Assembly: GCF_001597735.1 (NCBI RefSeq) | Contig: NZ_LUTS01000013.1 | Location: 1-60,189, forward strand | Direction: 5' to 3' | DNA: 60,189 bases | DNA from: Neptuniibacter pectenicola | GTDB taxonomy: Bacteria > Pseudomonadota > Gammaproteobacteria > Pseudomonadales > Balneatricaceae | Shown here: positions 1 to 60,189 of the stretch, piece after piece | Layout of the letters: each line of letters starts with the position of its first letter | Position numbering within the stretch: the first letter of the stretch is position 1 | The notes under the pieces: model-generated | Seen by the model: the letters and a program-made list of their open reading frames with translations, nothing else | Told to the model about the DNA's origin: nothing | Database searches by the model: none | Program-made: the position numbers and the translations under genes

Positions 1-51
1 GCCGATGGTAGTGTGGGGTTTCCCCATGTGAGAGTAGGTCATCGCCAAGCA
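1..51 (+). rRNA. rrf: 5S ribosomal RNA, 3' part
   Basis: The first ~50 bases match the 3' part of a gammaproteobacterial 5S rRNA: the conserved GATGGTAGTGTGGGG block, its CCCCAT partner and the GAGAGTAGG helix. The 5' part lies outside the window. A terminator follows directly, so this is the last gene of an rRNA operon read on the plus strand. Confidence 0.93.
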
Positions 52-62
52 TTTATTTAGAG

Positions 63-94
63 AAACCCCGGTTACTATGTAGCCGGGGTTTTTT
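63..94 (+). terminator. rRNA operon terminator
   Basis: The arm AAACCCCGG (63-71) pairs with CCGGGGTTT (83-91) and is followed by a run of T. It sits just after the 5S end and is the expected intrinsic terminator of the rrn operon. Confidence 0.9.
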
Positions 95-192
95 GCGTCT
101 GGGATTTAGATTTTGGTCTGCGAATGGCGGGGCTATTTAACCGTTTGAGTTGAGCGCGGTGTTGCTTCTAGGTTGATAGGGTTCTTTTTGAG

Positions 193-222
193 TTGCGTGT
201 GTTTGAGTTTGCCGCCTATACT
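193..222 (+). promoter_or_regulatory. Candidate sigma-70 promoter
   Basis: TTGCGT (193-198) and TATACT (217-222) are 18 bp apart. Transcription would begin near 229-230, downstream of the earliest in-frame ATG at 173. This supports a later start for the solute-binding protein. Confidence 0.35.
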
Positions 223-265
223 AAAACTTGTAGGTTCGATGTGCTTTAGTGTTGGAGTTATTTGT

Positions 266-1054
266 TTGAAAAGTCATACGTATTCCTTATTGTTTTTTAT
301 TGTTATAGCGTTGTTACCGCTCTCTATTCTTCGTGCGGATGAGTGCAGTACATTAACCGCAACCGGTAATGCCGAGTATCCACCCTATTTGTGGCGAGAC
401 CCTAAGGGAGGGAAGCAGCTTTTAGGGGCTAATCAATACGTGGTTGATGAGGTGGCGAAGCGCTTAGGTATTGTCATAGAGTTAAAAGATGTGGGCTCTT
501 GGGCGAGGGCGCAAGAGGCGTTGAAACGGGGTGAGGTTGATCTGTTGGCCGGGGCTTTTTATACAGATTCTCGCCGTCATTATATGGATTATATCTACCC
601 TGCTTTTTTGAATACCACCAGTGTTGTGTGGAGTAAGCCTGGCGTGAGTGATCGTTATCACGCACGCGAAGATCTTATTGGTTTAAAGGGCGTGACGGTT
701 ATTGATAACAGCTTTGGTCAAGAGTTTGATGAATATATTAAAGCGAAACTGGATCTGACGTATGTGCCGTCACTAAAGCAGGCGTTTTTGATGTTGAGTC
801 GGGACCGGGCTGATTACATTCTTTACGAGAAAAATCCCGGATTAGTTTATGCAGAGTTGCTTGGTTACAAAGGGCGTTTTGATATTTTAGCCCCGGAGGT
901 GAGTGCTGAAAGTTTATACCTGACAATTTCCCGCCAATCCAAATGTAATACTCCTATGTTTCGAGAGCGTTTAGCTAAGACGATACGGGATATGCAGGCG
1001 GATGGTTTTATGGATAAGGCGCTGATACAGGGCTTTGAAAGCTGGCGCCTCTAA
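266..1054 (+). CDS. Periplasmic solute-binding protein, family 3 type
   Basis: Probable periplasmic binding protein of the SBP_bac_3 group (amino-acid or related polar solute). The chosen TTG start at 266 has GGAG eight bases upstream (254-257) and gives a clean Sec signal peptide: KSH, then a hydrophobic core, then ILRADE. ATG starts at 239 or 173 are in frame but lack a comparable ribosome site and would precede the likely transcription start. The mature part shows family features: YPPYLW near the start, a GANQYVVDEVAKRLG segment and GEVDLLAGAFYT in lobe 1, then a second lobe. No permease or ATPase genes are adjacent, so it may be an orphan receptor or may partner a remote transporter. The ligand cannot be told from sequence. 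Confidence 0.75.
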   Translation: MKSHTYSLLFFIVIALLPLSILRADECSTLTATGNAEYPPYLWRDPKGGKQLLGANQYVVDEVAKRLGIVIELKDVGSWARAQEALKRGEVDLLAGAFYTDSRRHYMDYIYPAFLNTTSVVWSKPGVSDRYHAREDLIGLKGVTVIDNSFGQEFDEYIKAKLDLTYVPSLKQAFLMLSRDRADYILYEKNPGLVYAELLGYKGRFDILAPEVSAESLYLTISRQSKCNTPMFRERLAKTIRDMQADGFMDKALIQGFESWRL

Positions 1055-1162
1055 TTCTGTGAGTTGATTGTTTTTATATGTGTGATAAGGATTTTGCTTA
1101 ATTATGTGGCTTTTCGCAATTGCGTAATAGACATAAAGCGCCTTTATGACATAGAATACAGC

Positions 1163-1241
1163 CGGTTTGCCTATAGCAAACCATTTGTACAGATTTCTTA
1201 ACAAGGAAGCGAGGCTGAATTTCGGTTTGCCTCGCTTTTTT
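1163..1241 (+). promoter_or_regulatory. carA leader: hairpin, intrinsic terminator and possible antiterminator
   Basis: Segment 1 (GGTTTGC, 1164-1170) pairs with segment 2 (GCAAACC, 1176-1182) in a 7-bp hairpin with a 5-base loop. A strong terminator follows: AAGCGAGGC (1207-1215) with GCCTCGCTT (1229-1237) and six T (1236-1241), about 50 bp before carA. GGTTTGC recurs at 1224-1230, overlapping the terminator, so segment 2 could pair there instead and weaken it. This resembles an attenuator. No convincing leader peptide or promoter was fixed; a 7-codon frame at 1104-1127 is possible. Confidence 0.55.
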
Positions 1242-1291
1242 GCACGTATCGTTTCTGATTTTGTTGTTGCGCATTTTGCGGGGAGGTTCAA

Positions 1292-2425
1292 TTGGCGAGA
1301 CCAGCCATTCTTGCTCTTGAGGACGGAAGTATTTTCAAGGGCGTAGCCATTGGCGCAGACGGGCAGTCTAGCGGCGAGGTTGTATTTAATACCTCTATGA
1401 CGGGTTATCAGGAGATTCTGACTGATCCATCTTATTGTCGTCAGATAGTCACCCTAACTTACCCTCATATAGGTAATACAGGTACCAATGCCGAGGATGA
1501 GGAATCGTCTCGCACTTGGGTTGCTGGCTTAGTTATCCGTGATCTTCCTTTAGTTGCGAGTAATTTTCGTAATGAGAAGAACCTCGATGATTATTTGAAA
1601 GATAATAATATTGTGGGTATCGCGGATATTGATACACGACGCTTAACTCGAATCCTTCGTGAGAAAGGTTCATTGAGCGGATGTATTATGGCTGGCGATA
1701 TCGATGAGGCTAAAGCACTTGCTGATGCTAAATCTTTCCCTGGACTAAAGGGTATGGATCTAGCGCAAGTTGTTACCACGGAAAGTGCTTATGAATGGAA
1801 CTCATCGACCTGGAAATTAGGGTCTGGTCATGCTGATATTGATCCCGCTTCTCAGCCGTTCCACGTAGTCGCATATGACTATGGGGTTAAACGTAATATT
1901 TTACGTATGCTGGTTGAACGTGGTTGTCGCCTGACCGTTGTGCCTGCTAAAACACCCGCATCAGATGTGTTGGCGATGAACCCTGATGGTGTGTTTTTGT
2001 CTAATGGCCCGGGTGACCCTGAGCCATGTGATTACGCTATTACCGCTATATCTGAAATCTGTAAAACCCAGATTCCTGTCTTCGGTATATGTTTAGGTCA
2101 TCAGCTTTTGGCGTTGGCATCCGGTGCTAAGACAGTAAAAATGAAGTTTGGTCATCACGGCGCTAACCATCCAGTGCAAGATTTGGCGGGTAAGCAGGTT
2201 ATGATTACTTCTCAGAATCATGGTTTTGCGGTTGATGAAGATGCATTGCCGGCAACCTTACGTGCTACGCACAAATCATTGTTTGATGGCTCTTTACAGG
2301 GTATTGAACGTACTGATCGTGCGGCGTTTAGTTTTCAGGGACATCCTGAGGCGAGCCCAGGTCCGCACGATGTTGCACCGCTGTTTGACCGTTTTATTGC
2401 TGATATGAAAGCAGCTAAAGCGTAA
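1292..2425 (+). CDS. carA: Carbamoyl-phosphate synthase, small (glutaminase) subunit
   Basis: Hydrolyses glutamine and passes ammonia to CarB for carbamoyl phosphate, the shared precursor of arginine and pyrimidines. The protein is 377 residues, normal for CarA. The N-terminal CPSase small domain is followed by a class I glutamine amidotransferase domain; the triad is visible as Cys267 (in GICLGHQ), His351 and Glu353 (in GHPEASPGP). It starts at TTG, with GGGGAGG five bases upstream (1280-1286); the [11 protein letters not shown] beginning is typical. It is the first gene of carA-carB-greA. In many relatives dnaJ-dapB lie just upstream; here there is instead an rRNA end and a solute-binding protein. 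The leader carries a terminator (see 1163-1241). Confidence 0.97.
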
Positions 2426-2526
2426 GTCATATGTAACCTAGAAATTAGGTTGTTTGAAACGATACAGGGAAGGTGTGAGTTGTCCGCCTTCCTTAGCTCC
2501 TAACTGATACGACTGGTTTAATACCG

Positions 2527-5500
2527 ATGCCAAAACGTACCGATATAAAAAGTATTTTGATTCTTGGTGCAGGTCCAATTGTCATTGGGCAAGCATGTGA
2601 ATTTGATTATTCTGGCGCGCAAGCGTGTAAAGCGCTACGCGAAGAGGGTTATCGAGTTATTCTTGTTAACTCTAACCCCGCAACAATCATGACTGATCCA
2701 GCCATGGCCGACTCTACTTATATCGAGCCTATTAACTGGAAAACAGTTGAAAAGATTATTGCAAAAGAACGTCCAGAGGCGTTGTTGCCTACGATGGGTG
2801 GTCAGACAGCCTTGAACTGTGCGCTAGACCTTGAGCGCGAAGGCGTGTTGGAAAAGTATGGCGTTGAGATGATCGGCGCTAATGCGGATACCATCGATAA
2901 GGCTGAAGACCGTAATCGTTTTGATAAAGCGATGAAAGCTATAGGTCTTGAGTGTCCACGTGCTGCGATTGCTCATAGTATGGAAGAGGCGCTGCAGGTT
3001 CAGGCGCAGCTTGGCTTCCCATGTATTATTCGACCTTCTTTTACGATGGGGGGTACCGGTGGTGGTATCGCTTATAATAAAGAAGAGTTTATCGAAATAT
3101 GTGAGCGTGGTTTAGATCTATCTCCAACAACAGAGCTGTTGATCGACGAGTCTCTGATTGGTTGGAAAGAGTATGAGATGGAAGTTGTTCGTGATAAAAA
3201 CGACAACTGTATTATTGTTTGTGCGATTGAAAACTTCGATGCCATGGGTGTACATACCGGTGACTCTATTACCGTTGCACCTGCACAAACGTTGACAGAT
3301 AAAGAATACCAGATCATGCGTAACGCCTCTTTGGCAGTATTACGTGAGATTGGTGTTGAGACAGGGGGATCTAACGTTCAGTTTGGCGTAAACCCAGTAG
3401 ATGGTCGTATGGTTGTTATCGAGATGAACCCGCGTGTTTCTCGTTCATCAGCGTTGGCGTCTAAAGCAACCGGTTTCCCAATTGCAAAAGTGGCTGCGAA
3501 GTTAGCCATTGGTTACACACTTGATGAGCTGCAGAATGATATTACTGGTGGTCGTACACCGGCATCGTTCGAGCCGTCAATTGATTACGTTGTTACTAAG
3601 ATACCGCGCTTTACTTTTGAAAAATTCCCGCAAGCCAATGACCGTCTAACGACTCAAATGAAGTCGGTAGGTGAAGTGATGGCGATTGGTCGTACCCAGC
3701 AAGAATCACTGCAGAAAGCGTTGCGTGGTTTGGAAGTGGGTGCGACAGGTTTTGACTCTATCATCGATATTGAAAGCGATGATGCGCGCGCTACGATTGT
3801 ACGTGAAATGAAAGAGCCGGGTGCTGAGCGTATTTGGTATCTGGGTGATGCTTTCCGTATGGGGATGAGCGTTGAGGAGTTGTATGAGATCAGTGGTATT
3901 GATCCATGGTTCCTCGTGCAAGTTGAAGACATTATTAAAGATGAGCTTTGTGTCTCTGAGATGACATTATCTGATCTAGATAAAGATGCGGTCTTTAAGC
4001 TGAAGCGTAAAGGCTTCTCTGATGAACGTTTAGCTAAGTTGCTTAGCGTATCGGAAAAACAGTTCCGTAAGCATCGTCACAACCTTGATGTTCGTCCTGT
4101 GTATAAGCGTGTAGATACTTGTGCTGCGGAGTTTGCATCTGATACCGCGTATATGTATTCCACCTACGAAGAAGAGTGTGAAGCTAACCCAACAGACCGT
4201 GAGAAAATAATGGTTATCGGCGGTGGGCCTAACCGTATCGGTCAAGGTATCGAATTTGATTACTGCTGTGTTCATGCTGCGCTTGCTGCACGTGATGATG
4301 GCTTTGAAACAATTATGGTTAACTGTAACCCTGAGACTGTTTCAACGGATTATGATACGTCGGATCGACTGTTCTTTGAGCCGATTACGCTTGAAGATGT
4401 ATTAGAGATAGTACATGTCGAGAAGCCTAAAGGCGTCATTGTTCAGTACGGTGGTCAAACACCATTGAAGCTCGCGGTTGCTCTTGAGCAGGCGGGCGTG
4501 CCGGTTATTGGTACATCGCCTGAAGCGATTGATCGTGCAGAAGACCGTGAACAGTTCCAGCAGATGCTTAAACGCTTAGGCCTTAAACAGCCTGAAAACG
4601 CGACCGTACGTTCTTTAGAAGAAGCAATTATCGAAGCAGGTAAGCTTGGCTATCCTCTCGTTGTGCGTCCATCTTATGTATTGGGCGGTCGTGCGATGGA
4701 GATTGTGTACAAAGAGGAAGAGCTACGTCGTTATATGACAACTGCGGTTCAGGTTTCAAATGATGCGCCTGTATTGCTAGATCACTTCCTTAATGCCGCT
4801 GTTGAAATTGATATTGATGCGGTATGTGATGGTGAAACCGTCGTTATCGGTGCCATCATGCAGCATATTGAGCAGGCGGGTGTACACTCGGGTGACTCTG
4901 CATGTTCTTTCCCTCCATATAGCCTACCGGCTGATGTGCAGGATGATATGCGTGAGATGATTCGCAAGATGGCGCTTGAGCTGGGTGTTGTTGGCTTGAT
5001 GAATGCTCAGTTAGCGTATCAAGATGGCGAGATCTATGTGATTGAGGTGAACCCTCGTGCATCACGTACAGTGCCTTTCGTGTCTAAATGCATTGGTGTT
5101 TCTTTAGCTAAAATCGGCGCTCAGGTGATGACAGGTAAGTCCCTGAAAGAGCTTGGTTTTACGGAAGAGATTGTGCCTAAGTTATTCAATGTTAAGGAAG
5201 CGGTATTCCCGTTCAATAAATTCCAAGGCGTTGACCCTATTCTGTCACCTGAAATGAAATCTACAGGTGAAGTTATGGGGGTAGGTGCGACCTTTGGCGA
5301 AGCGTTCATGAAGGCTCAAATCGGTGCGGGTGAAAACATGCCACAAGCCGGTCAAGCGTTTATCTCTGTGCGTAAAGTCGATAAAGAGGGTGCCATGCAA
5401 GTGGCGAAGGATTTAGTTGAATTAGGTTTCTCTCTTGTTGCTACACGCGGTACGGCGGCATTATTGGAAGAGAATGGCTTAGCGGTCAAGATCGTCAATA

Positions 5501-5736
5501 AAGTTAAAGAAGGTCGTCCAAATATTGTGGATATGATCAAGAATGATGAAATTGCCTACATTGTTAATACGACTGAAGGTCGTAAGGCGATTGAGGATTC
5601 TGCTGATATCCGTCGCAGCGCATTGCAGCATAAAGTGCCGTATACGACCACTTTGGCAGGTGCTGAAGCGATTACAATGGCCTTACAATACGGCGAAGAG
5701 AAAGAAGTGCGTCGAGTTCAGGACATAGGAGCGTAA
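2527..5736 (+). CDS. carB: Carbamoyl-phosphate synthase, large subunit
   Basis: Makes carbamoyl phosphate from bicarbonate, ammonia and two ATP. At 1069 residues it is the usual length. The two homologous ATP-grasp halves are plain: [12 protein letters not shown] in the first and [14 protein letters not shown] in the second, each followed by an E(M/V)NPR metal site. The oligomerisation region lies between them and the C-terminal MGS-like allosteric domain covers roughly the last 130 residues. ATG start. The 101-bp gap after carA holds two small hairpins (AACCTA/TAGGTT and GGAAGG/CCTTCC) without a T run, so the two genes are probably co-transcribed. Confidence 0.98.
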
Positions 5737-5737
5737 T

Positions 5738-6214
5738 GTGATTCGAGTACCCATGACAGCTGCAGGAGAGAAGGCACTTCGTGCTGAACTTGAGCAGTTA
5801 AAAACGGTTGATCGTCCACGCGTTATTGCGGATATAGCGGAAGCGCGTGAACATGGTGATTTAAAAGAAAATGCTGAATACCATGCTGCGCGTGAGCAGC
5901 AGGGCTTTATTGAAGGGCGTATTCAAGATTTAGAATCGAAATTGTCTAACTGTCAGGTGATTGATGTTTCTGCCATTCCTGCGACAGGTAAAGTAATCTT
6001 TGGTACGACCGTCACGATTATTAATCTTGATACGGAAGAGACTAAGACTTACCAGATCGTTGGGGATGATGAGGCGGATATCAAAGCAGGGAAAATCTCT
6101 GTTAATTCACCCATTGCGCGTGGCTTAGTGGGTAAAGAAGAGGGCGATGTCGTTAATATTCAGACGCCGGGTGGCGCGACTGAATTTGAGATTGATGAAG
6201 TCGCTCATCTGTAA
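5738..6214 (+). CDS. greA: Transcription elongation factor GreA
   Basis: Enters the secondary channel of stalled RNA polymerase and stimulates cleavage of backtracked RNA. The 158-residue protein has the N-terminal coiled coil with its acidic tip (Asp41 and Glu44 in GDLKENAEY) and the C-terminal FKBP-like domain. The start is GTG, two bases after the carB stop; the beginning [10 protein letters not shown] fits the family better than the internal ATG five codons on. The carB-greA order is conserved in Pseudomonas-like genomes. A shared terminator follows at 6225-6256. Confidence 0.97.
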
Positions 6215-6224
6215 CAAGCTAAAT

Positions 6225-6256
6225 AAAAAGGGGTGCCAATTGGCGCCCCTTTTTTT
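6225..6256. terminator. Bidirectional terminator between greA and yhbY
   Basis: AAAAAGGGG(T)GCC and GGC(G)CCCCTTTTT form a GC-rich hairpin flanked by A and T runs, so it can end both greA (plus) and yhbY (minus). Confidence 0.88.
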
Positions 6257-6271
6257 GTACAAAGACGGAAA

Positions 6272-6574
6272 TTAACGAAGCAGGTTCGATAATTTAGCAT
6301 TAGGTTCTAGCGCTTTGCGATAGATGAGGGCGATGTGTCCAATTTCTTGTACTAATTCAGCCTCAACGATAGAGCAGAGTTCGCGTATAATCTCTTTTTT
6401 AATCTCTCTGTCGCCCACTGCGAATTTTACTTTGATCAGCTCGTGATCTTCTAGTGCGCGATCGACTTCAAGTTGAACCGCTTCGGTTAAGCCTTTACCT
6501 GCTACAGTAACAACAGGGTTTAGTTTGTGGCCAAGAGTGCGATAATGCTTCTTTTGCTCAGGATTCAAGCTCAT
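6272..6574 (-). CDS. yhbY: YhbY/CRS1-type ribosome-associated RNA-binding protein
   Basis: A 100-residue single-domain CRS1-YhbY (CRM) protein, which in relatives binds pre-50S particles. Signature parts are LNPEQKKHYRTLGHKLNPVV at the N-terminus, the GKGLTEAV loop and the HELIKVKF strand; the IF3-C-like fold ends near the C-terminus. It is divergent from rlmE, another large-subunit biogenesis gene, with 125 bp between them. The ATG start is at 6574. Confidence 0.93.
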   Translation of the reverse strand: MSLNPEQKKHYRTLGHKLNPVVTVAGKGLTEAVQLEVDRALEDHELIKVKFAVGDREIKKEIIRELCSIVEAELVQEIGHIALIYRKALEPNAKLSNLLR

Positions 6575-6600
6575 ATTAAAATACGCTGCCTTAAAGTGTT

Positions 6601-6630
6601 TTGGTGAGCTTAGAGCTCAGAAAAGATAAT
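6601..6630 (+). promoter_or_regulatory. Candidate promoter for rlmE
   Basis: TTGGTG (6601-6606), an 18-bp spacer and GATAAT (6625-6630) lie about 70 bp ahead of rlmE. Assigned by eye only. Confidence 0.35.
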
Positions 6631-6699
6631 ATATCAATTTTACAACAGTTGTTCGCAGCTTAGTAGCGTACAACGCCTAAATCAGAGAGCAAGTGGTTA

Positions 6700-7320
6700 G
6701 TGGCAAAATCAGCAAGCAGTGAACGTTGGCTAAAAGAACATTTTGATGATCACTATGTGAAACAGGCAAAAGAGCATGGTTACCGTTCCCGTGCGAGTTT
6801 TAAGCTTATTGAGCTTGATACAAAAGATAAACTATTCAAACCTGGCATGACTGTGGTCGACTTAGGTGCGGCCCCTGGTGGCTGGTCCCAAGTGGCTGCT
6901 GAGCGTGTGGGCGAGAAAGGCCGAGTGGTTGCGTCTGACATCTTGCCGATGGATGGAATGTTCGGTGTCGAGTTTGTACAAGGGGATTTTACAGAGGAGA
7001 CGGTGCTGCAGCAGATTCTTTCTGCTTTAGGAGATGAACCCGCAGACCTTGTAATTTCAGATATGGCCCCCAATATGAGTGGTATGTCAGCAGTTGATCA
7101 GCCTGCGGCCATGTATTTGGTAGAATTGGCCTTAGATATGGCGCGAGAGGTACTTAAGCCCGGCGGAAATTTTGTCGCTAAAGTATTTCAAGGCGAAGGT
7201 TTTGATCAGTATTTGCAAGATATGCGTACAAGTTTTAATAAAGTGGTCACCCGTAAACCTGACTCTTCCCGCGCCCGGTCGCGAGAAGTGTATTTATTAG
7301 GTAAAGGTTTTAAAGGGTAG
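6700..7320 (+). CDS. rlmE: 23S rRNA (U2552-2'-O)-methyltransferase
   Basis: RrmJ/FtsJ enzyme that 2'-O-methylates U2552 in the A loop of 23S rRNA using S-adenosylmethionine. The 206-residue sequence carries the SAM motif [13 protein letters not shown] and the catalytic K-D-K-E set, visible as Lys35, Asp121, Lys161 and Glu196. GTG start (6700), giving [11 protein letters not shown]; the ribosome-binding site is weak. It precedes ftsH, the classic ftsJ-ftsH (hflB) pairing. Confidence 0.97.
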
Positions 7321-7414
7321 ACTGTGTTTTTGTGGTCAAGCGTGGCCGCTTAGTATAGTGTTTAGCGTCTCTGAGTAGAACGTAAAGCATAATCAGCAAA
7401 TTGAGGGTATTCCA

Positions 7415-9385
7415 TTGAATGATATGGCGAAAAATCTGGTTTTGTGGCTAGTGATCGCAGCGGTATTGCTGACAGTATTTAATAATTTTAATGAAAGTGC
7501 AGAGTCTCAACGTCTTAGCTATTCTGAATTTGTATCAGAAGTAAAATCTGGAAGTGTAGAAAAAGTCATTATCGACGGTTATACAATTCAAGGGCACCGC
7601 AGTAATGGTGAGACATTTGAGACAACGCGACCCGCGCTGCAAGATCCTAAACTTGTTGATGATCTGTTTGCGAATGATGTAATTATTGAAGGTAAACAAC
7701 CTGAACAGCAGAGTATCTGGACACAGCTGTTGGTTGCCTCCTTTCCTATATTGGTCATTATCGCTGTATTTATGTTCTTCATGCGTCAGATGCAAGGGGG
7801 CGGCGGTAAAGGCGGCCCTATGTCGTTTGGTAAATCCAAAGCACGCATGATGGGTGAAGATCAGATTAAAACTACGTTTGATGACGTGGCCGGTGTTGAA
7901 GAAGCGAAAGAAGATGTTCGCGAATTGGTAGACTTTCTCCGTGATCCAGGCAAATTTCAGCGTTTAGGGGGACATATTCCCCGTGGCGTACTTATGTCAG
8001 GTAGCCCAGGTACAGGTAAAACCCTATTGGCTAAAGCGATAGCGGGCGAAGCAAAAGTACCTTTTTTTACCATCTCAGGTTCCGATTTTGTTGAGATGTT
8101 TGTGGGTGTGGGTGCATCCCGTGTTCGCGATATGTTCGAGCAAGCGAAAAAGAACGCACCCTGCATTATCTTTATCGATGAGATTGACGCGGTCGGTCGT
8201 CATCGTGGTGTTGGTATGGGGGGCGGTAATGATGAACGTGAGCAAACCCTAAACCAGTTACTGGTTGAAATGGATGGTTTTGAAGGGACTGAGGGCGTTA
8301 TTGTTATTGCCGCCACTAACCGTCCTGACGTGTTGGACCCTGCATTACTACGTCCAGGACGTTTTGATAGACAAGTTCATGTTGGGCTGCCCGATATTCG
8401 TGGACGAGAGAAAATTCTTAAAGTCCATATGCGGAAAGTGCCTTTAGGGGACGATGTTAAGCCTGAACTCATTGCCCGTGGTACACCCGGTTTCTCAGGT
8501 GCTGATTTGGCTAACTTGGTCAATGAAGCTGCGCTTTTTGCTGCACGAGGTGGCAAGCGTACCGTTCGAATGGAACAGTTTGAAAAAGCAAAAGACAAAA
8601 TCATGATGGGCGCCGAGCGTAAATCGATGGTGATGTCTGAGAAGGAACGCTTGAATACAGCGTATCATGAAGCGGGGCACGCGATCGTTGGTCGTTTAAT
8701 GCCTGAACATGACCCTGTGTATAAAGTGTCCATTATTCCTCGTGGTCGTGCGTTAGGTGTGACTATGTTTTTGCCTTTGGAAGATCGCTATAGTCATAGC
8801 CGTCAGTCGATTATGTCCAACATCTGTTCGCTATATGGTGGTCGAATCGCTGAGGAGATGACCTTAGGTAAAGATGGTGTGACTACCGGGGCTTCTAACG
8901 ATATTCAGCGTGCGACATCATTTGCTCGGAGTATGGTTGCGAAGTGGGGTTTGACTGATGAGATGGGGCCTCTGTTATATGATGAGGAAGAGTCTGATCC
9001 GTTTAACCGTGGCTACGGTCAAGGTGCTAAACCGCTTGCAGAGGAAACTCAACGTAAAATCGATATGGAAACGCGTAAGATTATCGATGAATGCTACAAG
9101 CGTGCTGAAAAGATCCTCGTAGATAATCGAGATATTCTTGAGTCTATGTGTGCTGCGCTTATGAAGTATGAAACGATTGATAGCAGCCAGATCGATGAGT
9201 TGATGGAACGTCAGCCTGTTTCTCCACCTGAAGGTTGGGTTGAGGGCGATGAGAGTGAAGGTGATACGCCTTCCGCGTCGGCAGATGAGTCGGCTAAGCC
9301 ATCAAGTGATGACGTGGATATGAATGACGATGATGAGGGCGTTGATCCAGATGTACCTGATTCATCAGATAAAAATATCCACTAA
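7415..9385 (+). CDS. ftsH: ATP-dependent zinc metalloprotease FtsH
   Basis: Membrane-anchored AAA+ protease that degrades misfolded membrane proteins and regulators. The 656-residue protein has membrane segments at about 6-22 and 103-123, with a periplasmic domain between them. An AAA domain follows (Walker A GSPGTGKT 196-203, Walker B FIDEID, the pore FVG motif), then the M41 protease with HEAGH at 418-422. The usual P-loop is GPPGTGKT; Ser replaces the first Pro here. The tail after about 600 is long and very acidic. Start: TTG at 7415 has GAGGG eight bases upstream; ATG at 7424 (MAKNL) matches the family start but is too far from that site. A hairpin (ATCCACT/AGTGGAT) spans the stop codon and a terminator follows. 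Confidence 0.97.
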
Positions 9386-9407
9386 TTATTAAGTGGATTG
9401 AAAAAAT

Positions 9408-9440
9408 AAGGCTGGCTTTGTAACGAGGCCGGCCTTTTTT
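9408..9440 (+). terminator. ftsH terminator
   Basis: AAGGCTGGC (9408-9416) pairs with GCCGGCCTT (9428-9436), with one G-T wobble, followed by T6. It separates ftsH from folP. Confidence 0.8.
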
Positions 9441-9465
9441 AATTATTAGAATAAGGCAATATGCT

Positions 9466-10323
9466 ATGCGTGAATTTAAATTCGGCACGCGTACTCTCGA
9501 TTTATCTTATACCCATACTATGGGCATTCTTAATGTTACGCCCGATTCATTCTCTGATGGGGGTGCTTTATACAGTGGTCGTGACATTCAGCTAGATAAA
9601 GTATTGATGCAGGCGGAAAGAATGATTGCCGATGGGGCAACCATGCTTGATGTAGGGGGAGAGTCTACACGCCCGGGTGCAAAACCAGTTTCCCTGCAAG
9701 AGGAGCGCGACCGCGTGTTGCCTGTTGTTGAGAAAATTGCACAAGAATTGGATGTGGTCATCTCGGTCGATACCAGTACGCCTGAGATCATCACTGAGGT
9801 GGCGGCGTTGGGTGCGGGGCTAATTAACGATGTTCGTGCGTTAGGTCGCGAGGGCGCCTTACAGGCCGCCTCTCGTACCGGATTACCTGTTTGTTTGATG
9901 CATATGTTAGGCAGTCCTGCGACAATGCAGGATCGTCCGCAATATACTGATGTTTTAGATGACGTGAGTGATTTTCTTGCGCAGCGTATTCATGCCTGTG
10001 AAACTTCAGGGATCAGTAAAGATCGTCTGATTCTTGATCCAGGTTTTGGGTTTGGTAAAACGGTAGAGCATAATCTCAGGTTAATGAACAACCTGTCTAC
10101 TTTAAAGTCATTCGGTGTTCCGCTGCTCATAGGTACTTCGCGTAAATCGATGTTGGGCGCGGTGTTAGGTCGGGACGTTGATCAGCGATTAGCTGGCGGC
10201 TTGGCCACGGTCGTTATGTCGGTGATGCAGGGTGCGGCGATTGTCCGTGTGCATGATGTTAAAGAGACTGCAGATGCAGTAAAAATGACCCGCGCTGTCA
10301 TGGCGGAAGCGGTCATTAAATAG
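9466..10323 (+). CDS. folP: Dihydropteroate synthase
   Basis: Condenses p-aminobenzoate with dihydropterin pyrophosphate in folate synthesis; the sulfonamide target. The 285-residue TIM-barrel shows [14 protein letters not shown] (loop 1), [10 protein letters not shown] (loop 2), DVRALG and [10 protein letters not shown], and ends with RVHDV. ATG at 9466 with AAGG nine bases upstream. It lies 10 bp ahead of glmM; folP-glmM linkage downstream of ftsH is widespread in gammaproteobacteria. Confidence 0.97.
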
Positions 10324-10333
10324 AGGAAGTAAG

Positions 10334-11680
10334 ATGACAAAACGCTATTTTGGAACTGACGGTATTCGCGGTAGGGTTGGGCAGTTCCCTGTAACTCCAG
10401 ATTTTGTTCTAAAGCTTGGCTGGGCGGCGGGTAAAGTCTTTGCGCGTGAAGGCTACAGTAAAATTTTGATCGGCAAAGATACGCGTATTTCTGGCTATAT
10501 GTTTGAATCCGCTTTAGAAGCGGGTTTGTCTGCGGCGGGTGTCGATGTGTTATTGACTGGGCCGATGCCAACCCCTGCGGTGGCGTATTTGGCAAGAACC
10601 TTTCGCGCGGATGCGGGCATTGTTATTAGTGCTTCTCATAATCCTTTTTATGATAATGGTATTAAGTTTTTCTCATCGGAAGGAACCAAGCTGCCGGACG
10701 AGGTTGAGCGAGCAATCGAAGCGCAGATGGATATTGCGATGACAACGGTTGATTCGTCTGAACTTGGTAAAGCAAAAAGAATTGTTGATGCGGCAGGCCG
10801 TTATATTGAATTTTGTAAAGCCACGGCGGGCGGCATCTCGCTAAAAGGCCTAAAAATTATTTTAGATTGTGCGAATGGTGCTACCTATCATGTGGCGCCC
10901 TCCGTATTTACTGAATTGGGCGCGAAAGTGGTCGAAATCGCTTCCTCGCCTGACGGTTTAAACATCAATGAAAAGTGTGGGGCGACCGAAACTGCGCGCT
11001 TGCGTACCGTTGTGCTGGCTGAGAAAGCAGACTTAGGGATTGCGCTAGATGGCGATGGGGACCGTGTCATCATGGTGGATCAGCATGGAGAGGAGGTCGA
11101 TGGTGACGAGTTGCTGTTTATCATTGCCGCTCAAATGCGCCGAGAAGGCGTTTTCTCTGGTGGTGTTGTTGGCACGTTGATGAGTAATTTTGGGCTTGAG
11201 CAGGCGTTTGCTCGCGAGGATATCCCTTTTATCCGGGCTAAGGTTGGCGACCGTTATGTTATGGAACAGTTGGATGCTAATGATTGGATCTTGGGTGGCG
11301 AAAGCTCAGGTCACATTGTTTGTCGTCACCTGACCACAACCGGCGATGGCACTGTTGCAGCACTGCAAGTGCTTAAAGCGATTGTTGAGACGGGTAAAAC
11401 CTTATCTGAATTGCGGCATGGTATGACGAAAATGCCTCAAACGATGATTAATGTACGGATCGCACAAAAAGTTAATATTGATGAGATTGTAAGTATTCAG
11501 CAGGCGGTTAGCGATATAGAGCAGCAACTAGGTGAGCGGGGGCGTGTTTTGTTGCGCCCGTCTGGGACCGAGCCTCTTGTTCGAGTCATGATTGAGGGCG
11601 AAGATGCGGATGAAGTCGCTAATTTGTGTCAACAGTTAGCGAGTGATGTCGAAAAAGCCCTGATGATGCTTGAAAGTTAA
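10334..11680 (+). CDS. glmM: Phosphoglucosamine mutase
   Basis: Interconverts glucosamine-6-phosphate and glucosamine-1-phosphate on the route to UDP-GlcNAc for peptidoglycan and LPS. The 448 residues are the normal size. The phosphoserine is Ser101 in ISASHNP; the metal loop LDGDGDR lies near residue 240; the sugar loop GGESSGH and the phosphate-binding RPSGTEPL near the C-terminus are intact. ATG start with GAGGAAG upstream, tightly linked to folP. Confidence 0.98.
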
Positions 11681-11725
11681 GTGTAAGCCAGTTAATATTT
11701 GCGCCTCTTGAAATAGGGGGTATTA

Positions 11726-12475
11726 ATGCGCAGAGCTTTAGTTGCCGGAAACTGGAAAATGAATGGTAGTACTGACTTCATTAGCGAGCTAATGGCTGAG
11801 TTGGTTGCTGGTATTCAGACATCAGATGTTGATGTGCTAGTTTGTCCGCCTGCGGTATACCTGTCCCAAGTAAAGTCGCTTTCGAGCTCACTGATTTCTG
11901 TCGGCGCACAGAATGTAAGTGAAAATAGCGAAGGTGCTTTTACGGGTGAGATTTCGCTGTCGATGTTGAGTGATCTAGGCTGTAACTATGTGATCCTAGG
12001 GCATTCAGAACGTCGCAGTTTATATGCAGAGAGTGATGCAGTGGTTGCTGATAAGTTTATCGCAACGGTGGCTGCTGGGTTAACGCCGATTCTTTGTGTA
12101 GGTGAAACGCTTGAAGAGCGGGAACAAGGTAAGACACTTGAGGTTGTCGGACGTCAATTGAAAGCAGTGATTGATGTGGCTGGCATTGAGGCATTTGCGA
12201 GTGCTGTTATAGCGTATGAGCCAATATGGGCGATAGGTACCGGCAAAACTGCAACGCCTGATCAAGCGCAAGATGTACATGCAGCAATTAGAGCAATGAT
12301 CGCAGAGCATGATGCAAAAACTGCATCAGCCATTCGGATTCTTTATGGTGGTAGTGTTAATGCGAGTAATGCGGCTGAATTGTTCGCAAACGATGACGTT
12401 GATGGAGGGCTAGTAGGTGGAGCTTCTCTTAAAGCAAATGATTTTATTGCCATCTGCCATGCGGCAGGTGCATAA
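11726..12475 (+). CDS. tpiA: Triosephosphate isomerase
   Basis: Interconverts dihydroxyacetone phosphate and glyceraldehyde-3-phosphate. Catalytic residues Lys11 (GNWKMNG), His93 (LGHSERR) and Glu165 (AYEPIWAIGTGK) are present, as is the phosphate-binding YGGSV. 249 residues, normal length. ATG preceded by AGGGGG. It sits between glmM and secG, a common gammaproteobacterial order. Confidence 0.98.
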   Translation: MRRALVAGNWKMNGSTDFISELMAELVAGIQTSDVDVLVCPPAVYLSQVKSLSSSLISVGAQNVSENSEGAFTGEISLSMLSDLGCNYVILGHSERRSLYAESDAVVADKFIATVAAGLTPILCVGETLEEREQGKTLEVVGRQLKAVIDVAGIEAFASAVIAYEPIWAIGTGKTATPDQAQDVHAAIRAMIAEHDAKTASAIRILYGGSVNASNAAELFANDDVDGGLVGGASLKANDFIAICHAAGA

Positions 12476-12490
12476 ATAGACGGTTAAACA

Positions 12491-12871
12491 ATGGAAACAG
12501 TAGTTCTGATTATTCATGTGTTGTTGGCAGCGGCTGTAATTGGTCTGATCCTGCTGCAACAGGGCAAAGGTGCTGAAGCTGGTGCCTCTTTCGGTGCAGG
12601 TGCTTCCCAAACTGTTTTCGGTAGCTCAGGTAGCGGTAACTTTCTGTCACGTATGACAGGTTTTGTTGCTGCCGGTATTTTTGCAACAAGCTTTGTTTTA
12701 GCTATTTACGCTAAAGACAAAGCAGAATCTATTAGTGATGCGGGTATCCCAACAGCAACTGTTGTTGAAAGCCAGGCACCTGCGGTACCAACTGAACCTC
12801 AACTTCCAGCATTGGAAGCAGAAGGTGCAGCGCAAAAGCCAGCTGAATCTGATATTCCAAAAGCTGATTAA
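12491..12871 (+). CDS. secG: Preprotein translocase subunit SecG
   Basis: Small subunit of the SecYEG inner-membrane channel. There are two membrane helices (about 3-22 and 53-72) around the conserved QQGKGAEAGASFGAG loop and the SQTVFGSSGSGNFLSR segment. The tail of about 50 residues is rich in Ala, Pro and Glu, as in relatives. The start ATG is 15 bp after tpiA. Two tRNA genes follow with no terminator between, so they may share its transcript. Confidence 0.96.
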   Translation: METVVLIIHVLLAAAVIGLILLQQGKGAEAGASFGAGASQTVFGSSGSGNFLSRMTGFVAAGIFATSFVLAIYAKDKAESISDAGIPTATVVESQAPAVPTEPQLPALEAEGAAQKPAESDIPKAD

Positions 12872-12890
12872 TAGATTGAAAAAGTTTGAT

Positions 12891-12977
12891 GCCCAAGTGG
12901 TGGAATTGGTAGACACGCTATCTTGAGGGGGTAGTGGCCGTCAGGCCGTGCCGGTTCAAGTCCGGCCTTGGGCACCA
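12891..12977 (+). tRNA. tRNA-Leu (anticodon GAG)
   Basis: An 87-nt class II tRNA: acceptor GCCCAAG pairs with CTTGGGC, the anticodon loop holds GAG, there is a long variable arm (GTGGCCGTCAGGCCGT region), a GGTTCAAGTCC T-arm and encoded CCA. It lies between secG and the initiator tRNA, as in Pseudomonas. Confidence 0.97.
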
Positions 12978-13027
12978 TTAATCTTGATTAAGGTCGCTGG
13001 TACATATACAATTTGCACCAGTTTTGA

Positions 13028-13104
<77 letters not shown>

Positions 13105-13118
13105 ACCTTATTTAACGT

Positions 13119-13142
13119 AAGGCCCCTTTTTAGGGGCTTTTT
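13119..13142 (+). terminator. First terminator after the tRNA pair
   Basis: AAGGCCCC and GGGGCTTT form a short hairpin with a 6-base loop and a T run, 15 bases beyond the initiator tRNA. Confidence 0.8.
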
Positions 13143-13187
13143 CGTCAGTGAATTACAGCACCCGAATGATGTGTGTTGTAGGTCGGG

Positions 13188-13211
13188 AATGGGTCATTAG
13201 ACCCATTTTTT
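13188..13211 (+). terminator. Second terminator before rimP
   Basis: AATGGGTC (13188-13195), loop ATTA and GACCCATT (13200-13207) followed by T4: a perfect 8-bp stem. Two terminators in series between an initiator tRNA and rimP match the arrangement known for the E. coli metY-nusA operon. Confidence 0.8.
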
Positions 13212-13298
13212 GTTTGTGAAATTTGTGAATGCTTGGGTTAACTTATTGAAACTTAAGGGTCAAGCATCGAACTAAGTGTTAGTACGGGTGGGTTGTTC

Positions 13299-13757
13299 GT
13301 GTCAGCGAAAATGAAACTGTTACAAGAGTTAATTGAACCGTCGGTTATTGCGTTGGGGGTTGAGCTCTGGGGTATTGAGTTTCTCTCACAGGGAAAACAC
13401 AGCACCTTAAGGGTGTACATTGATTCTGAAGAAAACGGCATTACCGTCGATGATTGCGCAAAGGTAAGTCATCAGATCAGTGGCATTATGGATGTTGAGG
13501 ACCCCATCGCTGGGAATTATACCTTAGAGGTATCTTCGCCAGGTGTGGATCGTCCGTTATTTACTTTAGAGCAATTTGCGGCCTATGCCGGTTCTCATAT
13601 TCAATTACGGTTACGTATTGCGTATGAAGGGCGTCGCAAATTTAAAGGTATCTTAAATGGTATTGAAGGCGACGACATTCTTGTCGTTGTTGATGAAGAA
13701 GAATATATGCTGCCGATTGAGTATATCGATCGGGCAAACATTATCCCTCAGTTTTAA
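13299..13757 (+). CDS. rimP: Ribosome maturation factor RimP
   Basis: Assists 30S subunit maturation. The GTG start at 13299 gives [14 protein letters not shown] with GGTGGG six bases upstream; a TTG two codons earlier and an ATG at 13311 are alternatives. Family motifs are [17 protein letters not shown], the [13 protein letters not shown] segment, VEDPI and [11 protein letters not shown]; the SH3-like C-terminal domain ends with the IDRANIIP pattern. About 152 residues, normal length. First protein gene of the rimP-nusA-infB operon. Confidence 0.95.
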
Positions 13758-13789
13758 TATAGATCTGAGGTCTTGGGTGAGGCAGAGGC

Positions 13790-15280
13790 ATGAATAAAGA
13801 GATTCTGTTGGTAGCGGAAGCAGTTTCTAACGAAAAAGAAGTTCCGAAAGAAGTAATTTTCGAAGCTATCGAAGTCGCATTAGCAACAGCGACCAAAAAA
13901 CGTTATGACGAAGAAGCTGATATTCGCGTAGTAATTGATCGCGCAACAGGCGATTACGAAACATTCCGTCGTTGGTTAGTGGTAACCAACGAGGTTGTAC
14001 CTGCACTAGGTACAGAGTTGACAATGCAGGAAGCTGAAGAGATTGATACAGCACTGCAGCCAGGTGATATCCACGAAGAGCAGGTTGAGTCTGTTAAGTT
14101 TGGTCGTATTGCAGCGCAAACGGCTAAGCAAGTTATCGTACAGAAAGTACGTGAAGCTGAACGAGCAAAAGTGGTTGAGCTATACCGTGATCGTCAAGGT
14201 GAATTGATCTCGGGCAGTGTCAAAAAAGTTACACGCGATAATATTATAGTAGACCTAGGTAATAACGCTGAAGCGTTACTGCCCCGTGATCAATTGATTC
14301 AGCGTGAAACGTTCCGCATGGGCGACCGTGTACGTGCTGTGTTACTTGAAGTGCGTTCCGAAGGACGTGGGCCTCAGTTAATTATGAGCCGTGCGTGCAA
14401 CGAGATGCTGATTGAGTTGTTCCGTATAGAAGTGCCTGAAATATCGGAAGAGGTTATCGAGATTCGAGCCGCTTCACGTGATTTAGGTTCCCGTGCGAAA
14501 ATCGCGGTGAAAACCAATGATGGTCGTATCGACCCTGTTGGTGCTTGTGTAGGTATGCGAGGTTCTCGTGTACAGGCCGTATCAAATGAGTTGAACGGTG
14601 AACGTGTTGATATTGTATTGTGGGATGACAACCCTGCGCAGCTCGTTATTAATGCTATGGCACCGGCTGAAGTTGCATCGATCGTTTTAGATGAAGAAAC
14701 TCACTCGATGGATGTTGCGGTTGCTAGTGAAAATCTTGCAATGGCAATCGGTCGTAATGGACAAAACGTGCGTTTAGCCTCCGAGCTGACTGGCTGGGAA
14801 CTTAACGTTATGACGGAAGAAGATGCACAGAACAAGCATCAAACTGAAGTCGGTTCGGTTATCGGTCAATTTGTTGATCATCTCGATGTAGATGAAGATG
14901 TTGCCGAAGTATTAGTTGGTGAAGGTTTCACTACACTGGAAGAGGTTGCTTATGTTCCAGTTGATGAGATGCTTGAGATCGACGGCTTTGATGAGGATAT
15001 CGTCAACGAATTGCGCAAACGTGCTAAAGATGCACTGCTTAACTTGGCGATTGCCAATGAAGAGCAACTAGATAAAGCAGAACCCGCTGCAGATCTTCTC
15101 GAAATGGAAGGAATGGATAAGCACTTAGCCTTCATTCTTGCCGCTCAAGGTATTATTACCATGGAAGATTTGGCAGAACAATCTATTGATGATTTGATAG
15201 ATATAGAAGACCTGGACGAAGAACGAGCCGCAGCGTTAATCATGACTGCTCGTGCTCCATGGTTTGCAGAAGAAGAGTAA
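13790..15280 (+). CDS. nusA: Transcription termination/antitermination factor NusA
   Basis: RNA polymerase-associated factor controlling pausing, termination and rRNA antitermination. At 496 residues it has the full gammaproteobacterial layout: N-terminal polymerase-binding domain (about 1-130), S1 (about 135-200, [17 protein letters not shown]), KH1 and KH2 ([14 protein letters not shown] and [13 protein letters not shown]), and two acidic helix-hairpin-helix repeats at the C-terminus (about 365-490). ATG start, 32 bp after rimP. Confidence 0.98.
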
Positions 15281-15307
15281 GGTTAACGGAAGAGGAGCCC
15301 CTTAATA

Positions 15308-17869
15308 ATGGCCGAAGTAACAGTAAAACAACTCGCCGAAATGGTTGGTGTTTCCGTTGATCGTTTGCTCGAGCAAATGAAGGAAGCAGGTATATCAGGT
15401 AAGAATGATGTCGCTGAAGTATCAGAATCAGAGCGTCAGACATTGCTTAATCACCTTAAACGTAGTCATGGTGAAGATGCAGCAGATGGTGAGCCAAAGA
15501 AAATCACCTTAAAACGTAAAACAACCTCACAGCTTAAAGTTGCAGGTTCATCCGGTAAGAAGAAAACCGTCAATGTAGAAGTACGTAAAAAGCGTACCTA
15601 CGTTAAGCGTTCTGAAGTTGAAGGCGGTGATGAACAGGCTGAAAGCGTTGATGAAGCAGCATTAGAAGCACAGAAAGCTGAAGAGCTACGTTTAGAAGAA
15701 GAGCGTAAGCAGAAAGAAACTGAAGAGAAAGCAGCACGTGAAGCCGCAGAAAAAGCGGAGAAAGAGCGTGAAAGCAAACAAGAGCAGAGCCGTGAACAAG
15801 AAGAAGTTGATGTTCAGCGCAAGCAGAAAGAAGCTGACGAAGCGGCGCGTCTAAAACGTGAAGAAGAAGCAGAAGCTCGCCGTCGTAAGGCTGAAGCTGA
15901 ATCTGAAGCACGCTTTAAAGCTCAAGAACAAGCTAAGAAGAAAGAGCCAGCATCACAGGATAATAATCGTCGCGGCAAAGGTAAGAATAACCGTGGTGAT
16001 AACCGCAATGATAACCGTCGTGGCGGCAAAATCAGCCGTAACCGCGGTAAAAACGGGCGTCCTCTTTCTAATAAGCCAAATGAACACGGCTTTAAAGAGC
16101 CAACGACTCAACAGGTTATTGACGTTAGCGTTCCTGAGAGCATCACCGTTGCAGAATTAGCGAAGAAAATGAACGTTAAAGCTGCCGAAGTGATTAAGGT
16201 TATGTTTGGTATGGGCGCTATGGCGACTATTAACCAAGTCATCGACCAAGAAACAGGGATGCTTGTTGTAGAAGAGATGGGTCATACGCCAATCGCACTG
16301 CAGGAAAATGCGGTGGAAGAAGCGTTGATAGAAAGTATTCAAGCAATGCAGGGTGAGCGAGAAAGTCGTGCACCGGTTGTTACTGTTATGGGTCATGTTG
16401 ACCACGGTAAAACATCATTGTTGGACTTTATTCGTTCCTCTCGCGTTGCGTCTGGTGAGTCGGGTGGTATCACTCAGCACATTGGTGCTTACCATGTAGA
16501 AACTGATAACGGCATGGTTACATTCCTTGATACACCGGGACATGCTGCCTTTACGGCGATGCGTGCACGTGGTGCGTCTGTAACGGATATCGTTATCCTT
16601 GTTGTCGCTGCAGATGATGGTGTAATGCCTCAGACTGAAGAAGCGGTACAGCATGCTAAAGCGGCAGGTGTGCCGCTTGTTGTTGCTGTCAACAAAATTG
16701 ATAAAGAACAAGCTGACCCTGATCGTGTTAAAAATGAGCTTGCGGCATTGGATGTTATCCCAGAAGAATGGGGTGGTGAGAACCAGTTCGTTAATGTCTC
16801 TGCTAAAACAGGTCAAGGTATTGATGAGTTGTTAGATGCAGTATTGCTGCAGTCTGAGATCCTTGAGCTAACAGCGGTCCCTAATGCGCCAGCACAAGGT
16901 GTTGTTGTTGAGTCGCGTCTTGATAAAGGACGTGGTCCAGTTGCAACGGTACTGATTCAAAACGGTACCTTGGAAAAAGGCGATATCGTGCTTGCTGGTC
17001 TACATTACGGTCGTATTCGTGCGATGCTGGATGAGAATGGTAAACCGATTCACGGTGCAGGTCCTGCTATCCCGGTTGAGATTCAAGGCCTAGATGGTAC
17101 GCCAAACGCAGGTGATGAATTCACTGTTGTTAGCAGCGAGAAGAAAGCACGTGAGATTGCACTGTTCCGTCAAGGTAAATACCGTGATGTGAAATTGGCG
17201 CGTCAGCAGAAATCTAAGCTCGAAAACTTGTTTGCTAACATGCAAGCAGGGGATGTTAAAACCTTTAATATCGTCCTTAAAACAGACGTACGTGGTTCAT
17301 TAGAAGCCCTCACTCACGCATTAGAAGATCTATCGACTGATGAAGTTAAAGTGAATATCGTTTCTGGTGGCGTTGGTGGTATCGCTGAAACAGATGCTAA
17401 CCTTGCAGTTACCGCATCGGCATTGATGGTTGGTTTCAACGTCCGTGCTGACCAGCAAGCGCGTCAGGTCATGGAGCGCGAAGGTATTGAGCTTCGTTAT
17501 TACAGCGTGATCTACGATATTATCGATGACGTTAAGCAGGCGATGGGCGGTCTTCTGTCACCTGAATACCGTGAAGAGATTGTTGGTATTGCTGAAGTAC
17601 GTGATGTATTTAAAGCGCCTAAGATCGGCCTTGTTGCTGGTTGTATGGTGATCGAAGGTACAGTCTTCCGTAACAAGCGTATCCGTGTACTACGTGACAA
17701 CGTGGTTATTTATGAAGGTGAACTAGAGTCTCTACGTCGCTTCAAAGATAACGTAAACGAAGTGCGTCAGGGTATGGAATGTGGTATCGGCGTTAAGAAC
17801 TACAACGACGTTAAAGTAGGAGACCAAATTGAGGTCTTCGATACGGTCGAAGTTCAACGTACACTTTAA
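15308..17869 (+). CDS. infB: Translation initiation factor IF-2
   Basis: GTPase that delivers initiator tRNA to the 30S subunit. In its 853 residues: the N-terminal IF2 subdomain ([16 protein letters not shown]), a highly charged Lys/Glu/Arg linker (about 110-260), the IF2N repeat, and the G domain with GHVDHGKT at 362-369, DTPGHAAF and NKID, followed by the beta-barrel and C-terminal fMet-tRNA-binding domains. In-frame internal starts that might yield short isoforms were not evaluated. Cotranscribed with nusA (27-bp gap). Confidence 0.98.
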
Positions 17870-17886
17870 GGTAATAGATAACCTTT

Positions 17887-18288
17887 ATGGCACGCGATTA
17901 TAGTCGTACATCAAGGATTGCAGACCAGCTCCAACGGGAGCTGGCTAAGCTTATCCAGTTAGAAATCAAAGATCCTCGTCTTGGTATGGTGACCGTTAGC
18001 TATGCCAAGGTGAGTAAAGATCTTGGCTATGCAGATGTCTACATCACCGTCTTACCGCTGAACGGTAAAGATGAAGATGAGGCGATAGTGGACTCACTTA
18101 AAGTGCTTAACAATGCCGCAGGCTTCCTGAGAGGGGCGTTGGCTAAAAATGTTAAGTTACGAGTGATGCCGCAACTGCGCTTCCATTTCGATGAAACTAT
18201 CGAACGTGGTCGCCATCTGCACCATCTGATTGAGGCGGCAGTTCGCCAAGAAAATCAGAATTCAAATAACGACACCGACGGAGAGTAA
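17887..18288 (+). CDS. rbfA: Ribosome-binding factor A
   Basis: Small KH-type cold-response factor that binds the 30S neck during late maturation. The 133-residue sequence shows RTSRIADQLQRELAKLIQLEIKDPRLG and the LRFHFDETIERGRHLHHLI C-terminal helix. 17 bp after infB and 3 bp ahead of truB. Confidence 0.97.
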   Translation: MARDYSRTSRIADQLQRELAKLIQLEIKDPRLGMVTVSYAKVSKDLGYADVYITVLPLNGKDEDEAIVDSLKVLNNAAGFLRGALAKNVKLRVMPQLRFHFDETIERGRHLHHLIEAAVRQENQNSNNDTDGE

Positions 18289-18291
18289 TAC

Positions 18292-19281
18292 GTGGGTCGT
18301 CGTAGAAACCGAGGCCGGGCGGTCGACGGTGTATTTTTGTTAAATAAACCGCCTGGTATCTCTTCTAATTTTGCTCTTCAACAAGTGCGTCGCCTCTATG
18401 GCGCAGCCAAAGGTGGACATACAGGCGCTTTAGATCCTTTAGCAACCGGTATGCTACCGATCTGTTTAGGTGAAGCGACGAAGTTTTCACAGCACCTGTT
18501 AGATTCAGATAAACGCTACATCACCACCGCAAAACTAGGGATAAGAACAGACTCTAGCGATGCTGATGGTGTCGTTGTTGAAGAAAAACCTGTACCCACT
18601 GATCTCACTGATGCGCAGATTGAGCAATTTCTCGTTGAGCATTTTAGCGGTGAAATTGAACAAGTGCCGTCGATGTTTTCTGCCTTAAAGCATAAAGGCC
18701 AGCCGTTGTATAAATTGGCGCGTCAAGGCATTAAGGTCGAGGTTAAGCCCCGCAAAGTCACGATTCACGAGATCAAAATGACGGCCTTTCGAGGTGATGA
18801 AATTGATCTTGAAGTGTATTGCTCAAAAGGGACTTACATCCGTTCAATTGTCGAAGATCTAGGCCACCTTATAGGCTGTGGAGCCCATGTAAAAATGCTG
18901 CATCGAAAGGATGTCGGCGCATTTACTGCGGATCAGATGATGACATTGGATGAGCTGCGTCAAAATGTACCGGAAAATGCCGATGAAGACGCGCTAAAAG
19001 GCATACAAGTTGAACTAGATAAGCTATTATTGCCAGCGTGGGCCGCCGTGGCAGATTTGTCGGCAGTCCAGTTAGATCAGGCACAAACGACACGGGTTCT
19101 TCATGGCCATCATGTGTCGTTGAGTGAAGCGCAAACGCATGAGTATAACGTAGGTAGTTTAGTGCGTTTGTTTGCGGCGGCAACGGAGAGTGAGCCTGAA
19201 CGGTTCCTTGGTGTTGCGGAGGTAAGTGACGAGGGTGTCTTTAAACCTAAGCGACTTATCTGTACCGCAGGCGATCAATAG
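18292..19281 (+). CDS. truB: tRNA pseudouridine(55) synthase TruB
   Basis: Makes pseudouridine 55 in the T loop of tRNAs. Catalytic Asp48 lies in GGHTGALDPLATGMLP; the substrate loop KRYITTAKLG and the KGTYIRSI motif follow. The 329-residue length includes the C-terminal PUA-like region. GTG start with GGAG upstream, overlapping the end of the rbfA ribosome-site region. Confidence 0.97.
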   Translation: MGRRRNRGRAVDGVFLLNKPPGISSNFALQQVRRLYGAAKGGHTGALDPLATGMLPICLGEATKFSQHLLDSDKRYITTAKLGIRTDSSDADGVVVEEKPVPTDLTDAQIEQFLVEHFSGEIEQVPSMFSALKHKGQPLYKLARQGIKVEVKPRKVTIHEIKMTAFRGDEIDLEVYCSKGTYIRSIVEDLGHLIGCGAHVKMLHRKDVGAFTADQMMTLDELRQNVPENADEDALKGIQVELDKLLLPAWAAVADLSAVQLDQAQTTRVLHGHHVSLSEAQTHEYNVGSLVRLFAAATESEPERFLGVAEVSDEGVFKPKRLICTAGDQ

Positions 19282-19378
19282 GGCTGATCAAATAGAATTT
19301 TTTAGGTGTCAAACGAGGCCTAAATTATGTGGCGTTGTACTGAAAATATGCTCGGTGCATCGTTTCTTTTAAATCCGG

Positions 19379-19395
19379 CGACTGCGTAACAGTCG
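19379..19395 (+). promoter_or_regulatory. Hairpin in rpsO leader
   Basis: CGACTG (19379-19384) pairs with CAGTCG (19390-19395) around CGTAA, ending 27 bases before the rpsO ATG. S15 represses its own mRNA through leader structures in several bacteria; this may be part of such an element, but the pseudoknot could not be shown. Confidence 0.35.
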
Positions 19396-19421
19396 TGTGC
19401 ATATTTTTTAGGAGAAGTAAC

Positions 19422-19691
19422 ATGGCATTAACTGCTGAGAAAAAAGCGGCGATCGTTACAGATTTCGCTCGCGCTGAAGGCGATACTGGTTCCCCAGAAG
19501 TTCAGGTAGCATTGCTAACTGCTAACATCGAAGGTTTACAGGACCACTTCAAAGTGAACAAGCATGACCATCACTCACGTCGCGGTCTAATCCGCATGGT
19601 AAACCAGCGTCGTAAGCTGCTGGATTACTTGAAAGGTAAAGATGCAGATCGTTACCTAGAGTTGATCAAGCGTCTAGGTCTACGTCGCTAA
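19422..19691 (+). CDS. rpsO: 30S ribosomal protein S15
   Basis: 89-residue primary 16S rRNA-binding protein. The ATG at 19422 ([12 protein letters not shown]) has AGGAG upstream; an ATG nine codons earlier adds an unrelated extension and was not used. The conserved [14 protein letters not shown] and HDHHSRRGL(I)[13 protein letters not shown] segments contact 16S rRNA. Placed between truB and pnp as in most gammaproteobacteria. Confidence 0.98.
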
Positions 19692-19707
19692 GTTAGTGTG
19701 AATTCCT

Positions 19708-19736
19708 CGGGGCCATACAATGTATGGCCCTGATTT
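19708..19736 (+). terminator. Stem-loop after rpsO
   Basis: GGGCCATAC (19710-19718) and GTATGGCCC (19722-19730) form a 9-bp stem, extended by a G-U and a C-G pair, with only a mixed GATTTTAT tail. It is probably a leaky terminator or RNA-processing site that lets some transcripts run on to pnp. Confidence 0.6.
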
Positions 19737-19772
19737 TATCTGAGGCAGTAAAATAGTTAACAGTTTCATCCC

Positions 19773-19829
19773 GCCTGTACTTCAATAAGCTTTTGTGTTG
19801 TTTGGAAAAGAGTTTATTGGAGTACTGGC
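19773..19829 (+). promoter_or_regulatory. Long hairpin in pnp leader
   Basis: GCC-T-GTACTTCAATAA (19773-19788) pairs with TTATTGGAGTAC-T-GGC (19814-19829), one U-U mismatch and one G-U pair included. It continues inward through CTTTT/AAAAG (19790-19794/19806-19810). About 20 pairs in all, 58 bp before the pnp start. In E. coli, RNase III cuts a leader hairpin to start PNPase autoregulation; this is a good counterpart by position and size. Confidence 0.6.
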
Positions 19830-19887
19830 ACTACTTAGGTATGGATGTTAACTAGCTGCGGCCTCATCCACTTTTAAGGAAATTATT

Positions 19888-21993
19888 GTGTTCCAAGTAA
19901 CTACTAAAACATTTCAGTTTGGTGGTCAGGAAGTAACTATCGAAACTGGTCGCGTTGCGCGCCAGGCGACAGGTGCTGTTCTGGTCAAAATGGGCGGTAA
20001 CGAAGTACTTTGTACGGTTGTTGGTGCAAAAGAAGAAAAACCAGGTCAAGGTTTCTTCCCGTTATCCGTTCATTACCAAGAAAAATACTACTCTGTTGGT
20101 CGTATTCCTGGTGGCTTCTTTAAGCGTGAAGCGCGTCCATCTGAAAAAGAAACACTGACATCACGTCTAATCGACCGTCCAATTCGTCCATTGTTCCCGA
20201 AAGGCTACATGAACGAAGTACAGGTTGTTTGTACTGTAATGTCTGCTGATAAAAAGAATGATCCTGATATCGCTGCAATGATCGGTACATCCGCTGCACT
20301 TGCGATCTCTGGTATTCCATTCCAAGGTCCAATCGGTGCTGCTCGTGTAGGTTTCACTGAGCAAGATGGTTATATTCTTAACCCAAGCTATGAGCAACTT
20401 GCTACGTCTGAACTAGACATGGTTGTTGCGGGTACGGCTGACGCAGTGTTGATGGTTGAGTCTCAAGCGCAAGAGCTTTCAGAAGATGAGATGCTAGGTG
20501 CTGTTCTTTTTGCTCACCAAGAGATGCAAACGGTTGTTGCGGCGATTAACGAGCTATCTGCTGAAGCAGGTAAAGAAGCGTGGGTATGGACGCCGAAAGA
20601 AAAAGACGAAGAGCTTGTTGCTAAAGTACGTGCTGAAGTTGCTGAAGGTATTGCAGCTGCGTACCAAGTTGCAGACAAAATGCAGCGTCAAAACGCATTA
20701 GCTGAGCTTCGCGCTAAAGCGGTTGATGCATTGTGCGGTGATGAGGAAGGTCAGCCTTCTGCAAGCGATGTGTCTAGCATTGTTAGCTCACTTGAAAAAG
20801 AGATCGTACGTGCGCGCATCGTAAGCGGCGAACCACGTATTGATGGTCGTGATAATAAAACTGTTCGTGCTATTGATGTACAGATCGATGTACTACAAGG
20901 TACTCATGGTTCTTCATTGTTCACTCGTGGCGAAACGCAGTCTATTGTTACATGTACTTTGGGTACTGCACGTGATCAGCAGATCATCGACGCAATCGAA
21001 GGCGAGCGTAAAGACCCGTTCATGTTGCACTACAACTTCCCTCCATACTCTGTAGGTGAATGTGGTCGTATGATGGGTGCTGGTCGTCGTGAAATCGGTC
21101 ATGGTCGTCTAGCCCGTCGTGGTGTTGCTGCGGTTCTACCAACACAAGAAGAGTTCCCATACACAATCCGTATCGTATCTGAGATCACTGAATCAAACGG
21201 TTCAAGCTCTATGGCGTCGGTATGTGGTGCATCTCTATCGATGATGGATGCGGGTGTTCCTCTTAAAGCGCCAGTTGCGGGTATCGCAATGGGTCTTGTT
21301 AAAGAAGAGAACGGCTTTGCTGTCCTAACTGACATTCTAGGTGATGAAGATCACTTAGGTGATATGGACTTTAAAGTGGCAGGTACTGAAACGGGTATTA
21401 CTGCACTTCAGATGGATATCAAAATTACAGGTATCACTGAAGAGATCATGGATATCGCGCTTGAACAGGCATATGAAGCACGTGTTCATATCCTTAAAGA
21501 GATGGCTAAAGTTATCGGTTACGCCCGTCCAGAGCTTCCAGATAATGCGCCTGCATTGACTCAGCTTAAGATCAATCCTGAGAAGATCCGTGACGTTATC
21601 GGTAAAGGCGGTGCAACTATCCGTGCACTGACTGAAGAGACTGGCGCATCTATTGATATCGAAGATGACGGTACGGTTCGTGTTTATGCGGCTGATAAAG
21701 CAGCAGCAAAAGCCGCTACTGATAAGATCCTAGAGATCACAGCAGAAGCAGAGATCGGCAAAGTTTACGAAGGTAAAGTTGTTCGTATCGAAGACTTCGG
21801 TGCGTTTGTTAACATCTTACCGGGTAAAGATGGTCTTGTTCATATTTCTCAAATCGATAACAAACGTGTTGAGAAAGTAACTGATTACATCCAGATGGAT
21901 CAGATGGTTAAGGTTAAAGTTCTGGACGTAGACCAGCGCGGCCGTATCAAGCTATCTATGAAAGATCTAATTGCTGACAATGAAGTAAGCTAA
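19888..21993 (+). CDS. pnp: Polyribonucleotide nucleotidyltransferase (PNPase)
   Basis: 3'-5' phosphorolytic exoribonuclease and degradosome component. The 701-residue protein has two RNase PH domains joined by a helical domain, then KH ([23 protein letters not shown]) and S1 ([20 protein letters not shown]). The FFRSxG-like [18 protein letters not shown] and [19 protein letters not shown] motifs of the catalytic core are intact. GTG start at 19888, AAGGA seven bases upstream. A terminator follows. Confidence 0.98.
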
Positions 21994-22032
21994 GCATTGC
22001 TGCATAACACTTAGCTTCGGCTAAGATGGATT

Positions 22033-22067
22033 AAAAAACCGCCTTTGGTAACATTGGCGGTTTTTTT
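22033..22067 (+). terminator. pnp terminator
   Basis: AAACCGCC and GGCGGTTT around a 12-base loop, with flanking A6 and T7 runs. It ends the long rimP-pnp operon. Confidence 0.9.
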
Positions 22068-22140
22068 GTGCTGATTTTTTACCAACGGTGTGATGGATAA
22101 ACGCCGAGTCTGTTGTTGACGGGGTTTAGTGGTTGATAAC

Positions 22141-22163
22141 TTATCCCATAAATCTGTGGATAA
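22141..22163. other. Inverted pair of DnaA-box-like sequences
   Basis: TTATCCCAT (22141-22149) faces TGTGGATAA (22155-22163); the second is a perfect consensus DnaA 9-mer in reverse. GATGGATAA at 22092-22100 is a weaker copy. The rest of the 22068-22255 gap shows nothing else clear. It could be a DnaA titration or control site, or chance. Confidence 0.35.
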
Positions 22164-22255
22164 CTTCGTTAGTAGTCTGAGTGTCGATCGCTGTAAGCTT
22201 CTGATAGTAAGGGGTGTAGAGAATTGGTTATATTTTTATCAGCGGTGGAAAACGC

Positions 22256-23656
22256 TTAAAATTTATCCATCATTTCGCCTAATTTTGCGATCGCAGTGAG
22301 CTGTTCGTTACTTTGAGTGTAATGGGCATAGCAGAGTCGGATATGGTGATTGAAGCGGTTATCTGCACAAAAAAGATTGCCTGGGGATATACCGATTCCT
22401 GCGGTTAAGGCTTGTTGAAATAGCTGATCACTGGCGACCCGCTCAGGTAGAGTAAACCACTGTAAAATACCGCCTTGCGGTTTTATGAACATCGTTTCTT
22501 TGGGCCAGAGGCGGCGGACATCCTCTGTCAACATATCAACCCGTTCACTGTAGCTTCGACTGACTTGAGCTAAGTGACGTCGATAGCGCCTCCCTACCAA
22601 TAGTTCACTGATGGCTTGCTGTGTAATGGCTGGGCACGCGATATTCGTCACAAACTTATAGTAATTGATCTTGTCGTAGTAGCGCCCGGGAAGCACCCAG
22701 CCGAGTCGAATATCTACATCGACAGTTTTGGAGAACGAGCCGCAATGGAGTACCCGCTGTTCGGTGTCTAAGGCTTTAAGGGGCGTAGGCCGTTGCTGGT
22801 TATAGCTAAGCTCAGCGAAGACATCATCTTCAATGATCGGGATATCCCAGCGGTTAGCAATATCGATAAACCGTTTTCGGGTGGGCAGGTCTAGGTTAAA
22901 GCCCAACGGATTATTAAAGCTTGGGTTGGTGAGTACTGCTTTAATTGACCATCGGTTGAGTGCGCTCTCTAAGGCATCCAGATTTGTCCCTTGAATGGGA
23001 TCTGAGGGCAGTTCGATCACCTTTAGGCCTAACGCCTCTATGCATTGTAGGGTCCCGTAGTAGCAGGGAGACTCTACTGCAATGGTGTCCCCAGCTTCGG
23101 CAACCGCGCGAAGGCAGAGCGAAACCGCTTCTTGTCCCCCCTGAGTGATAACAATATCTTCACTGTTGCAGGTAAGCGAGGTGGTATTGAGGTGGTCGGC
23201 TAAGGCTGTGCGCAACCCCGGATCGCCTGGGGGTGTACTGTAGTGGCTCCTACGTCGGCTATTTTCTAACGCCCAACGGCGGGCGGTTTTCGCCAGTCGT
23301 TGATAATACCAATTAACGGTTGGCCAGCGTGAATCGGGGTAAGCAGAGCCAAGTGCTAAGTTGCCGGGTTGATTGGCCGCTCCGAGCACGCTGAAGGCTG
23401 TTGCCCCGAGTTTGACCTTTCTCGGCGCGAGTGTGGGGCTGTGCTTCTGTTGGGCTAAGACGAAAAAACCGTGTCGAGGTTTGGCCTGTAAGAGTTTTAA
23501 GCTTTCGAGTTCGGTGAGTGCACGAATAACGGTGTTTTTGCTTAGCTGATATTGCTGACTTAAAGTTCTGATTGACGCTAATCGAGACCCCGGCGGGAGC
23601 TCTCCCTGCTCAATACGTGATTGGAGTTGTTGTACTAATTGTTCATATCTTTTCAT
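22256..23656 (-). CDS. MocR-type transcriptional regulator (GntR HTH + aminotransferase-like domain)
   Basis: A 466-residue fusion of an N-terminal GntR winged helix (about 1-70; RLASIRTLSQQYQLSKNTVIRALTEL) and a class I aminotransferase-fold effector domain (about 110-460). The PLP-type lysine is in HCGSFSKTVD and the phosphate-site pattern DIRLGW follows. MocR/PdxR proteins sense PLP-linked metabolites. It is divergent from an EamA-type exporter with 142 bp between the starts; that spacer holds an inverted repeat GGGTACAG/CTGTACCC, a candidate operator. Regulation of the exporter is inferred. Confidence 0.9.
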   Translation of the reverse strand: MKRYEQLVQQLQSRIEQGELPPGSRLASIRTLSQQYQLSKNTVIRALTELESLKLLQAKPRHGFFVLAQQKHSPTLAPRKVKLGATAFSVLGAANQPGNLALGSAYPDSRWPTVNWYYQRLAKTARRWALENSRRRSHYSTPPGDPGLRTALADHLNTTSLTCNSEDIVITQGGQEAVSLCLRAVAEAGDTIAVESPCYYGTLQCIEALGLKVIELPSDPIQGTNLDALESALNRWSIKAVLTNPSFNNPLGFNLDLPTRKRFIDIANRWDIPIIEDDVFAELSYNQQRPTPLKALDTEQRVLHCGSFSKTVDVDIRLGWVLPGRYYDKINYYKFVTNIACPAITQQAISELLVGRRYRRHLAQVSRSYSERVDMLTEDVRRLWPKETMFIKPQGGILQWFTLPERVASDQLFQQALTAGIGISPGNLFCADNRFNHHIRLCYAHYTQSNEQLTAIAKLGEMMDKF

Positions 23657-23710
23657 GGGTACAGCTTACTTTAATTTACACCTAAGTTCATATTATCTTA
23701 ATCTGTACCC
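23657..23710. promoter_or_regulatory. Inverted repeat in the MocR/EamA divergent region
   Basis: GGGTACAG (23657-23664) and CTGTACCC (23703-23710) are perfect inverted 8-mers 46 bp centre to centre, one abutting the regulator's ATG. The phasing is just over four helical turns. Likely operator half-sites for the MocR protein. Confidence 0.45.
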
Positions 23711-23798
23711 TTTTATTTCATCGTTACGTGTCCCTTTTCCATCTTGGCGCGAGTCTTTAAAGTGGGTCCCCATCATGAGAATGCTAGGTGAGGGCGTA

Positions 23799-24677
23799 AT
23801 GCTGACGAGGCAACAAAAACTGACATTAGTCCCGTGGGCTTTTGTGGGTATCTGGAGTACGGGCTTTATAGGGGCTAAATATGCGGTGCCTTATATGGAG
23901 CCATTCAGTGTTTTATTTTTGCGGATGTTACTTACCTTGCTGGTGTTTGCTGCGCTTCTGTTTTGGCGTAAACCTAAGTGGTGCTCAGTGAACCAAGCGG
24001 GCCATCAAATGGTGGTGGGTTTTCTTGTGCATGCGTGTTATCTGGGGGGCGTATTTGTTGCAATTGATTGGGCGCTGCCTGCGGGCATTACATCGTTAAT
24101 TATGGGGATTCAGCCGCTCTTAACTGCATTAATCGGTTGGTTGTGGATAAGTGAGCGCTTACATAAGATACAGTGGTGTGGGTTGCTGTTAGGGTTTATG
24201 GGTGTCTTGTTAGTGGTCAGCCAGAATGGTGCTCAGAATACGGACGTGGCCGGTTGGGATGCATGGATGGCCGCTATTATTGCCTTATGTGCTATCTCTA
24301 TTGGTACGCTGTACCAAAAACGTTTTGGCGGTGGCGTTGATCTGATGGTCGGTGCTTTCTATCAGTATTTAGTGACCGCGGTTGTTATGGCCTTGCTTGC
24401 TTGGCAGTTTGATTCCGGCGAGGTGATTTGGAGTTGGCCGTTATTTGGGGCGGTGTTGTGGATGGTATTAGCCCTATCGGTGACGGCGATTTTGCTGTTT
24501 CTTGTGATGATTCGAGAGGGTGAAGCCAGTAAAGTTGTGAGTTATTTTTATCTTGTTCCACCGCTCACCGCGCTAGAGGCGTGGTTGCTTTTTGATGAGA
24601 CATTGAATATTTATGCGCTATGCGGGATTGGCGTTACGGTGGTGGGCGTTTATCTGACGGTTAAGCGCAGAGTATAG
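23799..24677 (+). CDS. EamA/DMT-family transporter
   Basis: About 292 residues with ten predicted membrane helices in two EamA repeats, typical of drug/metabolite transporters that export amino acids or related compounds. Repeat 1 begins LVPWAFVGIWSTGFIGAKYAV and repeat 2 follows GWDAWMAAIIALCAIS. The ATG at 23799 has GAGG five bases upstream; longer in-frame starts back to 23655 lack this and would overlap the divergent regulator. Substrate unknown; probably controlled by the neighbouring MocR protein. Confidence 0.85.
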   Translation: MLTRQQKLTLVPWAFVGIWSTGFIGAKYAVPYMEPFSVLFLRMLLTLLVFAALLFWRKPKWCSVNQAGHQMVVGFLVHACYLGGVFVAIDWALPAGITSLIMGIQPLLTALIGWLWISERLHKIQWCGLLLGFMGVLLVVSQNGAQNTDVAGWDAWMAAIIALCAISIGTLYQKRFGGGVDLMVGAFYQYLVTAVVMALLAWQFDSGEVIWSWPLFGAVLWMVLALSVTAILLFLVMIREGEASKVVSYFYLVPPLTALEAWLLFDETLNIYALCGIGVTVVGVYLTVKRRV

Positions 24678-24683
24678 ATTAAA

Positions 24684-24707
24684 ACAGGCTAGTGTTTGCT
24701 AGCCTGT
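24684..24707. terminator. Convergent terminator
   Basis: ACAGGCTAG (24684-24692) and CTAGCCTGT (24699-24707), a perfect 9-bp stem with a 6-base loop. On the minus strand it is followed by TTTT, so it fits best as the end of the rsuA-rsmC unit, but it lies between convergent genes. Confidence 0.7.
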
Positions 24708-24714
24708 GGATCGC

Positions 24715-25755
24715 TCACATTTTGTGCGTAAGGCGTATCAGCTTAAAATTGCCATTAGACATAATACATTCAGCTTGATGGAAGTATTTAAGGGCTTTGC
24801 GTTCTAAGGGGATATGCATATTCGTAACAAAACAAGCAATGCCTTGTTCATTGAGGTGATCATGGGCTGCTTTAAGGAAGCGGTCCGTAAGGTCACCATC
24901 TATTGAAAACCCGGCGTGGAAGGGCGGATTGCAGACGATTAGATCGAATTTATCCTTGATGCCTTGCGCGCAGTTAGCAGCAATGACTTTCGCGTTGATG
25001 GGGTAGCGGGCAAAGTTACGTTCGCAGGCAATGATCGCTGCTGCGTTGTTGTCTGTAGCGGTTACGGGTATATCTAAGTGTGTCAGGTTGAGGGAGAGGT
25101 AACCATAACCACAACCAAGGTCTAGCGCATTTTTGGGCGGTTCGGGCAGCGTCATCAAAAAACTGTCTAAATGTTCTATCAGGTAAGCGCTGCCTTTATC
25201 TACTTTATCCCAGCCGAAGATACCCGGCTTGCTCTGATACTCAAACCTATCATCAATGCAGCCTGTACGTAGTTGATGATAGTCTTTGTCATCTAAGGCG
25301 TCGTCGCTGTGCTGGTTGGTTTTTATGAGTTTGGCGAGCCATGTGTCTTTAGCGTTCTTGCTGTTTTCACCCATACCAAAGAGGGCTTTGGCTTTGGTGA
25401 AATAGGTTTTTATGCCTTCGTTTTTCCCTCCGGCGAGAATAAGTTCGCCGCCGACTTTTAGGCAGCGATAGGCCTCATTAATCAGGTGGTGAGCGACTAA
25501 TTTCTCTTTAGATACCCTATAAATGACACGTTCTAAGCTATTATCTTCAATAATTGAGAGGTCATAGTCAGAAAAGAACGCTTTCCAGCCTTGTTTTTGT
25601 AAGTGCTCATGGAGATCTATTCGGTTGGTAATACAGATCACTGCGTCATTGGGCGGTAAGTTAGCGTCGAGAAAATTTTCATCGGCTAGCCAAAGGCTTT
25701 TTGTTGTTGCGCTCTTTATATAGGGAGCGAGCAGAGGAAAGGCGGAATCACTCAT
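24715..25755 (-). CDS. rsmC: 16S rRNA guanine-N2 methyltransferase, RsmC-like
   Basis: A 346-residue protein with the two-domain layout of RsmC/RlmG: a degenerate N-terminal methyltransferase-like half (about 1-165) and a C-terminal catalytic half with the SAM motif LDLGCGYGYLSL and the N2-guanine motif CNPPFHAG. Length and the KPGIFGWDKVDKGS junction favour RsmC (16S G1207) over RlmG (23S G1835), but the choice is inference. It overlaps the preceding rsuA stop by four bases (ATGA), so the two 16S modification genes are translationally coupled. Confidence 0.8.
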   Translation of the reverse strand: MSDSAFPLLAPYIKSATTKSLWLADENFLDANLPPNDAVICITNRIDLHEHLQKQGWKAFFSDYDLSIIEDNSLERVIYRVSKEKLVAHHLINEAYRCLKVGGELILAGGKNEGIKTYFTKAKALFGMGENSKNAKDTWLAKLIKTNQHSDDALDDKDYHQLRTGCIDDRFEYQSKPGIFGWDKVDKGSAYLIEHLDSFLMTLPEPPKNALDLGCGYGYLSLNLTHLDIPVTATDNNAAAIIACERNFARYPINAKVIAANCAQGIKDKFDLIVCNPPFHAGFSIDGDLTDRFLKAAHDHLNEQGIACFVTNMHIPLERKALKYFHQAECIMSNGNFKLIRLTHKM

Positions 25756-26447
25756 CGGATGCTGTTAATCTCTTCGTCAGTTAAAAAACGATATTCACCC
25801 AGTTCTAACTCTTCATCGAGTTCGATTTGGCCTATTTTTGCGCGGTGTAGCGCTTCTACTTTGTTACCAATGGCTGCGAACATGCGTTTAACTTGGTGGT
25901 AACGTCCCTCAGTTAAAACGACTTCGGCTTCGTGGCTACTAATAAGTGTTAAGTCTGCAGGTTTAGTACGCACGTTGTCGTTGATGAGTGTCAGTCCTTT
26001 CGCAAACTTTTCTATCGCATCTTCAGGAATCGGGTCGGCAGTGACCACTTGGTAGAGCTTCCCTGTTTTATGTTTAGGTGATGTTATTCTGTGGGCCCAT
26101 TGGCCATCAGTGGTAATTAAAACAAGGCCGGTGGTATCTACATCTAAGCGGCCACAGATAGTGAGCTCATTGGCTCTAGGTAGATCAATAAAGCTTAAAA
26201 CGGTAGGGTGAGTACCATCCTCATTAGCGCAAACGCAGCCTAGGGGTTTATTCAGCATAAGGTATTTTTCCCCAGGGGCGTCTAACGGGTAGCCGCTGAG
26301 GTAGATCTCATCTTCGGTCTCATTGATATGTAGAGCGGGGTTGGTTACCTCTTCTCCATTTAATGTGACCTCGCCTGTTTTAAGGAAGCGGCGAACCTCT
26401 TTGCGAGAAAAACCGGAAGACTGGGACAGGTATTTATCTAGGCGCAT
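25752..26447 (-). CDS. rsuA: 16S rRNA pseudouridine(516) synthase RsuA
   Basis: 231 residues: an N-terminal S4 domain (MRLDKYLSQSSGFSRKEV) and an RsuA/RluB-type catalytic domain with Asp102 in GRLDVDTTGLVLITTDG, the RITSP(K)HKTGKLYQV segment and EGRYHQVKRMFA. It isomerises U516 of 16S rRNA during 30S assembly. First gene of the minus-strand pair with rsmC. Confidence 0.93.
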   Translation of the reverse strand: MRLDKYLSQSSGFSRKEVRRFLKTGEVTLNGEEVTNPALHINETEDEIYLSGYPLDAPGEKYLMLNKPLGCVCANEDGTHPTVLSFIDLPRANELTICGRLDVDTTGLVLITTDGQWAHRITSPKHKTGKLYQVVTADPIPEDAIEKFAKGLTLINDNVRTKPADLTLISSHEAEVVLTEGRYHQVKRMFAAIGNKVEALHRAKIGQIELDEELELGEYRFLTDEEINSIR

Positions 26448-26591
26448 GTAGGTACTTTTTTAGTAACTCAGTGAGTGAAGCGTGCAATAAAGCAGCTATT
26501 ATATCTGAAGGAGCTTATCCCCTACAGCCTACGGCGTTTTTTACCTGCGCATTTTAGGCTAATATACGCGCCTTAACCGTGGAGCCCGCTT

Positions 26592-27428
26592 GTGAAATTG
26601 TTTGTAGATAACCTTACCAATGTAGATTTTTCCTATTTGCACCCTCAACGAGGTCTATTGGGGGAGTCGTGGCTTGTTCAGTTGGAGCTTGATGGTAGCT
26701 TGAATGATCAAGGTATGATTTGTGATTTTGGTATTGTTAAAAAAGAAGTTAAAAAGTGGTTTGATCTTTGGATTGACCATGCGTTGGTTGTGCCGACGGG
26801 GCTGTCAGAGTTGGTGTATAACGTTGATGCGGGTTATACCGCGGTTGAGTGGGCCTACCCTAATGGTGAGCGCTTCTCTTGTCGCTCACCTGAAGCGGCT
26901 ATCTGTTTAGTGGGTATGGCTGAGATTAACGAAGCGACGCTGGCGGAGTGGTGTCAGGGAAAATTACTTGAGTTGTTTCCCGGCGAAGTTAAGGGCTTAA
27001 CTATTCGCTTTGTACCGGAAAAAATTGATGGGGCTTTTTATCATTACAGTCATGGCTTACAGAAGCATGATGGTAATTGTCAGCGCATTGCCCATGGCCA
27101 TCGTTCTAAAATTGAGTTGTTCATTAATGGGCAACGGGATGCATCCCTAGAGGCGGAATGGGCGGCACGGTTTAAAGATATATACATAGGCTCAGCGTCC
27201 CATGTGACCTCCCAGAGTGATGATGAACATCAATATGCTTACCAAGCCCCGCAGGGGCGCTTTGAAATTAGTTTGCCTGCTCGGGTTTGTTATGTCATCG
27301 ATACGGATTCTACGGTGGAATTAATTGCCTCGCATCTGGCTAAGCAGATCAAGTTAAGTTACCCCAATGATCGGGTGATGGTTAAAGCGTATGAAGGGGT
27401 TGGTAAGGGCGCGATCGCAGAAGCCTAG
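26592..27428 (+). CDS. Tandem 6-pyruvoyl-tetrahydropterin/QueD-like protein
   Basis: 278 residues that read as two PTPS/6-carboxytetrahydropterin-synthase folds in a row (about 1-115 and 138-275). The first half keeps the GMICDFGIVKKEV helix and the Asp62-His63 pair, but its HGH zinc motif is replaced by LGESW. The second half keeps His154, the candidate nucleophile Cys163 and HGH (168-170), but lacks the usual DF..K..DH helix. One composite active site may thus be shared between halves. Start codon GTG at 26592. Role likely in queuosine/7-deazapurine or pterin metabolism; no linked que genes here. Confidence 0.75.
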   Translation: MKLFVDNLTNVDFSYLHPQRGLLGESWLVQLELDGSLNDQGMICDFGIVKKEVKKWFDLWIDHALVVPTGLSELVYNVDAGYTAVEWAYPNGERFSCRSPEAAICLVGMAEINEATLAEWCQGKLLELFPGEVKGLTIRFVPEKIDGAFYHYSHGLQKHDGNCQRIAHGHRSKIELFINGQRDASLEAEWAARFKDIYIGSASHVTSQSDDEHQYAYQAPQGRFEISLPARVCYVIDTDSTVELIASHLAKQIKLSYPNDRVMVKAYEGVGKGAIAEA

Positions 27429-27444
27429 TGAGTGAAAATCCAAT

Positions 27445-27474
27445 AAAAAACCGCAGATAACTGCGGTTTTTTTT
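27445..27474. terminator. Bidirectional terminator
   Basis: CCGCAG, ATAA, CTGCGG flanked by A6 and T8. It serves both the QueD-like gene (plus) and the thiolase gene (minus). Confidence 0.9.
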
Positions 27475-27513
27475 ATTTAAGGGAGGGGTGTTAATTAACC
27501 CCTCTTATCGCTA

Positions 27514-28695
27514 TTAGCTACGTTCAACGGCTAATGCTGTACCCATACCGCCACCAATACAGAGTGTCGCTAGGCCTTTCTTCGCATCGCGTCGAGCCAT
27601 TTCATGGAGAAGGCTGACGAATACACGGCAACCAGAAGCACCGATTGGGTGACCCAATGCGATTGCGCCGCCGTTAACGTTAACTTTATCTGTATCCCAA
27701 CCAAGGTCTTTGTTTACAGACATCGCTTGAGCAGCAAAAGCTTCGTTCGCTTCAACTAGGTCAAGGTCACCAACGCTCCAGCCAGCTTTTTCAAGTGCTT
27801 TTTGAGTTGCGCAGATAGGGCCTGTACCCATAATTGCTGGATCAACACCGGCAGATGCATAGGCTTTGACAGTGGCAAGAACTGGAAGGCCTAATTCAGC
27901 TGCTTTCTCTGCTGAACATACGATCACAGCTGCAGCGCCATCATTAATTGTTGAGGAGTTACCCGCTGTTACTGTGCCATCTTTTTTGAAGGCAGGGCGT
28001 AGTTTAGCAAGCGCTTCTGGCGTGCAACCAAAACGTGGCTGCTCATCCGTATCAAAAACGATTGGATCGCCTTTGCGCTGTGGAATCGTTACAGGGATGA
28101 TCTCATCCTTAAAGCGGCCTTCAGTTACCGCTGCTTCAGCTTTGTTCTGAGAGGCAGATGCGAAAGCATCTTGTTCTTCACGGGTGAAACCGTATTTTTC
28201 TACAATGTTTTCAGTAGTGATACCCATGTGGTAATCATTGAACGCATCCCAAAGGCCGTCTTTGATCATGGTATCGACCATTTTCCAATCACCCATGCGT
28301 GCACCATTACGGGAGTTGGGTAAAACGTGTGGAGACGCGCTCATGTTTTCCTGACCGCCCGCAATAATGATGTCAGCATCACCACAACGGATAGCCTGTG
28401 TAGCCATCTGAATCGCTTTTAGACCAGATCCACATACTTTGTTGATCGTAAGTGCAGATACAGAATTTGGCAGCCCTGCATTGAGGGTTGCTTGGCGTGC
28501 TGGGTTTTGACCACAACCCGCTGTTAAAACTTGGCCTAAAATAACTTCGTCTACTTGATTTGGATCTAAGTTAATTTTCTCGATTAAGCCTTTGATTACT
28601 GTCGCACCTAGATCAGATGCAGCGATTTTAGAAAGGGAACCACCAAAAGTACCAACTGCGGTACGGCCCGCAGCAACAATTACAACGTCACGCAT
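27514..28695 (-). CDS. Acetyl-CoA C-acetyltransferase (thiolase)
   Basis: 393-residue biosynthetic-type thiolase joining or splitting acetoacetyl-CoA and acetyl-CoA. Catalytic Cys88 ([10 protein letters not shown]), His349 ([10 protein letters not shown]) and Cys379 (LCIGGGMG) are all present, and length and sequence resemble PhaA/AtoB. It stands alone: no phaB, hydroxybutyrate or beta-oxidation partner is adjacent, so the pathway (polyhydroxybutyrate, ketone bodies, mevalonate) is open. AGAGG precedes the ATG. A perfect 18-bp palindrome at 28747-28764 lies 52 bp upstream and may be its operator. Confidence 0.92.
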
Positions 28696-28746
28696 TCGAA
28701 ATGCCTCTTAGCTTAGCTATGTACAAAATTCATTCACGATGATGAT

Positions 28747-28764
28747 AAGTCATAGATATGACTT
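28747..28764. promoter_or_regulatory. Palindromic operator candidate upstream of thiolase gene
   Basis: AAGTCATA-GA-TATGACTT is a perfect 8+8 palindrome. On the minus strand it lies just after a TTGAAA (-35-like) sequence, so a bound repressor would block the thiolase promoter. Size suits a TetR-type regulator. The rest of the 28696-29085 gap (390 bp) is AT-rich with no convincing gene; a 70-codon frame there has no ribosome site. Confidence 0.4.
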
Positions 28765-29051
28765 GATTATTTCAAGTGAAAAGCGGCATTTATACAAAAA
28801 CCTTTATCTGTCATTCCATAAGTGCATGACTGGTTTAAAAACCGTTTTTCTATGCAGCAATATTATTCATATTGTTTTTATTGCATTGCAGGAATTCATC
28901 GTCCTTGCAGTCTGCGTGACCAATGCCCTGCTTGTCAAGCCGCGAAAGTAGGGGGCTTATAAGACTTACGTTGATGATGGAATGTTGTGCACTGCGGCAA
29001 AAAGAGAGGATTTTGTGATTTTTATTGCTGAAAAGTAAATTAATTCAGAGA

Positions 29052-29079
29052 CTTCCGAGCGAGGGGTCTCGCTCGGAAG
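29052..29079 (-). terminator. Stem-loop after panC
   Basis: CTTCCGAGCGA (29052-29062) and TCGCTCGGAAG (29069-29079) make a perfect 11-bp stem just beyond the panC stop (minus strand). The following tract (GTCTCTGAATT) is not T-rich, so it may act as a 3'-protecting structure more than a strong terminator. Confidence 0.55.
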
Positions 29080-29085
29080 CGATGC

Positions 29086-29934
29086 TTATAGATCAATTTG
29101 GATGTTATCAATCAGACGTGCTGCTCCTATATAAGCAGCAGCTAAAATAACGATTTCATGATCTGTGTCGGTAGCCGGTTGTAAATCAGCGCGGCGGCAG
29201 ATCTGATAGTAGTCTCGTTTGAAGCCCACCGCTTCAAGGGTCGCTTGGGCCTGCTCTTCTATATCGGCAAAGGCTTTACTGCCACTGAGAAGCGCCGCTT
29301 TAGCGGTTTGTAGCGTTTGCTGCAGTGTCGGTGCGACCTCTAGCTCCTCAGGCGTTAAGTAGCCGTTACGGGAGCTTAAGGCTAGCCCCTTTTCGTTGCG
29401 GGCAATCGGAGCGCCCTGGATTTCGACAGGTAGGCTTAGGTCTTCAGTCATACGACGAATAACCATCAATTGCTGAAAATCTTTTTCACCAAAGATCGCA
29501 ACATCCGGCTGCACCATGCCGAAAAGCTTACAGACAACGGTAGCGACGCCACGGAAATGCCCCGGTCGTGTGATGCCACAATACATCTCTGAGATGACGG
29601 GGACTTCAACTTGGGTTTGTGCTTCTCGCCCGTGTGGATAAACCTCAGCATCCGTTGGCGCAAAAAGGTAATTGCATCCACGTGATGATAACTTCTGTTG
29701 ATCCGCCGCAAGGGTGCGAGGGTAACTGTCTAGGTCCTCACCTGCGCCAAACTGCAGTGGGTTAACAAAAATTGATGAAACAACAATATCGCTGCATTTT
29801 TTTGCTTGATCGATCAGTTGTAGATGGCCTTCGTGCAGGTTGCCCATGGTTGGGACAAAGCCTATACGTTTGCCTTGCGCGCGCTCTTGTTTAAGCGCAG
29901 CTCTTAATTCGGCTATAGAGTGTATCGTTTGCAT
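29086..29934 (-). CDS. panC: Pantothenate synthetase
   Basis: ATP-dependent joining of pantoate and beta-alanine. 282 residues with VPTMGNLHEGHLQLI (HIGH-like motif), FVNPLQF, FGEKDFQQL and the KMSKS-like LALSSRNGYL. It follows panB by two bases in a panB-panC unit. Confidence 0.97.
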   Translation of the reverse strand: MQTIHSIAELRAALKQERAQGKRIGFVPTMGNLHEGHLQLIDQAKKCSDIVVSSIFVNPLQFGAGEDLDSYPRTLAADQQKLSSRGCNYLFAPTDAEVYPHGREAQTQVEVPVISEMYCGITRPGHFRGVATVVCKLFGMVQPDVAIFGEKDFQQLMVIRRMTEDLSLPVEIQGAPIARNEKGLALSSRNGYLTPEELEVAPTLQQTLQTAKAALLSGSKAFADIEEQAQATLEAVGFKRDYYQICRRADLQPATDTDHEIVILAAAYIGAARLIDNIQIDL

Positions 29935-29936
29935 AC

Positions 29937-30731
29937 TTATTCGAATCCGTGTTCCTGAGCGGGGAAGGAGCCATCTTTAACCTCTTGAATATACAGAGAG
30001 ATCGCTGCTTCAATGCTGTCAGCATTTTGCATGTAGTTTTTTACAAATTTAGGGCTTCGGCCGGGTGTTATCCCAAGCATATCGTGCATCACTAATACTT
30101 GTGCATCAGTGTCTGCGCCCGCACCTATGCCGATAACGGGAACATCGAGTGCAAGTGTAATCTCTTTGGCTAACAGTGACGGAACACACTCAAGTAAAAT
30201 AATGCTGGCGCCCGCATCTTGTAATAATGCGGCATCGCTAAGCATCTGTTTTGCGCTTTCGCTATCACGTCCTTGAACGCGATAACCGCCAAGCTTATTT
30301 ACGGTTTGTGGTGTTAGGCCTAAATGAGCGCAGACGGGAATACCGCGCTCTGCCAGCATAGACACGGTATCAGCGAGCCATGCGCCCCCTTCAAGTTTTA
30401 CCATATTCGCGCCCGCTTGCATGAGTGCGGCAGAACTGTCCATCGCTTGCTCGGGGGTTGAATAGCTCATGAAAGGAAGATCCGCCATGATTAGACTGCC
30501 CTGATTGCCTCGTGCTACGGCTTGTGTGTGATAGGCCATCTCTTCAATGGTCACAGGAAGTGTGCTGTCATTGCCCTGGAGCACCATGCCTAATGAGTCG
30601 CCGACTAGAATGACTTCAGTTCCCGCAGCACTAATCAGGTGTGAAAAACACGCATCATAGGCTGTAAGCACTGCGAATTTCTCGCTAGCTTTTTTCATTG
30701 ATGACAATGTGTGCAGAGTTATTTTGCTCAT
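29937..30731 (-). CDS. panB: 3-methyl-2-oxobutanoate hydroxymethyltransferase
   Basis: First step of pantothenate synthesis (ketopantoate from alpha-ketoisovalerate and methylene-THF). 264 residues with [20 protein letters not shown], the catalytic-Glu region LECVPSLLA and [21 protein letters not shown]. Coupled to panC. Confidence 0.97.
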
Positions 30732-30771
30732 GGAATTCGCTTCCTAAGGTTACGCGTTGGCGCGATTATAC

Positions 30772-31257
30772 CTATATCTTTATCAGGCTGCCCATAGGAC
30801 ATGCTGTTAATAGTGCAGACAAAGGTAAGCCTTTTGGCGTAGTAAGGTTTGGGTCAATTTCCGCTAAGGGGTATAGAACGAAGCTACGTTCGTGCATATA
30901 AGGGTGTGGAACTTTAAGGCGTTCAGTATTTATGATCTGTTGATCATAAAGCAGAATATCGAGGTCGAGTGTCCTCGGCCCCCAATGTCGCTCCCGAATG
31001 CGTCGATGCTTTTGCTCTAACCCTTGCAGTTGGTCGAGCAAAGCCTCGGGGGGTAAGTCTGTTTCAATTTCTGCCACGGCATTAATAAAATCCGGTTGGT
31101 CTTGGGGGCCAACCGGTGCCGAGGCATATAAGGAGGATGCGGTAATTAGCGTGCAGTGATCGAGTGCCGCTAATTCGCTTAAGGCATTTGAAACCTGGCT
31201 TATGGGGTTGTCTAAATTACTTCCTAAGCCAATAAAACAACGAAATTTAGCTTTCAT
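30772..31257 (-). CDS. folK: 2-amino-4-hydroxy-6-hydroxymethyldihydropteridine pyrophosphokinase
   Basis: HPPK of folate synthesis. 161 residues: GLGSNLDNP, SSLYASAPVGPQDQPDFINAV, then the metal/ATP signature RERHWGPRTLDLDILLYD and VPHPYMHERSFVLYPLAEI. Its start overlaps the end of pcnB by 11 bases, indicating translational coupling. Confidence 0.96.
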   Translation of the reverse strand: MKAKFRCFIGLGSNLDNPISQVSNALSELAALDHCTLITASSLYASAPVGPQDQPDFINAVAEIETDLPPEALLDQLQGLEQKHRRIRERHWGPRTLDLDILLYDQQIINTERLKVPHPYMHERSFVLYPLAEIDPNLTTPKGLPLSALLTACPMGSLIKI

Positions 31258-32668
31258 TACCTGAACGTTCTTTTCTTGGCTTATTCGGTTTTTTACGACG
31301 AGAACGACGAGGTTTGTCGATCTTGTCTAAGCCGTTTAGCATCTCGCTTTGGGCTTCTGTGTTTGCATTCTGGAAATCGGTCCACCACTGGCTTAATCCG
31401 TCGAGCTGCTCTCCGCTGTTTTCTCGCAGTAGAAGTAGGTCGTAGGCGGCGCGGAATCTTGGCATCTCCATTAAGCGATGTGCCCGATGGCCTTGACGGC
31501 GAGGTAGACGTAACTGCATCTCCCAGATTTCACGAATCGGTGTAGAAAAGCGGCGCGGAATCGCTGTGGAGCGTACCTGTTCTGCAATCACTTGGTTTGC
31601 AGCTTCATGTAGCGCAGGTAGCGGTGGCATCTTTTGCTCTCGCATTAACTGTTGCATCCGTTTTTGCGTGGGATACCAAAGAATAGCGGCGAAAAGAAAG
31701 GCCGGGGTTACGCTTTTTCTTTGTGCAAGACGTCGGTCGGTATTTTTTAACGCATTCTCAATGAGTCGCTCAAGAGGCATATCTAAGTGAGGATCGTCTA
31801 ACAAGGTCTGGACCTGAGAGAAAATAGGTTCAAACAGTTCAAGGCGGCGTAGTTGTTGGTAAGACTGGAGTGCGTGGCCTGATTGGAAGAGCTTTAATGT
31901 CTCATCAAATAAGCGTGCAGGCGCTATACGTTTGAGCATAGGCGCTAATGCAGGGATTGGACGCTCAGACGCAGGCTCAATGGTGAAGTCTAGCTTAGCG
32001 GCAAAACGCGCAGCCCTCAGCATGCGAACAGGGTCCTCTTTGTAACGATCTTCAGGATCGCCAATCATACGAAGTACACCGTTCTTCAGGTCGTCAAAGC
32101 CGCTGGTAAAGTCATATACGCAATGGTCTTTAGGGCAATAATATAAAGCATTAACGGTGAAGTCTCGGCGTAGAGCGTCATCTTCAATGGTGCCATATAC
32201 GTTATCGCGCAGGATCATGCCGCTATCGCATTGCTCACCTGAGCCATCTTCTGGTTGGCTATCATGACTGGCTCTAAACGTTGCAACTTCTATTAGGTCA
32301 CGACCATAACGGACGTGAACAAGCTTAAAGCGACGCCCGATAAGTCGGCCCCGACGAAATAACTCGGCGGCTTCCTCTGGGTGAGCATTGGTTGCAACAT
32401 CAAAATCTTTAGGTTTTTTATTCAGCAGTAAGTCGCGTATGCAGCCACCGACGAGGAATCCGTCATAACCGGCATCTTGTAGACGATAGGCTACTTTTAA
32501 GGCGTTATCGTCTAGAAGCCGACGCGGAATTTTATGCTCTTCTTCTGATACTCTGTGCCGTTTGGCCTCGGTAATCATTGACGAGGGAGAGAGAGTGCCG
32601 TCATCGTTTTTAGAGTGTGGGTTGCTGCGGAATACTTTACCCAGCGCTTTGCTAATGGTTTTAAGCAA
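31247..32668 (-). CDS. pcnB: Poly(A) polymerase I
   Basis: Adds 3' poly(A) tails that promote RNA decay. The 473-residue protein has the class II nucleotidyltransferase core: GFLVGGCIRDLLL and catalytic Asp88/Asp90 in PKDFDVATNA, RRFKLVHV, then the RNA-binding body and a very basic C-terminal tail. The start is TTG (32668) with an AGG seven bases upstream; weak starts are also known for E. coli pcnB. A TTGAAA-N17-TATACC promoter lies at 32840-32812. Confidence 0.95.
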   Translation of the reverse strand: MLKTISKALGKVFRSNPHSKNDDGTLSPSSMITEAKRHRVSEEEHKIPRRLLDDNALKVAYRLQDAGYDGFLVGGCIRDLLLNKKPKDFDVATNAHPEEAAELFRRGRLIGRRFKLVHVRYGRDLIEVATFRASHDSQPEDGSGEQCDSGMILRDNVYGTIEDDALRRDFTVNALYYCPKDHCVYDFTSGFDDLKNGVLRMIGDPEDRYKEDPVRMLRAARFAAKLDFTIEPASERPIPALAPMLKRIAPARLFDETLKLFQSGHALQSYQQLRRLELFEPIFSQVQTLLDDPHLDMPLERLIENALKNTDRRLAQRKSVTPAFLFAAILWYPTQKRMQQLMREQKMPPLPALHEAANQVIAEQVRSTAIPRRFSTPIREIWEMQLRLPRRQGHRAHRLMEMPRFRAAYDLLLLRENSGEQLDGLSQWWTDFQNANTEAQSEMLNGLDKIDKPRRSRRKKPNKPRKERSGNES

Positions 32669-32775
32669 TGTGGTGCCTATTTTAGTACAAATTGAATAAT
32701 CTAATATGAGGGCCTACAGGCTAGGTGTATCTGAAGGATATTAAATCTTAACGATCCTTTTAGCCGTGTCCCTAT

Positions 32776-33086
32776 AAAAAAATCGGGTGCGCAATCATAT
32801 CATTGATAGAGGGTATAATGGGAGTATTAGGTGTTTTCAATTATAGAGTAAAACAAGAGGAGGGGATGGAATAGCTGACCGCATCTCAGGTAACAACGGC
32901 TATATGTGTTTCTTAGCTTGTTGTTATTTTTTCTAAGAGCCTTTTAGATCGTTACAACTTAGCTACGATCAGCTTTACTAAACCTCATTATTATTTTTAT
33001 TCGAGGCGGGTGCTTTTAAAATCTAATTCCAGTTTTTATTTTTATTAGTGGTCTAGTTTTTAAAGCGTGCTTCTTTTTGTTTTCGA
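32776..33086 (-). ncRNA. Predicted CrcZ-like Hfq/Crc-titrating small RNA
   Basis: Lies between cbrB and pcnB on the minus strand, where Pseudomonas encodes crcZ. It follows a -24/-12 promoter (start estimated near 33086). Four clusters of AAnAAnAA motifs are seen, reading down the minus strand: 33081-33071, 33046-33033, 33001-32988 and 32928-32918. The last (AATAACAACAA) sits in the loop of a TCTTAG/CTAAGA hairpin (32938-32911). Such motifs are the Hfq/Crc binding sites through which CrcZ relieves catabolite repression. The 3' end is uncertain: T7 at 32782-32776 has no strong stem, so the RNA may end elsewhere or run into pcnB. No protein frame is supported. The rest of the 617-bp gap is described under the neighbouring sites. 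Confidence 0.68.
32812..32840 (-). promoter_or_regulatory. Candidate sigma-70 promoter for pcnB
   Basis: On the minus strand TTGAAA (32840-32835), 17 bp, TATACC (32817-32812), about 145 bp ahead of pcnB. Confidence 0.4.
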
Positions 33087-33096
33087 ACTAATATAG

Positions 33097-33112
33097 TGCA
33101 TGACATGTGCCA
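33097..33112 (-). promoter_or_regulatory. Sigma-54 (-24/-12) promoter
   Basis: Minus strand TGGCAC-ATGTC-ATGCA (33112-33097) gives GG-N10-GC exactly and matches TGGCAC-N5-TTGCA at all but one position. CbrB, an NtrC-family activator, is encoded immediately upstream. Confidence 0.68.
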
Positions 33113-33139
33113 TGTTTTAAAAACCCTTTTAAAACATGG
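33110..33139. repeat. 13-bp inverted repeat overlapping the -24 box
   Basis: CCATGTTTTAAAA (33110-33122) and TTTTAAAACATGG (33127-33139) are perfect inverted repeats around ACCC. The outer end coincides with the TGG of the -24 element. It could be a cbrB 3' hairpin, a bend between enhancer and promoter, or an operator. Confidence 0.6.
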
Positions 33140-33183
33140 TGTTATTATTTTTGTGCTTTTGGATCACCTACTTTGGTACTGAT

Positions 33184-33267
33184 ATTGTTACTGGTTGTTA
33201 CGCTTAGGTGTTGCTGTGTGGGTAGTAAGGTAACACCTTGGTTGTTACCTTGTTGTTATGGTTGTTA
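33184..33267 (-). promoter_or_regulatory. Candidate CbrB enhancer: phased TAACAA/GTAACA array
   Basis: Five direct copies of TAACAA(C/T) on the minus strand at 33267, 33258, 33247, 33200 and 33190 (9-11 bp steps within groups), plus one TGTTAC in reverse at 33235-33230. AAGGTAACA/TGTTACCTT (33227-33251) is a 9-bp inverted repeat. It sits 100-180 bp upstream of the predicted RNA start, a normal enhancer distance. Confidence 0.5.
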
Positions 33268-33285
33268 GACTTTTATCTAATTGAA

Positions 33286-34686
33286 TTATAATAAGTTTGC
33301 TTGCTTTTTGCTTTTGCGTGGAATGCCTAATTTTTGACGGCGCTCCCATAAGCACTTTCGGCTTACCCCGAGTTTCTTCGCAAGCTCTGTTTCGCTAAGT
33401 TTGTCTTGATTTTCTATGACAAAACGTTGGAAATAATCGTCTAGGGATAAATTAGCTTGTTCTTCGGTGCTAAGCGTAGCGTCCGGTTCGGGGATGCGTG
33501 CGGCGAACTGTGTTTCCAGTTCATCAAGGGATGCTTTAGGTATGTCGAGGCCTAATACATCTAATGTGATCAGGGAGCCTTCGGCGAGAATAACCGCACG
33601 CTCAATGGCATTTTCTAATTCTCGCACATTGCCGGGCCAGCGGTAGGTGCTCATGGCCTGTCTAGCTTCGTGAGAGAAATGGTAGTTAGTGACGTTCATG
33701 CGTCGGCATGCATTAACCAGCATCTGATCGGCGATCTCTAAAATGTCTGAGTCACGCTCTCTTAATGGTGGAATGCGCAACTCCATAACATAAAGACGGT
33801 AGTAGAGGTCTTCTCGGAATTGGTTTTGTTTGGCCAGTTCTTTTAGGTTTCTATGGGTCGCTGCAATAAGGCGGACATCGACTTTCTTTGAATGAACTGA
33901 ACCTACGCGACGTATCTCACCTTCCTGAAGAAAACGTAACAAGCGAGCTTGCGCCTCAAGAGGAAGTTCACCAATCTCGTCGAGGAATAGGGTTCCACCA
34001 TCAGCGGCTTCGAGTAAGCCGCTGCGGCCAACATTAGCGCCGGTAAACGCGCCTTTTTCATGACCAAATAGTTCCGATTCAATTAAGCTTTCGGGTATGG
34101 CGGCACAGTTAACCGAGATCATGGGTATATGTGCGCGGTCGCTTTGCTCATGGATTGAGCGTGCGGCGAGCTCTTTACCGGTGCCAGATTCGCCTTGAAT
34201 GAGTACGGTTGCATGGGTGCGTGCGATTTTTGTAATGCGCTTGGCTAGCTCTTGCATAGCAGCGCAAGAACCTAAAATATGCGTTTGGCCGGCATTTGTG
34301 TTCGTTTGTAAGGTGTTAGCTTGGACGGGGTTGTTTGTTTTGCCGTCAAGAATGCTTCTAACGGCGAGGAGCATCTCGTCGTGATCAAAAGGTTTCGCTA
34401 TATAGTCAACCGCGCCTAGTTTCATCGCGTCCACTGCGGAGCGTAGGCTCGCATAGCTCGTCATAATGAGGACCGGTACGGATTTGGCCAGTTCGATAAG
34501 GTCGGTGCCTGGCGCACCCGGCAAGCGGAGGTCGCTAATGATGAGATTGAAATCTTCTAATTTAAAGCGACGGGTGGCTTCATCAACCGATGCGGCATCC
34601 TCCACTTCAAAGTTGTTTTTTTCGAGCAGCCTGCGTAATGCGGCTCGAATAATAGCTTCATCTTCTACAATCAGAATTCGACTCAT
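33286..34686 (-). CDS. cbrB: CbrB-type sigma-54-dependent response regulator
   Basis: 466-residue NtrC-family activator. Receiver domain about 1-115 with phospho-acceptor Asp52 and Lys98; AAA+ domain about 135-370 with GESGTGKE (165-172) and the sigma-54 contact GAFTGA (212-217); Fis-type HTH at the C-terminus ([24 protein letters not shown]). Its place between cbrA and pcnB identifies it as CbrB, which in Pseudomonas controls carbon/nitrogen source use largely by activating CrcZ. The start lies 22 bp after cbrA with AAGG upstream. Confidence 0.92.
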
Positions 34687-34708
34687 AAGCTCTCTACCTT
34701 ACATCCCA

Positions 34709-37642
34709 CTATCTCGCGCGGTCAGGATCTTCTGTCCATCTCAGGCGCGGGAGCGTTATTGCCACTTGAGTGCCTTTCTTCTGTTTGTTGTTGGCAGGGC
34801 TTAGTATCTCAATACTACCATAATGCTCTTCAATTATGTTATAGACTAATGATAGTCCTAAACCTGTCCCTTGGCCTGGGTCTTTTGTTGTAAAGAAGGG
34901 CTCAAATAGACGCTCTTTCGATTCGTCGGTTATGCCGCTGCCTTCATCGGTCACACGTAAAATGACGGTCTCTGTTGTTTCCTCGGCTTCCAGCCAGATT
35001 TTATCCTGATTTTTTGACGCGTCACTGGCATTTTGTAACAGGTTAACAAACACTTGATGCATCTGCTGAGGGTCTCCGACAATTCTTAAGTTGTCGGGGA
35101 TCTGGTTGATGTACTGTAAATGCTTACCGTGACTGTCCAGTGAGAGGAGGTGGATCGCTTCTTCTGCGCACTGGGCGAGGGAAACAGGGAGTTGCTCACG
35201 GTCGGCTTCTGGTCGTCCAGCATGAGCGAAACGTACCAGTGATTGTACTATGCGGCTGATACGCTTAGTTTGATCAACGATCTGATCACCGGTTTCCAAA
35301 ATGTAAGGGTTGTCTGTTTCGAGTTTTAAATTTTGCGCTAAGCAGGCGATCCCGGTAACAGGGTTACCTATCTCATGGGCAACACCGGCAGCAAAGCGCC
35401 CAATGGAGGCTAAGCGTTCATTATGGGCGAGCTTGTCTTGCATGTTTTTGGTGTCGGTGTCATTTTCCAAAAGAATAACCATGCCTATATCTCTACGCTC
35501 TTTAAGAATAGATTTATGGAGGCTAAACCAATGGGTGTGCCCATCAATAATAAGTTTTTGTCCTAGCTGGTGGTCTATAGGCGCGTCAACAAACTGTTCG
35601 AGCACTTCGCTCCACGGGTTGCTGTTACTGCTTAGGGCACTGCCGATCACCTCTTCGTTGAGTATATGGGTTAAACGCTCCATCTCATGGTTCCAGAATA
35701 GTACCTGACCTTCCGTATCTAAGGTGCAGACACCTATCGGTAGTTTTTGCAGTGTTAAACGGTGATAGCGTCGCATCTCATCAAGTTCAGCAGCAAGGCC
35801 TGTGAGCTGTAATTGATAGTCTTCCAATTGATTTTCAATTAAGTGCACATTACTGGCTTTGAAACCGACCCCCATAGGGTCTGCTGGACGGTCAATCGGC
35901 TCCAGTAAAGCCGCGGCCTCTACTGGGCCTAGCAGGCCTGAGAGGTTGTTTTCTAACATTGCTCTTAAGCGCAGTAGGTCAACGGGGCGAATACTGTCTG
36001 GATGAATGTTCATGCTATCCAGCGCTTGCTGAACTTCTCTCTCTGCTGCTTTTCGCCCCAGTCTAGATGCGAGCATCTCGGTGAAATCGCTGATGCGTGA
36101 AGCGCGGAGGTTGGTTGTGTTTGTTTTTTGCAGCGCATTCATTAAGCAGGCTTGGGCCGCTTGGGATTCCTCGGATGATTGAGGCGTAAAGAGGGAAACA
36201 ATGGTCATAACTGCGGTGTTGACTAATAACGACAGGATGGCGATATGATCCCAGTTACTGTTATTGATATTGAACGGGAGTGTTTCTAGGGGTGATGCGC
36301 TCAATACAGGGATTAACATACTAAATAACCAGATTCCCATACCTGATATTAAACCCAGCAGTAGTCCCCAGCGGTTTGCGTGCTGCCAAAAAAGCGTAAC
36401 AAGCAATCCGGGTAAAAATTGCAAAAAGGCCACAATGGCGACGATGCCCATTTGATGAAGATCGAAGTGGTTACCTATCAGGCGGTAAAAGAGATAACTG
36501 CCTAAGATCATCGCCATAATTAGAATACGTCTTAGCCAGAGTAAACGTGCATAAAAGCGAGACGTTTTAGGTTTTGGGATAAGCGGTAAAATGACATGGT
36601 TTTGCAGCATGGAGGCGAGCGCAACGGTGGCGACAATCATGATGCCACTGGCTGCCGATAGCCCACCAATAAAGGCGATGACGGTTAACCAAGAGGAGTC
36701 CAGCATCAATCCTATGTTTAAGATGATGAACTGCGGGTCGCCACCTACGTTTAAGGATTGGCCCGCCCAAATAATCGGTGGTACGGAACAGGCGAGTAAG
36801 AGTAAGAAAAGGGGCATCGCCCAGGTCGCTTTATAGAGCGTTTCATCTGAGGAATTTTCAGTAAACAGCATGTGAAAGGTATGGGGCATGACAATTGTGG
36901 CAGCAAAAAACGCCAATATGAGCGTACGCCAAGCTTCACTATTAACGGGTGTTTTTAGCTGCTCGACAATCTCAGGGTGTTGGGTGATAAAGCTTCCTGT
37001 TTCGCCGATGCCGCCGAGAATGCCAAAAATGGCGAAGCCCGCAATGATGAGCAGCGCGCTCAGCTTTATGACGGACTCAACTGCCATCGCCACCATTAAA
37101 CCACGATGATTGGTTCTGAGTGAGGCATGCCTGGCACCAAATAAAATCGAGAAGAGGGCGATAATAAAACAGAATCCAACGCTGATCTGGTCAGCACTGA
37201 ATTGATCGTTAAGGATGTACAGTGTATCGGACACGGCCTGTATCTGTATGGACAGCATAGGCAGAGTGGCGAAGACGGAAATCAACGCAGTAAGGGTACC
37301 AACCGATCCGCTTCTAAACCGGAAGGCAAATAGATCGGGCAGTGAACTTAATTGATATGTGCGCGTGATACGTAGAATAGGAATTAATAACGCCGGTGCT
37401 AATAGAAAGGTCAGTACGGGGCCGAAGTAAGAGCCGAAAAAGCTGTATCCCGACTCTTTGGCTAGGCTGAATGCGCCGTAGAATGTCCAAACACTGGCGT
37501 ATACACCGATCGAAAGTACATGGGTTAGAGGGTGACGAACAAGTTTTTTAGGCAGTACGCCACGTTCTGTTAAATAGGCGGTCCCAAATAAAAACAGGAG
37601 GTAAGCAACGCCGATCAATATCAGTGACGGTAAGCTAAACAT
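34709..37642 (-). CDS. cbrA: CbrA-type transporter-sensor histidine kinase
   Basis: About 977 residues. An SLC5/sodium-solute-symporter-like domain with about 13 membrane helices (to about 500) is followed by a STAC-type linker, a PAS domain (LQKLPIGVCTLDTEGQVLFWNHEM), HisKA with phospho-acceptor His756 (AAGVAHEIGNP) and HATPase_c (N box NLLQNASDA, DEGSGI, GQGTGLGLSL). CbrA of Pseudomonas has this same unusual architecture and size. The ATG at 37642 (MFSLPSLILIG) has AGAGGG nine bases upstream; an upstream TTG adds six residues. It overlaps the small cbrX-like gene by eight bases. Confidence 0.93.
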   Translation of the reverse strand: MFSLPSLILIGVAYLLFLFGTAYLTERGVLPKKLVRHPLTHVLSIGVYASVWTFYGAFSLAKESGYSFFGSYFGPVLTFLLAPALLIPILRITRTYQLSSLPDLFAFRFRSGSVGTLTALISVFATLPMLSIQIQAVSDTLYILNDQFSADQISVGFCFIIALFSILFGARHASLRTNHRGLMVAMAVESVIKLSALLIIAGFAIFGILGGIGETGSFITQHPEIVEQLKTPVNSEAWRTLILAFFAATIVMPHTFHMLFTENSSDETLYKATWAMPLFLLLLACSVPPIIWAGQSLNVGGDPQFIILNIGLMLDSSWLTVIAFIGGLSAASGIMIVATVALASMLQNHVILPLIPKPKTSRFYARLLWLRRILIMAMILGSYLFYRLIGNHFDLHQMGIVAIVAFLQFLPGLLVTLFWQHANRWGLLLGLISGMGIWLFSMLIPVLSASPLETLPFNINNSNWDHIAILSLLVNTAVMTIVSLFTPQSSEESQAAQACLMNALQKTNTTNLRASRISDFTEMLASRLGRKAAEREVQQALDSMNIHPDSIRPVDLLRLRAMLENNLSGLLGPVEAAALLEPIDRPADPMGVGFKASNVHLIENQLEDYQLQLTGLAAELDEMRRYHRLTLQKLPIGVCTLDTEGQVLFWNHEMERLTHILNEEVIGSALSSNSNPWSEVLEQFVDAPIDHQLGQKLIIDGHTHWFSLHKSILKERRDIGMVILLENDTDTKNMQDKLAHNERLASIGRFAAGVAHEIGNPVTGIACLAQNLKLETDNPYILETGDQIVDQTKRISRIVQSLVRFAHAGRPEADREQLPVSLAQCAEEAIHLLSLDSHGKHLQYINQIPDNLRIVGDPQQMHQVFVNLLQNASDASKNQDKIWLEAEETTETVILRVTDEGSGITDESKERLFEPFFTTKDPGQGTGLGLSLVYNIIEEHYGSIEILSPANNKQKKGTQVAITLPRLRWTEDPDRAR

Positions 37643-37805
37643 CGGTGCGTTCCCTCTCAACCAAAAAAGCGATCAATATGATGGCTAGCCAAATAATGTA
37701 AGGGAGGTACCACGGTGCATCGATACTTTGCCAGCTATCGATGACCAGTGGGACAACTAAATAAAGCATGAGAATAAGCAGTATCAGTAATCGATGAAAA
37801 TACAT
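37635..37805 (-). CDS. cbrX: Small membrane protein CbrX
   Basis: 56 residues, too short for most gene callers. It begins MYFHRLLILLILMLYLVVPL, then DSWQSIDAPWYLPYIIW, then a second hydrophobic stretch and a charged end (ERERTDV): two membrane segments with a short loop. It starts three bases after the gluQ stop, with TAGG as ribosome site, and its TAG overlaps the cbrA ATG by eight bases. A small ORF called cbrX occupies this position in Pseudomonas and is translationally coupled to cbrA; function there is little known. Confidence 0.82.
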   Translation of the reverse strand: MYFHRLLILLILMLYLVVPLVIDSWQSIDAPWYLPYIIWLAIILIAFLVERERTDV

Positions 37806-37808
37806 AGC

Positions 37809-38693
37809 CTATTTACTCAGTTCTACAGGTTTAGCTAAGGTTGGGCTAACTCGGTCTATCTGCCAATGTTCGATGCCCCAGCGAATAATCTCATCACGGC
37901 TTGCCTCTAATAGTTCGGTAGGCGGCTGTTGGTCTAAAAAAAGAAGCGCTTTGAACAACAGAGGCACCGTGTCATCTAAGGTTAAGGCGGGTGCAAATGT
38001 CTGTTTGCTGAGTTTTTGCCCTTGTGGGTTATTGGCCACAGGAATATGGGCATAGGTGGGTGTTGGGTAGCCAAGCACTTGTTGTAGATGTATCTGTCGT
38101 GTTGTTTCCGCTAAAAGATCAGACCCTCGAACCACGTGCGTTACCCCCTGATGGTAATCATCAACCACAACCGCGAGTAAGTAAGCGTATAAGTGATCGC
38201 GTCGATACACAACAAAATCACCTCCACTGCTATTGGGGCTGATGTATCTGCCTTGGATCGTATCGTTAAAATGACGTGGCATGTTGTCAAATTTGACCCG
38301 AATGGCACATTGCGCTTCTGCGCTAGGGGGGTGATATAAGCAGTGACGGTCGTATAGAGTACTGCCGCATCGGGCTAAAATCTCTTTGCGAGAACAGTTG
38401 CAGCGATAAGCTTGGTGCTGAGCTAAAAGGTGTTCTAGCACGTCTTGATACGCATGATGGCGATCGCTTTGTCGGCATATTTCACCATCCCAATAGAGGC
38501 CGAATTTGGATAAAACGGCTGGGAACTGCGCTTTTACGTCAGCCTGTTCACGGGGCGGATCGAGATCCTCAATGCGGAGTAACCATTGGCCATGATTAGC
38601 GCGCGCGTCTAAAAAACTAGCGAGCGCGGCGATGAGCGAGCCAAAATGAAGAGGCCCTGTAGGGGATGGGGCAAATCGACCGATATAGGCCAC
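37809..38693 (-). CDS. gluQ: Glutamyl-Q tRNA(Asp) synthetase
   Basis: Truncated GluRS paralogue (294 residues) that glutamylates queuosine in the wobble position of tRNA-Asp. It has the class I motif GRFAPSPTGPLHFGSL, the zinc-site cysteines around CNCSRKEILARCG and CLYH, and the KMSKS equivalent QKLSKQ, and it lacks the anticodon-binding domain. dksA-gluQ linkage is conserved across gammaproteobacteria; a hairpin with a short T run separates them. Confidence 0.95.
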   Translation of the reverse strand: MAYIGRFAPSPTGPLHFGSLIAALASFLDARANHGQWLLRIEDLDPPREQADVKAQFPAVLSKFGLYWDGEICRQSDRHHAYQDVLEHLLAQHQAYRCNCSRKEILARCGSTLYDRHCLYHPPSAEAQCAIRVKFDNMPRHFNDTIQGRYISPNSSGGDFVVYRRDHLYAYLLAVVVDDYHQGVTHVVRGSDLLAETTRQIHLQQVLGYPTPTYAHIPVANNPQGQKLSKQTFAPALTLDDTVPLLFKALLFLDQQPPTELLEASRDEIIRWGIEHWQIDRVSPTLAKPVELSK

Positions 38694-38707
38694 AAGGTAG
38701 ATCCTAA

Positions 38708-38730
38708 AGAGCCAGCATTGGGCTGGCTCT
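38708..38730 (-). terminator. Stem-loop between dksA and gluQ
   Basis: AGAGCCAGC (38708-38716) and GCTGGCTCT (38722-38730), a 9-bp stem followed on the minus strand by CTTTAGG. Probably a partial terminator that lowers gluQ expression relative to dksA. Confidence 0.6.
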
Positions 38731-38738
38731 ATAGTGGA

Positions 38739-39167
38739 TTAGCGACCAAGCTGCTTTTCTTTGATCTCGGCCAGCGTTTTGCAATCGATGCAAAGTGATG
38801 CCGTTGGGCGAGCTTCAAGCCGGCGGATACCGATCTCAATGCCACATGCATCGCAGTATCCATAATCATCGTCATCGATAAGATCTAGCGATTCATTGAT
38901 TTTTTTGATCAACTTGCGTTCACGGTCACGAGTGCGAAGTTCGAGGCTGAATTCCTCTTCCTGGCTAGCTCGGTCACTTGGGTCAGCAAAGTTGGATGGC
39001 TCTTCACGTAAATGGTGAATAGTGCTGTCCACCTCTTCCATTAGTTCTTGTTTCCAAGCCCCAAGAATGTTGCGGAAGTGGTCTTTGTGCTTCTCATTCA
39101 TGTACTCCTCACCTTCAGTAATCGGGTAAGGATCAAAATGTGTGAAAGATTCGCTCTTGTTTGGCAT
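38739..39167 (-). CDS. dksA: RNA polymerase-binding transcription factor DksA
   Basis: 142-residue cofactor of ppGpp in the stringent response. It has a long coiled coil with its tip DPSDRA (acidic residues needed in the secondary channel) and the zinc finger CDAC ... CIDC, C-terminal helix AEIKEKQ. ATG at 39167. Confidence 0.97.
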   Translation of the reverse strand: MPNKSESFTHFDPYPITEGEEYMNEKHKDHFRNILGAWKQELMEEVDSTIHHLREEPSNFADPSDRASQEEEFSLELRTRDRERKLIKKINESLDLIDDDDYGYCDACGIEIGIRRLEARPTASLCIDCKTLAEIKEKQLGR

Positions 39168-39446
39168 AAGCGCTGCCTCACTCTTTTACGTAAGTCATCA
39201 TTAGGATGACTTCACTTGTCCGTGTTATTAATGCAAGAAATGCATTTAGCATGAAAGGCAGGCAAATTACCAGATGCGTTGCCGTTGTGCTAGCCCTAAA
39301 TTTATTCAATAGGCCCCTAAAGGCAATAAATCAGGCTTTGTCTCTGCCTTAGCCCTTATAAACAAGGGCTTGCGCCTTGGTTTTAATTATTACGTCGTTG
39401 AATATAGGTATACTTAACTTATTTTAGGCCGCAACCAGGAATAAAT
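39168..39446. other. Divergent region between dksA and the aminotransferase gene
   Basis: Holds two hairpins: AAGTCATC (39192-39199)/GATGACTT (39205-39212) close to dksA, and AGCCCTT (39351-39357)/AAGGGCT (39364-39370), the latter nested in AAGGC/GCCTT repeats. No gene or sure promoter was recognised. Confidence 0.5.
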
Positions 39447-40613
39447 ATGGCTTTTCACCCTTCGAAGCGCGTTTCTGAGATAGAAACGTTTAAAGTAATG
39501 GATCTTTTAAAGCGGGCTAAACAGCTAGATGCCGCTGGGTTTGACGTGGTTCATATGGAGGCGGGCGAACCGGATTTTGCCACTGCGCCGGCTATCGCTG
39601 ATGCCGCTAAAGCTGCGATAGATAAAGGACTTACGCAATATACCCCCGCAGCGGGCATCCCCGAACTGCGGACGGCGATTAGTCAGTGGTATAAGCGTCA
39701 ATATGGGTTAGATATTTCACCTGAGCGGATCATTGTGACGACGGGGGCCTCAAGCGCACTGCTCATGGTTTTTTCGTTGCTGGCTGATGCGGGTGACGGC
39801 TTTATGATGGCTGATCCCGGTTATCCCTGTAATCGACAGTTTCTGCGTTTTTTGAATGCTCACTCCCAGCTTGTACCGGTGGAGGCGGAACAGAATTTTC
39901 AACTGAATGCGGATTTAGTGGAACAGCACTGGCAATCTGAAACCGTTGGGGTGCTGCTCGCATCGCCTGCTAACCCTACCGGTGCGATCGTAAGTGATGA
40001 GGCGTTAGCAGCCATTGCTGATGTGGTCAGAGAGAAAAAAGGTGCGCTGGTGGTTGATGAGCTTTATCACGGTTTGACCTACGAGGGCGCGACCTCGTCA
40101 GTTCTGTCAATTGATCCAGATGCGTTTGTGATTAACAGTTTTTCTAAATATTTTGGTATGACAGGGTGGCGTTTAGGCTGGTTAGTGGCACCGTCAGATG
40201 CCGCACCGGAGTTAGAAAAGTTGGCGCAAAATTTAATGATCTCCCCCCATACGGTGTCTCAGTATGCGGCATTAGCAGCGTTTGAACCTGATACCATCGC
40301 TCTGTTCGAAACGCGAAAAGAGCAGTTTAGGGTGCGGCGAAATGTATTGGTTAATGGTTTACGAGCATTGGGTTTTTCAATCCCTGTGATGCCTGAAGGT
40401 GCATTCTATGTGTATGCGGGTGCTCAGCACTTGACGGATAATACCTTTGATTATTGCTGGTCCCTCTTGGAAGAGGACCACATTGCAACGACGCCAGGCT
40501 TAGATTTTGGTCACCATCGTTGTAATGAATATATCCGCTTTTCCTATACCACCGGCCTTGATCGAATAGAGCTGGCGTTAGCGCGATTAGAGAAAAGGAT
40601 TAAAGGGGCATGA
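39447..40613 (+). CDS. Class I/II pyridoxal-phosphate aminotransferase
   Basis: 388 residues, fold type I aminotransferase of the AspC/AlaC-like group: MEAGEPDFATAP, TQYTPAAGIPELR, the ASPANPTGAIV loop, and the PLP lysine in NSFSKYFGMTGWRLGW; Arg in YIRFSYTT binds the substrate carboxylate. Substrate not assignable from sequence. Preceded by AGGA; its stop overlaps the sfsA start by four bases (ATGA). Confidence 0.9.
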   Translation: MAFHPSKRVSEIETFKVMDLLKRAKQLDAAGFDVVHMEAGEPDFATAPAIADAAKAAIDKGLTQYTPAAGIPELRTAISQWYKRQYGLDISPERIIVTTGASSALLMVFSLLADAGDGFMMADPGYPCNRQFLRFLNAHSQLVPVEAEQNFQLNADLVEQHWQSETVGVLLASPANPTGAIVSDEALAAIADVVREKKGALVVDELYHGLTYEGATSSVLSIDPDAFVINSFSKYFGMTGWRLGWLVAPSDAAPELEKLAQNLMISPHTVSQYAALAAFEPDTIALFETRKEQFRVRRNVLVNGLRALGFSIPVMPEGAFYVYAGAQHLTDNTFDYCWSLLEEDHIATTPGLDFGHHRCNEYIRFSYTTGLDRIELALARLEKRIKGA

Positions 40614-41314
40614 AGTTAGATAACCTGATTCAAGGTCGGCTGGTGAAACGCTATAAACGATTTCTTGCTGATATCGTGCTCGATAATGGTGAAGCGGTAA
40701 CGGTTCATTGCCCTAATACGGGGTCAATGAAAAACTGCGCAGATGCTGGTAGTAAGGTATGGGTGCTGGATAGTAAGAACGAAAAGCGAAAATACCCTTT
40801 AGGCTGGGAGTTGGTTGAGGTGCAAGGGCAATACCTTGCTTGCATCAATACAGGGCGCGCGAATAAGTTGGTTAAAGAGGCTATCGAAAACGGCACGATT
40901 CAACCGTTGCAGGGGTATGCCTCCATGCGGCAGGAGGTTAAGTACGGTGAAAATAGCCGGATCGACCTGCTGCTGGAGGACTCCGATAAAGGTCGTGTTT
41001 GGATCGAGGTTAAGAATGTTACCTTGTTAGAGGAGGCTAACTGCGGACGCTTTCCTGATGCGGTGACCGCACGGGGCGCTAAACATTTGCGGGAGTTGAT
41101 GGCGATGGTTGCGCAAGGGGACCGAGCTGTTATGTTGTTTTGTGTTCCTCACACCGGTATTAACACAGTGAGTCCAGCGGATCAGATTGATCCTGAATAT
41201 GGGCGTTTGCTACGAGAGGCTAAGGCGGCGGGTGTTGAGGTGATGGCCTATGGCGCAGAGATTAGTGAAACGGCGATCAGTCTTGTGCGTGAATTGACGG
41301 TCGTATTGGATTAG
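40610..41314 (+). CDS. sfsA: DNA-binding protein SfsA (sugar fermentation stimulation protein)
   Basis: 234 residues matching SfsA, with a nuclease-like core of uncertain role: GRLVKRYKRFLADIVLDNG, VHCPNTGSMKNC, NSRIDLLL, WIEVKNVTL, FPDAVTARGAKHLREL. The D-ExK pattern resembles restriction-nuclease active sites. Coupled to the aminotransferase gene; the same linkage near dksA is common. Confidence 0.94.
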   Translation: MKLDNLIQGRLVKRYKRFLADIVLDNGEAVTVHCPNTGSMKNCADAGSKVWVLDSKNEKRKYPLGWELVEVQGQYLACINTGRANKLVKEAIENGTIQPLQGYASMRQEVKYGENSRIDLLLEDSDKGRVWIEVKNVTLLEEANCGRFPDAVTARGAKHLRELMAMVAQGDRAVMLFCVPHTGINTVSPADQIDPEYGRLLREAKAAGVEVMAYGAEISETAISLVRELTVVLD

Positions 41315-41319
41315 GTGGG

Positions 41320-41637
41320 TTAAAGGCAGATGTAGATCTCATCACCTTGGCATCGGTGCTCTATTTTATTTAACTGGTCGTCTACGCAAGGCCCTGCAAT
41401 ACATTCCCCTGTATCTATTTTGAATAGGGCTCCGTGGGTGGCGCATTGAATAAAGGTTTTCTCATAATCTAAGAACTGATCGGGTTGCCATTCCAAAGGA
41501 ATACTACGGTGGGGGCAGCTATTTTCGTAGATATAGATCTGATCACGGTAATTGAGGGCGACCAGTTTTTTTCCTTGGACCTCAAACCCCTTGGCGCCGC
41601 CTTCAGGTATATCAGATGTTGAGCACAGCTTGATCAT
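41320..41637 (-). CDS. Rieske 2Fe-2S protein
   Basis: A 105-residue single Rieske domain. Ligands are Cys41-His43 (SCPHRS) and Cys65-His68 (CATHGALF), spaced as in ferredoxin components and NirD-like proteins. No oxygenase partner is adjacent. Its ATG shares one base with the stop of the upstream kinase fusion (TAATG), so the two are translationally coupled. Electron-transfer role inferred. Confidence 0.88.
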   Translation of the reverse strand: MIKLCSTSDIPEGGAKGFEVQGKKLVALNYRDQIYIYENSCPHRSIPLEWQPDQFLDYEKTFIQCATHGALFKIDTGECIAGPCVDDQLNKIEHRCQGDEIYICL

Positions 41638-43169
41638 TAAAAAATCACTTCCTGTATTCTTAGTTGCTCTAATAAACGGTTGATCGCGTCATCATCATCG
41701 GTTTCTACCACAACGGTGATGTTTTCTTCTTCAGGTGTTAGAGGTTGTTCATGCTGCTGCTGTTCTTGCATCACCGAAATATCCGCGTCAGAGGCGTCAT
41801 TACCCTCTATTTCGCGACGTTTTAAGCGAGCTTCTATTAACTTTTGTTCGCATTGGCAGCTAATGATTCTGATAGGAATGCCGCGCTTTTTAGCGAGATC
41901 AATATAGCTTTGTCGGGTGCGCTGTCGAATGAAGGTGGCGTCAACAATAACCGAATACCCGTTATGCAATAGCTTTGAGCTCGTATCAAACAGCAAGTTA
42001 AAGGTATGCGCGTTCATTTTTGGGCTGTAGAGTTCTAGTTTTTCACCCCTCAGGCTCAACTCCCTAAAGAGGCGTTTACGTTCTACATCAGATCTAATTC
42101 TAATGGTGTCGGTTGTATCGACCAGTTGCTGGCTTAAATGGCTTTTCCCGCTACCGGATACACCGTGCATTAGAAACAGGGTGGGTTTAGGTTTACGTAC
42201 GTAATAGTCGGTTAAACGCAGATAACGTCGTAAACTGGCCATGTCGTGCATATCGCCTAACACGGCAACTTTAGCGCGTACCATTGAGCGGTATGCTTTG
42301 TAGAAATTTAGCAGGGGTAGGGCTTGGTAATCACCGCTGATCTCTAAATAGCGATTGAGGCAACGGTTCGCCCAGCGAAATTCACCGTTGGCTTCTAAAT
42401 CCATCAGGAGAAAGGCTAAGTCGCTGATGGTATCGATCCAGCGAAACTGTAAATTGAACTCGATGCAGTCAAAAAGGCGCAGTTCGCCGTTATAAAGCGT
42501 GATGTTGGATAGGTGTAAGTCACCATGACATTCACGTACATGGCCTTCAAGTTTCCGCTGCTGCATGAGGGGTGTTAACTTGCGGAAACGCTGCGCAATA
42601 AACATAGATAGTTGTTGTACTTTGTCGCAATCATCTAAGTTGGTAGGCGCTAAGGTATTGAGTATATGGGTGAAGTTGTCCGCAACGACTTCCCAGATAG
42701 TATCCGGTTCGCCCCAAGGGCTATCCTGGGCGACGATCGGAACGATACCATGAAATTCTGCCACCTGTTCAGCCAGTGTATCGATCCAGCTGGCTTCGAA
42801 ACGCTGGTTTTCTAAAAGTAGGTCAAGACGCTGTTCTGTATCGAATTGATACATCTGTACCGCGTATTCTATCGCTAATTCATTATCGTCAATATCAAAG
42901 ATAGGGTGCGCTTCAGTCCCGCCGATGGCGATCACGCGCTGGTAAATGTCAGGCGCAAGACGCTGATTAAGGCGCAGCTCCTCTTCACAGAAGTGCTGTC
43001 GCTTAACGAGCGTGGTAAAATCCAGAAAACCAAAATCCACAGGCTTTTTAATCTTATAGGCATAAGTGCCTGTTAAGATAAGCCAGGAGATGTGGGTTTC
43101 TATCAACTCGATTTTTTCAACCGGGTGTGGATAGAAATCAGATTTTTGTAGAGAATCTAGCAGCGTCAT
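41637..43169 (-). CDS. Aminoglycoside-phosphotransferase-like/P-loop kinase fusion
   Basis: 510 residues in two parts. The first (about 1-310) is an APH/choline-kinase-like domain with GTYAYKIKKPVDFGFLDF and the catalytic loop CHGDLHLSN (about 213-221) followed by FDCIEFN. The second (about 325-500) is an AAA_33/zeta-like P-loop kinase with GVSGSGKS (about 335-342), VDATFI and an R-rich lid. Fusions of this kind are known as conserved proteins without a settled substrate. It may phosphorylate a small metabolite. Coupled to the Rieske gene. Confidence 0.85.
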   Translation of the reverse strand: MTLLDSLQKSDFYPHPVEKIELIETHISWLILTGTYAYKIKKPVDFGFLDFTTLVKRQHFCEEELRLNQRLAPDIYQRVIAIGGTEAHPIFDIDDNELAIEYAVQMYQFDTEQRLDLLLENQRFEASWIDTLAEQVAEFHGIVPIVAQDSPWGEPDTIWEVVADNFTHILNTLAPTNLDDCDKVQQLSMFIAQRFRKLTPLMQQRKLEGHVRECHGDLHLSNITLYNGELRLFDCIEFNLQFRWIDTISDLAFLLMDLEANGEFRWANRCLNRYLEISGDYQALPLLNFYKAYRSMVRAKVAVLGDMHDMASLRRYLRLTDYYVRKPKPTLFLMHGVSGSGKSHLSQQLVDTTDTIRIRSDVERKRLFRELSLRGEKLELYSPKMNAHTFNLLFDTSSKLLHNGYSVIVDATFIRQRTRQSYIDLAKKRGIPIRIISCQCEQKLIEARLKRREIEGNDASDADISVMQEQQQHEQPLTPEEENITVVVETDDDDAINRLLEQLRIQEVIF

Positions 43170-43245
43170 AAAGGTTCTAAATAATTTATTGGGTCTGGTT
43201 AGCCGCGTTTGCGCTAGCCCCCGGGACAGGCATTATACTTAGCGA

Positions 43246-45576
43246 ATGGCAAAAAAGAGAGCACCAAAGTCATCAAGTCGAGGTAGATCATCGAAAAAAC
43301 CTCGCAGTTTCTTGAAAAAGATACTATTTCTGCTGTTGAAAATATCCCTGTTAGGCCTGGTTTTAGGCGGTATTGGCTTAATTTATCTGGATATGCAGGT
43401 AAAAAATAAATTTGAAGGAAAACGTTGGGCGCTACCGGCAAAAGTGTATGCGCGCCCGTTAGAGCTGTACGCAGGGCAAGTATTGGATCGTGCAGCGTTA
43501 AAACAGGAATTAAAAGGTCTGGGTTATCGCTTTGTAAACCGAGCAGACCGTCCGGGCATGGTTGAATGGGCGTCCAGTCGGGCACGGGTTCATACCCGTG
43601 GGTTTAGTTTTCCCGATAGTGATGAGCCGCCTCGAAAGTTAATGCTTAACTTTAGCGGTAACCAATTGATGTCCATTAGGGATGAGCGGGGCAAAAATGT
43701 TTCATTAAGCCGTTTAGAACCTATTCTTATTGGCGGTATTTATCCGAAAGATAACGAAGATCGCGACCTTATTCGGTTAGATCAAGCCCCCGAAGCGTTG
43801 TTGTCGGCGCTTATTCAAATAGAGGATAGAGAGTACTACAACCATTTTGGTATCTCGCTTAAAGGCATCGCTAGAGCGATGGTGGTGAATGTTAAAGCTG
43901 GGCGCTTTATTCAAGGGGGGAGTACCTTAACGCAGCAATTAATTAAGAACTTTTATTTGACGTCAGATCGCACATTGGCCCGTAAGCTGATGGAACTTCC
44001 GATGGCAGTTTTACTGGATTTTCATTACAGCAAAGATGAAATTCTAGAGGCCTACCTCAATGAGGTCTATCTGGGTCAGGCCGGTTCCCGTGCGGTTCAT
44101 GGCTTTGGGTTGGCGAGTCAGTACTATTTTGCGCAACCGATTAATGAGCTTAAATTACATCAGGTTGCGTTGCTCGCTGGCCTCGTTAAAGGCCCCTCCT
44201 ATTATGATCCTAGGCGGCACCCCAAAAGGGCTAAGGGGCGTCGGGATCTTGTGTTAAAAGTCTTGCAGGAGCAGGGCGTTATTAGTATGAAAGCGCGTTT
44301 GGATGCAGAGAAACGTCCGCTAGGCATTGTAAAACAGCGCAGCTTACATAAAGGCGCCTACCCCGCGTATTTGGATCTCGTTAAACGACAATTGCGGGAG
44401 GAGTACCCAGAGGAGGTGCTCAATTCAGAAGGGTTAAGAGTTTTCACTAGCCTGAATCCAACGGTGCAAACACATAGTGAATCGGCGTTGGCTACAACAG
44501 TGACAGCACTACAGAAGCGTTACGGTAAGCCCGTTAAAGAGCTGCAAGGGGGGATGGTTGTGACGGATCCCCAAACAGGGGAGGTGTTAGCGCTGGTGGG
44601 GGGGCGTAATGCCCGTTATCAAGGCTTTAACCGTGCGTTAGATGCTCAGCGTTCCATAGGCTCACTGGTTAAACCGGCGGTATATTTGGCGGGGCTTGAG
44701 GCAGGTTACACCCTTGCCACTTTATTAGATGATCAGCCGGTAAGTGTGCCGCTGCCAAATGGTAAAAGTTGGGTGCCGCAAAACTTTGATCATGTGAGTC
44801 ATGGTAAAGTCCCCTACTTTCGCGCGTTGGCTAAATCCTATAACCAGAGCACGGCTCAATTGGGCATGTCGATAGGCTTGGATCGTGTTATCGATATGCT
44901 GCAACGTTTAGGGATTAGCCGTAAACCTAAGCCTTACCCTTCCTTGCTGCTGGGGGCTGAGTCAATGAGCCCATTTGAAATTGCGACGGTCTACCAAACC
45001 ATTGCTGCGAATGGTTTTAGGGCGCCGATGCGGGCGATACGTTTAGTGACGGATTCCGAAGGTGTGGAGTTGTCACGTTACCCCTTTGATGTCAAACAGG
45101 TGGTATCAGCGGAAAATATGCACTTGATCCAATATGCACTGCAAGCAGTGACCCGTGAGGGGACTGGACGGTCTGTGTATAACCGCCTTCCCGCAGGGCT
45201 TAATGTGGCAGGTAAAACCGGTACGAGTAATGATCAGCGTGATAGTTGGTTTGCCGGTTTTGCGGGAGATCGTATGGCTGTTGTCTGGTTGGGCCTCGAT
45301 GATAACGGCAAGTTGCCGTTTACCGGTTCGGGTGGTGCATTAAAAGTATGGACTGAATTGATGGTGAAAGAGCAGCCTCACTCATTTATGTCTGTGCAGC
45401 CGGAGGGTATTGAGTATTATTGGATCGAAGAGAGTACTGGGTTATTGTCAGCAGAACAGTGCGAAGGTGTGCGACAATTGCCATTCATAAAAGGTACAGC
45501 TCCGCAGGATTATGCTGAGTGTGCTGATAATAAGCAAAATGAATCTGTGGATTGGTTTAAAAGATGGTTCAGGTAA
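43246..45576 (+). CDS. mrcB: Penicillin-binding protein 1B
   Basis: Bifunctional class A PBP (776 residues) that polymerises and cross-links peptidoglycan. It has a basic cytoplasmic start, a membrane helix (about 26-48), a UB2H-like domain, a GT51 transglycosylase with EDREYYNHFG and GGSTLTQQLIKN, and a transpeptidase with Ser473 in GSLVKP, SYN and KTGTSND. ATG start. It is followed after three bases by a TPR lipoprotein gene, a possible activator. Confidence 0.96.
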   Translation: MAKKRAPKSSSRGRSSKKPRSFLKKILFLLLKISLLGLVLGGIGLIYLDMQVKNKFEGKRWALPAKVYARPLELYAGQVLDRAALKQELKGLGYRFVNRADRPGMVEWASSRARVHTRGFSFPDSDEPPRKLMLNFSGNQLMSIRDERGKNVSLSRLEPILIGGIYPKDNEDRDLIRLDQAPEALLSALIQIEDREYYNHFGISLKGIARAMVVNVKAGRFIQGGSTLTQQLIKNFYLTSDRTLARKLMELPMAVLLDFHYSKDEILEAYLNEVYLGQAGSRAVHGFGLASQYYFAQPINELKLHQVALLAGLVKGPSYYDPRRHPKRAKGRRDLVLKVLQEQGVISMKARLDAEKRPLGIVKQRSLHKGAYPAYLDLVKRQLREEYPEEVLNSEGLRVFTSLNPTVQTHSESALATTVTALQKRYGKPVKELQGGMVVTDPQTGEVLALVGGRNARYQGFNRALDAQRSIGSLVKPAVYLAGLEAGYTLATLLDDQPVSVPLPNGKSWVPQNFDHVSHGKVPYFRALAKSYNQSTAQLGMSIGLDRVIDMLQRLGISRKPKPYPSLLLGAESMSPFEIATVYQTIAANGFRAPMRAIRLVTDSEGVELSRYPFDVKQVVSAENMHLIQYALQAVTREGTGRSVYNRLPAGLNVAGKTGTSNDQRDSWFAGFAGDRMAVVWLGLDDNGKLPFTGSGGALKVWTELMVKEQPHSFMSVQPEGIEYYWIEESTGLLSAEQCEGVRQLPFIKGTAPQDYAECADNKQNESVDWFKRWFR

Positions 45577-45578
45577 CA

Positions 45579-46172
45579 ATGTTGCAGGCAGTTGTTGAGA
45601 CAAAAGCGTTACGGATGAGCACGGTGGTTAAAGCGGTGTGTGTTGGTTCCGTTATATTGGGCTTGGCTGGATGTGTAAGTGGAACAGGAGGCTATCGCCC
45701 ACCGGTTGAGGATAGAACCGAGCAGGGTGGTGTTATTCAGCCAGCAGAATCAACATCAACAGGTGTGATGGTTAGACCGGCGGTTGTTAGTGAGGGGCGT
45801 ACAGAGCAACAGGTGTCTGTGCCTGTACCTACCCCAATGACATCGAGACCGCAAAACCCTGCTGTGATTGCTTTATTGAAAAGTGCGGATCAGCAGAAAA
45901 GTAGCGGTTCGATGCAAGCAGCGGAAAGTAGTTTAGAACGGGCTCAACGTATCGCACCAAGAGATCCGGAAATTTATTATCAGTGGGCCGATATTCGGCG
46001 GCTTGAAGGACAGTGGTCCCAAGCTGAACAGTTGGCGCTGAAAGGCACGAATATGGCGATAGGCGATGCAATTATGTTGCGTCGCTTATGGCTATTGATT
46101 GCTGACATCCGGTCGGGTGTGGGTGATAGTGCGGGCGCGAAGCAGGCTAAGAACAAAGCATTTAGTTACTAA
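45579..46172 (+). CDS. TPR lipoprotein, candidate PBP1b activator (LpoP-like)
   Basis: About 197 residues. A lipobox (LGLAGC) ends the signal peptide, then comes a low-complexity Thr/Glu/Val/Pro stretch and a C-terminal TPR region (AESSLERAQRIAPRDPEIYYQWADIRR onward). Start: ATG at 45579 has AGG six bases upstream and lies three bases after mrcB; ATG at 45615 gives a tidier 20-residue signal but a poor ribosome site. TPR lipoprotein LpoP activates PBP1b in Pseudomonas aeruginosa, and this gene's operon position suggests the same job. Confidence 0.8.
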   Translation: MLQAVVETKALRMSTVVKAVCVGSVILGLAGCVSGTGGYRPPVEDRTEQGGVIQPAESTSTGVMVRPAVVSEGRTEQQVSVPVPTPMTSRPQNPAVIALLKSADQQKSSGSMQAAESSLERAQRIAPRDPEIYYQWADIRRLEGQWSQAEQLALKGTNMAIGDAIMLRRLWLLIADIRSGVGDSAGAKQAKNKAFSY

Positions 46173-46193
46173 GTTGTAATGCTTGATTGAAAT

Positions 46194-46223
46194 AAAAAGG
46201 GACGCAGTAGCGTCCCTTTTTTT
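46194..46223 (+). terminator. Terminator after the mrcB operon
   Basis: GGGACGC, AGTA, GCGTCCC with A5 before and T7 after. Confidence 0.92.
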
Positions 46224-46269
46224 ATGGGTTAATCTTATGTTCTATATTGAACACCGCTTTTGGTTGCGA

Positions 46270-46869
46270 TTAGAGTGTGCTTTTTTGCAGTGTTCTCGAG
46301 AGTAAAAGTAAGGCGATGCCGAGTAGTATGTGGCCGTATACGCTGTTTTGTAAGAAAGGTATTAGGCTGCCTTGGCTGAACGCTAATACGCTTGCCGCAA
46401 AGAATAGACTAGCGGCGATGCCGTAGACCCTTGCTAAGGGAGAGGGCGTCTTTATAAAGCTAACAAAAAGCGCAATCACGGTGATCGTCGCCATGATCTG
46501 GCTGTATTGTACTCCGAAATCGGCTCGCCGAGTCACTTCAAATAGCGCGAATAAGGCTAGCAACCAGCGTCCCCACGCTGGTTTTGACCATTTACCCTTC
46601 CATGCGATATCAATAAAAGCACTCGCAATAAAGGGAATGCCTGCGAAGAAAGCTAGGTTCTCCAGCATCCGTCTTAGCGTTTGTAGATCTTGATTGGGCT
46701 GTTGGATCAATAAGGCACTCGCCGCAGAACACGCAATGAACACAGAAGCTAAGCTGATGACCATGCACGCAAGTTGATCTTTTTGCTCGCTAATTGTATA
46801 GCTGCGCCGTGCTAAAAGCAGGGCGCATATAAGTAAAAAAAGATCACTGATAAGGAATAAAATGGTCAT
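46270..46869 (-). CDS. Multi-spanning membrane protein of unknown function
   Basis: 199 residues with six or seven hydrophobic segments, beginning [22 protein letters not shown]. Polar loops carry SEQKDQ and TRRADFG. No family was recognised. Its start shares a base with the hemL stop (TAATG), so it is made with hemL; a link to haem synthesis is only guilt by position. Confidence 0.65.
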   Translation of the reverse strand: MTILFLISDLFLLICALLLARRSYTISEQKDQLACMVISLASVFIACSAASALLIQQPNQDLQTLRRMLENLAFFAGIPFIASAFIDIAWKGKWSKPAWGRWLLALFALFEVTRRADFGVQYSQIMATITVIALFVSFIKTPSPLARVYGIAASLFFAASVLAFSQGSLIPFLQNSVYGHILLGIALLLLSRTLQKSTL

Positions 46870-48149
46870 TAAAGTGTTGCAAACACGCGGTCAGCGGCGG
46901 CGATGGTTGCTTCAATATCTTCTTGGGTATGCGCAGCAGAAATGAAGCCCGCTTCAAATGCCGACGGCGCTAAATAAACCCCTTGTTCTAACATGCCGTG
47001 GAAGAATGCAGAAAACTTATTCGCATCACACACCATGGTTTCAGAGAAGCTTGTCACCTGCGTTTGATCCGTAAAGAAAAGACCAAACATTCCGCCGACT
47101 TGGCTAGTCGTGAAAGGTACACCATTCGCCATGGCTACCGCTTCTAGTCCCTGAGTTAATAGTTCTGCTTTGGCGCTAAGCTGTTCGTAGAATCCCGGTG
47201 CAGAAATAGCATTTAGCATGGTTAAGCCTGCAGCCATAGCGAGGGGGTTGCCTGAAAGTGTGCCGGCTTGGTAGACCGGACCTAAAGGTGCAATATGAGA
47301 CATGATCTCTTTTTTGCCGCCAAATGCGCCAACAGGCAAACCACCACCGATGACTTTGCCTAAAGTGGTTAGATCAGGTTTGATATTGTAGACCGCTTGA
47401 GCGCCGCCTAAAGCAACACGGAAACCGGTCATGACTTCATCAAAAATAAGGACCGTACCGTATTCGTCACAGACCTCACGTAGTCCCTCTAAGAAACCAG
47501 GAACGGGAGGGATGCAGTTCATGTTGCCTGCAACAGGTTCCACAATAATACAAGCAATCTGATCACCGCATTCTGAGAAAGCGTTGCGTACACTGTCGAT
47601 ATCATTATAGGTCAGAGTGATGGTGTGCTCTGCCAGTGATGCCGGTACACCCGGTGAGCTTGGCTCACCTAGTGTCAGCATGCCTGAACCTGCTTTGACC
47701 AATAACGAATCTGAATGGCCATGGTAGCAGCCTTCAAATTTAATAATTTTGTCGCGTTTGGTAAAACCTCGGGCTAGGCGAATTGCGCTCATGGTGGCTT
47801 CTGTACCAGAGCTCACCATGCGAACCATCTCCATAGAGGGCATGATGTCGCATACTTTATCTGCCATCTCTATTTCGATTTCGGTTGGTGCGCCGAAACC
47901 TAGACCGTTATCCAATGACGCTTTTACAGCATCAATTACCGCCGTGTTGCAATGGCCTAGAATCATAGGTCCCCATGAACCTACGTAATCAATATATTTG
48001 TTGTCGTCTTCATCAAACAGATAAGCGCCTTGGCCTCGTTTAAAGAAGATGGGTGTGCCGCCCACGCCTTTGAATGCTCGAACAGGTGAGTTAACGCCAC
48101 CGGGAATATGGATTTGTGCAGCTTGGAAGAGTTCTTCTGAACGGGACAT
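46869..48149 (-). CDS. hemL: Glutamate-1-semialdehyde 2,1-aminomutase
   Basis: PLP enzyme making 5-aminolevulinate in the C5 haem pathway. 426 residues: [39 protein letters not shown], the DEVMTGFR metal/PLP segment and the lysine in [18 protein letters not shown]. Ends with the membrane-protein gene coupled by one base. Confidence 0.97.
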
Positions 48150-48167
48150 CTGTCTACTCTCTGAAAT

Positions 48168-48815
48168 TCAGTTATTAAATTGCTGGTGGAAGTGTTGGGC
48201 GGTTGCTTCTATATCGTTCTGGGCATAAAGCGCGTGAATCACAGCAACCATATCCGCACCGGCAGCGATAATTTTGTTTGCATTATCCACGCTAATGCCG
48301 CCAATCGCCACTATTGGTAAGGTAAGTTTTTCTTTTGCTGAGTGTATAAGTTCGAGTGGCGCTGCTTTCGCATGAGGTTTTGTCTTCGATGGAAAGAATG
48401 CACCAAAGGCGACATAATCAGCGCCATCTAACGCCGCTTTTTCCGCCAGTGCTAGTGAGTCATGGCAGGTTACGCCAATAATGGCATTGGGGCCGAGGCG
48501 TGTTCTAGCATCTTTAATATTGCCGTCACTTTGGCCTAAATGAACCCCTGCGGCAGCGACAGTTTCTGCCAGCGCTACATCGTCATTAATGATTAATGGC
48601 ACAGCATAGCGTTGGCACAGATGGTTTAACGCGCTCGCTTCGCTCAGCCTTTTTTCCGAGTCGGATGATTTGTCTCGGTATTGGATCAGGGTAGCCCCAC
48701 CCATGAGGCTGCGTTCTACTTGTATCAGCATCTGATCAAGTGTTGGCATCAGGGTTGGGTCTGTGATGCCATATAACCCGCTTAAGGTGTATCTCATAAT
48801 AGTGTCATCGGTCAC
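48168..48815 (-). CDS. thiE: Thiamine-phosphate synthase
   Basis: Joins HMP-pyrophosphate and the thiazole phosphate. 215 residues from a GTG start at 48815; an ATG six codons later is equally possible since neither has a clear ribosome site. Motifs: LYGITDP, LIQYRDKSS, LIINDDVALA, GVHLGQSDG, VAFGAFFPSKTK, PIVAIGGIS. thiE-hemL adjacency also occurs in Pseudomonas. Confidence 0.95.
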   Translation of the reverse strand: MTDDTIMRYTLSGLYGITDPTLMPTLDQMLIQVERSLMGGATLIQYRDKSSDSEKRLSEASALNHLCQRYAVPLIINDDVALAETVAAAGVHLGQSDGNIKDARTRLGPNAIIGVTCHDSLALAEKAALDGADYVAFGAFFPSKTKPHAKAAPLELIHSAKEKLTLPIVAIGGISVDNANKIIAAGADMVAVIHALYAQNDIEATAQHFHQQFNN

Positions 48816-48817
48816 AA

Positions 48818-50542
48818 TTAGTTTTCGCGATAGAACGCTTCAATTTGGTCACGTGTAAGTAAACCAATAATATCCTGTGTGCTTGTTTCTATGCATAACG
48901 CCTCGACATTATGTTCGGCCATCAGGTCGAGCGCTTGTTGTAGCGTCGCTCTACTGTCGAGGGTACGTGTATCTAATCTAAGTGCGGGTACTTTCAGTAA
49001 ATCGATCAGCTCTTCATCTGAGTGGGTTTTCTGGATAGCCGTGTGTAAGTCGCCGGGGGATAGAAGCGTGTATGTGTCCTGTTCAGTTATGAGTAACCAG
49101 CTAGGCGAACTTTCGAGTGCTTTTGCTGCGCCTTGAGCTGAGATGACAGTGTCACTCTTAATGAAATTTTGATTCATTAACCGTTGTACGGAGGCGGAGT
49201 TGAGCATTTGAGTTAAGGGCCGGTAACGATAATCCATTCCCTGTAGATGCATGCTGATGACAAAAATAGAGGGCATTTTGAACACGTATCTGGCAATAAG
49301 GTTCGACACCACAATAGAGATCATAGCGGGAAATATGATGTTTGGATTGCCCGTTAGCTCAAGGATCGCGACTAACGCGGCCATCGGTGCATTAGTGACT
49401 GCAGCCATCATACTGCCCATGCCTAACAGAGCGTAAAAACCTGGGTGGGCAACGGTTTGGTTGACCGCAACGCCCCCTAATAGACCCAATAAACCGCCCG
49501 CCATCGCGCCAATAAAGAAGGTTGGTCCAATTAGGCCGGCAGGCATGCCGAGTCCAAGGACGATAGGGGTTAATAGGCATTTGGCGATAAGGATGCCTAA
49601 AAGTAAGCCGAACCCTATGTCGCCTTGTAGGGCGGAGGTGACTGTGTCATAGCCCATTCCCATGACTTGAGGGTAGAAAATGGCAACGATTCCTGTGATT
49701 AAGCCGGCCAACATCAGCCTAGATTTATAGCCCAATGTCGATTTATTCGACCAGGTCATAGCTGCTCTCATTAAGGCGATAAAAGCGACGGCGAGTAGAC
49801 CAATAATGCCGCCCAAAAATGCGACATAAGGGATCTCGTGCAGTGATTCGATCTGCATGGTGGGGACGGTGAGTGCCCATGCATTGCCAAACATAAATTG
49901 AACGACTAATGCACCGGTCGCTGCTGAGACCATAACGGGCATAAAGCCGATGACCGTATATTCTAGAAGCACCACTTCCATCGCAAAAACAACCCCTGCT
50001 AGGGGCGTGTTAAACGTTGCCGCAATACCTGCTGCGGCACCGCAGCCCACTAAAATTCTCAAGGTGTTGTTGGGAAGGTTAAGCCGTTGGCCTAGTTGGC
50101 TTCCGCACGCTGCGCCTAAATGTATGGCGGGCCCTTCTTTACCAACGGAGTGCCCAAATAGCAGTGCAAGAACAGCGACAAAAAACTGAATAATTGCATT
50201 TGTTATAGGGAGGTAGCCCTGATGGTATGCCATGCGCTCAAGCAAGTGAGTAATACCTACTTTTCGTTTGAGCGGCGTTACCCGTGACAAAATAGCGATG
50301 AGCACTAAGCTGCCGATAATCGGTAGTAGAAAGTGAAGCCAAGTGGGTAGGCCTTCAAAGTTCTCGCTTTGTTGATTGGGCAGTAGATGTTCTAACGGGG
50401 TTTCAAGTAGCGTTCGGAATAAGCCGAGTACTAAGCCGCAAACAAGACCGCATAGCACGCCTAATATGACCATCTGAGGGAGCGCTTCACCGTACGCGAG
50501 TCGATGGCGAAACTGTTTCATGGAAAATGTGTTTCGAAACAT
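48818..50542 (-). CDS. ClC-family chloride channel with CBS domains
   Basis: 574 residues: ClC membrane domain (about 20-440) followed by two CBS repeats. The gating glutamate is Glu136 in GKEGPAIH. At the position of the proton glutamate of E. coli ClcA (Glu203) the sequence reads Glu189-Val190, that is valine, as in channel-type ClCs. The selectivity-filter loop near 94-98 reads KVGITH where ClcA has GSGIP. Predicted to pass chloride (or another anion) passively; the CBS pair may sense nucleotides. Only two bases separate its stop from thiE. Confidence 0.88.
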   Translation of the reverse strand: MFRNTFSMKQFRHRLAYGEALPQMVILGVLCGLVCGLVLGLFRTLLETPLEHLLPNQQSENFEGLPTWLHFLLPIIGSLVLIAILSRVTPLKRKVGITHLLERMAYHQGYLPITNAIIQFFVAVLALLFGHSVGKEGPAIHLGAACGSQLGQRLNLPNNTLRILVGCGAAAGIAATFNTPLAGVVFAMEVVLLEYTVIGFMPVMVSAATGALVVQFMFGNAWALTVPTMQIESLHEIPYVAFLGGIIGLLAVAFIALMRAAMTWSNKSTLGYKSRLMLAGLITGIVAIFYPQVMGMGYDTVTSALQGDIGFGLLLGILIAKCLLTPIVLGLGMPAGLIGPTFFIGAMAGGLLGLLGGVAVNQTVAHPGFYALLGMGSMMAAVTNAPMAALVAILELTGNPNIIFPAMISIVVSNLIARYVFKMPSIFVISMHLQGMDYRYRPLTQMLNSASVQRLMNQNFIKSDTVISAQGAAKALESSPSWLLITEQDTYTLLSPGDLHTAIQKTHSDEELIDLLKVPALRLDTRTLDSRATLQQALDLMAEHNVEALCIETSTQDIIGLLTRDQIEAFYREN

Positions 50543-50703
50543 TATATTACTTACTTAATTGAATGGTCTGTGCGTGACGGCTTAGCCCTAGTATACGTCA
50601 ACAGTACATCAACGCTAAGTGCTTGTAGTGTGGTTTTTGCGGTGTCAGATCATATTGCTATCAAAATAGCCTAGGGTGATTAGGGTAAGTGCCTATTTAG
50701 GTG

Positions 50704-50763
50704 AGCGTGATCTATCACGCTGGCAGTATGAACGACGGGGTAAGGTATGCGGCATACCTTACC
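50704..50763. repeat. Two palindromes upstream of the ClC gene
   Basis: AGCGTGAT-CT-ATCACGCT (50704-50721) and GGTAAGGTATGC-G-GCATACCTTACC (50739-50763). Both are perfect. No T run follows either, so they are not obvious terminators. No gene is seen in 50543-50839. Confidence 0.6.
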
Positions 50764-50839
50764 TGCTAGGTGCAATGGTTTGCTCCTGATCGGCTTGTCT
50801 CGTTCGCTGTACATTATTGATGTTTGGCGTTCTTGAGAT

Positions 50840-51040
50840 TTAACCTAAGACATGTGAAATATAAATTTTTGCAGTGATTGCAAAAAGTGTTAAGCCTGTT
50901 ATTAAACCTAAAAAGATAGTTCGTCCCTCCCTGTTTGCACCGGCCTTAAGTGATACGTGCCATACGCTCCAGAGCTTAAAAATAATCATCCCTATCACTG
51001 CAAAAAAGACAACTATTTCACCGGTAGACCAAATGACCAT
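50840..51040 (-). CDS. Small two-helix membrane protein of unknown function
   Basis: 66 residues with hydrophobic segments at about 8-27 and 42-62, separated by a Lys/Arg loop (SLKAGANREGR). Not recognised. It is divergent from the hemerythrin gene, sharing a 104-bp control region with two NsrR-size palindromes, so it may belong to the nitric-oxide response. Confidence 0.6.
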   Translation of the reverse strand: MVIWSTGEIVVFFAVIGMIIFKLWSVWHVSLKAGANREGRTIFLGLITGLTLFAITAKIYISHVLG

Positions 51041-51053
51041 TGTGCATTCCTTT

Positions 51054-51082
51054 TATAATATTCATTTGACATGAATATTATA
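51054..51082. promoter_or_regulatory. Palindrome A in the hemerythrin divergent promoter
   Basis: TATAATATTCAT and ATGAATATTATA flank TTGAC: perfect 12-bp arms. The inner 23 bp (AATATTCAT...ATGAATATT) have the length of an NsrR site. Confidence 0.55.
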
Positions 51083-51089
51083 TCTAAAT

Positions 51090-51112
51090 AACATGTATTT
51101 CAAATAAACATT
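51090..51112. promoter_or_regulatory. NsrR-like site B
   Basis: AACATGTATTT-C-AAATAAACATT follows the 11-1-11 NsrR pattern (AAnATGYATTT-N-AAATRCATnTT) with 8 of 11 symmetric positions. nsrR is encoded 2 kb away. Confidence 0.5.
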
Positions 51113-51144
51113 ATTAGGTTCGCATCGTTAGATGGAGTGAGATT

Positions 51145-51528
51145 GTGAAAAGATCAGAAATTCTTAAGCCTTTAAGTCGAGAGCATCATGTGGCATTGGT
51201 ACATGCAAAGCGCTTGTTAGCGTTTTCTGAGCAAGATGCTGACGCGATGTTGAGTTATTGGCAGGAGGTACGTACCGCTGTGCTCGCTGACCTTAATCGT
51301 CACTTTGAGGAGGAAGAGTTATTGGTTCAGGACATTGATGAGCCATTGTTAGAGCGTTTTCACGATGAGCACCGTCAATTACGAGGGTTAATGCAGACCG
51401 ATAATGTCAAACAGCTAACGATCTTTGCCATGTTGCTGACCGACCATATCCGCTTTGAAGAGCGTGAGCTGTTTCCTTGTTTGGAAACGCTTCATTACAA
51501 CATTTTAGACCGAAATAGAGTGAGCTGA
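51145..51528 (+). CDS. Hemerythrin-like HHE-domain protein
   Basis: 127 residues, all-helical HHE domain with iron-ligand candidates in SREHH, NRHFEEEE, RFHDEHRQL and DHIRFEERELFP. HHE proteins bind di-iron and act in oxygen, NO or oxidative stress handling. GTG start with GGAG seven bases upstream. Lies between NsrR-like palindromes and hmp, so a nitrosative-stress role is likely. Confidence 0.85.
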   Translation: MKRSEILKPLSREHHVALVHAKRLLAFSEQDADAMLSYWQEVRTAVLADLNRHFEEEELLVQDIDEPLLERFHDEHRQLRGLMQTDNVKQLTIFAMLLTDHIRFEERELFPCLETLHYNILDRNRVS

Positions 51529-51594
51529 CGTGTAATTTCAGCGCCTCTTTCATGTGAAATAAAACCTCAAACTTTTTAGACAGTAAGGGTGGTT

Positions 51595-52800
51595 ATGCAA
51601 ACTGAAACAATGACCATTGTGAAATCGACTGTGCCTGTTATTCAGGCATCGGGTGAAGCGATCACAACGCATTTTTATGGGCTGCTATTTGCGGAAAATC
51701 CAGAATTGCAGCATGTGTTTAATATGGCTAGCCAGGCCAGTGGACGCCAGCAATCAACCTTGGCGGCAGCTATTTTAGGCTATGCTGCGAATATTGATAA
51801 CCTTGGCGCATTAGGGGGGACGGTCGAAAAAATTGCGACAAAACATTTTAGCCTTGATATTACTCCTGCTCAGTATGAGATCGTTGGGCGAAACTTACTG
51901 AAGGCGATTCGTGATGTGCTTGGCGCCGATGTGGCGACTGATAATGTCTTAAATGCGTGGGCAGAGGCTTACCAGCAGCTAGCGGATATCTTGATTGGGC
52001 GAGAACAACAGCTTTATGCGGACGCCGAGGTTGAAGGCTGGGCTGGGTTTAAGGCATTTAATGTGAGCCGTATCGTTGAGGAGAGTGAAGATATTCGTTC
52101 AATCTACCTAACGCCGGTAGACGGTAAGCCGCTGCCTTCTTATCGTGCGGGGCAGTTTCTGAGCATTAAAATCGCTAACCCTGAATGGGAACATGAAGAG
52201 ATTCGCCAATACAGTCTTTCTGATTGCCACTCTCCTGATGGGTACCGTATATCGGTTAAGCGAGAGCCTGCGCCATCGGCTGAAATCCCTGAGGGGCGTG
52301 TGTCGAACTATTTGCATACGCAATTGGAGGTGGGTAGCCGTTTGGCTATTCATGTACCAGGGGGCGATCTCTTTTTGAAAGAGAATAGCCGGCCGGTTGT
52401 GTTGATAAGTGGCGGTGTAGGTATTACTCCGATGCTCAGCATGTTGAATGAGATGTTGGCGAATAAAGATACTCGCCCCGTCGTGTGGTTGCATGGCACC
52501 CGTAATCGTAACACCCATGCATTTGCACAGCATATGGCAAAGGTGAAACGGAATTTTCCTGAATTGACGATCCTCACGTTTTACGACGATATTTCGGGGG
52601 CTCAAGAGGGGATCGATTACGATAGTCAGGGGTATATTACATCGGACTGGCTGGAGCGCTGTTGCCCCGCCGATGCTGAGTATTACTTCTGTGGTCCTTT
52701 GCCCTTTATGAAGGCGATCTACCGGCAGTTGAAAGCACTGCATATTGAGGATGCGCGGCTTCACTATGAAGTATTTGGGCCGGGAGAAAGCTTGAATTGA
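51595..52800 (+). CDS. hmp: Flavohaemoprotein (nitric oxide dioxygenase)
   Basis: Converts NO to nitrate with NAD(P)H. 401 residues: a globin domain (about 1-140; distal Tyr28 and Gln52/53, proximal His84 in ATKHFSLDIT), a FAD domain (IRQYSL) and a NAD domain (SGGVGITPM, YYFCGPLPFM). ATG at 51595 with AAGG six bases upstream. Follows the hemerythrin gene; a strong terminator lies at 52982-53013. Confidence 0.95.
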   Translation: MQTETMTIVKSTVPVIQASGEAITTHFYGLLFAENPELQHVFNMASQASGRQQSTLAAAILGYAANIDNLGALGGTVEKIATKHFSLDITPAQYEIVGRNLLKAIRDVLGADVATDNVLNAWAEAYQQLADILIGREQQLYADAEVEGWAGFKAFNVSRIVEESEDIRSIYLTPVDGKPLPSYRAGQFLSIKIANPEWEHEEIRQYSLSDCHSPDGYRISVKREPAPSAEIPEGRVSNYLHTQLEVGSRLAIHVPGGDLFLKENSRPVVLISGGVGITPMLSMLNEMLANKDTRPVVWLHGTRNRNTHAFAQHMAKVKRNFPELTILTFYDDISGAQEGIDYDSQGYITSDWLERCCPADAEYYFCGPLPFMKAIYRQLKALHIEDARLHYEVFGPGESLN

Positions 52801-52838
52801 GTAAGGCTTAACGTCTGTTGCAAAAATAGAGTCTCTGC

Positions 52839-52976
52839 ATGCGTTATATTTTAGTTGTTCTGTGTGGGTACCGATCAATAAAATATGTGGCGTTACCTTT
52901 ATCCACAATCGGCGGCGCTGGTGGTGTGCTGGTATTGTTGCCTGCGGGGTTTCTGATCGCTTCTGCTATTGCATGA
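52839..52976 (+). CDS. Possible 45-residue hydrophobic peptide
   Basis: An ATG frame of 45 codons in the hmp-nsrR gap ends with a single membrane-like stretch (GGAGGVLVLLPAGFLIASAIA). There is no clear ribosome-binding site. It may be a real small membrane protein or chance. Confidence 0.22.
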   Translation: MRYILVVLCGYRSIKYVALPLSTIGGAGGVLVLLPAGFLIASAIA

Positions 52977-52981
52977 CAATT

Positions 52982-53013
52982 AAACGGGGTATAGTTGTTT
53001 ATACCCCGTTTTT
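52982..53013 (+). terminator. hmp terminator
   Basis: AAACGGGGTATA (52982-52993), GTTGTT, TATACCCCGTTT (53000-53011), then T: a perfect 12-bp stem. It lies 32 bp before nsrR. Confidence 0.92.
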
Positions 53014-53044
53014 ATTAGATATATGAATCGCTTCAGGAGTGTCT

Positions 53045-53473
53045 ATGAGATTAAGCGCTTTTACCGACTTTGGTCTGCGAACGTTGATTTATCTTGCCAG
53101 TTTAGAAGAAAAACGCTTAAGCAGCGTAGGTGAAGTATCTTCTGTTTATCAGGTCTCTCAAAGCCATATGGTTAAAGTGATTGGGCAGTTGGCAAAGTTG
53201 GGTTATGTGCAAACGATTCGCGGTAAAAATGGCGGCATCCGATTGGGAATGACACCTGATATGATCAATATTGGTGAAGTTATCGAACAGTTGGAAAATC
53301 ATCTAGATGGTGTCGACTGTCTTTCAACTGATTGTCAGTTGCTGCCTTGCTGTGAGTTAAAAAAGGCGCTGACGGAGGGGATGAAAGCATTTACGGATAC
53401 GATGCGTAAATACACTTTAGAGGATCTGACGGCTAATAAACATGACCTGATTCCGTTACTCCGGGTGAGTTAA
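53045..53473 (+). CDS. nsrR: Rrf2-family nitric-oxide-sensing repressor NsrR
   Basis: 143 residues: a winged helix with LSAFTDFGLRTLIYLA and the recognition region SQSHMVKVIGQLAKLGYV, then iron-sulfur ligands Cys92, Cys97 and Cys102 (or 103) in the pattern C-x4-C-x4-CC. The spacing fits NsrR and not IscR. NO damage to the cluster releases repression of genes such as hmp next door. ATG at 53045 with AGGAG five bases upstream; a GTG two codons before is less likely. Confidence 0.92.
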   Translation: MRLSAFTDFGLRTLIYLASLEEKRLSSVGEVSSVYQVSQSHMVKVIGQLAKLGYVQTIRGKNGGIRLGMTPDMINIGEVIEQLENHLDGVDCLSTDCQLLPCCELKKALTEGMKAFTDTMRKYTLEDLTANKHDLIPLLRVS

Positions 53474-53856
53474 TTAAGGTATGCCCCGCACCGTTGGTTA
53501 CGTTGATTTGTCGGTAAGTTTTTTGCTACGTGGTTCTCTATAGTTCATCTCCTTTCTTGTTATCGATCGTATTCCCTGTTTTTGCGTAATCCCCTCTGCT
53601 TCTTTTATATCTAGTTAAACGTTATCTTGTTGTCTCTTACTTGAGGAGTTCTGCTGTTCAGTAGGTCGATAGGGGAGCTTGTTGTTGTGGGTAAGATGGC
53701 GCGACTCTGCCTTATGCCATATTTTATGGGTGGTTTATGCGCTTGCTGTTATTTTTGGGTAAATGTATTTCAAATCGCTTATTTAGTAGTTATCGGGCTA
53801 ACGCTTTGTAGTAATATATATCATTCGTTTTTTTTTTACGCTTATGAGAGGTCTTT
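53474..53856. other. Intergenic region before argC
   Basis: 383 bp, T-rich, with no convincing frame. ATGTATTTCAAAT at 53763-53775 repeats 13 bases of NsrR-like site B, but the right half is poor. T10 lies just ahead of the argC ribosome site. No ARG box was recognised. Confidence 0.5.
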
Positions 53857-54891
53857 GTGATTAAGGTAGGTATTGTCGGTGGCACAGGGTATACAGGCGT
53901 AGAGTTACTACGTTTGTTGGCAAATCATCCCGAAGCTGTGGTTGAGGTAATCACTTCTCGATCAGAGGAGGGTATTAGCGTAGCTGACATGTATCCTAAT
54001 CTCCGAGGCATTTATGACCTTAAGTTTTCGGTGCCTGATGTTAAAACGCTAAGCGCGTGTGATGTTGTGTTTTTTGCTACACCTCATGGTGTTGCTATGA
54101 AAATGGCGGCAGAGCTTATTGATAATGGTGTCAAAGTTATCGATTTAGGCGCAGATTTCAGAATTAAAGACCTCGATGTTTGGTCGCAGTGGTATGGGAT
54201 GGAACATACCTCGCCAGAGATGGCTGAACTGGCTGTGTATGGTTTGCCTGAAGTCAACCGTGCGCAAATTAAAGACGCAAAATTGATCGCGTGTCCTGGC
54301 TGTTACCCGACAGCGACGCAGCTTGCGTTTCTACCCTTATTAGAGAATAAACTGATCGATCATCGTCGTCTTATCGCTGATTGTAAGTCCGGTGTGAGCG
54401 GTGGTGGCCGAGGTGCAAAAGTCGGTATGCTAATGTGTGAAGCCAGTGAAAGCATGATGGCCTATGGGGTTCATGGGCATCGACATTTGCCAGAAATTAA
54501 GCAAGGTTTAGCGCTGGTGGCAGAACGGCCCGTGCACTTGACCTTCGTGCCCCATTTGACACCCATGATTCGGGGTATTCACTCTACCTGTTACGGGGTG
54601 CTAAAAGATCCTGTTGATCATGATTTGCAGCGTTTGTTTGAAGAGCGTTATGCCAATGAGCCATTTGTTGATGTGATGCCTGCTGGTAGCCACCCTCAAA
54701 CACGAAGTGTTAAAGGCGGCAATATGTGCCGTATTAGCATTCATCGTCCGCAAAATGACGATACTGTAGTCGTTTTGTCGGTTATTGATAATTTGGTGAA
54801 AGGGGCTGCGGGCCAAGCTATCCAGAATATGAATATTATGTTTGGTATTGATGAGGCCTCAGGGCTCAATGTTGTCGGCTTAATGCCTTAA
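53857..54891 (+). CDS. argC: N-acetyl-gamma-glutamyl-phosphate reductase
   Basis: Third step of arginine synthesis. 344 residues with [17 protein letters not shown] (NADP site), catalytic Cys149 in [13 protein letters not shown] and the HGHRHLPEI histidine. GTG start with GAGAGG upstream. In Pseudomonas argC likewise stands a little ahead of erpA and anmK. Confidence 0.97.
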
Positions 54892-54924
54892 TACTTGACT
54901 AAATTGGTTGGTTAAGGTGATAAT

Positions 54925-54950
54925 TACACTCTACCTGTGGGTAGGGTGTA
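54925..54950 (+). terminator. Stem-loop after argC
   Basis: TACACTCTACC (54925-54935) pairs with GGTAGGGTGTA (54940-54950), one G-U included, around TGTG; a weak TATTTAAA tail follows. Confidence 0.55.
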
Positions 54951-54962
54951 TATTTAAACAGA

Positions 54963-54986
54963 GGTAGCTGTAATCAATCAGCTACC
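54963..54986. repeat. 8-bp inverted repeat in erpA leader
   Basis: GGTAGCTG (54963-54970) and CAGCTACC (54979-54986) with an 8-base loop TAATCAAT. No T run. Operator or leader hairpin. Confidence 0.5.
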
Positions 54987-55011
54987 GATATAGCTCCTAT
55001 GCTCATATACT

Positions 55012-55040
55012 AAGTACCTTAAAGTACCTAAAAAGTACCT
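55012..55040. repeat. Three AAGTACCT direct repeats before erpA
   Basis: AAGTACCT at 55012-55019, 55022-55029 and 55033-55040 (10 and 11 bp steps), ending 13 bp before the erpA ATG. The one-turn phasing suggests a protein-binding array; it does not look like a known IscR site. Confidence 0.65.
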
Positions 55041-55053
55041 AGAAGAAGTATCT

Positions 55054-55410
55054 ATGATAGAAACTGTTGATCCAAGTCTAGAGTCTCCGATGTTATTCAC
55101 AGAGGCTGCGGCTGCAAAAGTAAAATCTCTTATCGATGAAGAGGAAAACGATAGCTTAAAACTACGTGTGTTTATCACAGGTGGTGGTTGTGCTGGTTTC
55201 TCTTACGGTTTTACGTTTGATGAGCAGGCTGCTGAAGATGATACGGTTGTTGAGCGCGATGGCGTGACAATGGTCGTAGACCCTATGAGTTTCCAGTATC
55301 TAGCGGGCGCTGAGGTGGATTTTAAAGAGGGGTTACAGGGGTCTCAGTTTGTTATCAATAACCCAAATGCAACAACAACCTGTGGTTGCGGTTCCTCCTT
55401 CTCTATTTGA
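55054..55410 (+). CDS. erpA: A-type iron-sulfur carrier ErpA
   Basis: Carries and inserts Fe-S clusters, essential in many gammaproteobacteria. 118 residues with [17 protein letters not shown] (Cys46) and C-terminal [10 protein letters not shown] (Cys110, Cys112). Ribosome site AGAAG. Confidence 0.95.
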
Positions 55411-55423
55411 TCCTGATCATTAG

Positions 55424-55448
55424 GGCTATGGATGATTGATTCATAGCC
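55424..55448 (+). terminator. Stem-loop after erpA
   Basis: GGCTATGGAT (55424-55433) pairs with ATTCATAGCC (55439-55448), ten pairs including one G-U, loop GATTG; weak T content follows. Confidence 0.5.
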
Positions 55449-55504
55449 TATTCATATCTCCTCTGCTCTGATATAAAAGATAAATATCCCTTTAAGGAGA
55501 GCGT

Positions 55505-55954
55505 ATGCGTCTTTTATTTACGAGTTTGTTTTTTCTATTCTCTAGCTTTTGTTTCGCTGATACGCTGCAACAATCTCCAGTGACCCCTGATGTGGCGCCG
55601 CATTATTTGGCGTTAATAAAAACAAACTCACCCAGCGAAGTTGAGATGTTATTTAAGCGGGCAAGTATGCTGGCGGATGATGTTGAGAACTTAAATGCTT
55701 ATGAGCCTATTGTTTTTGTCTTACATGGTGACGAGGCGCACGCATTTCGTCAGCGTAATATGGAGCAGTATAAGGAGTTGCTTGATTTAGCTGAGCGACT
55801 TGAGAAAAAACACGTTATTGATATTCGAGTTTGTGAAACGTGGATGCGTAAGAATAATGTGGATCGTTCTGAGCTACCTGATTTTATCGACACGGTGCCG
55901 TTAGGTCCGGCAGAAAAAGCGGAGCTTCGTCGCCAAGGTTATATTTACTTTTAA
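55505..55954 (+). CDS. Exported DsrE-like protein
   Basis: 149 residues with a signal peptide ([20 protein letters not shown]). The rest suits the DsrE/F fold: a [17 protein letters not shown] helix, [14 protein letters not shown], a [26 protein letters not shown] segment with one Cys near residue 117, and a C-terminal helix. Unlike cytoplasmic sulfur-relay DsrE proteins it is periplasmic. Function unknown. AAGGAGAG precedes the ATG. Confidence 0.75.
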
Positions 55955-55969
55955 CGAGGCCTTTTTCCA

Positions 55970-57076
55970 TTAGGCTTGATAGATAGCGCCTAAAATTCGC
56001 TCGCCTCTTGCGCCGGTTACGCTGGTTTTGTTCCCACTCTTTCCCTCTAGGCATCGTTTCGCTAACCACGCAAACGCTGCCGCTTCCATCCAGTCCGCAT
56101 TGATGCCAGCATTGTCGGTTGTGCAAACGTTGTTGTTGGGTAATAGCGCTTGTAATCTCGCCATTAGAGCATTGTTTCTGCTGCCGCCTCCGCATACGAA
56201 GAGTTCGAACGTTGTGCTTGGCACGTATGTATTTATCGCATTGACGACTGTTTGTGCGGTGAGCTCAAGTAAAGTGGCTTGTACATCTACGGGGGAAGTA
56301 GAGTAGGGCTCTACTTGCTGAGTCAGCCAATCAAGATGGAACTGCTCACGCCCCGTGCTTTTGGGTGGCGCCTCATGGAAGTAGGGCAGCTGGAGTAGCT
56401 TATTTAACAGTGGCAGGTCGCAGTGGCCGGACTGCGCCCATGCGCCATGTTGATCATAGGGGCTGTTTTGGTGGTGTAGAACCCAAGCATCCATCAACAC
56501 GTTGCCAGGCCCGGTATCAAAGCCAAGTACCTCGTGTTTTGGTGCTGCTGGGAGGTAGGTTAAATTGGCCATGCCGCCGATATTTAGGAGGATTCTATCG
56601 TGTTCAGGGGAGCGAAATACTGTGTCGTGGAACGCTGGTACTAAAGGCGCTCCTTGGCCTCCTGCTGCCATATCCCTACGTCGGAAATCAGTAATGGTTG
56701 TAATGCCTGTGGCTTCGGCAATGATATTTGCATCACCAATCTGTAACGTATAGTTAAATTCGGGACGGTGCCTGATCGTTTGACCGTGGCTGCCGATGGC
56801 GCGGATTTGGTTTTTGTTTAAGCCTTCATTGTGTATGAGTGAATTGATGGCCTGGGCAAACAGTTTGCCTAACTCAACATCTACGGATCCCATCAGGTCA
56901 ATTTCGTTATGACCGGGTTGGGTTAGTTGTAATATGTTTTGTTTGAGAGGTTTTGGTATCGCTTCTGAGTGCGTTGCAATGAGCTTTAATGTGGGATCAA
57001 AGCTCACTGCAGCAACATCAATGCCGTCTAAACTAGTTCCGGACATTAATCCAATGTAAATATCAGAAGCATCCAT
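55970..57076 (-). CDS. anmK: 1,6-anhydro-N-acetylmuramic acid kinase
   Basis: Recycles peptidoglycan anhydroMurNAc to MurNAc-6-phosphate. 368 residues with the ATP motif GLMSGTSLDGIDVA, GSHGQTIRH, LLNIGGMANLTYL, FDTGPGN and CGGGSRN. It follows mepM by five bases: a cell-wall endopeptidase and a recycling kinase together. Confidence 0.96.
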   Translation of the reverse strand: MDASDIYIGLMSGTSLDGIDVAAVSFDPTLKLIATHSEAIPKPLKQNILQLTQPGHNEIDLMGSVDVELGKLFAQAINSLIHNEGLNKNQIRAIGSHGQTIRHRPEFNYTLQIGDANIIAEATGITTITDFRRRDMAAGGQGAPLVPAFHDTVFRSPEHDRILLNIGGMANLTYLPAAPKHEVLGFDTGPGNVLMDAWVLHHQNSPYDQHGAWAQSGHCDLPLLNKLLQLPYFHEAPPKSTGREQFHLDWLTQQVEPYSTSPVDVQATLLELTAQTVVNAINTYVPSTTFELFVCGGGSRNNALMARLQALLPNNNVCTTDNAGINADWMEAAAFAWLAKRCLEGKSGNKTSVTGARGERILGAIYQA

Positions 57077-57081
57077 TGGTT

Positions 57082-58506
57082 CTACAATTTTTGTGTATCA
57101 AGTGCCGCGAGTGTCGTCGCTTGATAAGTTTCAAGTTGGGCCAATAGTGAGCTTGCTGTAGATTTAAACGTTGAACGTTCGCTCTCGGCAATGGGCAGTG
57201 CTTGTGGCAATTTTACGGTTAATGGGTTTTTGTGAACGCCATTAACTCTGAACTCATAATGAAGGTGTGGGCCGCTCGCGAGCCCTGTTTGACCGACAAA
57301 GCCAATAACCTGACCTTGCTGAACACGGTTGCCAGTTTTTTGCCCGCGCTTAAAATTACTCATGTGGGCGTAGAGTGTTGTTATGTTGCTGCCGTGTTGG
57401 ACAATGACCACATTGCCAAACCCGCCTTTTTTGCCGCGGAAAATGATTTTTCCATCCCCAGCTGCTTTGATTGGCGTGCCTGTTCTTGCCGCGTAATCCA
57501 CTCCTTTGTGGGCGCGAATACGATTAAGGACTGGGTGTTTTCTATTAAGGCTAAACCTAGAGCTGATACGCGCAAAGCCTACAGGTGCTCTTAAGAATGC
57601 TTTGCGCATGCTGTAGCCTTCAGGAGTGAAGTAGCTGCTCTCTCCATCGGCATTGGTATACCGTAGTGCGGTGAATTTACTGCCACGGTTGATGAACTGT
57701 GCAGCAATGATAGGGCCTTCACCGATTTTCTTGCCGTTTAAAAATTTCTCTTCATAAATGAGGCTGAAGCTATCACCTTTTCGGATATCAAGGACAAAGT
57801 CCACGTCCCAGCCGAATATGCTGGCAAGTTCCATTATCTTTTTGCTAGATAATCCTGCATCTTCGCCGGCTAAGAAGAGAGAGTCTTGGATCGTACCTGC
57901 GGTATATTTATGTTCGATATCGGGTTTGCGTTCGATAATATCAACTTTAAAACCATCATCTGTTTTTGTTAGCAGGGTGTGTTTTAGCTCAGATTGGCGA
58001 TGGCGTAGTTTGGTGAGCTCACCGTCTGTAATTAAAAAAGATAAGACTTGGCCGGGGAATAATCGAGTGAAGGATTCTGATGCTTTAGCGGCGGTCGCTA
58101 CATTATATACGTCCCGTGCAGTGAGCCCCGCTTTCTTGAACATGGATGTGAGGTTGTCACCGCTTCCGATTGTGTAATCAACCCAGTTTTCTTCTACGCT
58201 AGGCGGGGTAGCGATGGTTTCTTTTTTTTGTGTCGACTCTTCAGTGCTCGCAGTGCTTGTTTCAGCAGAAGATGGTGCTGTAGCTGTATCAGACGATTCA
58301 ATGCTTTGTGCCGGTGCCGCCATGGGGAGGTCGCCGCGTGTCGCTTCGACGTTTTCGGAGGGCAGCAACATTAATGTCAAACCTAAAATAAATACACAGG
58401 TGCTGACGGCAACCAGATGGACCGTAGGAAGTTGTTTCTGTAGCTGCTTTAAACGATATGGCACCCTAGTCCCCTTTAGCCGGTGGCTAATATATAAACG
58501 TTGCAT
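57082..58506 (-). CDS. mepM: M23 peptidoglycan endopeptidase, MepM-like
   Basis: 474 residues. An N-terminal membrane anchor (about 30-50) is followed by a Ser/Thr/Glu-rich stretch, an OapA/LysM-like domain (VDYTIGSGDNLTSMFKKAGL), a linker, and an LytM-type zinc peptidase with HKGVDYAARTGTP and GPHLHYEFRVNG. Cleaves peptide cross-links for wall growth. Divergent from tyrS as in Pseudomonas. Confidence 0.93.
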   Translation of the reverse strand: MQRLYISHRLKGTRVPYRLKQLQKQLPTVHLVAVSTCVFILGLTLMLLPSENVEATRGDLPMAAPAQSIESSDTATAPSSAETSTASTEESTQKKETIATPPSVEENWVDYTIGSGDNLTSMFKKAGLTARDVYNVATAAKASESFTRLFPGQVLSFLITDGELTKLRHRQSELKHTLLTKTDDGFKVDIIERKPDIEHKYTAGTIQDSLFLAGEDAGLSSKKIMELASIFGWDVDFVLDIRKGDSFSLIYEEKFLNGKKIGEGPIIAAQFINRGSKFTALRYTNADGESSYFTPEGYSMRKAFLRAPVGFARISSRFSLNRKHPVLNRIRAHKGVDYAARTGTPIKAAGDGKIIFRGKKGGFGNVVIVQHGSNITTLYAHMSNFKRGQKTGNRVQQGQVIGFVGQTGLASGPHLHYEFRVNGVHKNPLTVKLPQALPIAESERSTFKSTASSLLAQLETYQATTLAALDTQKL

Positions 58507-58596
58507 TATGCCATTCTCATTACAAAATGTCGGCTTTTTCGGCGTAAACTTAAGCTGCGCTTAATTAAATCAGTAAAAATATTTCCCCATGGCTAT

Positions 58597-58624
58597 TTGT
58601 TTGCTTGCCCGCTGCCGTTAAAAT
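58597..58624 (+). promoter_or_regulatory. Candidate promoter for tyrS
   Basis: TTGTTT (58597-58602), 16 bp, TAAAAT (58619-58624), about 47 bp before the ATG. Confidence 0.4.
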
Positions 58625-58670
58625 AGCCCTCTTATTTTTTTAATATCCACCTTTAAGGTTAAGCAAAGCA

Positions 58671-59969
58671 ATGAGTGAAACACTATTAGAAGATCTAAAA
58701 GCGCGTGGTTTAGTTGCGCAGATGACCAGCGAAGATGAGCTGGAAAAGCATCTATCTGAGGGTAGTGTGACGCTTTATTGTGGTTTCGATCCGACTGCTG
58801 ATAGTTTGCATATAGGTAGTTTAGTACCGTTGTTGACGCTCAAGCGTTTTCAAGCGTATGGACATAAGCCGTTAGCGCTTGTGGGTGGGGCGACAGGGCT
58901 TATTGGCGACCCTAGCTTTAAAGCACAAGAGCGAAAGTTAAATAATGATTCAACCGTAGCGAATTGGGTTGGAAAAATCAGGACGCAAGTGAGCGCGTTT
59001 ATTGATTTTGACTCAGGGGATAATAGCGCCGAGGTTGTTAATAACTTAGATTGGACGAAAAACCTCGATATTCTTACCTTTCTGCGTGATATAGGTAAGC
59101 ATTTTTCGGTCAATCAAATGATTGCAAAGGAATCGGTTAAACAGCGTATTGACCGTGAAGGTGAGGGTATCTCGTTTACCGAGTTTACCTATATGATTCT
59201 TCAATCCTATGACTTCCAGCAGCTTAACCAGTCTCATGGTTGCAGTTTGCAGATTGGTGGGTCAGATCAGTGGGGGAATATCACCGGCGGCACTGAATTA
59301 ACGCGCCGTATGAACGGTAATCAAGTGTTTGGTTTAACGTTGCCTTTGATTACAAAATCAGATGGCACTAAATTTGGTAAAACCGAGTCAGGTACGATTT
59401 GGCTTGATTCATCCAAAACGTCACCTTATGCGTTCTACCAGTTTTGGTTGCAGACGGCGGATGCTGATGTATACCGTTTTCTTCGCTACTTTACCTTTTT
59501 GTCGGTTAGCCAGATTGAGCAGATAGAAAAAGAGGATGAAGCACGCCAGGGGCGCCCTGATGGACAGCGAGTCCTAGCCGAAGAGGTGACGCGTCTAGTT
59601 CATGGTGAAGAGGGGCTTGTTGCGGCTAAACGTATTACTGAAGCGTTGTTCTCGGGTGATACCTCTACGTTAAGTGAGCAGGATTACGCGCAGCTAGCTC
59701 AGGATGGTCTTCCTTCATCCGTATTAGATGTAGCAGCGGTTTCTGATCAGCCTGTCACCGCAATTTTGGCAGATGCTGGCATGGCGCCTTCAGGTAAACA
59801 GGTAAAAGATGCTTTGCAACGAAATGCTGTCGTTGTTAACGGTATAGCTCATGGTATGGAAGATAATATGAATGCGGCAGGTATGTTCTCTGCCGAAAAA
59901 GCGCTTTTTGGTAAATACTTTTTAGTGAAGCTGGGTAAAAAGAAGCATCACTTATTCGAATTGGCGTAG
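58671..59969 (+). CDS. tyrS: Tyrosyl-tRNA synthetase
   Basis: 432 residues. Class Ic catalytic domain with the HIGH-type motif in [32 protein letters not shown] and KMSKS-type KFGKT, then an anticodon helical domain and a C-terminal S4 domain ([18 protein letters not shown]). ATG start. Followed by a terminator and an rRNA promoter. Confidence 0.97.
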
Positions 59970-60000
59970 GCGTTAAGCTCAGACCATTCAGGTTGTAAGG

Positions 60001-60030
60001 AAAAGCCGCTGAATATAGAGCGGCTTTTTT
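60001..60030 (+). terminator. tyrS terminator
   Basis: AAAGCCGCT, 8-base loop, AGCGGCTTT, then T run. Confidence 0.9.
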
Positions 60031-60143
60031 GTGTCTGGGGTATAGGTTGCTCGCTGTTTTGATTGCTAAGTAATCAATTTCCTCCTAATACTCGCCTAAT
60101 CTCACTTTTTTTCCTTTATTTTGCAGTTTTTTAGTTCTGGCTG

Positions 60144-60171
60144 TTGACGTTGTTTAGGAAGTGTCTATAAT
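60144..60171 (+). promoter_or_regulatory. rRNA operon promoter
   Basis: TTGACG (60144-60149), 16 bp, TATAAT (60166-60171) with a GC-rich discriminator (TCGCCGTCC) and an AT-rich UP-element-like tract upstream (about 60107-60133). This is the pattern of a growth-regulated rrn P1 promoter; tyrS precedes an rRNA operon in Pseudomonas too. The 16S gene lies beyond the window. Confidence 0.75.
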
Positions 60172-60189
60172 TCGCCGTCCTTGCTTAGG

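Follow-up and report, generated by a model that had tools for sequence, protein, structure and literature searches.

The 617-nt gap between cbrB and pcnB on the minus strand of the window, by which we mean the whole 60,189-nt stretch of DNA from Neptuniibacter pectenicola that was analysed, very likely encodes a CrcZ-like RNA of about 217 nt, which would be driven by CbrB and RpoN, act as a decoy for Hfq and relieve catabolite repression. CrcZ-type Hfq decoys are probably ancient and belong to the order as a whole and not to Pseudomonas in particular, and in at least two lineages of the window's family the RNA seems to have outlived its regulator, together with Crc and apparently under a promoter of the sigma-70 type. 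The reading as a CrcZ-type decoy is preferred because gene order, promoter, CbrB hexamers, A-rich motifs and the presence of Hfq and Crc are all consistent with it; this agreement, and the arrangement being common across 122 cbrB loci, support the first-pass annotation of this DNA, in which such a decoy had been proposed. Transcription of the RNA, its dependence on CbrB and RpoN, binding by Hfq and effects on targets are what we infer from the sequence.

On the minus strand of the window, the genes follow each other in the order gluQ, cbrA, cbrB, the gap, pcnB, folK, panB and panC. In the open reading frame list, the sensor kinase gene (34709..37660, 983 aa) codes for a protein with histidine kinase and PAS domains; a Pfam search at E<=1e-5 scored only these and no SLC5 transporter domain, and as such a domain would be expected for CbrA, the name cbrA is given from position and size. 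It adjoins cbrB (33286..34686, 466 aa), the product of which has the receiver and AAA+ domains of a sigma-54 response regulator and matches CbrB of Pseudomonas fildesensis at 63%. The gap extends from the cbrB stop to the pcnB start (33285-32669), and the poly(A) polymerase gene pcnB (31247..32668) is assigned by TIGR01942 with 512.6 bits, above the cut-off. All of this is on the same strand, and the position between cbrB and pcnB that had been claimed for the RNA is thus borne out. An order of cbrA, cbrB and crcZ is described as conserved in Pseudomonas and Azotobacter (PMC8871633, excerpt). In all four genomes of family f21, which matches Rfam CrcZ at E ~1e-90, pcnB comes next, and the order in the window is identical.

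Inside the gap, a -24/-12 promoter, TGGCACATGTCATGCA, lies at 33112-33097 (minus strand) with GG and GC correctly spaced, and is present in 10 of 10 aligned genus members; it fits the sigma-54 consensus, and the transcript start predicted from it is near 33086, in line with the promoter and the start at 33086 of the first-pass annotation. That annotation did not mention the CbrB hexamers, of which the gap carries four exact copies on the minus strand: one TGTTAC (F-type subsite, 33230..33235) and three GTAACA (R-type), one of these at 33243..33248 and two within 33186..33201 (33201-33196 and 33191-33186). Relative to the promoter start, TGTTAC is at -123 and the GTAACA copies are at -136, -89 and -79; the one at 33243..33248 is lost in some genus members, and the other three hexamers are found in 10 of 10 aligned members. 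The TGTTAC/GTAACA consensus for CbrB subsites comes from P. putida (PMC6296734, excerpt). A near-perfect palindrome at 33142-33107 overlaps the -24 element, and there an A/T-rich block, TGTTTTAAAAGG...TTTTAAAA, is partly conserved in the genus.

Downstream of the promoter, the RNA strand carries four A-rich motifs: (ARN)4 near the 5' end (33070..33081, with the AAnAAnAA cluster 33081-33071), (ARN)5 at 33046-33032 (cluster 33046-33033), a second (ARN)5 at 33001-32987 (cluster 33001-32988) and (ARN)6 at 32934-32917 (cluster 32931-32918). The four clusters listed in the first-pass annotation are all present, three of them as given, and only the fourth needed correction, its start having been set 3 nt late. 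For CrcZ of P. aeruginosa, six (ARN)n stretches are given, with n of at least 4 as the counted size (PMC4063720, excerpt). With 13 AAnAAnAA in 300 nt, the motif density here is the maximum of the window on either strand (the runner-up has 6), and among 17 sigma-54-like sites in the window (score of at least 9/12) only the TGGCACATGTCATGCA site is followed by more than two AAnAAnAA. None of 5000 dinucleotide-shuffled gaps had at least 11 motifs in the RNA part, a promoter of equal score occurred in 0.48% of them, and at least four CbrB hexamers upstream in 0.12%; in the strictest, local shuffle, the already A-rich first 200 nt of the RNA have 11 motifs against 3.0 expected (P = 0.0046). Motifs and promoter together are thus more than chance, as follows from the density in the window, the lone motif-followed site and the shuffles. 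It is hardly credible that the gap is nothing but A-rich intergenic DNA in which a promoter-like site arose by accident: the gap is indeed A-rich and the local shuffle gives no smaller P than the one named, but against chance stand the conservation in 96 of 122 genomes without antisense matches, the footprint within the genus and the covariation.

The predicted non-coding RNA extends over 32870..33086 (minus strand), as judged from the genus alignment, the covariance model R1 and pair counts, and its 3' end is approximate, because no U-tailed intrinsic terminator was found on the RNA strand. Its longest sense stretch without a stop is 24 aa, and ten genus members can be aligned across enhancer, promoter and RNA as far as the closing stem. 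In the 239-nt fold of the window RNA (z = -2.47), hairpin 1 (33012..33066) holds motif 2 in its loop, hairpin 2 (32982..33007, GCCUC/GAGGU) holds motif 3 in its loop, and a long closing stem (32873..32974) bears an apical hairpin (32938-32911) with motif 4 in its loop; these hairpins, which display three of the A-rich motifs, were absent from the earlier annotation. When 23 family sequences were scored on the structure drawn from the window's own fold, 100% of cells were paired in hairpin 2, 95.0% in the apical helix, 91.2% in the long closing stem and 70.5% in hairpin 1, which is the least certain of the three hairpins, and a small helix within the closing stem is unsupported with 28.8%. Over these 23 sequences, 81.5% of cells are paired versus 76.6 in shuffles, and cells changed on both sides number 81 versus 37.5 in shuffles (0/500; slid versions 12-36); further pair types are no better than in shuffles (51 versus 49.2, 148/500). 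The model R1 was built from 23 sequences, all of the window's family and the window included. In the window's own genome it finds one strong copy with 195.6 bits, which is a training sequence, and the next match has an E of 3; it matches 99 of 116 family genomes, among them the 23 training sequences, which match by construction, and five CbrB-bearing genomes of the family have no R1 match (G178, G249, G250, G252 and G255).

The RNA is CrcZ-like by position and design and not by sequence, since the Rfam CrcZ model (RF01675) fails to recognise the gap: with the gathering scores as cut-off the whole window gave no CrcZ, and a search of 32500-33400 gave no match at E<=10, so that the Infernal check proposed with the first-pass annotation turned out negative. 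The window RNA is therefore classed as CrcZ-like, outside RF01675. Elsewhere in the window, Rfam searches gave an S15 leader (19361-19478, plus strand) and two tRNAs (12891-12974 and 13028-13101). Among 145 genomes of the order, RF01675 matches 33 at E<=0.01, the window's own genome not included, and exceeds the gathering score in 7, all of families f2 and f21, with four f21 genomes at E ~1e-87 to 1e-94. By hand comparison of places, 29 of the 33 genomes have a match within ~900 nt behind cbrB, in 14 families; the exceptions are G001, where the cbrB contig ends, G007, G066 and G116. At named loci the model gives 1.5e-97 in P. fildesensis, 6.6e-75 in S. gallinarum, 5.1e-6 in G. gilvus and 0.054 in L. 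anticariensis, and no match at E<=0.5 in five other named loci, Halomonas maura among them. The sequence of the RNA drifts fast, and position, promoter, enhancer and A-rich motif persist. Ten of the 145 genomes have an R1 match at E<=0.01, and half of these ten lie outside the window's family: in G075 and G062 the match is behind cbrB, where RF01675 also matches weakly, and in G006, G007 and G049 it is elsewhere. A homology to Pseudomonas by one single model had to be rejected, as R1 misses the Pseudomonas-type genomes at E<=0.01. With no one model scoring both ends, the link to Pseudomonas rests on position, promoter, enhancer and the weak matches of RF01675.

For the wider comparison, the order was taken to be GTDB Pseudomonadales and sampled with 145 genomes, the window's own included, of which 124 have a CbrB match at E<=1e-100; 122 of these cbrB regions were counted, G001 and G027 with less than 500 nt being left out. 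A module was defined as a sigma-54 site (at least 9/12) followed by at least four AAnAAnAA within 300 nt. Such a module is found behind cbrB in 96 of 122 genomes and in 37 of 43 families, the own genome included, but in 0 of 122 on the antisense strand and in a mean of 0.1 of 122 in ten rounds of shuffling; pcnB follows within ~1.5 kb in 83 of the 96 (tblastn). The occurrence outside Pseudomonas that had been claimed is thereby confirmed, and it extends far beyond the families with matches above Rfam's CrcZ cut-off. By the same definition, 26 of 122 cbrB loci have no module. Among them, family f43 (G043, G080, G109 and G136) has 8-11 A-rich motifs and CbrB-type hexamers and no standard -24/-12 site, nor does any of the four match Crc at E<=1e-20 (G136 by elimination), and G125, G013 and G006 have at least 10 motifs with the promoter match weak or missing; other module-less families include f8, f9, f18 and f42. 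Of nine named CbrB loci of high identity (60-65%, L129-L137), seven carry the module, namely those of Pseudomonas fildesensis, Serpens gallinarum, Gilvimarinus agarilyticus, Gilvimarinus gilvus, Litchfieldella anticariensis, Halomonas maura and a Cellvibrionaceae MAG, and two do not, L130 with 334 nt readable and L133, an uncultured Pseudomonadaceae contig. In the 71 remaining loci of the same scan, which belong to other sigma-54 regulators (456 kb, both strands), there is a single module match, in L192. An outgroup of 25 CbrB-like loci, obtained at E<=1e-110 in a search of 274 genomes from other orders of the class, showed the module in 0 of 25 and pcnB nearby in 0 of 25 (about 1.5 kb read, in one case 0.8 kb), and therefore the RNA goes with the order and not with CbrB-like proteins generally.

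The CbrB hexamers are conserved along with the module. In the 90 of 96 module loci with enough upstream sequence, exact hexamers have a mean of 2.61 against 0.17 in shuffles, and 79 of the 90 have at least two. TGTTAC stands at -126..-119 in 36 loci, GTAACA at -106..-98 in 32 and at -84..-76 in 46, and at least one of these three bands (near -123, -102 and -80), which were picked after the hexamer positions had been seen, is occupied in 67 of 90. In the four f21 genomes, TGTTAC lies at -124 or -125, and GTAACA falls between -102 and -104. In P. fildesensis, Rfam sRNA P36 (RF01679) matches between cbrB and crcZ (L129:4477-4537), spanning the CbrB-type hexamers TGTTAC (4482) and GTAACA (4502); P36 there may be the enhancer palindrome and not an RNA.

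As the element lies upstream of pcnB on the same strand with no intrinsic terminator found in between, it could also be a CbrB-controlled long 5' leader of pcnB, with any decoy effect secondary or absent. This is unlikely, even if in G007, the sole f8 genome followed (L261), where cbrB and pcnB are on separate contigs, a module immediately precedes a pcnB homologue (53% identity). In the window's genus, a conserved block at 32786..32809 (minus strand, from the genus alignment) with the hexamer TATGAT (32799-32794) separates the RNA from pcnB, and it is possible that this is pcnB's own promoter, although the promoter scan did not find it. Also two promoter-plus-motif units within 1100 nt, as they occur in 18 of 122 genomes and at least 300 nt apart in 14 of those, do not fit a leader, and neither do the units that two genomes of genus g95 carry away from cbrB (G171, L326, and G176, L327). 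A further unit away from cbrB is found in G049 (L262), and in L326 and L262 two units are in tandem. Several families finally show, by eye, a T-tailed G+C hairpin past the motifs, which likewise argues against a leader. A ACCTGGATGGGG-like 3' element, followed by a C-rich partner, was seen by eye, with variants and in one genome per family, in f4, f11, f13, f24, f30, f31, f32, f40, f45 and f47, but not in the window's family; it is perhaps a terminator of the RNA. The conserved structured regions beyond the motifs could point to a classical Hfq-dependent sRNA that base-pairs with mRNAs and whose A-rich loops merely load Hfq, as ARN motifs are found in other Hfq ligands too. Such a function is very improbable, as by eye the A-rich motifs persist across families and the remaining sequence has changed almost wholly, and as several Hfq-sized sites together with duplications suggest a titration by dose.

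In the window's family, the RNA was unexpectedly also found where cbrAB is missing from the locus. CbrB is present at E<=1e-100 in 92 of the 116 family genomes, and of the 24 without it (four by elimination), 12 match R1 at E<=0.001. One of these 12, G161, is 78% complete, and the other 11 all have a Crc match (64-82% identity). The order gluQ, RNA, pcnB without any cbrA or cbrB match was found in regions of 3.1-3.2 kb in G206, which belongs to the window's genus, and in G189, G190, G192 and G193 of genus g98; the absence covers this locus only (L319-L323 for G206, G190, G189, G192 and G193). In these five loci the TGGCAC site is gone and TGTTAC/GTAACA are absent from the 300 nt upstream. Where the sigma-54 site was, G206 has TTGCTA-18-TATAGT, and in g98 TTGAAT, TTGAAC or TTGAAA, 17 nt and TATAGT or TATATT take its place, each of these sigma-70-like matches being modest alone (equalled in 2 to 29 of 500 shuffles). 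G162 lacks CbrB, an R1 match and a Crc match, and this single co-loss is no trend. R1 matches of lower strength come from four g5 genomes (G131, also G236-G238; E 1.8e-6 to 8.3e-5). CbrB was not found in this genus, and in G131 the match is at another locus (L258:1922-2060), next to hslV- and hslU-like ORFs, with a pair of A-rich hairpins and one hairpin that resembles a terminator.

Both proteins that such a decoy would engage were looked for, as the first-pass annotation had advised, and found in the window's own genome. Its Hfq is identical to that of P. aeruginosa at 67 of 75 positions, with K31, which presumably matters for the distal face, kept, and with eight differences including Y25F, in which the aromatic ring is retained. 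A Y25D variant of P. aeruginosa Hfq is defective in CrcZ binding (PMC4063720, excerpt). The Crc candidate (G000:C127), encoded between pyrE and rph, has P. aeruginosa Crc as its best PDB match (4jg3, 270.6 bits), ahead of 2myi (third chain, 263.4 bits), deposited as exodeoxyribonuclease III but Crc-like in the residues named below, and the putative exodeoxyribonuclease 2jc5 (209.7 bits). The residues QEL, GDWN and SDHAP of 2jc5, which have a catalytic role, read QDL, GTTN and SEHAP in the candidate and QDT, GSLY and SQHAP in P. aeruginosa Crc, and a separate exonuclease-III-like protein is found in the genome (L003, read by eye). Across genomes, module and Crc-like match are weakly associated (91 of 96 module genomes versus 21 of 26 others, Fisher P = 0.035), in a count in which Crc matches include nuclease-like paralogues and 3 of the 23 genomes counted without Crc are assigned by elimination; with CA motifs alone, P is 1.0, and the association is not counted in favour of the decoy. 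In some genomes the module is present and a Crc match at E<=1e-20 is missing (G066, G098 and G126). A search of the own genome with the A-rich pattern, which lacks a proper control since the pattern is identical when reversed, gave 115 matches, of which 30 loci (26 distinct places) were read: a same-strand ORF start lies within -15..+44 nt in 6 of them and an opposite-strand one in 0 of 30, and a seventh such locus, pqqB, was noticed by eye where a contig ends. The A-rich runs at start codons suggest, and no more, an LldE/GlcF-like protein, pqqB, a sigma-54 activator, a FIST and a DUF1302 protein, among others, as candidate targets.

The RNA can be expected to work as follows. When the preferred carbon source runs short, CbrA would phosphorylate CbrB, and CbrB~P would bind the TGTTAC/GTAACA enhancer and activate the RpoN polymerase at 33112-33097. 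The four (ARN)4-6 stretches of the RNA, three of them in hairpin loops, would then hold Hfq by its distal face, probably in complex with Crc, and Hfq would be drawn off the A-rich translation starts of catabolic mRNAs, lifting the repression. For P. aeruginosa, Hfq titration by CrcZ has been shown (PMC4063720, excerpt).

CrcZ of Pseudomonas (RF01675, with the paralogues CrcY and CrcX) is like the window RNA in that it lies between cbrB and pcnB on their strand and has a sigma-54 promoter, TGTTAC/GTAACA hexamers and several (ARN)n of at least 4; some relatives also have tandem units. The window RNA differs in length, with ~217 nt against the 407 nt given for CrcZ (PMC4063720, excerpt), and has four A-rich stretches where CrcZ has six; three of the four lie in hairpin loops, in a fold that goes unrecognised by RF01675. 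The RsmY/RsmZ and CsrB decoys, which that paper compares with CrcZ, are likewise RNA sponges with repeated protein sites, but for a different protein, RsmA/CsrA. Their motif, GGA, differs as well. CrcZ/CrcY of Azotobacter vinelandii seem comparable in the CbrAB-linked catabolite repression via Crc-Hfq (PMC6292655, excerpt), but their host belongs to the Pseudomonadaceae, and the likeness is one by description and not by RNA sequence. An Hfq-bound RNA of A. baumannii, sRNA99/ABUWs076, has three A-rich motifs and is described as reminiscent of CrcZ (PMC12802169, PMC11472050, excerpts); that it is linked to the f27 loci, which have A-rich hairpins behind cbrB, is only a guess. As far as the available parts of the literature go, this RNA compared with CrcZ is the nearest published case outside the Pseudomonadaceae. 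According to a review of 2022 and a paper of 2018, CbrAB/CrcZ is found in Pseudomonas and Azotobacter only (PMC8871633, PMC6296734, excerpts), in the open literature no CrcZ outside the Pseudomonadaceae appeared in titles or the beginnings of abstracts among the matches listed, and the excerpts of two Acinetobacter papers (PMC8312277, PMC5295007) have CrcZ in the reference lists only.

A CrcZ-like RNA behind cbrB in the window's lineage, if true, contradicts the published restriction to Pseudomonas and Azotobacter. Catabolite control by an Hfq-sequestering RNA would then be spread over most of the sampled families of the order, Halomonas and Gilvimarinus included. The former are halophiles and the latter agar degraders, and the carbon hierarchy is little studied in such groups. 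If the RNA has indeed outlived its regulator, an A-rich hairpin RNA that titrates Hfq would amount to a module open to rewiring to other signals or to constitutive expression, and lineages in which the decoy is kept and the sensor lost would form a natural series on which the order of evolution could be tested, as well as whether Crc is needed.
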